A DNA stretch of 38,338 bases from Thermoleophilaceae bacterium (GTDB lineage: Bacteria; Actinomycetota; Thermoleophilia; Solirubrobacterales; Thermoleophilaceae), in assembly GCA_016929195.1 (NCBI GenBank), contig JAFGJG010000135.1, positions 1-38,338 on the forward strand, given 5' to 3'. This document shows, piece by piece, positions 1 through 38,338 of the stretch. Position 1 is the stretch's first letter; every line of letters starts with the position of its first letter. The notes under the pieces are model-generated. The model made no database searches. It saw only the letters and a program-made list of their open reading frames with translations, and was not told where the DNA came from. Made by a program: the position numbers and the translations under genes.

Positions 1-585
1 CAACAGAAACGGCGGCACCCTGAACTTGCGAATGATGAAATTCGGCACACCCGACACCGACGACGGACCCGGCAACACATCCACGAAACCCGGGTTGGTG
101 AGGGCCGGCGAACCGTCCGAGTTGCGAAGGTCGGTCGACTTCCGGCGGTGGCGCTTCCGCTTCTTCTTGGCCGGCTGCTCCTCGGCGCACTCCGCGTCGG
201 CCTCGGCCTCATCCTCCGGCGCCGCCTGCTCGGGATCCTCGAGCGGGGTGAAGGTCACCTGCTTGTCGCACTCGTCCTTCGCGGGCTTGTCCCGGTCCGG
301 CTTGCGGTCCGGGGTGGTCGGCGACGCCTCGGTCTCGGTGCTGGGCGGCGGGGCCGGCTCAACCTCCTCCTCGGTCCTCGGTGCCGGAGGCAGCGGCGAC
401 TCGACCGTCTCGGTGATCGTGAGCAGCGACTCGTTCTCGCTGATCGTCTGCGGCTCCTCGGCCGGCGCGCCGTCGGCGGTGAGCCAGCTCGTGAACAGCA
501 CAGCGACGGCCGCAATCACCACCGGCATGCGCTGACGGAGCGCGGCATGCCGCCGGCGCTCCTGGCGAACGGATCTCGTAGTCAC
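1..585 (-). CDS. Probable secreted lytic transglycosylase, N-terminal part (cut by window edge)
   Basis: This gene reads leftward from a GTG at 585 and is open to base 1, giving 195 codons without a stop. The N-terminus is basic, followed by a hydrophobic stretch (about residues 15-30) that looks like a signal peptide or membrane anchor. Then comes a long Glu/Pro/Asp-rich low-complexity linker, a basic Lys/Arg cluster (about 138-148), and a conserved-looking segment ending in IIRKFRVPPFLL. From memory of actinobacterial murein transglycosylases, a segment like this sits just before the catalytic domain (continuing 'PIYQAAG...'), which would lie outside the window. The function is therefore inferred and the catalytic Glu cannot be seen. 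A purine-rich GGAAGAGAAG lies about 13-22 nt upstream of the GTG, rather far for a ribosome site. No standard ATG frame covers it, so the GTG start carries some doubt. Confidence 0.6.
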   Translation of the reverse strand, partial: MTTRSVRQERRRHAALRQRMPVVIAAVAVLFTSWLTADGAPAEEPQTISENESLLTITETVESPLPPAPRTEEEVEPAPPPSTETEASPTTPDRKPDRDKPAKDECDKQVTFTPLEDPEQAAPEDEAEADAECAEEQPAKKKRKRHRRKSTDLRNSDGSPALTNPGFVDVLPGPSSVSGVPNFIIRKFRVPPFLL

Positions 586-602
586 TGGGCGGGCTGCTTC
601 TC

Positions 603-614
603 TTCCGGCCGGAA
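603..614. repeat. 12-bp perfect palindrome upstream of the transglycosylase gene
   Basis: TTCCGGCCGGAA is a perfect palindrome 18 nt upstream of the GTG at 585. It could be an operator half-site pair or simply chance in GC-rich DNA. The rest of 586-813 holds no gene that I can support. Confidence 0.3.
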
Positions 615-813
615 AGGCACTTGAGGGCGGAATGCTCGCGGAAACGGGGTGCGAAGGCAAGTCGGAGGTGTAAGCGTGGCGTGCACGCGCGGAAAGGCTC
701 TACCCACCGGGGCGGAGTTCCACGCGCGCGCGAGGAGCCGGACACTAGTGGGCGGAGCCCGGCGGACCGCCGCCGCCCGGACCGGGGCAGCTGCCGCGAG
801 GTGACATAAGCCG

Positions 814-2406
814 ATGGGACCTAACCCTCGACCGGAACTTGATGTGTGTACCCGCAGTGAAACGTCGGGCGATTCCGCCACCCTGATGACCGTGATCTCG
901 CGAGCACTCGCGGCGGTGGTCCTCCTGGTGGCCGGCCTCGGCCTGGCCGCCGCGACCGGGTCGGACGGCCAGGCGGCCGCCCGCCGGCCGCACGTGGTGG
1001 TGCTGGTGCTCGACGAGTTCCCCGGCGACTCCCTGCTCGGCCCGCGCGGGCGGATCGACCCGGTGCGCTACCCGAACTTCGCGGCCCTCGCCGGAGACTC
1101 GACCTGGTTCCGGAACGCCTACTCCGTCTACGACTCGACGACCAAGGCCGTTCCGCTCATCCTGGACGGGCGCCTGCCGCGCGAGGGATCGGAGGCGGAC
1201 ACCCGCTACCACCCGCAGTCGATCTTCACGGCGCTCGCACGGCGCGGCTACCGCACGGTCAGCCGCGAGGAGGCGACGGCGATCTGCCCGCCGCGCCTGT
1301 GCAGGGGAGCGCCCGCCCGGCGGCCGGCGATCCTCCCGCGGCTCGGCCACGGCCGCGAGGAGCGCTTCGGGCGCTTCCTCCGGCTGCTGCGCCCGAGCCG
1401 GCGGCCCACCCTCTGGATGCACCACGCGCTCCTGCCGCACGGGCCCTACCTCTACCTGCCCTCCGGCGCCCGGACGCGGGCCACCGCCCGCGACCTCGTG
1501 GGCGGCATGAACGGCGTGCCGGGGTTCCACGACACGTTCCTCACACGCCACAACGAGCAGCGCTACCTGCTCCAGCTCGGGTTCGTGGACCGGCTGATCG
1601 GCCGGCTCATCCGGCGGCTGAAGGCGAAGGGCATCTACGACCGCTCGCTCGTGGTGGTGACGGCCGATCACGGGATCTCGTGGCGGCCGGGGGTGGAGAC
1701 GCGCCGCTCGGTGAGCCCGGCGAACGTGGACGAGCTGACGCCGGTGCCGCTGATCGTGAAGCGCCCTGGGCAGCGCCGCGGACGAGTGAGCGACGCCTAC
1801 GCCCGCACCCTGGACGTGGCGCCCACGATCGCCGCCGTGCTCGGCGTGCCGCTCGGCTACCGCGCCGACGGCCGCTCCGCCTTCGGCCGCGCGGCCCGCC
1901 GCAGCCGCACCGTGCGGCTCACGACGCGCGACTTCGGCTCGGTCGTCCGGATCTCGGGACGCCGCTGGGAGGCGCGCCGCCACGCGATCGTCCGGCGCCG
2001 GCTCCGCGAGTTCGGCTGGGGCGACCGCGGGCTCTACACGGGGATCGGTCCCAACCGCGGGGTGCTCGGGCGCAGCACCGCGGGTCTCGCCCGCGCCGCC
2101 GCGACGAGCGTGCGGGCGACGATCGCGGACGAGGCCGTGCTCCGCCGCGTCCGGCGCGCGTCGGGGGTCGTCCCGGCGCAGGTGGCCGGCGACGTGAGGG
2201 GCGGGCGCCCGGGCGGGCGCCGGGCGATCGCCGTCGCGGTGGACGGGCGCATCGAGGCCGTCGGCTGGAGCTTCCATCTGGACGGCGACCCGGTGGAGCA
2301 CTACTCGGTGATGGTGCCCGAGGCGGCAATCCACGACGGCCACAACCGCGTGGAGGTCTTCGAGGTCGTGGGCGACGGCGCCATCCGGCCGCTCGCGCGC
2401 TCCTAG
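814..2406 (+). CDS. Sulfatase-like (alkaline phosphatase superfamily) secreted or membrane-anchored hydrolase, copy 1
   Basis: The 530-residue protein carries a hydrophobic segment at residues 27-47 (signal peptide or anchor) followed by a sulfatase-type domain. Visible metal-site motifs are LDEFPGD (Asp67) and TADHG near residue 285. YDSTTK around residue 107-111 holds the likely nucleophile Thr/Ser, in the position where this superfamily has its metal-bound Thr/Ser/Cys. A cysteine followed by the PxR sulfatase signature is absent, so a phosphotransferase or phosphodiesterase role is as likely as sulfate ester hydrolysis. Substrate is unknown; enzymes of this type act outside the membrane on lipid head groups or glycans. 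Start: GAGGTGA at 798-804 lies 9 nt before ATG 814, giving a 24-residue hydrophilic lead. ATG 886 starts directly before the hydrophobic segment and is the main alternative. It is followed 20 nt later by a paralogue. Confidence 0.75.
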   Translation: MGPNPRPELDVCTRSETSGDSATLMTVISRALAAVVLLVAGLGLAAATGSDGQAAARRPHVVVLVLDEFPGDSLLGPRGRIDPVRYPNFAALAGDSTWFRNAYSVYDSTTKAVPLILDGRLPREGSEADTRYHPQSIFTALARRGYRTVSREEATAICPPRLCRGAPARRPAILPRLGHGREERFGRFLRLLRPSRRPTLWMHHALLPHGPYLYLPSGARTRATARDLVGGMNGVPGFHDTFLTRHNEQRYLLQLGFVDRLIGRLIRRLKAKGIYDRSLVVVTADHGISWRPGVETRRSVSPANVDELTPVPLIVKRPGQRRGRVSDAYARTLDVAPTIAAVLGVPLGYRADGRSAFGRAARRSRTVRLTTRDFGSVVRISGRRWEARRHAIVRRRLREFGWGDRGLYTGIGPNRGVLGRSTAGLARAAATSVRATIADEAVLRRVRRASGVVPAQVAGDVRGGRPGGRRAIAVAVDGRIEAVGWSFHLDGDPVEHYSVMVPEAAIHDGHNRVEVFEVVGDGAIRPLARS

Positions 2407-2414
2407 AGCGCGTC

Positions 2415-2420
2415 TACATT
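2415..2420 (+). promoter_or_regulatory. Candidate -10 box of leaderless promoter (TACATT)
   Basis: TACATT is followed by 6 nt and then GTG 2427. It fits the TANNNT-N6/7-start arrangement seen repeatedly in this window, suggesting that the second sulfatase gene can be transcribed separately from the first. Confidence 0.45.
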
Positions 2421-2426
2421 TACCGC

Positions 2427-3962
2427 GTGCGTGCAGGAGCCGCGCTTGCGGTCGCGATGGCCGCCCTGGCGGTCTTTGCGATCACCACCCACGACGACGA
2501 CGGCGGAGCCGCCGTGCCCGACCGGCCGCCGGTCGTGGTGCTGATCTTCGACGAGTTCCCAGCGGACGCGCTGCTGCGTCCCGACGGGAGCATCGACGCG
2601 GAGCGGTACCCGCACTTCGCCGACCTCGCGGCTCACTCGACCTGGTTCCCGAACGCCTTCACGGTCTACGACTCCACGTTCAAGTCGGTCCCGGCGATCA
2701 TGGACGCCGTCACGCCCCGCCGCGGGACGGCGGCCGACTTCCGCAGCCACCCGCGCAGCGTCTACACGCTGATGGACCGGCTCGGCTACGGGATCGTCGA
2801 CGTGGCCTCCGGCGAGGCTCTCTGCCCGCCGCGGATCTGCCGCGACGTGCGAACGCGCCGCCCGGGCGTGCTCAAGCGCCTGGCCGGAGGCGGCAGGCCG
2901 CCGCGGCTGCACGCCTGGGTGGGCTCGATCCGCGATCGCGGGCGCCCGACGTTCTACCTCCACCACGCGCTGCTCCCGCACGAGCCCTGGATCTACCTCC
3001 CTTCCGGGCACCAGGATCGCCCGTCGGGGAACGACCCGATCCCCGAGATCAACGGGCCGAAGGGGTTCGCCGATCCGGCGCTCACGAACCACAACGAGAC
3101 GCGCCACCTCCTGCAGGTGGGCTTCGTGGACCGCCAGGTCGGCCTCCTGCTGGCGCGGCTGCGGCGCACCGGGCTGTTCGACCAGGCCCTGATCGTGGTC
3201 ACCGCCGACCACGGCTACGCGTTCGAGGTCGGCGTGAAGGATCGCCGGCTGGTCACGGACAGCAACGTCGAGGAGATCGCTCCCGTCCCGATGTTCGTGA
3301 AGGCGCCCGGCCAGACGGAGGGCGAGGTGGACCCGAGCTTCATGCGAAGCCTCGACGTGACGCCGACGATCGCGGATCTGCTCGGGGCCCGGATCGACTG
3401 GCCGCACGACGGGCGCTCCGCTTTCGCCGCGTCGACCCGGCGGCGCGCCGGGGTCGCCCTGCCCACGCGCGACTTCAGCCGCGTGATCCGCATCGGGAGG
3501 GCCGACCTGGCGCGGCGGCGGGCGGAGAACAGGCGGCGGCGCGCCCGGCTCGTCCTCACGGGCGCCCAGAGCGACGTCATGTTCGGATCGCCCTGGGCGT
3601 CGCTCTACCGGGTCGGATCGCACCCCGAGCTGGCCGGCCGCGAGGCCGGCTCGCTGCCGGCCGCGCCCGCGGGCACCGCACGCGCGCTCCTCGCGAACGC
3701 CGGCCTGCTCGAGGACGTGGACCCGGCGGACGAGCTCCTGCCTACGCGCATAACGGGGACGATCGTGGGCGGCACCGGCGAGCTGCGCGACGTCGCGGTG
3801 GCGGTCAACGGCCGCATCCGCGCCACAGGCCGGAGCTTCCGCCTGCGCGGCAAGCCGAAGGAGCGTTTCTCGATGCTCGTGCCGGAGGACTCGCTGCGGC
3901 GCGGGACGAACCCGGTCGACCTGTTCGAGGTCCGCCCGGACGGACGGCTCGCGCCGCTCTGA
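2427..3962 (+). CDS. Sulfatase-like (alkaline phosphatase superfamily) hydrolase, copy 2
   Basis: This 511-residue paralogue of the preceding gene has the same order of elements: a short hydrophobic N-terminus (residues 4-20), an Asp-rich spacer, FDEFPAD (Asp42) as first metal site, the YDSTFKSVPAIM nucleophile region, a conserved Cys-Pro-Pro-Arg segment, LHHALLPH, and TADHG near residue 260. A C-terminal module about 100 residues long, ending with 'NPVDLFEV', is also shared with copy 1 ('NRVEVFEV'). The two therefore arose by tandem duplication and share domain architecture throughout. Start choice: GTG 2427 lies 20 nt after the upstream stop and 6 nt after a TACATT box; ATG 2457 is a shorter option that would cut into the hydrophobic segment. 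Substrate cannot be read from the sequence. Confidence 0.78.
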   Translation: MRAGAALAVAMAALAVFAITTHDDDGGAAVPDRPPVVVLIFDEFPADALLRPDGSIDAERYPHFADLAAHSTWFPNAFTVYDSTFKSVPAIMDAVTPRRGTAADFRSHPRSVYTLMDRLGYGIVDVASGEALCPPRICRDVRTRRPGVLKRLAGGGRPPRLHAWVGSIRDRGRPTFYLHHALLPHEPWIYLPSGHQDRPSGNDPIPEINGPKGFADPALTNHNETRHLLQVGFVDRQVGLLLARLRRTGLFDQALIVVTADHGYAFEVGVKDRRLVTDSNVEEIAPVPMFVKAPGQTEGEVDPSFMRSLDVTPTIADLLGARIDWPHDGRSAFAASTRRRAGVALPTRDFSRVIRIGRADLARRRAENRRRRARLVLTGAQSDVMFGSPWASLYRVGSHPELAGREAGSLPAAPAGTARALLANAGLLEDVDPADELLPTRITGTIVGGTGELRDVAVAVNGRIRATGRSFRLRGKPKERFSMLVPEDSLRRGTNPVDLFEVRPDGRLAPL

Positions 3963-3968
3963 CCGCGG

Positions 3969-4583
3969 CTAGTCGACCGGCCGGTTGGGCAGCTGGCTCG
4001 GGTCGCGCACGACGTCGACCGGGCTCTTGGACGTGTCGATGAACCAGCACCAGAAGCGGCGCCGGTCGTCGCGGGCGATGCAGGTCCGGAAGTAGCCCTC
4101 GGCGAGGCGCGCCGTCTGGGCCGTCTCGACGTTGCGGGCCAGCTCCTCGTTGCCGCTGCGGTGCACCACGTCGAGGATGGCGTCGGCCGCGCGCTCGCGC
4201 GCGTCGGTCTCGGCCACCACGAGCGGGCGCGCGGCGAGCCCCGCCGCGAGCACGCCGACGAGCCCGGCCACGAGGAGTCCCGTGCCCACGCGGTCGGTCA
4301 GCACCTCGACCTGGGCGACCGGCGGCGCCCCGGGCGTGGCCGCCGGCCGGCGCGCCCAGATGCGATTCGCCAGCCAGGGCGCGATGGCGCCCACGAGCAC
4401 GAGATTCCCGAAGACGGCGATCAGGATGCCGGGGATCAGGCCGACCCCGGTCTGCACCGGCGGGAGCAGGTGGAGGACGACCCCGTCGAGCAGCGTGAGG
4501 ACCACGAAGCTCGGCCACATCCACGCCCCGCGCAGCCGCCAGCGGATGCGGGCCGGCCAGAAGCGCTCCTCGCTTGGGTCCAC
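3969..4583 (-). CDS. Membrane protein of unknown function, probably four helices
   Basis: The 204-residue product starts with a charged stretch (residues 2-20). It has hydrophobic segments near residues 21-42, 46-68 and 98-122, so it is most likely an integral membrane protein. The C-terminal 80 residues are soluble and hold RTCIARDDRRRFWCWFIDTS, whose two cysteines and aromatic cluster may form a folded extracytoplasmic or cytoplasmic domain. I do not recognise the family. The start is GTG 4583: a TACCCT box ends 7 nt upstream, matching the leaderless pattern, and longer readings would run through the divergent lipB gene. It converges with the second sulfatase gene, with only 6 nt between the stop codons and no visible terminator. 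Confidence 0.7.
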   Translation of the reverse strand: MDPSEERFWPARIRWRLRGAWMWPSFVVLTLLDGVVLHLLPPVQTGVGLIPGILIAVFGNLVLVGAIAPWLANRIWARRPAATPGAPPVAQVEVLTDRVGTGLLVAGLVGVLAAGLAARPLVVAETDARERAADAILDVVHRSGNEELARNVETAQTARLAEGYFRTCIARDDRRRFWCWFIDTSKSPVDVVRDPSQLPNRPVD

Positions 4584-4590
4584 CGGGGGC

Positions 4591-4600
4591 AGGGTAGCCT
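4591..4600. promoter_or_regulatory. Overlapping divergent -10 boxes between membrane gene and lipB
   Basis: The ten bases AGGGTAGCCT read as TAGCCT (4595-4600) on the plus strand, 7 nt before the lipB GTG at 4608. On the minus strand they read as TACCCT (4596-4591), 7 nt before the GTG at 4583. The two boxes share the central TA. Only 24 nt separate the two start codons, so both transcripts would be leaderless and the two promoters could not be occupied at once. Confidence 0.5.
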
Positions 4601-4607
4601 TCGGGGA

Positions 4608-5294
4608 GTGGACGAGCTCTGGGTCGCACAGCTCGGTCTCGTGCCCTATCGCGAGGCCACGGCGCTGCAGGAGAACCTGCGCGCGCTGCGCCGGTCGGGC
4701 GACGTTCCGGACGTCCTCCTGGTGCTCGAGCACCCGCCCGTCTACACGCGCGGGCGCCGCACCGAGCCCGGCGACCTGCCCATGGGCGAGGAGTGGTACG
4801 CGCTCCAGGGGATCGCCGTGGAGGATGCCGACCGCGGCGGGCGCGTGACCTATCACGGGCCCGGCCAGCTCGTGGCCTATCCGGTGATGGCGATCGACGG
4901 CGTGGAGCGCTTCGTTCGCGTGCTGGAGACGGCGATGGTCGACGCGCTTCGCGACGAGGGCATCGCCGCCGAGGCCCGCGGCAAGCCGCTCACCGGGGTG
5001 TGGGCCGGCGACCGCAAGATCGGCTCGATCGGCGTGCACGTGTCGCGTGGCGTGACGACCCACGGGCTCGCCGTGAACGTGGACAACGACCTCCAGCCCT
5101 TCGAGTGGATCGTCCCCTGCGGGATCGACCACGTGCGGATGACGTCGGTCGCGCGCGAGACCGGCCGCAGCCCGAGTCTGCCGTGCTTCCGGCGCCGGCT
5201 GGCCCACCGCTTCGCGGAGGCGTCCGGGCGGAGGCAGCGCCTGGTGTCAGAGCACCGCGTCCGCGGCGGCGGCCGGGTCCTGGAGCCGGCGTGA
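4608..5294 (+). CDS. lipB: Octanoyl-[acyl carrier protein]:protein N-octanoyltransferase LipB
   Basis: LipB moves octanoate from acyl carrier protein to the lipoyl domains of 2-oxoacid dehydrogenases and GcvH in the cytoplasm, the first step of lipoate synthesis. The 228-residue length is normal. Family hallmarks are present: LEHPPVYTRGRR, the TYHGPGQLVAYPV motif (His83), GRKIGSIG-type 'DRKIGSIGVHV' with catalytic Lys137, HGLAVNVDNDL, and VPCGI with the thioester Cys171. The GTG start at 4608 has a TAGCCT box 7 nt before it and no spaced ribosome site, so it is likely leaderless. The stop overlaps the lipA start in GTGA, implying translational coupling. The C-terminal 25 residues are Arg-rich and outside the core fold. 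Confidence 0.95.
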   Translation: MDELWVAQLGLVPYREATALQENLRALRRSGDVPDVLLVLEHPPVYTRGRRTEPGDLPMGEEWYALQGIAVEDADRGGRVTYHGPGQLVAYPVMAIDGVERFVRVLETAMVDALRDEGIAAEARGKPLTGVWAGDRKIGSIGVHVSRGVTTHGLAVNVDNDLQPFEWIVPCGIDHVRMTSVARETGRSPSLPCFRRRLAHRFAEASGRRQRLVSEHRVRGGGRVLEPA

Positions 5295-6223
5295 GCACCC
5301 GCTCGCGGTCGAACCCGGGCGGCGCGCGAGTGCTCGACATGGGCGAGGTGCTGCCGTTCGGAGAGCGCAAGCCGGCCTGGTTCAAACGGCCCGCCCCCGG
5401 AAGCCCGCGCTACCGCGAGCTGCGCGGGATGATCGAGGGTCAGGACCTCCACACGGTCTGCCAGGAGGCGGCCTGCCCCAACATCGGCGAGTGCTGGGAG
5501 CGCGGCACCGCCACCTTCATGATCCTCGGCGACACCTGCACGCGCCGCTGCGGGTTCTGCAACGTCAAGACGGGCAAGCCGACCCACAACGACCCGCTCG
5601 AGCCGCTGCGGGTGGCCCAGTCCGTCAAGAAGATGGGCCTGCGGCATGCGGTCATCACGAGCGTCGACCGCGACGACCTGGCGGACCTCGGCGCCTCGGC
5701 GTTCGTGGGCGTGATCCGCTCGATCCGACGCTTCGCCCCGAGCTGCAAGGTCGAGGTGCTGACCCCCGATTTCCGCGGCGAGGAGATGCCGCTGGCCCGC
5801 GTGATCGCGGAGCGGCCCGACGTCTTCAACCACAACGTCGAGACGGTCCCGCGGCTCTACCCGCTGGCCCGGCGCGGCTCTCGCTTCCTGCGCTCATGCC
5901 GCGTGCTCGCCACGGCGAAGGAGCTGGGCGGCGACGAGGTGGTGACCAAGTCCGGTCTGATGACCGGACTTGGTGAGACGCGCGAGGAGCTGCTCGAGAC
6001 GTTCGCGACCCTGCGCGAGCACCACGTCCAGGTGCTCACCGTCGGCCAGTACCTCCGCCCGACGCGCGACCATCTTCCGGTCGTCCGCTACTGGCACCCG
6101 GACGAGTTCGCGGACCTCGAGCGCGAGGCGTACGCGATGGGCTTCGAGTCGGTCGCCGCGGGGCCGCTGGTCCGCTCGAGCTACCACGCCGAGCAGACCC
6201 TCGAGCGGGCCGCCGCCCGCTGA
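5291..6223 (+). CDS. lipA: Lipoyl synthase LipA (radical SAM)
   Basis: LipA inserts two sulfur atoms into protein-bound octanoyl groups made by LipB. Both iron-sulfur clusters are readable. The auxiliary cluster motif CX4CX5C is Cys57, Cys62 and Cys68 (CQEAACPNIGEC). The radical SAM motif CX3CX2C is Cys83, Cys87 and Cys90 (CTRRCGFC). A C-terminal RSSYHAEQ segment matches the conserved RSSY tail that supplies a serine ligand to the auxiliary cluster. The 310-residue length is typical. GTG 5291 overlaps the lipB stop by four bases and has GGAG five bases upstream. The next gene begins 2 nt after the stop, so this is one transcription unit. Confidence 0.96.
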   Translation: MSTRSRSNPGGARVLDMGEVLPFGERKPAWFKRPAPGSPRYRELRGMIEGQDLHTVCQEAACPNIGECWERGTATFMILGDTCTRRCGFCNVKTGKPTHNDPLEPLRVAQSVKKMGLRHAVITSVDRDDLADLGASAFVGVIRSIRRFAPSCKVEVLTPDFRGEEMPLARVIAERPDVFNHNVETVPRLYPLARRGSRFLRSCRVLATAKELGGDEVVTKSGLMTGLGETREELLETFATLREHHVQVLTVGQYLRPTRDHLPVVRYWHPDEFADLEREAYAMGFESVAAGPLVRSSYHAEQTLERAAAR

Positions 6224-6225
6224 GC

Positions 6226-7200
6226 GTGTTGGCCCGCGGCCTGCCGGCCGGGTCGGTCGCCGCCTTGTCCGCGGCCGGAGTCGTGGCCGCGGCGGGACCG
6301 GGTGCCGGTCCCCCGAGCACGGATCGCTGGCGGCCGCTGCGGCCGGCGCCGCTCGAACGCACCGAGGTCTCGGCCGCCCGCATCGGCCGCTCGATCTATG
6401 TGGTCGGCGGCTTCGAGACGGGGAGCGCCGACGGGTCGGCCGCGGTCGAGCGCTACGACATCCGCCGCAACCGCTGGTCGCGCATGCGCTCCATGCCGTT
6501 CGGCGTGAATCACTCGACGGCGACGGTCCACGGAGGACGCCTCTACGTTCACGGCGGCTATGCGGGCGCGGGCCTCTCCGGGCCGACGGCGGCACTGCTC
6601 GAGTACGACCCGCGCAGGAACCGCTGGCGCCGGCTGCGATCGTCCCCGACGCCGCGCGCGGCGCACGCGGCCGGCGTGGTCGGGCACCGGCTCTACGTGG
6701 CGGGCGGAGCCGACGGCGCCGGCTCGCTCCGGTCGATGGAGGTCTACGACTTCCGCAGGCGCCGCTGGCGCGGCGCGCCCAGCTTCCCGGGGCCCGCGCG
6801 CAACCACACGACCGGCGTCGCGACCGGGGGTCGCTTCTACGTGATCGCCGGCCGGGACAGCTCGAACCTCGCGGTGGCCGAGCGCTACGACCCGAAGCGG
6901 CGACGGTGGGAGCGGCTCCCCAGCCTGCGCGTGGCGCGCGGCGGGATCGCCTCGGCGCGGCTGCCGGGCGGGCGGATCGTCGTGTTCGGCGGCGAGAACC
7001 TCGGCCCAGGCGGCACCACCATCGCTCCGGTCGAGCTGTTCGACGTGGGCAGGCGGCGCTGGCGGCGCCTCCCGGACATGCGAACGCCCCGGCACGGCCT
7101 GGGCGGCGCGGCGCTCGGGCGCCGCGTCTACGCGATCGAGGGCGGGCCGCGGCCCGGATTCCACTTCTCGCGCGCGATCGAGTACCTGGACGTTCGCTGA
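6226..7200 (+). CDS. Secreted Kelch-repeat beta-propeller protein
   Basis: The product has 324 residues. The first ~28 residues are hydrophobic and Ala/Gly-rich, like a signal peptide. From about residue 35 there are roughly six Kelch blades. Each carries a 'P..R..H/A' strand, a double Gly (YVVGGFE, YVHGGYA, YVAGGAD, YVIAGRD, VVFGGEN), and then a 'YDxxRxRWxxL' closure. Such propellers bind proteins or sugars; no catalytic residues are evident. The GTG start lies 2 nt after lipA, so it is co-transcribed with lipBA although a lipoate role is not obvious. A TTG one codon later is possible. Function beyond the fold is unknown. Confidence 0.85.
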   Translation: MLARGLPAGSVAALSAAGVVAAAGPGAGPPSTDRWRPLRPAPLERTEVSAARIGRSIYVVGGFETGSADGSAAVERYDIRRNRWSRMRSMPFGVNHSTATVHGGRLYVHGGYAGAGLSGPTAALLEYDPRRNRWRRLRSSPTPRAAHAAGVVGHRLYVAGGADGAGSLRSMEVYDFRRRRWRGAPSFPGPARNHTTGVATGGRFYVIAGRDSSNLAVAERYDPKRRRWERLPSLRVARGGIASARLPGGRIVVFGGENLGPGGTTIAPVELFDVGRRRWRRLPDMRTPRHGLGGAALGRRVYAIEGGPRPGFHFSRAIEYLDVR

Positions 7201-7203
7201 GCC

Positions 7204-7989
7204 GTGTTCCCGATCAAGGACGACATTCCGACGCAGCGCTTCCCGATCCTGACGGTGCTGATCATCGTCGCCTGCACCCTCGTGTACTTCGGGTTCGAGG
7301 GGGGCGGCCTGGGCCTCGGCGAGAAGGGCGACGAGCGCGTGCTCGAGTACGGCGCGATCCCCTACGAGATCACGCACCCGGGCAGCGAGTGCGGGCTGAC
7401 CGCGAATCAGGAGGTCGTCTGCGAGGGGCAGGAGGGCGTGACCGGCAGCGCCCCGGATCAGCAGCCCTGGTGGGTGACCGCCCTCACCTCGATGTTCATG
7501 CACGGCAGCCTGTTTCACCTGGCCGGGAACATGCTGTTCCTCTGGATCTTCGGGAACAACATCGAGGACTCCATGGGACGGCCGCGCTTCGTCGCCTTCT
7601 ACCTGCTCGGCGGGCTGGCGGCGCTAGCGGGGCAGATCCTCATCGACCCGGACGCGACCATTCCGACCGTCGGCGCCAGCGGGGCGATCGCCGCGGTGCT
7701 AGGCGCCTACGCGCTCCTGTACCCACGCGCGCGCGTGCTGACGGTCGTCTTCATCATCATCTTCTTCACGATCGTCGAGCTGCCGGCGCTGCTCGTGCTC
7801 GGGCTCTGGTTCCTGATCCAGGTGGCCTACGGCGCCTCGGACCTCGCTCAGCCGATCGGCGGCGAGGGCGGCGGCGTGGCGTACTTCGCCCACATCGGCG
7901 GCTTCCTCTTCGGGCTGGCCGCGATCAAGCTGTTTGCCGACCGGGTCAAGGATGACTATGACTCCCATAGCCGTATCCCGGTGTACTGA
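7204..7989 (+). CDS. Rhomboid-family intramembrane serine protease
   Basis: The 261-residue membrane protein shows the rhomboid signatures. There is a first helix after a short N-terminus, a ~60-residue loop, then FMHGSLFHLAGNMLFLWIFG (the H...HxxxN motif), GASG with nucleophile Ser159, and AHIGGFLFG with catalytic His230. It would cleave transmembrane substrates within the bilayer; the substrate is not known. The GTG start is 3 nt after the Kelch stop. Its own stop overlaps the next start by one base (TGATG). A secreted Kelch protein and two envelope genes are its neighbours, so an envelope processing role is plausible but inferred. Confidence 0.92.
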   Translation: MFPIKDDIPTQRFPILTVLIIVACTLVYFGFEGGGLGLGEKGDERVLEYGAIPYEITHPGSECGLTANQEVVCEGQEGVTGSAPDQQPWWVTALTSMFMHGSLFHLAGNMLFLWIFGNNIEDSMGRPRFVAFYLLGGLAALAGQILIDPDATIPTVGASGAIAAVLGAYALLYPRARVLTVVFIIIFFTIVELPALLVLGLWFLIQVAYGASDLAQPIGGEGGGVAYFAHIGGFLFGLAAIKLFADRVKDDYDSHSRIPVY

Positions 7990-8171
7990 TGAGCCGCACC
8001 CTCGTCCTGTCGGCCAGTCTTGCGCTGATCGCGCTGCTCGCGGTCCTCACGCTCACCGTCGCGGTGCGAAACGGCGTGGACGTGCTCGTGGTGGTCTCAC
8101 TGATCATCCTCGGGCTGATGGGTGTCGGCGTGCTGGGAGCGCTCACGTCCCCGCCGCCCGATGACGGCTGA
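7989..8171 (+). CDS. Small two-helix membrane protein
   Basis: Sixty residues with two hydrophobic helices (about residues 5-27 and 31-52) and a short polar tail. I do not recognise the family. It is coupled on both sides: its ATG overlaps the rhomboid stop by one base and its end overlaps the next gene by 11 bases. This firm position in the operon is the main reason to accept it as real. Confidence 0.65.
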   Translation: MSRTLVLSASLALIALLAVLTLTVAVRNGVDVLVVVSLIILGLMGVGVLGALTSPPPDDG

Positions 8172-9204
8172 GGGCCCGCCGCGGCTGCCGCCGCTCCCGC
8201 CGGGCCTGCTCTCGACCGGCGGGCGCCGCCGCGGCCGCCGGGGGCGGGTCCTCGCGCTCGCGGCCGTCGCGCTCGTGGCGTGCGGAGTTGCGGCGGTGCT
8301 GCTGCTCGGGCTCGACCGGAACGGGGGCTCGCGCCGCGCCGACCCGGCGCCGATCGCCGCGGGAGCGCCGGCGCTGCCCCGCGAAGCCGCGACGGAGGCC
8401 GAGCCCGACCCGATCGCGCCGGCCCAGCCGGTGCCCGAGGTCCCGCTCGCCGGTGACGACACCGTCGACGTCGAGTTCAGGAAGCCGCCGCGCGGTGCGC
8501 TGCTGTTCGACGTTCGCTCCGGCGAGGTCCTGTGGCGGCGCAAGCCGCTGAAGGTGCTGCCGATGGCCAGCCTCACGAAGATCATGACCGCCGTGCTCGT
8601 GACCGAGCGTGCCGGGCCGAGCGTGCCCGTCCGGATCACCCCGGCGGCGCTGCACTACCAGGGATCGGGCGTGGGCCTGCTCCCGCGCGGGCGCCGCGTC
8701 CGGCTGGAGGCGCTGCTCAACGGCCTGCTGCTCGTGTCCGGGAACGACGCGGCCATCGCGCTCGCCGACCACGTGTCGGGCACCGAGCGGCGCTTCGTCC
8801 GGCTGATGAACCGGCGCGCCCGCTCGCTCGGCCTGAGCTGCACCCACTTCGTCTCGTCGCACGGGCTGGAGGCGGGCAACCGCTCCTGCGCCCACGACCT
8901 GGCGGTGCTGACGCGGGTGGCGATGAAGCGAAAGCGGATCCGCCGGATCGCGCGCCGCTCGCAGGCCGACTTCAAGTTCCCGATCAAGGGCGGCCGCCTC
9001 TACCTGAGCGGCCACAACCCGCTGATCCGGGCCGGGTACCGCGGTGCGATCGGGCTGAAGACCGGCTACACGGACGAGGCCGGGCTCTGCTTCGCCGGCG
9101 TGGCGAAGCGGGGCGGCCGCACGCTGGCCGTGGTGCTGCTGCACTCGCCGAACCCGGCGCGCCAGGCGGCGAGGCTGCTCGACGCCGGGTTCGCCGAGCG
9201 CTAG
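8161..9204 (+). CDS. D-alanyl-D-alanine carboxypeptidase (low-molecular-weight PBP, peptidase S11)
   Basis: The enzyme trims the terminal D-Ala from peptidoglycan stem peptides outside the membrane. The 347-residue protein has an Arg-rich cytoplasmic start, one transmembrane segment (about residues 40-61), a Pro/Ala-rich linker and the S11 domain. All three active-site motifs are present: SLTK with nucleophile Ser137 and Lys140, SGN at 193-195, and KTG at 300-302. The C-terminal amphipathic domain of DacA-type enzymes is missing, so anchoring is by the N-terminal helix. ATG 8161 overlaps the previous gene by 11 bases. The stop codon shares the palindromic CTAG with the stop of the convergent gene. 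Confidence 0.93.
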   Translation: MTAEGPPRLPPLPPGLLSTGGRRRGRRGRVLALAAVALVACGVAAVLLLGLDRNGGSRRADPAPIAAGAPALPREAATEAEPDPIAPAQPVPEVPLAGDDTVDVEFRKPPRGALLFDVRSGEVLWRRKPLKVLPMASLTKIMTAVLVTERAGPSVPVRITPAALHYQGSGVGLLPRGRRVRLEALLNGLLLVSGNDAAIALADHVSGTERRFVRLMNRRARSLGLSCTHFVSSHGLEAGNRSCAHDLAVLTRVAMKRKRIRRIARRSQADFKFPIKGGRLYLSGHNPLIRAGYRGAIGLKTGYTDEAGLCFAGVAKRGGRTLAVVLLHSPNPARQAARLLDAGFAER

Positions 9205-9893
9205 GCGAGCAGCGCCACGCCGGTCGCCGCGAGCCAGAGCGACCAGACGACGTAGGTGACCGGCGTGAGCTTCTCGGCGACCCTCCAGCCGCTCGGCTCG
9301 TGCGGGCCGACGAACTCGAGCGAGCACACGATCAGGGCGGCGCCCGCCGCGATCCCCGGCAGGCCGAGCCAGCCGGGCACCTCCGCCGTCTCGGTCAGCG
9401 CGATCCCGGCGAGCACGCTCCAAGCGCCTGTCAGCGCGTAGCCGAGGTGCTCCCCCACGCCGACGCCGAGGTAGCGGTTGAGGGACTGGAAGACGACATC
9501 CACGGCCTCCCGGCGCGCAGGCGAGGCGTCGTCGTCGGCCGACGCGCGCGCGAGGTAGGGGACCACGAAGGGCCAGCGGATCAGGCCGAGGAACTGGACG
9601 ATCGCCGCGAGCACCCCGACCGTGGTGGCGACCGCCAGGAGCGTCGGGTCGGCGTCGCCCACCGCCTGGGAGAGCAGCACCACGAGCGGCGCGAACAGGA
9701 CCGCGGTGAGCGCGAAGCACCACCAGAGCAGCACGAGCCCGGGGCCGCCGGCCCGGAAGCGCTCGAGCACCTCGGCGGTCGGGCGCCGGAGGATGTCCGG
9801 GTAGTCGAAGCGCGCGGCGAGCATCCCGAAGGCGGCGTTGAAGGCGACCGGCATCGCGATGAGAAAGGCGCCGGCGACCCGGGCGGTGCTCAC
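9201..9893 (-). CDS. DUF4386-like multi-helix membrane protein
   Basis: The 230-residue protein has about six hydrophobic segments and few charges apart from a loop rich in Ala, Asp and Arg near residues 115-130. The N-terminal half (Rossmann-free, 'RVAGAFLIAMPV', then a 'FDYPDIL' and 'WWCFALTAVLFAPLVVLLSQAV' pattern) resembles the DUF4386 family as I remember it; its role is unknown. It starts at GTG 9893, which overlaps the stop of the upstream small gene in GTGA, so the two are coupled. Its 3' end overlaps the D,D-carboxypeptidase stop. Confidence 0.72.
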   Translation of the reverse strand: MSTARVAGAFLIAMPVAFNAAFGMLAARFDYPDILRRPTAEVLERFRAGGPGLVLLWWCFALTAVLFAPLVVLLSQAVGDADPTLLAVATTVGVLAAIVQFLGLIRWPFVVPYLARASADDDASPARREAVDVVFQSLNRYLGVGVGEHLGYALTGAWSVLAGIALTETAEVPGWLGLPGIAAGAALIVCSLEFVGPHEPSGWRVAEKLTPVTYVVWSLWLAATGVALLA

Positions 9894-10051
9894 GTCGTCC
9901 GCCGCGCGGACAGCCAGCCCGCCGCGCCGCCGAGCAGCAGGCCGATCTCAGGGGCGAGGGGGACGTCCGTTGCGACGCTGACGAGGACGCCGAGCACGAG
10001 GCCGATCACGGCACCCACAGCGACCGCCGCCCCCACGCTCATGCCGCGCAC
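9890..10051 (-). CDS. Small membrane protein, 53 codons
   Basis: A short gene with two hydrophobic, Gly/Ala/Val-rich helices separated by a TDVPLAPE loop and ending in a basic SARRTT tail. The stop overlaps the GTG of the next gene by three bases, a typical coupled junction. The GTG at 10051 is chosen because TAGGTT (10063-10058) ends exactly 6 nt before it, like other leaderless starts here; ATG 10042, three codons later, is the alternative. Too short for most ORF cut-offs. Family unknown. Confidence 0.6.
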   Translation of the reverse strand: MRGMSVGAAVAVGAVIGLVLGVLVSVATDVPLAPEIGLLLGGAAGWLSARRTT

Positions 10052-10057
10052 CCGAGC

Positions 10058-10063
10058 AACCTA
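10058..10063 (-). promoter_or_regulatory. Candidate -10 box (TAGGTT) for the two-gene membrane operon
   Basis: Read on the minus strand, TAGGTT is followed by 6 nt and GTG 10051. It lies 18 nt from the 3' end of the tRNA-Ala gene on the same strand, so this promoter would separate the membrane genes from tRNA transcription. Confidence 0.45.
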
Positions 10064-10081
10064 CCCGCAACGGCGACCAGG

Positions 10082-10154
10082 TGGAGCCAGCCGGAATCGA
10101 ACCGGCGACCTCCTGCTTGCAAAGCAGGCGCTCTCCCAACTGAGCTATGGCCCC
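10082..10154 (-). tRNA. tRNA-Ala (anticodon UGC)
   Basis: Read on the minus strand the sequence folds as a full cloverleaf. The acceptor stem is GGGGCCA with TGGCTCC (one G-T pair), and the D-arm is TAGCTCAGTTGGGAGAGC. The anticodon stem CCTGC/GCAGG encloses TTTGCAA, giving anticodon TGC. The T-arm loop is GGTTCGATTCC and the discriminator base is A. The 3' CCA is not encoded (A is followed by CCT). It reads GCA/GCG-type alanine codons. Confidence 0.97.
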
Positions 10155-10190
10155 CGGCGCCCAATGGTAGACCCGCCCCCAGGGTCGGCA

Positions 10191-10196
10191 TAGCAT
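10191..10196 (+). promoter_or_regulatory. Candidate -10 box (TAGCAT) for glutamate dehydrogenase
   Basis: TAGCAT is followed by 7 nt and ATG 10204. The overlapping ATG at 10195 lies inside the box, so the box argues for the second ATG as the real start. Confidence 0.45.
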
Positions 10197-10203
10197 GGCC
10201 GCG

Positions 10204-11472
10204 ATGGCGAGCAGCGAGCCGGCGCCGCGAGCCGAGCTCACCGACTACGAGACCGTTCGGCACTGGTTCGCCATCGCCGCCGACCGCCTCGGGATCAGGG
10301 ACGACGTCGCGGCCGTGCTCCGGACGCCGTACCGGGAGGTGCGCGTCCAGGTCCCGGTGAAGCTCGCCGACGGGCGCATCCACGTGTTCTCCGGCTACCG
10401 GGTGCAGCACAACGGAGCCCGGGGGCCCTACAAGGGCGGCATCCGCTTTCACCCGAGCGTGGACCTCGACGAGGTGCGCGCGCTGGCCGAGCTGATGACC
10501 TGGAAGACCGCCATCGTCGGCATCCCCTATGGCGGCGCGAAGGGCGGCGTGGACGTGGACCCGAGCCGGCTCTCCCCGCGCGAGCTCCAGACCGTCTCCC
10601 GCTCCTTCCTCAACAAGGTCGAGAAGGTGCTCGGCCCGACGCGTGACATCCCGGCACCTGACGTCGGCACGAACGCGCAGGTGATGGCCTGGCTCATGGA
10701 CGAGTACGGGAAGCATCACGGTCACACCCCCGCATGCGTGACCGGGAAGCCGATTGCGCTCGAGGGCTCGTACGGCCGCGAGGCCGCGACCGGCCGTGGC
10801 GTCGTCTTCATGTTCCGCGAGGCCGCACCGCTCGTGGACCTGATCCCCGCCGAGACCAGCTTCGCGGTCCAGGGCTTCGGGAACGTCGGGTCGTGGGCCG
10901 CCAGGCTGATGCAGCAGCTGGGCGCGCGGATGGTCGCCGCCTCGGACGCCTCTGGCGCCATCCACCACGAGGCCGGCATCGACGCCGAGCGGCTGGCGGC
11001 CCACGTCGCCGAGGGCGCCACGCTCGCCGAGCTTCCCGGCGTCGAGCCGATCCCTCCCGAGGACCTGCTCGGCGTCGAATGCGACGTGCTCATCCCGGCT
11101 GCGCTCGGCGGGATGATCAACGCGGACAACGCCGATCGGGTCAGGTGCAAGCTGGTCGTGGAGGGCGCCAACAGCCCGACCACCCCGGCCGCCGACCGGA
11201 TCCTGGGCGACAAGGGCGTCTTCGTGGTGCCCGACGTGATGGCGAACGCCGGAGGCGTCGTGGTCTCGTACTTCGAGTGGGTCCAGAACCTCCAGCACTT
11301 CCGCTGGGACGAGCGCGAGGTGAACGACCGCCTCGGCCGGATCATGCGGAAGGCCTTCCGCGAGGTCCACGCGCGCTCCCACTCGACGGGCACGGCGCTG
11401 CGCGAGGCGGCGTTCGAGCTGGGCATCGAACGCGTGCTCGAGGCGGCCATCCTGCGCGGCTACATCGAGTGA
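10204..11472 (+). CDS. Glutamate dehydrogenase (Glu/Leu/Phe/Val dehydrogenase family)
   Basis: This cytoplasmic enzyme interconverts glutamate with 2-oxoglutarate and ammonia using NAD(P). The 422 residues match the hexameric short-chain class. Substrate-site motifs are GPYKGGIRFHP (Lys77) and PYGGAKGG with catalytic Lys113, followed by the DIPAPDVGTN segment with its catalytic Asp. The nucleotide-binding GFGNVG lies at 224-229. The C-terminal 'NAGGVVVSYFEWVQN' is standard for this class. Leucine dehydrogenase is less likely because of the length and KGGIRFHP context, but cofactor preference cannot be settled. ATG 10204 is preferred over 10195 (see the promoter entry). A long GC hairpin follows the gene. 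Confidence 0.93.
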   Translation: MASSEPAPRAELTDYETVRHWFAIAADRLGIRDDVAAVLRTPYREVRVQVPVKLADGRIHVFSGYRVQHNGARGPYKGGIRFHPSVDLDEVRALAELMTWKTAIVGIPYGGAKGGVDVDPSRLSPRELQTVSRSFLNKVEKVLGPTRDIPAPDVGTNAQVMAWLMDEYGKHHGHTPACVTGKPIALEGSYGREAATGRGVVFMFREAAPLVDLIPAETSFAVQGFGNVGSWAARLMQQLGARMVAASDASGAIHHEAGIDAERLAAHVAEGATLAELPGVEPIPPEDLLGVECDVLIPAALGGMINADNADRVRCKLVVEGANSPTTPAADRILGDKGVFVVPDVMANAGGVVVSYFEWVQNLQHFRWDEREVNDRLGRIMRKAFREVHARSHSTGTALREAAFELGIERVLEAAILRGYIE

Positions 11473-11600
11473 CTGGACGCGCGTTTAGGCGTGGGCGCAG
11501 GATTTCAGTTTTCCGCCCCCACGGCCGAATAACGACGCACGACGGCATGGAGGGTTCCGTCGAACACAAGCGGCACGGGACGCCGCTGAGTTGCATCAGT

Positions 11601-11630
11601 GCGGGGGTCGCCGGGGCGGGCGACCCCCGC
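11601..11630. terminator. Strong bidirectional hairpin, 12-bp perfect stem
   Basis: GCGGGGGTCGCC (11601-11612) pairs perfectly with 11619-11630 around a six-base loop. It lies between the convergent glutamate dehydrogenase and the acidic protein gene. No run of T follows, so it is a U-less GC hairpin; its placement supports termination for both strands. The rest of 11473-11677 holds no supported gene. Confidence 0.6.
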
Positions 11631-11677
11631 CGCAACTTCTCCGGGGCGCTCCTGGGCGGAACGCCTAGAACACCCGT

Positions 11678-12214
11678 CTAGTCGAAGTCGAAGTCGCGCG
11701 GCGGCTTCTGCTCGAACCAGAGCCGGTCGTGCTCCGGCGTCTCCTGGAGGAAGTCCGGCGTGTCCTCGAGGACGTCGGCCTCGTCCTCCGCCGCCGGCTC
11801 CTCGTCCTCCCCCGCTTCCTCCTCCTCGAACGCGGAGAAGCCGCGCGCCGGGGTGTCGCCCGACCGTACGGGCGGGTCCTCGTCAATGGGGATGGCCGGG
11901 ATCTCGGGGTCGGGCTCGGCCTCGTCGAGCAGAGGCTCGGGTTCGGGTTCCGGTTCCGGCTCGGGCTCCGGGTCCGGGTCCGGAAGCGGCTCCGGGTCGG
12001 GGTCGGCCATCGGCTCGGGGTCCGCCTCGAAGGCGGCTGCGCCGTCGGCGTCGGCGACCTCGGCCACCTCGAGCTCCGCCTCCAGGGGCTCCGGCTCGGC
12101 GGCCAGCGGCTCGCCGAGTGCCTCCACCTCCTGCTGGTGAAGCTCCTCCTCCGGCGCACCGTGCTTGCGCTTGAGCTCCAGGTGCTCGCGGATGGCATCG
12201 TCGAGAATGCCCAT
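11678..12214 (-). CDS. Acidic Pro/Glu-Pro/Asp repeat protein of unknown function
   Basis: The 178-residue protein is strongly acidic. The first 25 residues (MGILDDAIREHLELKRKHGA) form a charged amphipathic helix that looks conserved among actinobacteria. After that the chain is dominated by Glu, Asp, Pro and Ala, with an uninterrupted PE/PD dipeptide run in the middle (about residues 66-94). It ends in a short aromatic segment with 'LWFEQKPPRDFDFD'. No enzyme motif, signal peptide or membrane helix is seen, so it is probably a disordered cytoplasmic protein with structured ends that may bind partners. TAGGCT ends 8 nt before ATG 12214. tRNA-Ala(CGC) starts 87 bases upstream on the other strand. 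Confidence 0.7.
   Translation of the reverse strand: MGILDDAIREHLELKRKHGAPEEELHQQEVEALGEPLAAEPEPLEAELEVAEVADADGAAAFEADPEPMADPDPEPLPDPDPEPEPEPEPEPEPLLDEAEPDPEIPAIPIDEDPPVRSGDTPARGFSAFEEEEAGEDEEPAAEDEADVLEDTPDFLQETPEHDRLWFEQKPPRDFDFD
11935..12005 (-). repeat. Hexanucleotide-like repeat coding for the PE/PD run
   Basis: Degenerate 6-base units (on the plus strand variants of TCCGGG and TCGGGT) repeat about ten times. They encode alternating Pro-Glu and Pro-Asp. Such a tract can change length by slippage without shifting the frame. Confidence 0.6.
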
Positions 12215-12222
12215 CGCGCGGA

Positions 12223-12228
12223 AGCCTA
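12223..12228 (-). promoter_or_regulatory. Candidate -10 box (TAGGCT) for the acidic repeat protein
   Basis: On the minus strand TAGGCT is followed by 8 nt and ATG 12214, giving a leaderless or 1-2 nt leader transcript. Confidence 0.4.
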
Positions 12229-12300
12229 CATAGCGAGCTCGGCGAAGCCCCGGCCGGGCCGCGGCTATCCTTCCCCGGGCCGGTCTCGACCGGCGCGCGC

Positions 12301-12373
12301 GGGGCTATAGCTCAGTTGGGAGAGCGCCTGGATCGCACCCAGGAGGTCGTCGGTTCGAGTCCGACTAGCTCCA
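12301..12373 (+). tRNA. tRNA-Ala (anticodon CGC)
   Basis: Full cloverleaf. The acceptor stem is GGGGCTA with TAGCTCC, and the D-arm is identical to the tRNA-Ala at 10082-10154. The anticodon stem CCTGG/CCAGG encloses ATCGCAC (anticodon CGC). The T-loop region is GGTTCGAGTCC, and A is the discriminator. CCA is not encoded. It reads GCG, a frequent codon in this GC-rich genome. Confidence 0.96.
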
Positions 12374-12414
12374 CTCGCTCGGTGTCGAAGTGACAACAGA
12401 GGGTGGCGCCCGCT

Positions 12415-12855
12415 TTAGCTCTCCGCCAGCAGCGTGAGCAGCATCCTCCGGAGCTGACGGTGACCTCTCGCGCCCAGCGCTTCTGTAATGCGGCGTTCGA
12501 TGTCACCGATGGTCGCGACGCCGGCTGCCACGCACTCGTGGCCTGATTCGGTAAGCATGATCCGCTTGGCCCGCCGATCAGTGGGATCGGGCTTGCGGAC
12601 CAGGTAACCCGATCCCTCGAGCTCATCGACGAGCTCGCCCATGGCTTGTGGGGTCATGTTGGCGCGCCTCGCCAGCTCGGTCAGTCGCGACCCCTCGGCG
12701 GTCATCTGGCCGAAAACTGCCGAGTGCGAGGGCTTGACGGGATGCCCGGCACGGGCCGCGCCTTCGGCCACCTGCCGACTCAACACGAGATGGGTCAAGG
12801 AGAGCAACGTGACGGTGCTCTGCTCGGATTCGCGGGCCTGACTGCTGGACAGCAC
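12415..12855 (-). CDS. MarR-family transcriptional regulator
   Basis: The 146 residues match a MarR dimer. There is an N-terminal helix, then the winged helix-turn-helix: RLTELARRANMTPQAMGELVDELEGSGYLVRKPDPTDRRAKRIMLTESG. The 'DPTDRRAKRIMLT' wing with its Asp-Arg-Arg is characteristic. MarR proteins usually repress a neighbouring gene and release DNA upon binding small aromatic ligands. Here the divergent gene at 12957 is the obvious target, and a palindromic site lies between them. The start is GTG 12855, with AAGGAG only 3 nt upstream and TACCTT 9 nt upstream; the signal for the start is thus mixed. The gene lies 41 nt after tRNA-Ala(CGC). Confidence 0.9.
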   Translation of the reverse strand: MLSSSQARESEQSTVTLLSLTHLVLSRQVAEGAARAGHPVKPSHSAVFGQMTAEGSRLTELARRANMTPQAMGELVDELEGSGYLVRKPDPTDRRAKRIMLTESGHECVAAGVATIGDIERRITEALGARGHRQLRRMLLTLLAES

Positions 12856-12860
12856 CTACT

Positions 12861-12896
12861 CCTTAAGGTAGCCTGAAGATCAGGTAATCCTTAAGA
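12861..12896. promoter_or_regulatory. Likely MarR operator, imperfect inverted repeat
   Basis: CCTTAAGG (12861-12868) and CCTTAAG (12889-12895) flank CCTGA (12872-12876) and TCAGG (12880-12884). Together they form an imperfect palindrome centred near 12878. It lies immediately upstream of the MarR start and 60 nt before the divergent membrane gene, covering the minus-strand TACCTT box. This is the expected place for an autoregulatory operator. Confidence 0.55.
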
Positions 12897-12956
12897 CTCT
12901 ACGCAGTCGGTCGGACCGCCCCGGAGGTCTGGCGCCTTACGAAAGGGGAGGACGGC

Positions 12957-13709
12957 ATGCACGACGAGGCCACACTCGCGACAGACATTCCGCAGCGCGG
13001 CTTCGGCGAGACAATGGATCCGGCGGCTCGTGCTCGAAAATGGGATCGTCTGGGTGCGAGCCTGGGGGTGGTCTTCGTGGCCCTCCAGCTCGGGCTGGGA
13101 GCCGCGCTCGGCGGTGCCCCGGCCCTCGATGCCCCGCCGGCGGAGATCCAGAGTTACCTCGTGGACGATGGCGCCAACGTTCTGATGGCGGCCACGATGG
13201 GCACGCTGTCGGCGTTCTTCTTCATTCTGTTTCTCGGGACCGTGCGAACGTTTCTTCGGACCGCGGAAGGTCCTGCGGGGAGCCTCGGCACCGTCGCCTT
13301 TGGCGCGGGGCTGGTGACCATCGCATTGGCAACGACGGCCAGCCTCCCGACGGTCGCCCTGGCATGGGACGACACTGCCGCGCTCGCGGACCCCGGGCTA
13401 GTGCAAGCGGCATGGAACCTCAACACGCTCGCCCTGGTACCCATCGGCAGCAGCGCGGGGGCGTTCTGCCTCGCTGCAGCGCTCATCATCCTGCGGACCC
13501 GAGTCATGCCTGCATGGGTGGGGTGGATCGGAGCCCTGGCCGGGGTCGTGAGCGTGATCGCCACGTTCTTCCTCCTCGCGGACGATCCCGACTCTCCGCT
13601 CGGGACGCCTGCCAATCTCGGTGGCTTCCTGCTCGCAATGCTGTTCATCCTCTTGCTGAGCATCTTCATGACGATCCGTCTCAGCAAGACCGAACCGGGC
13701 AAGGATTAA
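12957..13709 (+). CDS. Multi-helix membrane protein divergent from MarR regulator
   Basis: The 250-residue protein has a soluble N-terminus of about 35 residues and then about six hydrophobic segments. These include ASLGVVFVALQLGLGAALGG, a FFFILFLGTVR helix, and a final FLLAMLFILLLSIFMTIRL helix before a short basic tail. It may belong to the DUF4386-like group, but I am not sure. GGGGAGG at 12945-12951 lies 5 nt before ATG 12957, a strong ribosome site unlike the leaderless genes around it. The shared control region suggests repression by the MarR protein. Both genes look slightly less GC-rich than neighbours, which could hint at transfer. Confidence 0.75.
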   Translation: MHDEATLATDIPQRGFGETMDPAARARKWDRLGASLGVVFVALQLGLGAALGGAPALDAPPAEIQSYLVDDGANVLMAATMGTLSAFFFILFLGTVRTFLRTAEGPAGSLGTVAFGAGLVTIALATTASLPTVALAWDDTAALADPGLVQAAWNLNTLALVPIGSSAGAFCLAAALIILRTRVMPAWVGWIGALAGVVSVIATFFLLADDPDSPLGTPANLGGFLLAMLFILLLSIFMTIRLSKTEPGKD

Positions 13710-13870
13710 CACGCCATTCATCTCGAACCGTCCAGCTCTTCGCGCGGTGAGCAGAAGCGACGTCGCATCGGCGAGCGAGAGGGCTCACGCCTTCAACAAG
13801 ATCTCCCTCAGGTCAATCGGAGGGTTTGAAAGCTGTCCCGTTAGGTCCACTCCGTAGTTGTCATAACGCT

Positions 13871-13876
13871 TAAGAT
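13871..13876 (+). promoter_or_regulatory. Candidate -10 box (TAAGAT) for the epimerase gene
   Basis: TAAGAT is followed by 6 nt and GTG 13883. This is the box closest to the TATAAT consensus in the window. The preceding 13710-13870 contains no supported gene; only a loose GTGAGC/GCTCAC inverted repeat (about 13747 and 13782) is visible. Confidence 0.5.
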
Positions 13877-13882
13877 GCCCCC

Positions 13883-14845
13883 GTGAACCGAGTGCTTATC
13901 ACGGGCGCGGCCGGGTTCATCGGGCGCTCGCTGGCCGACCGTCTGCGCCGCGACGGCGTGGAGGTCGTCGGCGTGGACCTCGCGGCGGACGAGGCGCTCG
14001 GCGTGGTCGCGGGCGACATCAGATGGCCCGGCGAGTGGCAGCGCGCCGCGGCCGGCTGCGACGTGATGATCCACACCGCGGCGCTTGTCGGGATGCCGTC
14101 CGACACCTCGCGCTTCTGGGACGTGAACGTGAACGGCACCCACATGGCGCTGGAGGCGGCGCGCGAGAACGGCGTCGGCCGGTTCGTGCACATCTCCTCC
14201 GCGGTCACGTTCGGCCTCCACTTCCCCGACGGCGTGGACGAGAGCTACCCGGTGCGGCACACGGGCATGGCCTACGTGGATACGAAGATCGCCGCCGAGC
14301 ACGCGGCGCTGATGGCGCATGCCAGCGGCCAGCAGGAGGTCGCGGTGGTCCGGCCGAGCGACACCTACGGCCCGGGGTCGCGGCCATGGACGCTCCTGCC
14401 GCTCGAGCTGCTGCGCAGGGGCCGCGCCGTCCTGCCCGCCCGCGGTCACGGCATCCACAGCCCGATCTACGTGGACGACGTCGTCGACGGGATCGTGCGG
14501 GCGGCCACCGCGCCCGATGCGGCCGGGCGGGTGGTCACGCTGAGCGGTGGCGTGGGGGTCGAGACCCGCGACTACTTCGGCCGCTTCGGGGCGATGATCG
14601 GCACGCGGGTGCCCGCCGTCCCGACCGCCGTCGCGCTCGCCGCGGCGGCTACGTTCGACCGGATCGCCCGCGTGCGCGGCGTGCCCAACGAGCTGACCGC
14701 CGACGGCGTCCGCTACCTCGCGGAGCGCAAGGGCACCTACGGCATCTCGACCGCCTACCAGATGCTGGGCTGGGCCCCGCGCGTGGACCTCGACGACGGC
14801 ATGCGCCGCACCGAGGCGTGGCTGCGTGCGATGGGGCTGATCTGA
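13883..14845 (+). CDS. NAD-dependent epimerase/dehydratase (extended SDR)
   Basis: The 320-residue protein opens with the NAD-binding GAAGFIG (residues 8-14) of an extended short-chain dehydrogenase. It continues with the HTAALVG segment, an 'ISSAVTFG' serine strand and the catalytic YVDTK (Tyr131, Lys135). RPSDTYGPG follows, as in the 3-beta-hydroxysteroid dehydrogenase and nucleotide-sugar epimerase groups. The substrate cannot be named; candidates are a sugar nucleotide or a steroid/terpenoid-like alcohol. GTG 13883 is supported by the upstream box. It stands alone, convergent with the catalase gene, whose stop lies 11 nt away. Confidence 0.87.
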   Translation: MNRVLITGAAGFIGRSLADRLRRDGVEVVGVDLAADEALGVVAGDIRWPGEWQRAAAGCDVMIHTAALVGMPSDTSRFWDVNVNGTHMALEAARENGVGRFVHISSAVTFGLHFPDGVDESYPVRHTGMAYVDTKIAAEHAALMAHASGQQEVAVVRPSDTYGPGSRPWTLLPLELLRRGRAVLPARGHGIHSPIYVDDVVDGIVRAATAPDAAGRVVTLSGGVGVETRDYFGRFGAMIGTRVPAVPTAVALAAAATFDRIARVRGVPNELTADGVRYLAERKGTYGISTAYQMLGWAPRVDLDDGMRRTEAWLRAMGLI

Positions 14846-14856
14846 TTGCCCCGCGG

Positions 14857-16317
14857 CTAGGCGCCGACCGTCGCTCCGACCGCCTGCTCGATGCGCCGGC
14901 CGACGTCCTGGTCGATGCTCTTCCAGTACTGGAACGCGCGTGCCAGCACGTCGTCGGAGACGCCGTCCGAGAGATGCCCCGCGACGTTTGAGACCAGGCG
15001 CTCGCGGGCGTCGTCGTCGAGCACCTCGCGAACCATCGTGCCGGCCTGCCCGAAATCGTCGTCGTCGCTCCGCGGCGTGTACGCGGACCGGACCATCTCA
15101 CCGTCGGCCGCCCACAGCCCCGCGTGGTCGGTCTGCGACGGGTCGGCCTGCGGGCCGCCGTAGGAGTTGGGGGCATACACCGGGTCGGTGGCGTTGACCG
15201 TGCGCATGGCGCCGTCCTTGCTGTAGCTGTGCACCGGCGACTTGGGCGAGTTGACCGGGATCTGCTTGTAGTTGACCCCGAGCCGCGCCCGGTGCGCATC
15301 GGCGTACGAGAAACCGCGCGCGAGGAGCATCTTGTCCGGGCTCAGCCCGATCCCCGCCACGAGGTTGTTGGGCTCGAAGGCCGCCTGCTCCATCTCGGTG
15401 TGGAAGTCGGTCAGGTTGCGGTCGAGCGTCATGCGGCCGACCCTGACCAGCGGGTAGTCGCCGTGCGGCCACACCTTGGTCAGGTCGAACGGATTGAACC
15501 GGTAGCTCTTGGCCTCCTCGAAGGGCATGATCTGCATGTGGAGCGTCCAGCTGGGGAAGTCGCCCTCGCGGATCGCCTCGAACAGGTCCTGCCGGTGGTA
15601 GTCGGGCTTCTCGCCGGCCAGCCGGTCGGCCTCCTCCTGGGTCAGGAACTCGATCCCCTGGTCGGTCTTGAAGTGGTACTTGACCCAGAACCGGTCGCCG
15701 GCGGCGTTCACCCACATGTAGGTGTGGCTCGAGTAGCCGTTCATGTGCCTGTACGTCTGGGGGATTCCACGGTCGCCCATCAGCCACGTCACCTGGTGGG
15801 CTGACTCGGGCGACAGCGTCCAGAAGTCCCACTGCATGTCGTGATCGCGCAGGCCGTTGTCGGCCCGACGCTTCTGGCTCCGGATGAAGTGCTGGAACTT
15901 CATCGGGTCGCGGACGAAGAAGACCGGCGTGTTGTTGCCGACCATGTCGTAGTTGCCCTCTGGCGTATAGAACTTGAGCGCGAAGCCGCGCGGGTCGCGC
16001 CACGTGTCAGGGCTGCCGCTCTCGCCGGCCACGGTGGAGAAGCGGGCGAGCATCTGGGTCTTCGCGCCGGGCTGGAACAGCGCGGCCTGGGTGTAGGCGC
16101 TCACGTCCTCCGTCGTCTCGAATACTCCGAAGGCACCCGACCCCTTGGCGTGCGGCTGGCGCTCGGGAATCCGCTCCCGGTTGAAGTTGGCCATCTGCTC
16201 GATCAGGTACTGGTCCTGGAGGAGGATGGGGCCGTCCGGGCCGACGGTCAGCGAGAACTCATCGCTTGTCACCGGAGCGCCGGCGTCAGTGGTGGTGCGG
16301 GGTGGCCGGTCAGTCAT
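14857..16317 (-). CDS. katA: Monofunctional heme catalase
   Basis: The enzyme breaks down hydrogen peroxide in the cytoplasm. The 486 residues match the small-subunit catalase class. Visible landmarks: [17 protein letters not shown] with the distal His, [38 protein letters not shown] with the distal Asn, and [12 protein letters not shown] following the proximal heme-ligand region [12 protein letters not shown]. In most relatives the distal motif reads VVHAKG; here it is QPHAKG, and the heme-tyrosine motif ('[11 protein letters not shown]') is also slightly altered. ATG 16317 has AAGGAGA 6 nt upstream and overlaps the regulator stop in ATGA, so the Fur-type gene and catalase form a coupled operon. 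Confidence 0.95.
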
Positions 16318-16769
16318 CGGTCTCTCCTTGTGCGGGTCTCGGGCTTGGTCTGGCAGTCGGGGCACAGGCCCCAGAACGTGACCTCGGCCTCGTCGAGGAC
16401 GAAGCCCTCGGCGTCGGCCGGGATGACGCATGGCGGGTCACCGATGACACAGTCGACATCGGCGATCGCGCCGCAGGAGCGGCATACGACGTGGTGGTGG
16501 TTGTCGTCGACCCGCGTCTCGTAGCGAGCGGGACTTCCGGCCGGCTCGATCCTGCGCACCAGGCCGCCTCGGGTCAGCGCCCCCAGAACGTCGTATACGG
16601 CCTGGGTGGAGATGGATCCGACGCGTGCCCGCGCCGCCTGCGCAACCTCATCGGCGCTCATGTGCTTGCCCTCCGTCACCACCGACAGGACGGCGAGTCG
16701 CGAGGCGGTGACACGCAAACCGCCGCCGCGCAGCGCCGCGGCGGCCTCGTCACGACTGCTCGAGAGCAT
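16314..16769 (-). CDS. Fur-family regulator (PerR/FurA/CatR type)
   Basis: The 151-residue protein has the Fur winged helix (residues 10-80, '[25 protein letters not shown]'). It also has the metal-binding motifs [10 protein letters not shown] (His91-93, Cys96, Cys99) and CPDC (Cys136, Cys139), which form the structural zinc site. Its four-base overlap with catalase places it with peroxide-sensing regulators such as FurA of mycobacteria and CatR of Streptomyces, which repress the adjacent catalase gene. That role is inferred from context. ATG 16769 lies 6 nt after TAGGTT, so the operon mRNA is likely leaderless. A candidate operator lies directly upstream. Confidence 0.92.
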
Positions 16770-16775
16770 CGGCGC

Positions 16776-16821
16776 AACCTATCGCATCCTGGATTCATTC
16801 AATTGCCGATCGGATTCCAGG
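16776..16821 (-). promoter_or_regulatory. Fur/catalase operon promoter with candidate Fur-type operator
   Basis: On the minus strand TAGGTT (16781-16776) lies 6 nt before ATG 16769. Just upstream is AT-rich TTGAATGAATCC, unusual in this GC-rich DNA. An inverted repeat CCTGGA (16788-16793) / TCCAGG (16816-16821) also encloses it, and GGATTC is repeated at 16791 and 16811. The AT-rich part resembles the sites bound by actinobacterial FurA/CatR proteins, pointing to autoregulation. Confidence 0.5.
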
Positions 16822-16904
16822 TTCCACCGCCGGCGAGCCCACCCCGGGTGCGGGGGGTCGGTTAGGTTCTCGCGGAGGCCCACCGACGACCGAGAGGAGC
16901 ATCC

Positions 16905-17189
16905 ATGTATGCACGCGTGGTCAGGTTCACGGACGTGGATCCGGATCACATGGCGGGCCGCCTGGACGACGTCGAGGCGAGCGGACCGCCCGTGGACATC
17001 CCGGCCAAGCGCATCCAGATCCTCCACGATCCGGATCAGCGGACCGCGATCGTGATTCAGCTGTTCGAGACGTCCGACGACATGGCGGCGGCGGAGAGCG
17101 CCCTGGACGCCATGGACCCGGGGGACACGCCAGGGACGCGCGCCTCGATCGACCGCTGCGAGATCAGAGCCGAGGTGACGCCGGGGTAG
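16905..17189 (+). CDS. Small dimeric alpha/beta-barrel-like protein (ABM-like)
   Basis: The 94 residues start MYARVVRFTDVDPDHM and end with a beta strand, with helix-strand spacing typical of the antibiotic-biosynthesis-monooxygenase-like barrel fold. No heme ligand or catalytic residue is obvious, so a stress-linked or binding role is all that can be proposed. AGAGGAG at 16893-16899 lies 5 nt before ATG 16905, a clear ribosome site; TAGGTT at 16863-16868 may be its -10 box. It is divergent from the Fur/catalase operon. Confidence 0.7.
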   Translation: MYARVVRFTDVDPDHMAGRLDDVEASGPPVDIPAKRIQILHDPDQRTAIVIQLFETSDDMAAAESALDAMDPGDTPGTRASIDRCEIRAEVTPG

Positions 17190-17194
17190 ACGCC

Positions 17195-17210
17195 GGGCGG
17201 GCGACCGCCC
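17195..17210. terminator. Short hairpin with GNRA-type tetraloop between convergent genes
   Basis: GGGCGG (17195-17200) pairs with CCGCCC (17205-17210) around GCGA. It fills the 21-nt gap between the small barrel gene and the oxidoreductase gene. No T run follows. Confidence 0.45.
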
Positions 17211-18344
17211 TCAGACCCCGAACCAGCGGGCCCGGCGGCTCGCGGCCCACTCGCCCTTCTCGGCGGCGTAGCCGGCGTTCGGCCCGTCGAGCGAGCCGGT
17301 CGGCTTCGGGCCCGAGAGGAAGTCCACCCTGACCCGCCCGACGCGGTCGTCGCCGAACTCGACGTAGCAGATGCCGACTCCGTCGTAGGGCGCCGGCGCC
17401 TCGCCGCCGTGCAGCCGCGCGATGATCGAGCGCGCGACGACCTTGGCGGCCCCCTCGGAGAAGACGCCGGCCTTCGGGACGCCCGCCGTGGCGACGTCGC
17501 CGACGGCGTAGACGTCCGGGAACCGGCTGGCGAGCGTGGAGGGGTCCACAGGGATGTAGCCGTCCTCGGCCATTCCGCTGTCCAGCACCACCTGCGGGGC
17601 GTGGTGCTTGGGCACGCCGAGGAAGACGTCGTAGGGGAGCTCCCTGCCGTCGTCCAGCAGCACGATGCCGCGCGCGCCGTCGAGCGAGGCGATCCGCACG
17701 CCCGGCACGAAGCGGATGTCGCGCTCCGCGAACTCCGCCAGCAGCGCCCGTGAGGCCTCGGGCGCCGGCGGCACCGGGCTCGGCAGCGGGATCGTGAAGG
17801 TGATCGTGCTCTCCTCGCGGATGCCGCGCGCCACCAGGTGGTTGTGGAGCAGCAGCGCGCACTCGCTGGGCGCGGGCGGGCACTTGTACGGCGCGTCGCA
17901 GACCCCGATGACGTAGTTCCCGGGCTCGGCTGCGGCGAGGATCTCCGCGAGGCGAGCCGCGCCCGGCACGGAGTAGAACTCGTTGCCGGCCTCCGCGAGG
18001 CCGGGCGTAGCGGTGAGGTCGTAGTCCGCACCGAGCGCTACGACGAGGATGTCGGCCTCATGCGTGCCAGCGTCAGTCGCGACGACCTTCGCGGCCGGGT
18101 CGATCGCCGTGATCGTCTCGCGGAGCAGCCGCACGCTCGGATGCCTGAACGAGGAGTAGGGCAGGCGCACCGAGTCGACGGCGGTGCGGCCGAACAGGAC
18201 GTCGAGCTTCGAGAAGCCGAACACGAACGAGTCGCCGCTGTCGACGAGCGTCACCTCGACCAGATCGCCGGCCTCCTCGGAGAGCATCGTCGAGAGCTCC
18301 ATCCCGCCGAACCCGGCGCCGAGGACCACCACTCGCGTCGGCAT
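17211..18344 (-). CDS. FAD-dependent pyridine nucleotide-disulfide-type oxidoreductase, sulfide:quinone reductase-like
   Basis: The 377-residue protein starts with a dinucleotide-binding VVVLGAGFGG. It has the central VVALGAD strand and a late FAD site 'VYAVGDVATAGVPKAGVFSEG'. This layout matches sulfide:quinone oxidoreductases and type II NADH dehydrogenases. GVCDAPYKCPP holds Cys149 and Cys155, a segment I associate with sulfide:quinone-type enzymes; a third conserved cysteine near the C-terminus is not seen. No transmembrane helix; membrane contact would be peripheral. Substrate remains open. ATG 18344 lies 6 nt after TACGGT, with the YceI-like gene divergent 36 nt away. Confidence 0.85.
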   Translation of the reverse strand: MPTRVVVLGAGFGGMELSTMLSEEAGDLVEVTLVDSGDSFVFGFSKLDVLFGRTAVDSVRLPYSSFRHPSVRLLRETITAIDPAAKVVATDAGTHEADILVVALGADYDLTATPGLAEAGNEFYSVPGAARLAEILAAAEPGNYVIGVCDAPYKCPPAPSECALLLHNHLVARGIREESTITFTIPLPSPVPPAPEASRALLAEFAERDIRFVPGVRIASLDGARGIVLLDDGRELPYDVFLGVPKHHAPQVVLDSGMAEDGYIPVDPSTLASRFPDVYAVGDVATAGVPKAGVFSEGAAKVVARSIIARLHGGEAPAPYDGVGICYVEFGDDRVGRVRVDFLSGPKPTGSLDGPNAGYAAEKGEWAASRRARWFGV

Positions 18345-18350
18345 GCCGGG

Positions 18351-18374
18351 ACCGTACTCGGACCGCGTTACGAT
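18351..18374. promoter_or_regulatory. Divergent leaderless promoters (oxidoreductase / YceI-like gene)
   Basis: TACGGT on the minus strand (18356-18351) lies 6 nt before ATG 18344. TACGAT on the plus strand (18369-18374) lies 6 nt before GTG 18381. Both -10 boxes fit within the 36 nt between the two starts. Confidence 0.5.
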
Positions 18375-18380
18375 CGCGCT

Positions 18381-18923
18381 GTGGGTTTCCGAGCCGGCAC
18401 GCACAGGGTCGGCGGCGACGTCGGAACGCTGCAGGTACGGACGTACCGGGAGGGCCTGGCGCAGAGGGCGGGCCACGACCTGATCCTCGACGTCGCGCAC
18501 TGGGACGCGGAGGCCGAGGTCCGCGGGGACGGCACGCTCACCGCCGTCCGGCTCGAGGCCGACCCGCGCTCACTCGAGGTGCGCGAGGGCCTGCACGGGG
18601 TCAAGGCGCTGACCGACAGGGACCGCGCCGGCATCCTCAGGACGATCGACGAGAGGATCCTCGCCGGACGACCGATCGCCTTCCGGTCGACCGCGGTCGA
18701 GGCCGGCACCGGCGGACTGACCGTGCGCGGCGAGCTCGAGCTGGCGGGCACGCGCCGGCCGGCGACCTTCGAGCTCAGCCGGGCTGCGAACGGCCGGCTG
18801 CGCGGCACCCTGCCCGTGACCCAGAGCGAGTGGGGAATCAAGCCCTACCGGGGAATGATGGGCACGCTCAAGGTGCGCGACACCGTCGAGGTGGTTCTCG
18901 ACGTCCCGCTGCCGTCCGACTGA
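18381..18923 (+). CDS. YceI-like lipid-binding family protein, cytoplasmic form
   Basis: The 180 residues match the YceI lipocalin-like barrel. Evidence is LQVRTYREGLAQRAGHDLILDVAHWDAEAEV, the paired 'VRLEADPRSLEV', the central FRSTAVE strand, a GELELAGTRRPATFEL repeat, and an ending in VRDTVEVVLDVPL. The family binds polyisoprenoids or other long hydrophobic ligands. Unlike secreted relatives this protein has no signal peptide, so it should act in the cytoplasm. GTG 18381 follows TACGAT by 6 nt; there is no ribosome site. Sharing a divergent promoter region with a quinone-type oxidoreductase hints at a quinone or isoprenoid link, which is inference. Confidence 0.8.
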   Translation: MGFRAGTHRVGGDVGTLQVRTYREGLAQRAGHDLILDVAHWDAEAEVRGDGTLTAVRLEADPRSLEVREGLHGVKALTDRDRAGILRTIDERILAGRPIAFRSTAVEAGTGGLTVRGELELAGTRRPATFELSRAANGRLRGTLPVTQSEWGIKPYRGMMGTLKVRDTVEVVLDVPLPSD

Positions 18924-18970
18924 GCCGTCGGCCTCCGCAGTTCCGCGCACCGGGTTGCGGTTAGCTGCCG

Positions 18971-19273
18971 ATGCCGCTCGTCCCGTGGTGGACGAGTGTG
19001 GACGCCATGCCGACGATCGCCCGCGAGCAGCCGAGGGGCCGGAACTGGCCCGCTCAGATCCTCGTCCGGGAGATGTGGGCGGCGCTGTCGATCTCCGTCA
19101 TGTGGCTCGCGGTGCTCTTCGCGGCCGTGTTCGGGCCCGACATCGTCAGCCACAGCAACGACGGGAACAGCACCACGATCCCCTCGGGCGTTGCCGTCGC
19201 GCTCTTCGCCGCGATCGGCACCCGGATGGTCGCCAAGTACGGCTTCGCCCGACGGGACGAGGACCCCGGCTAG
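18971..19273 (+). CDS. Small membrane protein of unknown function
   Basis: One hundred residues with two hydrophobic helices (about residues 35-55 and 72-86) joined by a polar loop, SHSNDGNSTT, and a charged tail. I do not recognise the family. The start is uncertain: ATG 18971 is used here, but ATG 19007 would give a more usual N-terminus. No ribosome site is seen for either. Its TAG stop forms part of the -10 box of the next gene. Confidence 0.6.
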   Translation: MPLVPWWTSVDAMPTIAREQPRGRNWPAQILVREMWAALSISVMWLAVLFAAVFGPDIVSHSNDGNSTTIPSGVAVALFAAIGTRMVAKYGFARRDEDPG

Positions 19274-19276
19274 GCT
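19271..19276 (+). promoter_or_regulatory. Candidate -10 box (TAGGCT) overlapping a stop codon
   Basis: TAGGCT begins with the TAG stop of the preceding gene and ends 7 nt before ATG 19284, fitting the leaderless pattern. Confidence 0.45.
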
Positions 19277-19283
19277 CCATTCG

Positions 19284-19712
19284 ATGGAGTCGAGCCAGGA
19301 GCTCGCGCGGCTCTTCGAGATCTACGACGCGTTCGTCGAGGGCCGCCTCGAATGCATACCCGAGTACTTCGATCCGCAGGGCTCCTACAGGCCCAGCGGG
19401 GTGTTCCCCGGGATGAGGGACCGCTACGTCGGGCACGAGGAGATCGTCGAGTTCTGGCACGCCGCGACCGAGGCGTGGGAGACGCTCGAAATCGAAATCG
19501 GCAGGACGAGCGTCCGTGGCGAGGACGTGGCGGCGCAGATCTGGCTGAGCGGGCGCGGGCTCGAGAGCGGGATCGAGGTGGAGGGCGTGGAAGCGGGCCA
19601 TCTGGTCCGCTTCCGAGACCTGAAGATCGTGGAGTATCTGGCCTTCCCGACCTTCGATCTCGCCCTCCGGGAGCTCGATGCCAGCGCCGGCGCGGCGCTC
19701 AGCCCTGAATGA
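19284..19712 (+). CDS. SnoaL/NTF2-like protein
   Basis: The 142 residues match the cone-shaped NTF2-like fold: an N-terminal helix (ELARLFEIYDAFVEG), a 'YFDPQGSYRPSG' strand, GHEEIVEFWHAATEAWE, and a C-terminal strand 'GHLVRFRDLKIVEYLAF'. The family includes ring cyclases, isomerases and many small-molecule binding proteins, and no catalytic Asp/His pair can be assigned with confidence. The leaderless box supports ATG 19284. It overlaps the end of the convergent binding-protein gene by 14 bases. A related protein is encoded at 22760-23146 on the opposite strand. Confidence 0.75.
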   Translation: MESSQELARLFEIYDAFVEGRLECIPEYFDPQGSYRPSGVFPGMRDRYVGHEEIVEFWHAATEAWETLEIEIGRTSVRGEDVAAQIWLSGRGLESGIEVEGVEAGHLVRFRDLKIVEYLAFPTFDLALRELDASAGAALSPE

Positions 19713-20811
19713 CCTCCACGACGCGCTCCTCGGGATCGATCGGCCCGAGGCCCTTGACGGTCCCGATGGCCCCGTCGCGCACCTGGGCGATGTACATGTT
19801 CATTCGCACGTGGTGCTGACCGGGCACCATCTCGGCCGGGCCGCCCGGCCCGACGGCGATCTTCGCGTGATCCAGGGCCGCTATGACCGCGTCCTGGTCG
19901 AGCGAGCCGGCCTCCCTCACGGCGGACTCCCAGAGCCTCATGCCCCGGTACAGGCCTGAGCAGGCGCCTCCGCCCGTGAACAGCGCGCTTCCCGGGTAGC
20001 GCTCCTCGTAGCGAGCGAGCAGCTCCCGGCTGAACGGGTCGTCCACGTCCTGGTAGTAGTCGAGACAGCTGTACAGGCCCTCGACCTGCTCGGCGGGCAC
20101 GAGGGTCAGGCAGGTCTCGTCGAAGTACGTGCAGACGAGGTGTCCGCCGCCCTTCGTGAAGCCGGCGTCGTGCAGCTGCTGGAAGAACGGCACGACCCCG
20201 GGCGGGACGATCGTGTTGAAGACCACCTCCGCGCCGCCGGACATGATCTTCTCGATCGCCTCGCCGTAGTCCTCGTGATCGAGGGGGTAGTAGTCCTCCT
20301 CGACGATCTCGCCGCCACGTGCCGTGACGATCTCGCGGACCTTCTCGTTCATGATGCGCGGCCAGATGTAGTCGGCGGACGGCAGCGCGAACCGCCTGGC
20401 GCCCGTCTCGTCCATCAGCCAGGGAATCAGCGGGTCGACCTGCTGCGCCGGCACCGGGCCGGTGCAGAAGATGAGCGGGTCGGACTCCTGCCCCTCGTAC
20501 TGCTCGGGGTAGATGTAGAGCGTCCTGCCCTCCACCACCGCGGCAGCCTTGATGGCCTGCCGAGTGGAGCTGAAGATGCCGCCGAAGATCACGTCCACGT
20601 GATCTTCCTGGACGAGCTTGGCGGCGCGGGCCTCCGCGACGCTGTCGGTCGTCTCGCCGTCCTCTACGAACAGCTCGACCGGCTGCCCGAGGAGGCCGCC
20701 GCCGGCGTTGATCTCGGCGACGACCATCTTCGCGACGTTTGCGTCCGCGACCCCCATGAACGACAGGGGCCCCGTCTGCTCCGCGATCACTCCGACCTTG
20801 ACGGAGCGCAT
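19699..20811 (-). CDS. AmiC/UrtA-type amide or urea binding protein lacking a signal peptide
   Basis: The 370-residue protein has the type I periplasmic-binding fold of the branched-chain amino acid, urea and amide receptors: 'VGVIAEQTGPLSFMG', 'VAEINAGGGLLGQPVELFVED', SSTRQAI, 'YIYPEQYEGQES' and 'DYIWPR'. These features fit the UrtA/FmdD/AmiC branch. Transport receptors carry a signal peptide or lipobox, but here the fold begins within five residues of the start, so the protein should be cytoplasmic, as AmiC is in Pseudomonas amide sensing. No permease or ATPase genes are adjacent. ATG 20811 overlaps the upstream stop by one base (TGATG); GTG 20814 is an alternative. It ends the operon that encodes an HD-GYP/LuxR regulator. 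Confidence 0.82.
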   Translation of the reverse strand: MRSVKVGVIAEQTGPLSFMGVADANVAKMVVAEINAGGGLLGQPVELFVEDGETTDSVAEARAAKLVQEDHVDVIFGGIFSSTRQAIKAAAVVEGRTLYIYPEQYEGQESDPLIFCTGPVPAQQVDPLIPWLMDETGARRFALPSADYIWPRIMNEKVREIVTARGGEIVEEDYYPLDHEDYGEAIEKIMSGGAEVVFNTIVPPGVVPFFQQLHDAGFTKGGGHLVCTYFDETCLTLVPAEQVEGLYSCLDYYQDVDDPFSRELLARYEERYPGSALFTGGGACSGLYRGMRLWESAVREAGSLDQDAVIAALDHAKIAVGPGGPAEMVPGQHHVRMNMYIAQVRDGAIGTVKGLGPIDPEERVVEVIQG

Positions 20812-21083
20812 CACGCGTCGTACCTCGGGCCGACCTCGGCCGCCTGGGGCGGTCCCTTGTGCCCGGCTTCCTTCATGATCGGCGGGACCTCCGGATCGGA
20901 GACGAAGCTCTGCCAGCCGTCGCCGTCCCAGTCGAAGAGCACCCAGACGCGGTCGTCCTGGTTGGGGTCGCGGAACACCTGCGCGCCGTTGGACCCGTGC
21001 TCTGCCCGCTTCTCGGCACCCTTCGTCGAGAAGATCTCCAGGAAGCGGTCGTAGTCCTCGACCGTCGTTGTGGCCAGGATCAT
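20811..21083 (-). CDS. Small ABM-like protein
   Basis: The 90 residues begin MILATTTVEDYDRFLEIF and contain VFRDPNQDDRVWVLFDWD. This strand-helix pattern is typical of small alpha/beta-barrel (antibiotic-biosynthesis-monooxygenase-like) proteins. No catalytic residues are evident. AAGGAGA lies 6 nt before ATG 21083; an extended reading up to 21164 has no support. The stop overlaps the binding-protein start, so the two are translated together. It lies 93 nt downstream of the HD-GYP/LuxR regulator gene. Confidence 0.75.
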   Translation of the reverse strand: MILATTTVEDYDRFLEIFSTKGAEKRAEHGSNGAQVFRDPNQDDRVWVLFDWDGDGWQSFVSDPEVPPIMKEAGHKGPPQAAEVGPRYDA

Positions 21084-21176
21084 CGTTTCTCCTTCTGCGA
21101 GTCCGGCGCCGCGGATCGGCGCCGATGTGGGCGCAGTCTCCGCCGTGGCGGACCCGGGCCGCATCGGGCGAACGCC

Positions 21177-22757
21177 CTATGCCGTGTGAAGAAGGTCCTG
21201 CTCGAAGGCCCAGAGCGTGGCGGCCGCCCTGCTCCGCACGCCGGCCTTCGTGTACACGTGCTGGACGTGATGGCCCACGGTCTTCGGGGAGATGCCGAGG
21301 CCGTCGGCGATGGTCTGGTTCGACTGGCCCCGCGCGAGGGCGAGGAGCACCTCCAGCTCACGCGGCGTGAGACTGGCCGGCAGCTCCTTGGGTCGTTCGG
21401 CCACGCTGTGCCCGGCCGCGCCGAGCACGGCGTCGACGACGTCCGGATCGAGCCGGCCTTCATCCGCCTCACGCAGTAGCTCGGCCTCGCCGTCGGGTCC
21501 GGCGAGGGCCTGCCGGTACGGCCGCTCCTCGCGCATGGCGACGTAGCAGTCCGCGGCGGCGAGGATGCGCGCGGCCCGGTCGAGGTCCGGGCCCCTGGCG
21601 CCGCGGTGATAGCCGGACCCGTCGAGGCGCTCGTGGTGCGAGCCGGCGAGACGCCCGATCGGGGCGAGCACCGGCGACTGGGCCAGGGCGCGCTCGGTGT
21701 AGTGCGCGTGCAGGCGCACGCGCTCCCACTCGCCGAAACCGAGCGGTCCCGGCTTCTCCCAGATCGCGTTCGAGACCCCGACCCGGCCCAGGTCGTGCAC
21801 TAGCCCGGCGCGCCGGACGAGGGCCACGGCGCCGGCGGGCAGGTCCATGCGCCAGGCCGCCGCCTCGGCGAGCTCGGCCACGCCCGTCGAGTGCTCGCGC
21901 AGCCAGGGCGACTTGAGACCCGTGATCGCGGCAATGGTCCCGAAGGCGGCGTCGATCCTGTCCCCGGAAAGCCAGACGAGCGGAGCCGGCTCGCTCTCCA
22001 GGGCGTGCGCCCAGATCCGCGTCTCGTCCAGCTCGGCGAGCATGTCGGCGAGGTTCAGGGCGGCCAGCTCGGCCAGCCGCGGCTCGTATGCCTCGCCCGC
22101 CCGGCGCTCGACGACGGCGCGCGCCTCGTGGGGCCCTCGCGCCGTCAGGAACAGGGACGCGTCCCTTGCCACGTGCAGAAGACGCATCGGCAGCGGGATC
22201 GCGTCGCCGGCGACGTCCGGGTATCCGCGCCCGTCCCAGCGCGCGAAGACGTACCCGAGGGCGTTCTCGATGTCGGGGCCCAGGCCGAGCCAGCGGGCGA
22301 ACCGCTGGGCCACCTCGCACATCGTCGCGAACGCCTCGCGCGCCCGCGGGGCGGCCTCGGCGAGCGCGGCCTCGATCATCCGGGACCGAACCTCGGGTGG
22401 CCGTCCCAGCCCGACGTTGGACCTGTAGAACTCGAGGACCTCCGCGGGATTGGTCGGGTCGACGAGGTAGAAGGCCGCCCGGTGCGCGATGTCGTCGCCG
22501 AACAGCTGCGCCGCCTCGTGCCCGTTCGAGGTGCACCCGGAGGCGTGCAGCAGCGCGACGTAGTACGTGTCCGCGAGCTCCTCGGCGGACGCTCCGGCGA
22601 GCTCGCCCAGACGGACCGCGAGCACGGCGGTGCGCAGCGCATGCTCGAGCGGCTGCCCCGTGCCGAGATCGGTCGCGAGCGACAGGGCGGCCACCACCTC
22701 GGCCGCGCGCACCGGCTGCTCTGCTCGAGCCGGCGGTCCGGCGCTCGCGGAGTGCAT
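21177..22757 (-). CDS. HD-GYP-like phosphohydrolase domain fused to LuxR helix-turn-helix
   Basis: The 526-residue protein has three parts. Residues ~15-220 form an all-helical region resembling a degenerate HD domain (LLHASGCTSNGHEA), without the catalytic HD pair. Residues ~290-430 form an HD-GYP-like domain with VHDLGRVGV near 319 and HHERLDGSGYH near 373. Residues ~460-526 form a LuxR helix-turn-helix, SLTPRELEVLLALARGQSNQTIADGLGISPKTVGHHVQHVYTKAG split across its two helices. No signal peptide or membrane segment. It could couple cyclic-di-GMP or other nucleotide binding to transcription, but the last GYP proline is replaced by His. ATG 22757 lies 2 nt after the NTF2-like gene, so the two are coupled. 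Confidence 0.87.
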   Translation of the reverse strand: MHSASAGPPARAEQPVRAAEVVAALSLATDLGTGQPLEHALRTAVLAVRLGELAGASAEELADTYYVALLHASGCTSNGHEAAQLFGDDIAHRAAFYLVDPTNPAEVLEFYRSNVGLGRPPEVRSRMIEAALAEAAPRAREAFATMCEVAQRFARWLGLGPDIENALGYVFARWDGRGYPDVAGDAIPLPMRLLHVARDASLFLTARGPHEARAVVERRAGEAYEPRLAELAALNLADMLAELDETRIWAHALESEPAPLVWLSGDRIDAAFGTIAAITGLKSPWLREHSTGVAELAEAAAWRMDLPAGAVALVRRAGLVHDLGRVGVSNAIWEKPGPLGFGEWERVRLHAHYTERALAQSPVLAPIGRLAGSHHERLDGSGYHRGARGPDLDRAARILAAADCYVAMREERPYRQALAGPDGEAELLREADEGRLDPDVVDAVLGAAGHSVAERPKELPASLTPRELEVLLALARGQSNQTIADGLGISPKTVGHHVQHVYTKAGVRSRAAATLWAFEQDLLHTA

Positions 22758-22759
22758 GT

Positions 22760-23146
22760 CTACCCCGGCAGTCCCACGGCTTCGAGAGCTTCCTCCCTGT
22801 TGCGGAAGGCCTGCTCGCGCACCACCCGCTCGTCCTTGAACGTGAACACGAAGGCGAACGGCTCGTCCACGGCGATCTCGCTGGCGGGGCCCGAGCCGAC
22901 CGCCTGAGCGACCGCCACCACACTGTCCCCGACGTCGATCAGCTCCACGGGGACGACGTCGTAGCCGGACAGTGTCTTCTGGTTCTCCTCGTAGATCAGC
23001 CGTATCGACTCGTTGCCGTGGTGGGTACCGAGGAGCAGCGTCTCGAACACCGCCTCCGGGTGGTAGAGCTCGACCAGAGCGTCGAGGTCGCCGCGGTTGT
23101 GCGCGGCGAAGCCTGCCTCGATCCTCTCGACGTTCTCCCTCGACAT
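22760..23146 (-). CDS. SnoaL/NTF2-like small-molecule binding protein
   Basis: The 128 residues match the NTF2-like fold: 'NVERIEAGFAAHNRGDLDALVELYHPEAVFET' opening, a histidine-rich loop GTHHGNESIRLIYEE and a closing 'FAFVFTFKDERVVREQAFRN'. It is the first gene of a minus-strand operon of four and lies 2 nt upstream of the regulator. It could present or modify the ligand sensed by that operon; this is inference. Upstream of ATG 23146 there is TACTCG (7 nt away), a near match to the leaderless box. Confidence 0.77.
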   Translation of the reverse strand: MSRENVERIEAGFAAHNRGDLDALVELYHPEAVFETLLLGTHHGNESIRLIYEENQKTLSGYDVVPVELIDVGDSVVAVAQAVGSGPASEIAVDEPFAFVFTFKDERVVREQAFRNREEALEAVGLPG

Positions 23147-23202
23147 GTGAGAGCGAGTATGTCCGAGCTACTCCATCGAGTGCAACGACGATCATTCGGG
23201 GC

Positions 23203-24156
23203 ATGCGTCTCGACGTCGATCGGATCCACGCCGCCGTGGAGGCCATCGACCCGGTCTTCCTGGACTCGCCGCAGTACGAGTGCGGCCCGCTCGGGGGAGC
23301 GCTCGGCTGCGCGGTCACGCTCAAGGTGGAGACGCTCAATCCCGTGCGCTGCTTCAAGGGCCGCGGCACGGACACCGTCATGGCCTCTCTGGACGGGAGG
23401 GCCGCGGTCTGCGCGAGCGCCGGAAACCTCGGTCAGGCGCTCGCGTACAGCGGCGCCCGGAGCGGGATCGCCGTTACGGTCATGGCCGGCCGCACCGCCA
23501 ACCCGCTGAAGGTGGAGCGGATGCGCGCGCTCGGCGCGGAGGTGCGAATCGTGGGCGAGGACATCGAGGACGCGCGCGCGGCCGCCCAGCGGCTGGCCGA
23601 GGAGGGGGGCGCCCGGCTGATCGAGGACAGCCTCGACCTGGCGACCTGTGAGGGAGCCGGGACGATCGGCCTCGAGCTTCTGGCGGGTGGCGACCGGATC
23701 GACACCCTGCTGATCGCGCTCGGCGGCGGCGCGCTGGCGGCCGGCATCGGCTGTGTGGCCAAGGCGCTCGCGCCGGGCGTCGAGGTGGTCACGGTCCAGC
23801 CGGCGGGCGCGCCGGCGATGACGCTGTCGTGGCGCCGGCGCGAGGTCGTGGAGACCGACTCGATGGACACGATCGCCGACGGGGTCGCCGGCCGGTGCCC
23901 GATCCCGGAGGTGCTGGACGACCTCCTGGAGGTCGTGGACGACGCGGTGCTCGTGAGCGAGGACGCCATCAAGGAGGGCATGCGGCTGCTCTACCTGCAC
24001 GCGGGCCTCGTCGTGGAGCCCTCGGCGGCGCTCGGCGTGGCCGCGATACTCGAGGACCCCGAGCGCTTCGCCGGACGGCGCGTGGCGACGATCGTGTGCG
24101 GGAGCAACGTCGCCACCGCCGACTTCGAGCGCTGGGTGCTCTCGAGCTCAGGCTGA
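23203..24156 (+). CDS. PLP-dependent threonine/serine dehydratase-like enzyme
   Basis: The 317-residue fold type II enzyme shows NPVRCFKGRG with the PLP lysine (Lys52), an SAGNLGQA asparagine loop (about 72-79) and a phosphate-binding glycine loop ALGGGALAAG (174-176). These are hallmarks of threonine dehydratase, serine dehydratase and serine racemase-like proteins. There is no ACT regulatory domain, so it is the short, catabolic-like type. The residue before the PLP lysine is Phe as usual, but the flank reads 'VRC' rather than 'TGS', so substrate may differ. The start ATG 23203 has GATCAT 7 nt upstream. The gene converges with the HtrA-like protease, 4 nt apart. Confidence 0.85.
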   Translation: MRLDVDRIHAAVEAIDPVFLDSPQYECGPLGGALGCAVTLKVETLNPVRCFKGRGTDTVMASLDGRAAVCASAGNLGQALAYSGARSGIAVTVMAGRTANPLKVERMRALGAEVRIVGEDIEDARAAAQRLAEEGGARLIEDSLDLATCEGAGTIGLELLAGGDRIDTLLIALGGGALAAGIGCVAKALAPGVEVVTVQPAGAPAMTLSWRRREVVETDSMDTIADGVAGRCPIPEVLDDLLEVVDDAVLVSEDAIKEGMRLLYLHAGLVVEPSAALGVAAILEDPERFAGRRVATIVCGSNVATADFERWVLSSSG

Positions 24157-24160
24157 GCCG

Positions 24161-25525
24161 CTAGGCCAGCGGCAGCCGGACGCGCGCGGCGCGCGCCGCA
24201 CCCGGGCGCAGCACCGAGAGCGTGACGGCGCGGCGGGCGCCGCTCAGCTCCAGGGCGTCGCAGTACCCCGCCAGCGAGTTGCCGACCGGCCGGCCGTCCA
24301 CGGCCACGAGGAGGGAGCCGCCGAGACGGGCGCGGGCCGCCGGTGTGCCGGGTGCCGCTCCCGTGATCGGGATCCCGGCGGGCAGCCCGCGCCGTCTCAG
24401 CTCTGCCGGCGTCAGGTAGCGGAAGCTCGCCCCTGTCCACCCGATCGAGCGCCCGGTGCGCAGCCGGTCCGCGATCTCCCGCACGCGGTCGACGCCGATC
24501 GCATAGTTCTGGCCCTGGACGATCCGGCCCTCCGGATTGATCGTCCGCCCGGCCGAGGTGACTCCGATCACCCGGCCGTCGAGATCGAGCAGCGGCCCGC
24601 CCGAGTTGCCCGGGTTGATCGCGGCGTCCGTCTGGATCACGTTCGGGTAGCGCGGCAGGTCGAGGCTCCGCTCCCGGTAGGCGCTCCCCGCGACCGACAC
24701 GACGCCCGTCGTGGAGGTGAGGCTGGCCTCGAGCGAGGCGTTCCGCGGATAGCCGACGGCGACCACCGTCTCGCCGAGCGCGAGGTCGGATTGGCGGCCG
24801 AGCGGCAGCGACGCGAGCCCGGCCGCGCCGGCCACTCGCAGGACCGCGAGGTCCTCGCAGGGGGCGACGCCCACGCGCCGCGCGGAGCGGAGCTCGCCGC
24901 CGACGCCCACCTGGAGCGGACCGGGCACGCTGGCCACGTGCGAGTTCGTGACGATCAGCCCCGCGCGCCCGTCGAGCACCCAACCCGTGCCGTTCCCGTC
25001 GGCGCTCTGGATGAGCACCGTCCCCGGCTCGGCCGCGCGGACGACCCGCTGGACGGCGTCGGGATCGGAGGCGGTGAACAGCAGGACCGCCACGACGGCC
25101 GCCGCGACGAGCGCGAGGCCGCTGAGCACGCTCGCCCGCCGGGCCGAGCGCCGGACCTTGATGCGCTCGATCGCGGAGTGGGTCTTCGAGCGGAACTCGC
25201 CGAACACCGTCGCCTGGCCCGCCCCGCCGCCGGGGCTCGACACGAGCACGGTGTCGCCGACCTGGATCTGCGCCTGCCCGTCGATCTCCGCCGACTCCAC
25301 GCGGCGCCCGTCGAGGAAGGTTCCGTTGCTCGAGCCGAGGTCGACCAGCGACACGCGGCCGTCCGCGCCGGGCTCGAGGGCGGCGTGATGGCGGGACACC
25401 TTCCCGTCCGGGACCGTGATGTCGCAGTCGTCGGCGCGGCCGATGACGATCCGCCCTCCCACGACGGTGACGGACGCCCCGCGCGCCTCCCCCGAGCGGA
25501 CGGTCAGCCGGACCGGCGCGCTCAT
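24161..25525 (-). CDS. Membrane-anchored HtrA-like serine protease with cytoplasmic FHA domain
   Basis: The 454-residue protein reads inside to outside. An FHA domain (about residues 6-98) has phosphothreonine-binding residues in GR (29-30), SRHH (44-47) and SSNGT (65-69). A basic stretch and one transmembrane helix (134-152) follow. Then comes a trypsin-fold protease with catalytic His196 (TNSHVA), Asp225 (EDLAVL) and Ser308 (NPGNSGGP), and a C-terminal PDZ-like region (about 365-454). FHA domains bind phosphothreonine, so a Ser/Thr kinase could control this protease from inside the cell; a kinase is encoded 2 kb away at 27449. ATG 25525 overlaps the stop of the CAP lipoprotein in ATGA. Confidence 0.92.
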   Translation of the reverse strand: MSAPVRLTVRSGEARGASVTVVGGRIVIGRADDCDITVPDGKVSRHHAALEPGADGRVSLVDLGSSNGTFLDGRRVESAEIDGQAQIQVGDTVLVSSPGGGAGQATVFGEFRSKTHSAIERIKVRRSARRASVLSGLALVAAAVVAVLLFTASDPDAVQRVVRAAEPGTVLIQSADGNGTGWVLDGRAGLIVTNSHVASVPGPLQVGVGGELRSARRVGVAPCEDLAVLRVAGAAGLASLPLGRQSDLALGETVVAVGYPRNASLEASLTSTTGVVSVAGSAYRERSLDLPRYPNVIQTDAAINPGNSGGPLLDLDGRVIGVTSAGRTINPEGRIVQGQNYAIGVDRVREIADRLRTGRSIGWTGASFRYLTPAELRRRGLPAGIPITGAAPGTPAARARLGGSLLVAVDGRPVGNSLAGYCDALELSGARRAVTLSVLRPGAARAARVRLPLA

Positions 25526-26235
25526 CGACTCCCGCGGACCCCGAACTCGTTGCCGTAGGTCGCGGCCTGCATGGAGCGCCCTCCCCGGACGGGCGCGCCG
25601 AGCGCGATGCCGATTCCGGCCTCGCGGAAGCGGCGGTCCAGGATGTTCGCCCTGTGCGTCGGGCTGCCCATCCAGAGGGTCACGATGCTGCGCGGCGTGC
25701 CGGTCTGCCCCCCGCCCCAGGCGAGGTTCTCCCCCACGGTCCACGACCGGCGCCCGCCCATGTAGCCGCTCGCCTTGATGCGACCGGTGAACCCGCCGCC
25801 ACCGCGCGTCTCGTGCGCGAAGTAGGACCGGGTCACCATGTCCTGGGCGTGGCCGAGGCCCGCCCGGGCGAGCCGCCGGTTGGCGCGGAGCACGGACAGG
25901 CCGCGGCTCCTGCGCTCGGCGTTGATCAGGCAGAGGGTCGACCGCGCCACCTGGCCGAGGTTGGATCCGCTCGGCACGAGGTCCGTGCCGCTGCAGCTGC
26001 GGCCCGGCGCGCCGACCGCGCCGGAATCGTCGAGATCGTCCAGCGGGGGCTCGCTCGGGACGACCTCCGCCCCGTCACCTCCGGGGCCGCTGCCGTTGGT
26101 CGCCACGCGCGCCTCGCCGATGCCGCTGCCGGTGGACGCCTGGCGGGTGCCCGTCCCGTCGCTGCCGCACGCGGCCGCGAACGCGGCGGCGAGCACTGCA
26201 AAGGTCGCGATGAGGGCCTCTCGCTTGCGGGGCAA
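25522..26235 (-). CDS. CAP/SCP-domain lipoprotein
   Basis: The 237-residue product has a lipoprotein-type signal peptide (MPRKREALIATFAVLAAAF) with the lipobox cysteine Cys23, then a Gly/Ser/Asp-rich linker. A CAP domain follows from about residue 95: 'LINAERRSRGLSVLRANRRLARAGLGHAQDM', SYFAHETRGG, VGENLAWG, a THRANILD motif and 'IGIALG'. CAP family proteins are extracellular and their biochemical roles vary. The TTG start at 26235 is unusual but is backed by AGGAGG 7 nt upstream. Longer readings upstream have no ribosome site. The stop overlaps the protease start. Confidence 0.87.
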   Translation of the reverse strand: MPRKREALIATFAVLAAAFAAACGSDGTGTRQASTGSGIGEARVATNGSGPGGDGAEVVPSEPPLDDLDDSGAVGAPGRSCSGTDLVPSGSNLGQVARSTLCLINAERRSRGLSVLRANRRLARAGLGHAQDMVTRSYFAHETRGGGGFTGRIKASGYMGGRRSWTVGENLAWGGGQTGTPRSIVTLWMGSPTHRANILDRRFREAGIGIALGAPVRGGRSMQAATYGNEFGVRGSR

Positions 26236-26430
26236 ATCCGTGTCCTCCTGGCTTTTCGGGCTGGGTTCAGCGTCGGTTCCAGCCAGATGACACGGTGCGG
26301 CGGGGACCGCAACCCGTATCGACCCGTTCCGAGGGCCGGCACACAGGACGGTGGGCCGAGACTGGACGGATGTCGTAGGAATAGGCCCTTGCGCCTGCAG
26401 CCGAGCGGCTCCCGCGGCGACGTTCCACCC

Positions 26431-27459
26431 GTGGCGACGGCGGCGAGCCAACCCGTGAAGAGCGCCTGCGTGCTGGTTGTGGACGACGAGGCCGCGAACG
26501 TGCTCCTGCTCGAACGTCTCCTCGAGGTGTCGGACTTCACGAACGTGGTCTCGACCACCGACTCCTCGCAGGTGGTCTCGCTCTGCACGCAGCACGACCC
26601 GGACCTGATCGTGCTCGACCTCCACATGCCCGACCCGGACGGGTTCGAGGTGATGGGGATGCTCACCCCGTGGATCAACGGGCCGACGAAGCTGCCCGTC
26701 CTCGTCGCCACGGCCGACGTCAACCCGGAGACGAAGCGCCGGGCGCTCGCCGCCGGCGCACGCGACTTCCTCACGAAGCCGCTCGACCCGAGCGAGGTCG
26801 TCGTCCGCATCGCGAACCTGCTCGAGTCGCGCCTGCTCCAGCTGGAGCTGCGCGATCAGGCGAAGTCGCTCGAGCTTGCGGTCGAGGAGCTCGAGGCGAT
26901 CGAGCCGCTTGCCACGGCCGCCGCCTTCCGCGACGACGACCAGGCGGAGCATGCGCTCCGGGTGGCCCGAACCTCGGCGCTCGTGGCCGAGAGCCTCCGG
27001 CTCAGCCCCGAGACCGTGGACCTGATCGGCCGCGCGGCGCGGCTTCACGACATCGGCAAGATCGGCCTGCCGGACGACGTTCTGCTGGCTCCCGGGCGGC
27101 TCGCGCCGGAGGACGCGGAGCTCGTGAAGCTGCACGCGGAGATCGGCGCCGAGATCCTCGGCAAGAGCCGCAGCAGGCTGCTCACGATGGCCGCCGAGAT
27201 CGCTCGGACGCACCACGAGCGCTGGGACGGATCCGGCTACCCGCAGGGGCTCAGCGGCGAGCAGATCCCGGTGGCAGGCCGCATCGTCGCGCTGGCCGAC
27301 GCGTTCGACGGGCTCGTGAACCCGCCTCCCGGCACCGAGCCGAGGCCTGTCCCGGACGCCGTGGCCGAGATCAGGCGACGCGGGGGGCGCGAGCTCGACC
27401 CCGCCGTCGTGAGCGCCTTCGACGCGCTCCAGCACGAGGACCTTGCAGATGCGGCTTAA
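26431..27459 (+). CDS. Response regulator with HD-GYP domain (cyclic-di-GMP phosphodiesterase)
   Basis: The 342-residue protein combines a receiver domain with acidic residues Asp18-Asp19, phosphoacceptor Asp63 (LDLHMPD) and Lys116 with a short linker and a full HD-GYP domain. The catalytic HD pair is His206-Asp207 (HDIGKIG), followed by HHERWDGSGYPQG at 261-273. The GYP signature is intact, so it should hydrolyse cyclic di-GMP when phosphorylated. The start is not certain: GTG 26431 is used, GTG 26455 is possible, and TTG 26389 has TAGGAA 7 nt upstream and would add a Pro-rich tail. No sensor histidine kinase lies beside it; instead the next gene is a Ser/Thr kinase overlapping its end. Confidence 0.9.
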   Translation: MATAASQPVKSACVLVVDDEAANVLLLERLLEVSDFTNVVSTTDSSQVVSLCTQHDPDLIVLDLHMPDPDGFEVMGMLTPWINGPTKLPVLVATADVNPETKRRALAAGARDFLTKPLDPSEVVVRIANLLESRLLQLELRDQAKSLELAVEELEAIEPLATAAAFRDDDQAEHALRVARTSALVAESLRLSPETVDLIGRAARLHDIGKIGLPDDVLLAPGRLAPEDAELVKLHAEIGAEILGKSRSRLLTMAAEIARTHHERWDGSGYPQGLSGEQIPVAGRIVALADAFDGLVNPPPGTEPRPVPDAVAEIRRRGGRELDPAVVSAFDALQHEDLADAA

Positions 27460-28669
27460 GACGCCGAGGCCCGCGGCGGAGACCGAGCACGGCACGTCCG
27501 AGCTCGTGCCTCGGGCGGCCGAGATGAACCCCGGCGAGATGCTCGGGGGCTACCGGATCGAGTCGGTGGCCGGGCGCGGCGGAATGGGCGTGGTCTATCG
27601 GGCGACCCACCTCCACCTGGAGCGGACGGTGGCCCTCAAGGTGCTGGGCCTGGAGCTCGTGGACAGTCCCGGCTTCCGAGAGCGCTTCCTCCGCGAGGCG
27701 CGCACGGCCGCCTCGATCAGCCACCCGGGGATGGTCACCGTCTACGACGCCGGCGAGGCCGCCGGCCAGCTTTACATCGCGATGCAGTTCGTGGACGGCA
27801 CGGACCTGAGCGCGCTGCTGCATGCGGAGGGCGCGCTCGAGCCGGGCCGCGTCGTGGGGCTGCTGCGCCAGATCGCCGGGGCCCTCGACGTGGCCCACGG
27901 CATGGGCGTCGTGCATCGCGACGTGAAGCCCGCGAACGTCATGATCGACGGCGAGCTCTGCTACCTGACGGACTTCGGGCTGACGAAGCGGATCACCTCG
28001 GAGACCGTGCTCACGAAGAGCGGCCACTACGTGGGGACCGTCCACTACATGGCACCGGAGCAGGTGGAGGCCGGCGCCGTGGACGGCCGCAGCGACGTCT
28101 ACGCGCTCGCCTGCGTGGCCTTCCACGCGCTCGCCGGCAGCCCGCCCTACGAGCGCGACTCCGAGGTCTCGATCGCGATGGCTCACATGAACGCCCCGCC
28201 GCCGTCGCTGATGGCGCGCAACCCGGACGTCCCCACCGGGCTCGACGCCGTGCTGACCAGGGGCATGTCCAAGAAGCGCGACGACCGCCAGCCGACCTGC
28301 GGCGAGCTCGTCGCCGATCTGGCGGCGGCGCTTCGCGGCGCCGCCACCCAGGCGGGCCCCGCCGCCGAGCGCGCGACGACCGTCCTCGTGGCCGCGAAGG
28401 AGCCGGGAACCCGGGCGGTCGTCCGGGCGAGCTTGAAGCGGCAGGCGCTCGAGCTGCTCGAGGCCTCCGAACCGACCGCGGCACTGCTGATGGCGCGCCG
28501 CGAGCGGCCGGCGCTCGCGGTGGCGGATGCGGAGATGGCTGCCAGGCTGCGCGACGACGGGCTCGAGCTCCCCATCGTCGGGATCGGCGCGGGCGAGTCC
28601 CTGCGCACGCCGTTCTCGGCGCTGCAGCTGATCCACGCGGTGCGGCGCGCCGCGGACAGCGCCTCCTAG
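27449..28669 (+). CDS. Cytoplasmic Ser/Thr protein kinase with degenerate receiver tail
   Basis: The 406-residue protein has a complete Hanks-type kinase domain at about 34-295. It shows the glycine loop GRGGMGVV (42-49), Lys64 (VALK), HRDVKPANV with Asp158 and Asn163, DFG at 175-177 and the APE (202-204). The activation loop is rich in Thr/Ser. There is no transmembrane segment, PASTA repeats or linker, so it stays in the cytoplasm. Residues ~309-402 resemble a response-regulator receiver: TTVLVAAKEPGTRAVVRASLKRQALELLEAS-type start, Asp360 at the phosphoacceptor position, but the acidic pair is lost and the KP motif is replaced by TP. ATG 27449 overlaps the HD-GYP stop by 11 bases; TTG 27443 is an alternative. 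Confidence 0.92.
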   Translation: MRLKTPRPAAETEHGTSELVPRAAEMNPGEMLGGYRIESVAGRGGMGVVYRATHLHLERTVALKVLGLELVDSPGFRERFLREARTAASISHPGMVTVYDAGEAAGQLYIAMQFVDGTDLSALLHAEGALEPGRVVGLLRQIAGALDVAHGMGVVHRDVKPANVMIDGELCYLTDFGLTKRITSETVLTKSGHYVGTVHYMAPEQVEAGAVDGRSDVYALACVAFHALAGSPPYERDSEVSIAMAHMNAPPPSLMARNPDVPTGLDAVLTRGMSKKRDDRQPTCGELVADLAAALRGAATQAGPAAERATTVLVAAKEPGTRAVVRASLKRQALELLEASEPTAALLMARRERPALAVADAEMAARLRDDGLELPIVGIGAGESLRTPFSALQLIHAVRRAADSAS

Positions 28670-28733
28670 CGCCCACGCGCGGCGGTGGCCGGGTACGCGG
28701 TCCGAGCCGCTGACGACGTGGCAGACTCGCGCC

Positions 28734-29612
28734 ATGCCGGGGTGGACGGTCATCGGCGTGCCCATCGACTCCGTCGGCCGTAGCGGCGGGACCGAGCACG
28801 CGCCGCGGGCGCTCCGCGAGGCCGGCGTGGTCGACCTCCTCGGCGCCCGCGACGCCGGCGACCTCGACGTCCGCATCCGCGGCGAGGGCCGCGACCCGGA
28901 GACCGGGATGGTCGGCTCGGGCGACGTGCTCGAGATGACCGCCGCCGTCCGCGCTGCCGTTCGCGAGACCGTCGCCGCAGGCGAGCGGCCGTTCGTCCTC
29001 GGCGGCTGCTGCTCGCTCGTGCCCGGCGCGATGGCGGGGGTCAGGGACGTGAGCGGGACGCTCGGCGTGGCGAACGTGGACGGGCATGTGGACGTCTACG
29101 ACGGCCGGAGCTCGCCCACGGGCGAGGCGGCCGACATGCCGATCGGCGTGGCGCTCGGACGGGATCCCTCCGCCTGGGTCGAGGCCGCCGGCGGCCCGAG
29201 CACCGAGCCGGAGCTCGTGATCGCGCTCGGCGCCCGCGACCCGGAGGAGCGCGCCGACATCGCGGCGCTCATGGCCGGCGAGCTCGCCGGCGTGGAGGCC
29301 CTCTCTCCGGAGGAGCTGCGTGGGCTCGGGCTCGAGGCCGCCGGTCAGCGAAGCGCCGAGCGCCTGGCCGCGCGCGCGGGGCGCTTCTGGGTCCACCTCG
29401 ACGTGGACGTGCTCGACGAGGACGCGATGCCGGCCACCGACTACCTGATGCCCGGCGGCCTGGGGTGGGACGAGCTCGCGCGGCTGCTGCCGCCGCTGGC
29501 CGCGTCGGACGCCCTGGCGGGCGTCAGCCTCGGCTGCGTGAACCCCGAGAAGGACCCGTCCGGGGAGTACGTTCCGCGCACCGCAAGGCTCGTGGCCGCG
29601 GCGTTCGGCTGA
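28734..29612 (+). CDS. Arginase/ureohydrolase-fold protein with altered metal site
   Basis: The 292-residue protein has the ureohydrolase layout. The first metal motif is usually GGDHS but here reads GGCCS (Gly90-Ser94), replacing the ligand His by Cys93. The second motif VDGHVD keeps Asp116, His118 and Asp120. The third motif HLDVDVLDED keeps Asp223 and Asp225. The C-terminal 'NPEKDPSG' helps define the family. Two of the three motifs fit a dinuclear manganese site. Whether it still hydrolyses an arginine, agmatine or formiminoglutamate-type substrate is open. ATG 28734 has CAGACT 6 nt upstream, a near match to the leaderless box. A clear hairpin follows. Confidence 0.8.
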   Translation: MPGWTVIGVPIDSVGRSGGTEHAPRALREAGVVDLLGARDAGDLDVRIRGEGRDPETGMVGSGDVLEMTAAVRAAVRETVAAGERPFVLGGCCSLVPGAMAGVRDVSGTLGVANVDGHVDVYDGRSSPTGEAADMPIGVALGRDPSAWVEAAGGPSTEPELVIALGARDPEERADIAALMAGELAGVEALSPEELRGLGLEAAGQRSAERLAARAGRFWVHLDVDVLDEDAMPATDYLMPGGLGWDELARLLPPLAASDALAGVSLGCVNPEKDPSGEYVPRTARLVAAAFG

Positions 29613-29614
29613 CA

Positions 29615-29634
29615 GTTCCCCCTGGCGGGGGAAC
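29615..29634. terminator. Hairpin after the arginase-fold gene
   Basis: GTTCCCCC (29615-29622) pairs perfectly with GGGGGAAC (29627-29634) around TGGC, two bases after the stop codon. No T run follows. Confidence 0.6.
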
Positions 29635-29646
29635 GACGCGGTCGGA

Positions 29647-29652
29647 TAGGGT
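29647..29652 (+). promoter_or_regulatory. Candidate -10 box (TAGGGT) for the beta-helix gene
   Basis: TAGGGT sits 46 nt before GTG 29699, predicting a leader of about 40 nt. The strong ribosome site of that gene fits a leadered mRNA. Confidence 0.35.
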
Positions 29653-29698
29653 GGCGCACCGCCCTGTAGCCAACGCGAGCTTTGAGGGGAGTCCGCGC

Positions 29699-31744
29699 GT
29701 GAAGACCGAATACCGACGCCGCCTGTTGATCCTGAGCGTCGCCGTCGTGAGCCTTGCGCTCCCGGCCGCGGCATTCGCCCACCTGGAACGGCCCTCGTAC
29801 TGGCCCGACCCGGCTCCGGACCGCTCCGTGAGCCCGGCCGCCGGCGGCAAGGTCCCCTCCCTGCGCTCGCTCGGCTCGGCCGTGAAGGGCTACGGGCCCG
29901 GCAAGGTCCGCGTGGTCTGCCAGGGCCGCGGCGGCTGGAAGTCCCTCTACACGCTCCGCGAGTCGATCTACAAGGCGCGGAAGTACGGCTACCGGATCCG
30001 CCCGAGCCAGCCGAAGCTCTATCTGAGTCGTCGCGAGGCGAGCGAGCTGCTCTGGGAGAACGAGCGGCTCGCCAGGAAGTGCCGGTACAGCGAGATCCAG
30101 CCGGCCGTGTTCGACTCGGGCAACAACGACCGCATCGTGGTCATGCCGGGTCACTACACGGAGCCCACCTCGCGGGCGCAGCCCCTCAACGACCCGCGCT
30201 GCAAGGACATGACGCAGACGGACCGGGGCGGCGCGAAGACGCCGAGCTACCGCTATCAGGTCACATGCCCGAACGACCAGAACCTCATTCACGTCGCGGG
30301 CCGCGCGGTGCCGGACACCCCGCCGCCCTCGCCGCCGCTGCTCAACCGCCAGGGGATCCCGGACCTCGGCCGCTGCCTGCGCTGCAACCTCCAGCTCGAG
30401 GGCTCCGGAGTGAAGCCGACGGACGTGATCATCGACGGCGCATCCGACTACGAGTCGGATGACCCCGAGGCCCGGCCGCGCACGCTCCTGAAGCACGTGA
30501 TCCTCCGCGTGGACCGCGCCGACGGGTTCGTGGCGCACAACTTCACGGTGCGCGGTGCGCTCGAGCACGGCATCTACGTCGAGGAGGCCGACGGCTACCG
30601 GCTCGACACGGTGAAGATGTTCTGGGCCGCCGACTACGGCAACCTGACGTTCACCTCGGACCACGGCCTGTACACCGACTGCGACGGCCTCGGCGCCGGC
30701 GACGCGGTGCTGTATCCCGGCGCCGCCCCCGAGACCGGCGAGCAGGCCGACCTGTCCTTCTATCCCGACGCCCCGCGGATCAACACGACCGTCAGGCGCT
30801 GCGACATGCGCGGCAGCGTGCTCGCGTACTCGGGCTCGATGGGCAACTCGGTCCGGCTCACCCAGAACAACATCTACGGGAACACCGCGGGGATCTCGAC
30901 GGACACGATCTCGGCGGGCGGGCACCCCGGATACCCCGCCGACAGCGTCGAGGTCGACCACAACTACATCTACTCGAACAACCTCGACCTCTTCGGAACG
31001 CCCAACCCGCCGGTGGACCCGGTGGTGGGCATCCTGCCGTCGGGCGTCGGCATCTTCTGGGCCGGCCACAACAACGGCCGCGTGCACGACAACTGGATAT
31101 GGGACAACTGGCGGGCGGGCAGCTGGCTGCTGTCGGTCCCCGACTTCCTGGTCACGCCCGAAGGCCAGATCAACCCGGGCGGCTCGTGCAAGAGCGACCC
31201 GCGCGTGACGCCGGAGCTGTCCACGTCCTGCGGCAACCGCTACTACAACAACCAGCTCGGCCGCGTGCCCAGGGGCTTCAGGCCGTTCGAAGCCCTGTAC
31301 GGCTTCGGCAACAACGTGGGGCCGACCCGCGGCGTCGCGCCCAACGGCGTGGACTTCTGGTGGGACGAGGGCGGCTTGGGCACGGTCTCGGGCAACTGCT
31401 GGTTCAACAACGTCGGAGCCGACGGCACCCTCAGCGGGGTCACCGGCTCGGGCACCGGCGACGGGAACGACGCGCTGCCCACGGACTGCACGAGCACCCG
31501 CTCCGGGGACAGCGTGAAGCTGGCCTACCTGTTGTCCTGCTTCCTGGCGCGCGAGGGCGACCTGCCGCCGGAGCAGTGCGACTGGTTCACGCTGCCGCCG
31601 CAACCGGCCTCGCCGGCCGCCACGGCGAAGCAGAGGGCCTTCGAGCGCGGCGCGCGCGAGTTCCTCAAGACCGCGCGGGCCAAGCAGCTCCAGGACCAGG
31701 TCGACTCGGTCACCGGAATCGCGGACTCCGAGCCTCCTGAGTAG
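29699..31744 (+). CDS. Secreted right-handed parallel beta-helix protein
   Basis: The 681-residue protein has a signal peptide (about residues 1-24, ending in AAAFA). A soluble first third follows, then a parallel beta-helix region (about 250-520) with repeated short strands and stacked Asn motifs such as 'RLTQNNIYGNTAGIS', 'VDHNYIYSNNLDLFG' and 'VHDNWIWDNWRAG'. This resembles pectate-lyase-like or adhesin-type helices. No catalytic triad can be named, so a polysaccharide-binding or -cleaving surface role is inferred. GTG 29699 has GAGGGGAG 8 nt upstream. The partner lipoprotein gene begins 4 nt after the stop. The C-terminal 100 residues are a Cys-containing globular tail. Confidence 0.85.
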   Translation: MKTEYRRRLLILSVAVVSLALPAAAFAHLERPSYWPDPAPDRSVSPAAGGKVPSLRSLGSAVKGYGPGKVRVVCQGRGGWKSLYTLRESIYKARKYGYRIRPSQPKLYLSRREASELLWENERLARKCRYSEIQPAVFDSGNNDRIVVMPGHYTEPTSRAQPLNDPRCKDMTQTDRGGAKTPSYRYQVTCPNDQNLIHVAGRAVPDTPPPSPPLLNRQGIPDLGRCLRCNLQLEGSGVKPTDVIIDGASDYESDDPEARPRTLLKHVILRVDRADGFVAHNFTVRGALEHGIYVEEADGYRLDTVKMFWAADYGNLTFTSDHGLYTDCDGLGAGDAVLYPGAAPETGEQADLSFYPDAPRINTTVRRCDMRGSVLAYSGSMGNSVRLTQNNIYGNTAGISTDTISAGGHPGYPADSVEVDHNYIYSNNLDLFGTPNPPVDPVVGILPSGVGIFWAGHNNGRVHDNWIWDNWRAGSWLLSVPDFLVTPEGQINPGGSCKSDPRVTPELSTSCGNRYYNNQLGRVPRGFRPFEALYGFGNNVGPTRGVAPNGVDFWWDEGGLGTVSGNCWFNNVGADGTLSGVTGSGTGDGNDALPTDCTSTRSGDSVKLAYLLSCFLAREGDLPPEQCDWFTLPPQPASPAATAKQRAFERGAREFLKTARAKQLQDQVDSVTGIADSEPPE

Positions 31745-31748
31745 CGCG

Positions 31749-32120
31749 GTGAGAACAGGGCTGAAGCGAGGGGGGCCGGCGGCCCTCCTCGCCGCACTCC
31801 TGCTCGTGTCCTGTGGCGGCGACTCCGATCAGGAGTCCAAGAAGGCGCGGCCCGTCGGCGAGATGCTGGTGGGGTCCGTGGCGCCGATGGCCCAGTGCAG
31901 GGACTGGGAGGGCGGCACGCGCGCCGAGCGGCTCGCGACCATCGATGACATCCGCGAGCAGGTGAACCTGAAGGACAGCGCGGTGCAGACTCCGGAGCTG
32001 TCCGACAAGGCGGCGTACCGGATTCTCGACACCATCTGCAGCCGGCCCTACGCGAGCACGCTCAGGCTCTACAAGCTGTACGCGCGCGCGGACAGCTTCG
32101 CCCCGTTCGCCGAGGACTGA
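31749..32120 (+). CDS. Small lipoprotein paired with the beta-helix protein
   Basis: The 123-residue protein has a short basic start, a Leu/Ala hydrophobic stretch and a lipobox LLVSCGGD with the acylated cysteine at residue 22. After that comes a soluble 100-residue domain with two further cysteines, CRDWEGG and ICSRPYAS. The family is not known to me. GTG 31749 starts 4 nt after the beta-helix stop, so both are on one mRNA. The pairing suggests the lipoprotein helps keep or assemble the beta-helix protein at the cell surface; this is inference. Confidence 0.72.
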   Translation: MRTGLKRGGPAALLAALLLVSCGGDSDQESKKARPVGEMLVGSVAPMAQCRDWEGGTRAERLATIDDIREQVNLKDSAVQTPELSDKAAYRILDTICSRPYASTLRLYKLYARADSFAPFAED

Positions 32121-32132
32121 GTCGAGGGCATC

Positions 32133-32172
32133 GGCCCGGCGGCGGCGGATTCCGCAACGCCGCCACCGGGCC
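32133..32172. terminator. Bidirectional hairpin, 15-bp stem with one mismatch
   Basis: GGCCCGGCGGCGGCG (32133-32147) pairs with CGCCGCCACCGGGCC (32158-32172), with one C-A mismatch and a 10-base loop. It lies between the convergent lipoprotein and pseudo-recombinase genes and again lacks a T run. Confidence 0.6.
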
Positions 32173-32195
32173 TGGTCGCCCCGCTCCGCCCGCTC

Positions 32196-33479
32196 TCAGC
32201 GCTCGGCTGCCCCCACGAGCTCACCGCCGTTCGCCTGCGCGGCCGCCTTGCCGCTGCTCCGCCTGCGCATCCTGCGCGCGAACGGCTCGACTCGCCGTGG
32301 CACCGGCGCGGCCTCGGGCACCCCATCGGGCGCCGGCGCCGTGTCGAGTCCCGGCTCGAGCGCCAGGAGCGACACGCCGCGGCCTGAGAGCCGGCCGAGG
32401 AGCTCGTCGATCTCCGACCGCGACCGCCCCAGCCGCGAAACGTGGGAGACGACGAGCGCGCTCGCCTCGTCCGAGGCGAACTGTTCCAGCGCATAGGCGA
32501 GGCCGGGCCGCTCGAGCGGCCCCTGCTCCGCCGGGTCCTCATCCCGCACCACCCCCATGAGCCTGAGGCCACGCCGCTTGCAGTGCGCCTCGATCAGCTC
32601 GATCTGGGCGAACAGCTCGGCGTGCCGCTCCGGGCCCGTCTTGGGCACGGTCACGTACCCGAGTACCGCGGCCCCGGGCTGGAGCGCCTGCAGCGCCGGC
32701 GGCAGCGGGGAGTGCACCTCCGCGTAGCGCACCCAGAACGGATGCGGACTGCCCGGCTCGATCACATAGAAACGGCTTCCCTGCGCCCGCCGCGCCGGGT
32801 CCCGGACGTCCGGGATCTCGACCGCGTAGGCCACGCCGCTGAACCGGCCGATGCCCGGGTCGCGGCTCTCGCCCGCGATCTCGAGACCCTGGCCCAGCGG
32901 CACCACGGCGGGACCCGGGCCGCGCCGGCCCGGAAGCGGCACGCCCATGCGCACGAGCAGGCCGGCCACAAGGCCGATCGCCGCGAGCGCCACCGCGAGC
33001 GCGCCTCCGTACGCGGTCCACGGGAGACCCGCGCCGCCCTCCTCGGCTGCGGGGGCCGGTGCCGCGGCCGCGGGCTCGGGCACAGGCCTCCGGGGCCGTG
33101 CGGTGGGAGCCGGCGCCGGTGGGGCCGCCGCCTCACGTCCGGCGGCGGCCGCGGCAGCCAGCGCGGCGCGAGTGCGCGGCCCGGCCAGGCCGTCCACCTT
33201 CAGGCCGCGGTCGGCCTGGAAGCGCCGCACCGCCCTGGCGGTGCGAGGCCCGTACAGGCCGTCGGGGTTCCCCGGGTTGAGCCCTGCCGCGCTGAGGTTG
33301 CGCTGCAGGCGCTCGACGGCCGGCGAGCCGTGCGCGGTGCCGAACCCGGCACCGCGCGCGAGCACGTCACGGCCGCGGTTCGTCTCGGCCCCGGACGCGG
33401 CCTGCGGCAGGGCCACGACAAGCGCCATCCCCATCAGCAGGGCCAGGCCTACGGATCGAGCTCTGGTTGTTGGGTACAT
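32196..33479 (-). CDS. Membrane protein: extracellular peptidoglycan-binding domain plus cytoplasmic catalytically dead serine-recombinase fold
   Basis: The 427-residue protein has an N-terminal signal peptide (1-30), a peptidoglycan-binding domain type 1 (about 52-109: GSPAVERLQRNLSAAGL, GLYGPRTARAVRRFQADRGL), an Ala/Pro-rich wall-spanning linker (112-150) and one transmembrane helix (154-177). A cytoplasmic part of unknown fold (183-268) follows, then a resolvase-type domain (272-382). In serine recombinases the motif is YxRVST; here it is GYVTVPK, so the catalytic Ser is Pro279 and the conserved Arg is Thr277. The second motif (DRLGR) reads SRLGR with Arg349 and Arg352 kept. So the fold is retained but not the chemistry. 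AAGGAG lies 6 nt before ATG 33479. The product would link cell wall state to a cytoplasmic protein-interaction domain. Function unknown. Confidence 0.88.
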   Translation of the reverse strand: MYPTTRARSVGLALLMGMALVVALPQAASGAETNRGRDVLARGAGFGTAHGSPAVERLQRNLSAAGLNPGNPDGLYGPRTARAVRRFQADRGLKVDGLAGPRTRAALAAAAAAGREAAAPPAPAPTARPRRPVPEPAAAAPAPAAEEGGAGLPWTAYGGALAVALAAIGLVAGLLVRMGVPLPGRRGPGPAVVPLGQGLEIAGESRDPGIGRFSGVAYAVEIPDVRDPARRAQGSRFYVIEPGSPHPFWVRYAEVHSPLPPALQALQPGAAVLGYVTVPKTGPERHAELFAQIELIEAHCKRRGLRLMGVVRDEDPAEQGPLERPGLAYALEQFASDEASALVVSHVSRLGRSRSEIDELLGRLSGRGVSLLALEPGLDTAPAPDGVPEAAPVPRRVEPFARRMRRRSSGKAAAQANGGELVGAAER

Positions 33480-33505
33480 CGACTGCTCCTTCTCGAGCGG
33501 GACTG

Positions 33506-33525
33506 ACCGGACGCACGTGTCCGGT
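33506..33525. terminator. Hairpin between two minus-strand envelope genes
   Basis: ACCGGAC (33506-33512) pairs with GTCCGGT (33519-33525) around six bases. It lies in the 68-nt gap upstream of the peptidoglycan-binding fusion gene and downstream of the repeat-protein gene; it could end transcription or attenuate it. Confidence 0.4.
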
Positions 33526-33547
33526 CCTCGGCAGACCGGAGAGCCGG

Positions 33548-34465
33548 TTAGCCGGGCCGCTCGAGCAGCGCGATGTAGGCCTGCGGGCGCAGAAGGTCCG
33601 CGGCCTCGCGGAGCCTGCGCGAACAGGGCCCGCCAAGGCCCATGAGCGCAAGCAGTGCGGCGAAGAGGGTTCCAGCGAAGAAGGCACCGCCCGGCGTGCC
33701 GCCGCCGACGGACGGGCCCCCGGGCGCCTTGGGCGCGTCGGGCGGAGCGGGCGCGGGGCCGCCGCCGCCGCGCGACGGCGCCTCATCGCCGCTCTCGGAG
33801 GGAGCGCCGCCCTCGGGTACCGGTCCGGCCGGGGCGCCGGGGAGCGCGTACCTCGGCGCCAGCGGCGGGACGGACTCGCCCATCACGTTGCGGAGCAGTT
33901 GCGGGGTGAGCGTCTTCCCGACCGGCACGGTCGGCGCGACCTCCTCGGTCGCGGGCGTCAGCGGCGTGAGCACCTGGCGCGGACTGAGCATGGGCCCGGC
34001 GGGCGTGGTCGTGGGCTCGGACGGGAGCGCCTGCGCGGCGCCGGGCGGCGGCTCGGCCGGTGTGACGGGGATGGCCGGGTCGACCACGGTCTCCCCGGGA
34101 TCGGTCGACGTGTCCGCCGGCGGGACGACCTCGTCCACTACGGGATCCACGGCGGGCGGCGTCACGGCGTCATCGACCACATCGGTCACCGGGTCCGCCA
34201 CGGGCGGATCGGTCGGCGCCGGGTCGGTGGGCGGCGTGGTGACCGGGTCGGTCACGGGGTCGACGACGTCGTCGACAACCGGCGGGGTCACCGGATCCGT
34301 CACCTCGGTGACCGTGTCCGTCACATCGCCGCCGACATTCGGCGTGGCCTCCTGGGCCGAGGCGGCGCCGGGGACGACGAGGAGGACCGCGAGCACGGCC
34401 GTGACGGCCGCCAGCCGGCGGCCCCAACCGCTACGTCCCTGTGCTGTCGAACCGTCGGCTGTCAA
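33548..34465 (-). CDS. Secreted Val/Asp/Pro/Thr repeat protein with C-terminal membrane helix
   Basis: The 305-residue protein has a signal peptide (hydrophobic 17-36, ASAQEA cleavage-like site) and a low-complexity region of tandem units such as TDPVT, DPVVDDVVDPVT and PPTDPAPTDPP (about 45-130). A Pro/Gly/Ser-rich stretch follows, then a final transmembrane segment (about 260-278) with Cys and a basic tail. This is the build of a wall-spanning stalk anchored in the membrane. No catalytic motif is visible. The TTG start at 34465 has GGAG 7 nt upstream; TAGTGT lies about 30 nt further upstream (34495-34490). The next minus-strand gene is the peptidoglycan-binding fusion, so they may act together. 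Confidence 0.72.
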   Translation of the reverse strand: MTADGSTAQGRSGWGRRLAAVTAVLAVLLVVPGAASAQEATPNVGGDVTDTVTEVTDPVTPPVVDDVVDPVTDPVTTPPTDPAPTDPPVADPVTDVVDDAVTPPAVDPVVDEVVPPADTSTDPGETVVDPAIPVTPAEPPPGAAQALPSEPTTTPAGPMLSPRQVLTPLTPATEEVAPTVPVGKTLTPQLLRNVMGESVPPLAPRYALPGAPAGPVPEGGAPSESGDEAPSRGGGGPAPAPPDAPKAPGGPSVGGGTPGGAFFAGTLFAALLALMGLGGPCSRRLREAADLLRPQAYIALLERPG

Positions 34466-34606
34466 GTCAGGCTCCGCACTCGCTTGCGGACACTACAACC
34501 CCGCAGTTTGCCCAGGTTGCACAGGAATGCCAGCTCGTTCCCGCGCCAATCCTCTTGGTACTGCCGCAAAGAGCGAGCTTTTACACATCGTCCCGGCTGG
34601 AACCGC

Positions 34607-36565
34607 TCATCCGCCGTAGTTGTCCGTCCGGCAGGGCCTACCGCCGCAGACGTCGATCACCGCGCCGCCCGGCGCGAGGAACGCGGACTTCTGTGCGCGA
34701 GCGGCGACCGTGTTCCGCGGGAACGCGTGCGGGTCGAGCCCGCCGCGGTTGGGCAGGTTCAGGACCGGCGGCAGCGGCGTCTGCGGGCCGCCGTCCCAGT
34801 AGACAATCGCCGAACCTTTGAACGGGAAGCCCTTGATCGACGGGATCCCGTAGAGCGGCTTCCTGTCCGTCGAGCGGCCCGCGTCGACCGCCGGGCGGTA
34901 GGCCCGCGCCCCGATGGTTCGGGCCTCGACGTCCGACATCACGTTCGCGACCTGGTGGTCGCCGACGGCCACGTGGAGCAGCACAGTGTGCCTCGGGGTG
35001 TTGGGCGGCGGGTCGCCGGTCACGTGGTAGGCCCACCCGTTCGTCTCCCCGCGGTCCCAGAGCATCTGGATCAGCGAGATGATCAGCCGGCGCGTGCCGC
35101 CGTCGGGATAGGCCGGCTTGAAGATCACGTTGTAGGTGTCGAAGTCGACCGAGCGCGGAAGCAGCGTGCCGTAGTTCATCGTCGCGACACCCAGCACCGC
35201 GCGGCGCCAGTCGGGGGCCACGGCGGTCGCGAGGCCCCCGAGGATCGCTCCCTGGGAGTTCGAGTCGAAGTAGAGCTCCGAGGTGTCGAGGACGCTCGCG
35301 TCGCCGGCAGTCTCGAACGCGGCGTCGGCTGCGAGCCCCTGCGGGTGTGCCAGAAGCCGGCCGAGGTAGAGCGTGTTCACGATGCCCTGCTGGAGGCGGT
35401 CGGCGAGCGACGGGAACTTCGAGATGTCGCGCAGGATCTCGATCGCGTTCGGGACGTCCTCGCTCGCCATCCCGGCCCAGTCGGTCGCGCAGAACGTGAA
35501 GTCGTGCTCCGCGCTCATGTTCTGGATGTTGATCTCCTCGATCTGGGTGTGGGACCCGAGGAGCCCGTGCCCGTAGAGCGCGATGCGCGACGGCTTCGAG
35601 AACGCGGCGCGCGGGACGTTGCACTGGAAGGGCGCCTGCGCGACGTTGCCCTTCATCTGCGTGGGGAGGGCGTCGGGCTTCCGGCTCGAGTAGTGGAAGC
35701 GCGCGCCGGGCGGGCAGCCCTTTCGGTTCAGATAGCAGGGCACCTCGACCGTGCCCGTCACGCGCCGCGCGATCAGCGGGTCCTGCGCCGGTGTGAAGTT
35801 CTGGACGCCCGTGATCGTGTACGCGGGCGGGCGCCCCTGGATGACCCGGTCGCCGAGCCTGCGGTCGCCGAGCCTGCGGAAGGCGTCGTCACGGATCCGG
35901 AGGAGGCGGGCGGTGAGCGAGCGGTCGCTCGCCACGGTGAAGCTCCAGGCCAGGTACACGCTCCCGCGGCGCACCTTCGCCTTCTTCAGCGCCCGGCGAA
36001 GAGGCCGCGACGTGGTCCGCCAGAGCCCGCGCGGGGCGCGGTGGCCCAGGTTGCGGAGGACGACGACGTACCTGCGCCCGGGCACCAGGTTCTTGGCGGG
36101 GTGGATGATGAGGTTGCGGGTGCGCGGCGACGCGTCGCCCGCGTCGAGCTCGCCCCACACGATCCGCCGCCGCCCGCTGCGCTGGTCGAGGAGCAGGAGC
36201 GGCTGCCGGCGCCCGCGATACCGCCCGAGGTCGTTCACCGGCACGATCCCCGAGCGCCGGAACGCGGCCTGGCTCCGGATGAACGGGACGTGCACGGTTA
36301 TCGGCTGCCCGGGGCTGAAGCCGTCACTGCGGTTCCACTCGCGCGGGTCGATCCGCTTCCCGCTCGTGTTGGCGGGCAGCTCGGACCGCACGAGCGCGAC
36401 GCGCCGGCCCGTGGGCGTGCGGCCGTCGCGCTTGGTCTGCGCGTAGTCGTTCGGGAACGGAAGCAGGCAGCCCTGCTTCGGCACCCCGTTGCACCTCGCC
36501 GCCTCGGCGGTGGCGGGCACGGCTGCGACGACGGCGAGCGTCAGGAGGAGTGCGAGGCGGCGCAT
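34607..36565 (-). CDS. Secreted alpha/beta-hydrolase-like protein
   Basis: The 652-residue protein has a signal peptide (1-22, ending AEAA) and a Cys-containing start typical of a secreted protein. The C-terminal half has alpha/beta-hydrolase features: the oxyanion loop IALYGHGLLGS (about residue 330), a nucleophile elbow DSNSQGAILGG with Ser near residue 434, and a late GDHQV whose His (about residue 535) could complete the triad. The elbow reads N-S-Q-G, not the usual G-x-S-x-G, so a lipase or esterase role is inferred. The N-terminal 300 residues include a beta-rich domain that I cannot name. Downstream of ATG 36565 there is no ribosome site, and TAGCGT lies 10 nt upstream. Confidence 0.75.
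   Translation of the reverse strand: MRRLALLLTLAVVAAVPATAEAARCNGVPKQGCLLPFPNDYAQTKRDGRTPTGRRVALVRSELPANTSGKRIDPREWNRSDGFSPGQPITVHVPFIRSQAAFRRSGIVPVNDLGRYRGRRQPLLLLDQRSGRRRIVWGELDAGDASPRTRNLIIHPAKNLVPGRRYVVVLRNLGHRAPRGLWRTTSRPLRRALKKAKVRRGSVYLAWSFTVASDRSLTARLLRIRDDAFRRLGDRRLGDRVIQGRPPAYTITGVQNFTPAQDPLIARRVTGTVEVPCYLNRKGCPPGARFHYSSRKPDALPTQMKGNVAQAPFQCNVPRAAFSKPSRIALYGHGLLGSHTQIEEINIQNMSAEHDFTFCATDWAGMASEDVPNAIEILRDISKFPSLADRLQQGIVNTLYLGRLLAHPQGLAADAAFETAGDASVLDTSELYFDSNSQGAILGGLATAVAPDWRRAVLGVATMNYGTLLPRSVDFDTYNVIFKPAYPDGGTRRLIISLIQMLWDRGETNGWAYHVTGDPPPNTPRHTVLLHVAVGDHQVANVMSDVEARTIGARAYRPAVDAGRSTDRKPLYGIPSIKGFPFKGSAIVYWDGGPQTPLPPVLNLPNRGGLDPHAFPRNTVAARAQKSAFLAPGGAVIDVCGGRPCRTDNYGG
35847..35879 (-). 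repeat. 15-bp tandem duplication inside the alpha/beta-hydrolase gene
   Basis: The 15-base unit CGGTCGCCGAGCCTG occurs twice head to tail plus three bases of a third copy. It encodes a repeated RLGDR motif (RRLGDRRLGDR) and is an in-frame five-codon duplication. Confidence 0.75.
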
Positions 36566-36595
36566 TCCGGAGCGGACGCTACCGGCCCGTCCGGA

Positions 36596-37534
36596 TCAGC
36601 CGCGCGGCCACAGCTCGCACACCGCGGTCACGTGGCGGTGGTCGGTGCCGCAGCAGCCGCCCAGCACGTTGAGCGCCGGCAGCTTCGCGGCGAGCGCGGC
36701 GTAGCGCTTCCCCAGGTCCTGCGGGTCGCCGTCGTCCAGCTCCTCCGCCTCGTCCAGCTCCGCGTGGCTCTTCGTCGAGGCGTTCGCCCGCAGGCCCCGG
36801 ACCCGCTCCCGCCATGGCTCGTCTTCGAGGATCGCCTCGAAGTGAGTCGGGTGGGCGCAGTTGATCATGTAATAGGCGGGGCCCGAGCCGGTGGCCGCGT
36901 CGGTCTCCGCGATCGCGTCCCCCAGGGCCTGGCCGCTCGGGAGGCGGCCGTCGGTCTCGACCGTGAACGAGATGACCGCCGGCATCCCGGCCGCCCGCGC
37001 GGCGCGCGTCACGCCCACGGCCTCGTCGGCGTAGGTCATCGTGACCGCCGTGACCATGTCGGCCTCCGTGCCGGCGAAGGTCCCGATCTGCACCGAGTGG
37101 TAGTCCTCGGCCTCGTCCGCCGAGAGCAGCACGGACGGGTCGTAGCCGTCGTCGTGCGGACCCACGCACCCGCTGATCACGACCGGGGCCGCGTCCGTCG
37201 AGAACTCGTCGCGCAGCTCGACCATCAGCTCGATCGCCCTGCGGTTGAGGGTGTCGAGCTCGTCGAGCGAGTGGCCGAGCCGCTCGGCCCAGCGCGGGCT
37301 CGCCCGCCACGTCGGGCTCTCGAGCACGAAGCCCGCGCCGCGGTCCCGGGCGAGCGCGGCGTACGGCTCGTAGTAGCGCCGGAGGGCCGCCCTTCCGTCG
37401 TCGTCGCGCAGAAGGGGGAACGCGGCGAACTCCGGCAGGTCGAGGCCCTCGTGGAAGATCAGCGTGGTCTCGATCCCGCCGTCCGTCAGGAACAGCCCAC
37501 CGTCGAGTTGCGGCAGCCGCGATCGATAGCCCAC
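36596..37534 (-). CDS. Homocysteine S-methyltransferase family protein
   Basis: The enzyme group transfers a methyl group from a donor such as S-methylmethionine to homocysteine. The 312-residue protein shows the zinc-binding cysteines: NCAHP (Cys226) and GGCCGTDH (Cys294, Cys295). It starts with a conserved TDGGIETTL. The length fits the stand-alone MmuM-type enzymes rather than cobalamin-dependent MetH. The methyl donor cannot be told from sequence. GTG 37534 lies 6 nt after a TAGACT box. It is divergent from the P450 gene with 31 nt between start codons. Confidence 0.9.
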   Translation of the reverse strand: MGYRSRLPQLDGGLFLTDGGIETTLIFHEGLDLPEFAAFPLLRDDDGRAALRRYYEPYAALARDRGAGFVLESPTWRASPRWAERLGHSLDELDTLNRRAIELMVELRDEFSTDAAPVVISGCVGPHDDGYDPSVLLSADEAEDYHSVQIGTFAGTEADMVTAVTMTYADEAVGVTRAARAAGMPAVISFTVETDGRLPSGQALGDAIAETDAATGSGPAYYMINCAHPTHFEAILEDEPWRERVRGLRANASTKSHAELDEAEELDDGDPQDLGKRYAALAAKLPALNVLGGCCGTDHRHVTAVCELWPRG

Positions 37535-37540
37535 GTGAGC

Positions 37541-37559
37541 AGTCTAAGTCCGGTAGGGT
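37541..37559. promoter_or_regulatory. Divergent leaderless promoters (methyltransferase / P450)
   Basis: TAGACT on the minus strand (37546-37541) lies 6 nt before GTG 37534. TAGGGT on the plus strand (37554-37559) lies 6 nt before CTG 37566. The TAG of the plus-strand box is also an in-frame stop for the P450 reading frame. Confidence 0.5.
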
Positions 37560-37565
37560 CGCCCC

Positions 37566-38338
37566 CTGGCCTCGCGACCGAAAAGCGAACTCGAGGGACT
37601 GCTCGTCACCGAGCGCGAGCAATGGCCGGACGGGCCCCCGTACGAGCTCTTCAAGCAGATGCGCTCGGAGTGCCCGGTGCACTGGACTGAGCGCATCACG
37701 GAGTACCCGGAGGAGGCCGGCTTCTGGTCGGTCACCACCGCTGACGACGTGCACGCCGTCAGCCGCGACTGGCGGACCTACTCGTCCGCCACGGGCATCA
37801 CCGCGCTCCGCGACGCGATCATCCCGCTCCAGCTGACGCAGGCGATGTTCATCGGCATGGACCCGCCGAAGCACGACCGGCTCAAGGCGCTCTTCCAGCG
37901 CGGCTTCACCCCGAAGCGAATCGCCGAGCACGAGGACACGATCCGCGAGATCACGGTCGGCGTGCTCGACCGGCTCGCCGGCCGCGGCGAATGCGACCTC
38001 GTGACCGACGTGGCGCAGCCCGTGGTGTCGCGCGTGATCGGCAGCTTCATGGGCATCACGCCCGAGGACGACGAGGTCTGGGCCCGCCTGATGAACACGA
38101 CGCTGGGGGCAGGCGACCCGGACCTGAACCCGGAGGGCGTCGAGACGGTCATGGAGCGCGAGGTGCCCGAGATCTTCGAGCGCTGCGGGAAGCTGATCGC
38201 CGAGCGCCGCGAGCACCCGACGGACGACCTGACGAGCGTGCTGGTCCACGCCGAGGTGGACGGCGAGACGCTCGAGGAGCACGAGATCGTCATGGGCTTC
38301 TTCCTGCTGATGGCGGCCGGCAACGACAGCACCAAGGC
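37566..38338 (+). CDS. Cytochrome P450, N-terminal part, probable CTG start (cut by window edge)
   Basis: The visible 257 codons form the first half of a soluble bacterial P450. They show helix A 'PYELFKQMRSECPVHW', the MDPPKHDRLKALFQRGFTPKRI C-helix region with the usual DPPxHxxxR, and the start of the oxygen-binding I helix, AAGNDST, at the right edge. The heme cysteine motif lies beyond the window. The frame opens after a TAG at 37554. Before the conserved helix A there is no ATG, GTG or TTG; the first ATG (37659) falls inside that helix. CTG 37566 lies 6 nt after TAGGGT and so is the best start. A second CTG at 37599 is possible. Substrate cannot be inferred. Confidence 0.85.
   Translation, partial: MASRPKSELEGLLVTEREQWPDGPPYELFKQMRSECPVHWTERITEYPEEAGFWSVTTADDVHAVSRDWRTYSSATGITALRDAIIPLQLTQAMFIGMDPPKHDRLKALFQRGFTPKRIAEHEDTIREITVGVLDRLAGRGECDLVTDVAQPVVSRVIGSFMGITPEDDEVWARLMNTTLGAGDPDLNPEGVETVMEREVPEIFERCGKLIAERREHPTDDLTSVLVHAEVDGETLEEHEIVMGFFLLMAAGNDSTK

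What the first reader, a model, noticed from the sequence alone, without database searches (positions are those of the whole stretch)
32196..33479. Peptidoglycan-binding / transmembrane / dead serine-recombinase fusion: a possible wall-to-cytoplasm signalling protein
Seen: one open frame has signal peptide, PG-binding domain, Ala/Pro linker, one membrane helix, and a cytoplasmic resolvase-like domain. In it the catalytic Ser (YxRVST) is Pro279 and its Arg neighbour is Thr277, while RLGR arginines at 349 and 352 remain. Established: serine recombinases use the Ser to cut DNA and are normally free in the cytoplasm. Inference: the fold has been recruited as a dimerising or protein-binding module controlled by cell wall state. 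It has a strong ribosome site and a neighbouring wall-stalk gene. I know of no named system with this build.
Basis: partly seen in the sequence, partly recalled or inferred. Interest (0 to 1): 0.8.

Follow-up and report, generated by a model that had tools for sequence, protein, structure and literature searches.

The report
Wall-binding membrane protein, dead recombinase tail
In a little-studied order of soil actinobacteria, a membrane protein that grips the cell wall outside carries, inside the cell, a DNA-cutting enzyme fold that has lost its cutting residues; it travels with a conserved 'stalk' protein and probably reports the state of the cell wall, but what it does has not been tested.

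Summary
ORF 32196-33479(-) is one intact gene: signal peptide, PG_binding_1, Ala/Pro linker, one membrane helix, a small beta domain, then a serine-recombinase fold (Pfam E 2e-11; AlphaFold block means pLDDT 81-96; best PDB matches are serine recombinases). The catalytic Ser is Pro279.

The build recurs as one reading frame in eight loci: the window, a paralog in the same genome, and six other actinobacterial assemblies. None keeps the catalytic set; seven of eight lack the Ser.

1. The stalk gene next door is a conserved partner. It ends in a membrane helix plus an almost invariant ...LLERPG tail. Nine of 14 such stalks are followed directly by a wall-binding membrane protein. Its cytoplasmic part is a dead recombinase in five, TPR/Sel1 repeats in three, a short tail in one. 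In three of those last four a NarL-type response regulator follows.

2. Five of eight relatives keep the recombinase DNA-binding domain. The window copy has lost it, and its dimer helix looks broken.

Best reading: an envelope-sensing module with a pseudo-recombinase output. Signalling is inferred, not shown.

The parts
32196..33479 (-). whole gene: wall-binding, single-helix membrane protein with cytoplasmic pseudo-recombinase (427 aa)
   Evidence: open frame, Pfam, structure model, eight single-frame homologous loci
33486..33491 (-). ribosome-binding site AAGGAG, 6 nt before ATG
   Evidence: read directly
33387..33479 (-). signal peptide, about residues 1-31
   Evidence: hydropathy peak from residue 6; AASGA/ET cleavage-like site, inferred
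33159..33326 (-). PG_binding_1 domain, residues 52-107
   Evidence: Pfam E 2e-18; block-mean pLDDT 86-96
33018..33131 (-). Ala/Pro-rich linker, residues 117-154
   Evidence: sequence; low pLDDT
32946..33011 (-). membrane helix, residues 157-178, followed by GRR
   Evidence: hydropathy, helix 158-177
32694..32912 (-). small beta-rich domain, residues 190-262; shared with the paralog and with G002, found alone as a protein of about 95 aa in other genomes of the family
32334..32672 (-). pseudo-recombinase (Resolvase N-terminal fold), residues 270-382
   Evidence: Pfam E 2e-11, block-mean pLDDT 81-96, PDB matches
32643..32645 (-). Pro279, at the place of the catalytic Ser10 of gamma-delta resolvase
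   Evidence: alignment to gamma-delta resolvase
32649..32651 (-). Thr277, at the place of Arg8
32433..32435 (-). Arg349, at the place of Arg68 (kept)
32424..32426 (-). Arg352, at the place of Arg71 (kept)
32199..32333 (-). degenerate C-terminal tail, residues 383-427: dimer helix disrupted, Recombinase/HTH domain absent
   Evidence: alignment with five relatives that keep it; low pLDDT
33548..34465 (-). partner gene: signal peptide, Pro/Val/Thr-rich stalk, C-terminal membrane helix, tail ...PQAYIALLERPG; ends 68 bp before the fusion gene
33551..33595 (-). conserved C-terminal tail LLRPQAYIALLERPG of the stalk protein
   Evidence: invariant L.ERPG end in six aligned stalks; 16 of 399 class genomes match

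Best explanation
The gene is the second half of a two-gene envelope module. Gene 1 makes a wall-spanning stalk fixed in the membrane by a C-terminal helix with an ERPG tail. Gene 2 (the finding) makes a protein that grips peptidoglycan outside and holds a catalytically dead serine recombinase inside. Shown: the parts, their order, loss of catalysis, recurrence, and pairing with the stalk. Inferred: wall or stalk status changes the position or clustering of gene 2's product, and its cytoplasmic part passes this on by binding protein or DNA. In relatives that keep the Recombinase DNA-binding domain it would act as a membrane-tethered DNA-binding regulator. The window copy has lost that domain and its dimer helix, so it more likely acts by protein contact, perhaps with its full-length paralog on contig C143.
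For: Eight single-frame copies of the build. Fold core kept while the active site drifts: D67 lost in 8/8, S10 in 7/8, R8 in 7/8, R71 in 5/8, whereas active solo recombinases in the same alignment keep all. All eight sit in a supported clade (98/98) of non-catalytic recombinases. C-terminal Recombinase/HTH-like region kept in the paralog, G002, G016, G368 and G189; the G002 model shows the long dimer helix and C-terminal helices. Stalk partner directly upstream in 5 of the 8 loci, one more being cut by its contig end. In sister loci the same stalk + PG-domain + helix unit has TPR/Sel1 repeats or a short tail instead, followed by a NarL-type response regulator in three; another stalk is followed by an HD-GYP-type protein. 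Soluble members of the dead clade lie next to HAMP-MCP receptors in G189, G258 and G327.
Against: No ligand, DNA site or target gene is known. The window copy itself has no DNA-binding domain. The stalk is absent at G001 and AC_49. Variable cytoplasmic parts would also fit a mere anchor. PG_binding_1 does not prove peptidoglycan binding. Genome neighbours beyond the pair are not conserved.
Confidence: 0.5

Rival explanations
1. A structural tether. The pair ties wall, membrane and nucleoid (or a cytoplasmic scaffold) together; the pseudo-recombinase is only a sticky inner knob and carries no signal.
For: The inner part is exchangeable (dead recombinase, TPR/Sel1, short tail), and the window copy lacks both the DNA-binding part and an intact dimer helix. 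The stalk resembles a spacer.
Against: Regulators (NarL-type response regulator, HD-GYP type) recur next to the same stalks, and soluble dead relatives lie next to chemoreceptors.
Confidence: 0.25
2. The window copy is a decaying paralog: the full-length copy on contig C143 does the work, and this one is losing its functional C-terminus.
For: It is 50% identical to C143 but lacks the second PG domain, the dimer helix and the HTH.
Against: The frame is open over 427 codons with GC3 0.89, a strong ribosome site, R68 and R71 both kept, and its own stalk partner. G001 and AC_49 have lost the same C-terminus independently, which suggests a usable short form.
Confidence: 0.15
3. An active serine recombinase held at the membrane, for example for DNA inversion or cassette excision linked to the envelope.
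For: One member, G368, keeps Ser10, R68 and R71; R349 and R352 survive in the window copy.
Against: S10 lost in 7/8, D67 in 8/8, and G368 has R8 replaced by Ile. No relatives in the plasmid or phage collections.
Confidence: 0.03
4. Sequencing or assembly artefact joining two genes.
For: None found beyond the draft nature of the genome.
Against: Same fusion in eight loci, single frame, no stops inside, in separate assemblies.
Confidence: 0.01

Closest known systems
Small serine recombinases (Pfam PF00239 with PF07508; gamma-delta resolvase, TP901-1 integrase catalytic domain)
   Same: Fold, order of beta strands and helices, RPGL and RL.R stretches, and in relatives the C-terminal Recombinase DNA-binding part.
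   Different: Catalytic Ser and Arg8 gone, Asp67 gone in all copies; attached to a membrane helix and a wall-binding ectodomain; the window copy has no DNA-binding domain and no intact dimer helix.
Membrane-tethered one-component regulators (ToxR/CadC type; from general knowledge)
   Same: One protein with an outside sensor, one membrane helix and an inside part that in most relatives has a DNA-binding fold.
   Different: Reverse topology (signal peptide first, effector at the C-terminus), a recombinase-type instead of an OmpR-type DNA-binding fold, and a conserved stalk partner. No regulatory activity shown.
Single-helix wall sensors with cytoplasmic output (PASTA kinases, RsgI-type anti-sigma factors; from general knowledge)
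   Same: A wall-binding or wall-spanning outer part joined by one helix to a cytoplasmic output.
   Different: The outer part is PG_binding_1, not PASTA or another sugar-binding fold; the output is a pseudo-recombinase, not a kinase or anti-sigma domain.
Wall-anchored stalks with C-terminal sorting tails (LPXTG, GlyGly-CTERM; from general knowledge)
   Same: The partner has a signal peptide, a long low-complexity stalk, a Gly-rich stretch, a membrane helix and a short tail.
   Different: No LPxTG in the window stalk, and the conserved element is the very C-terminus, LLERPG, beyond the helix. No NCBIfam or Pfam family covers it.

Membership tests
Serine recombinase (resolvase/invertase) | Resolvase N-terminal fold | tested here: met
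   Pfam PF00239 E 2e-11; block-mean pLDDT 81-96 and PDB matches to serine recombinases
Serine recombinase (resolvase/invertase) | nucleophilic Ser in YxRxS | tested here: not met
   Pro279 and Thr277 in the window; Ser lost in 7 of 8 fused proteins
Serine recombinase (resolvase/invertase) | Asp67/Arg68/Arg71 set | tested here: not met
   Window keeps Arg68 and Arg71 but has Ser at Asp67; Asp67 lost in 8/8
Serine recombinase (resolvase/invertase) | dimer helix and C-terminal DNA-binding domain | tested here: not met
   Absent in window, G001 and AC_49; HTH region present in paralog, G002, G016, G368, G189
PG_binding_1 (PF01471) | profile match above the curated cut-off | tested here: met
   66.7 bits against a cut-off of 23
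PG_binding_1 (PF01471) | actual binding to peptidoglycan | not testable with these tools
   needs a sacculus pull-down
Membrane-tethered one-component regulator | extracytoplasmic sensor, one helix, cytoplasmic effector | tested here: met
   two hydropathy peaks with GRR after the second; topology itself is a prediction
Membrane-tethered one-component regulator | cytoplasmic DNA-binding domain | tested here: not met
   Not in the window copy; Recombinase (PF07508) above cut-off in the paralog, G016 and G368
Membrane-tethered one-component regulator | regulates transcription | not testable with these tools
   needs an experiment
LPXTG sortase substrate (stalk partner) | LPxTG before the C-terminal helix | tested here: not met
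   no LPxTG anywhere in the window stalk

The most novel reading that the evidence does not exclude
A previously undescribed envelope-signalling system of Solirubrobacterales: an ERPG-tailed wall stalk paired with a peptidoglycan-gripping membrane protein whose inner end is a serine-recombinase pseudoenzyme reused as a regulator, with the output slot exchangeable between lineages (pseudo-recombinase with HTH, TPR/Sel1 plus NarL-type regulator, perhaps HD-GYP).
Probability: 0.4. Interest if true: 0.85.

Novelty: new variant of a known kind. Interest (0 to 1): 0.62.

Why it matters
Serine recombinases are textbook DNA-cutting enzymes. Here their fold is kept while catalysis is gone, in a supported clade that includes membrane-held forms, and a second, separate clade in the same class has also lost the Ser. 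That makes a repeated conversion of a mobile-element enzyme into a non-catalytic part directly testable. It would also give a first handle on how Solirubrobacterales, abundant but hardly studied soil bacteria, watch their cell wall. The conserved ERPG tail is a new sequence signature whose reader is unknown.

Tried and rejected
Artefact or frameshift fusion: rejected by eight single-frame loci. Active recombinase: rejected for the window copy by the residue table. Mobile element, plasmid or phage cargo: no match in either collection. Defence gene: no PADLOC match. Named NCBIfam family: only partial matches far below the cut-offs. Wider spread: in 396 phylum genomes all other matches were wall domain alone or recombinase alone; the longest wall-domain matches read were amidase-like proteins. 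ERPG tail outside the class: one weak match, not followed up.

Full report
What is there. The open frame at 32196-33479 on the minus strand codes for 427 residues. It begins with a signal-peptide-like stretch, then a PG_binding_1 domain (52-107, Pfam E 2e-18), an Ala/Pro linker, one membrane helix followed by GRR, a small beta-rich domain (about 190-262) and a Resolvase N-terminal domain (285-382, E 2e-11). The ribosome site AAGGAG lies 6 nt before the ATG.

The fold. AlphaFold2 gave block-mean pLDDT of 86-96 over the PG domain and 81-96 over the recombinase part. Foldseek against the PDB put serine recombinases at the top: TP901-1 integrase, IS607 TnpA, gamma-delta resolvase. The alignment given to AlphaFold contained active viral recombinases, so this is not fully independent, but the Pfam match was made on the window sequence alone.

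It recurs. A search of related genomes found a full-length paralog in the same genome (contig C143, 568 aa, two PG domains) and full-length relatives in G002, G001 and G016 (frames). The class search and later loci added G368, AC_49 and G189. That makes eight loci, each one open frame. Record titles place G002 and G001 in Thermoleophilaceae. In 396 genomes drawn from the phylum no further fusion was seen: the other matches were wall domain alone or recombinase alone, and those wall-domain frames that I read look like amidases. I did not read every one.

It is non-catalytic throughout. Aligned to gamma-delta resolvase, Ser10 is Pro in three copies, Asp in two, Leu in one and Thr in one; G368 keeps Ser10 but has Ile at Arg8. 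Asp67 is lost in all eight, Arg71 in five. Active solo recombinases from the same class keep all these residues in the same alignment. In the tree, the eight fused domains and seven solo ones form a supported clade (98/98) whose nearest relatives are active solo enzymes; the order inside the clade is not resolved, so I cannot say how many fusion events there were. A second, separate group of solo proteins (GYVRVAPRER, S10A) has also lost the Ser.

The C-terminus. The paralog, G002, G016, G368 and G189 keep a region after the recombinase fold that resembles the Recombinase DNA-binding domain; PF07508 passes its cut-off in the paralog, G016 and G368 and scores below it in G002. A model of the G002 cytoplasmic part shows the long dimer helix and further C-terminal helices, the latter at moderate confidence, and Foldseek extends the match to whole resolvases with DNA, at high rmsd because the domains are differently placed. 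The window copy, G001 and AC_49 lack this region. In the window copy the stretch that should form the dimer helix is Pro-rich and predicted poorly. So 'dimerising module' fits most relatives better than the window protein.

The partner. The gene directly upstream on the same strand (33548-34465) codes for a signal peptide, a Pro/Val/Thr-rich stalk, a membrane helix and a tail ending PQAYIALLERPG. Equivalent genes lie directly upstream of the fused genes in C143, G016, G368 and G189; in G002 the contig ends there, and at G001 and AC_49 none was found. The last residues L.ERPG are invariant in six aligned stalks. A search with the last 40 residues found 16 of 399 class genomes and one weak match outside the class. 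Of 14 such stalks I count nine followed at once by a PG-domain plus helix protein: five with the dead recombinase, three with TPR/Sel1 repeats (G378, G236, L072) and one with a short tail (G399). If about 1% of genes coded for PG-domain proteins, nine of 14 would have a chance of about 2e-15; the 1% is my assumption and the loci are related, so read it only as 'not chance'.

Output in sister loci. In G399, G236 and G378 the PG-domain gene is followed by a NarL-type response regulator (Response_reg plus GerE), with overlapping stop and start codons in G399 and G236. L072 has none. In G010 an HD_5 protein follows the stalk. Three solo dead recombinases lie next to HAMP-MCP receptors. These neighbours are the main reason for reading the unit as signalling; they are context, not proof.

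Mechanism. Most likely (0.5): the PG-gripping protein and the stalk sense wall state or stretch, and the pseudo-recombinase passes this on by binding DNA (in copies with the C-terminal domain) or protein (in the window copy). Rivals: a structural tether (0.25), a decaying paralog (0.15), an active membrane recombinase (0.03), an artefact (0.01).

Novelty. Each part is known. I found no family model, paper or defence model for the combination. The library holds only open-licence papers, so absence there is weak evidence. I file it as a new variant of a known kind (single-helix wall sensors with a cytoplasmic output) and give 0.4 to the stronger reading of an undescribed signalling system.

Noticed in passing
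L056-L064 (G199, G201, G182, G248, G111, G066, G081, G187, G167): A second, separate clade of solo serine recombinases with Ser10 to Ala and Arg71 to Tyr (GYVRVAPRER motif) in families f5 and f7 of the same class.
   Followed up: partly
L219 4726-6895, L221 2564-5511, L222 4708-6964: Solo dead recombinases directly beside HAMP-MCPsignal receptor genes in three genomes (G189, G258, G327).
   Followed up: partly
L043 1462-2916(-), L045 697-2259(+): Tandem proteins with two recombinase-like halves joined by a Pro-rich linker, both without catalytic Ser; in G294 (L094) next to a long secreted repetitive protein.
   Followed up: partly
L122 2736-3482(-), L124 4473-5207(-), L097 3740-4663(-): NarL-type response regulators directly after the PG-domain membrane gene, replacing the dead-recombinase output.
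   Followed up: yes
L116 3549-4460(+): HD_5 (HD-GYP type) protein directly after an ERPG-tailed stalk in G010.
   Followed up: partly
L123 2869-3621(-), L121 3668-5662(+): ERPG-tailed stalks (one a third copy in the window's own genome) followed by secreted repetitive proteins instead of PG-domain proteins.
   Followed up: no
L227, L228 1486-1776(+), L230 1495-1785(+): The small beta domain of the window protein exists alone as a protein of about 95 aa without signal peptide; no Pfam match for L228.
   Followed up: partly
33480-33547: The gap between stalk and fusion gene holds an inverted repeat, ACCGGAC-ACGTGC-GTCCGGT, that could form a hairpin.
   Followed up: no
L033 2005-5863: Next to the G001 fusion gene lie a large serine recombinase with an intact YARVST motif and a transposase-like frame; the stalk gene is missing there.
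   Followed up: no
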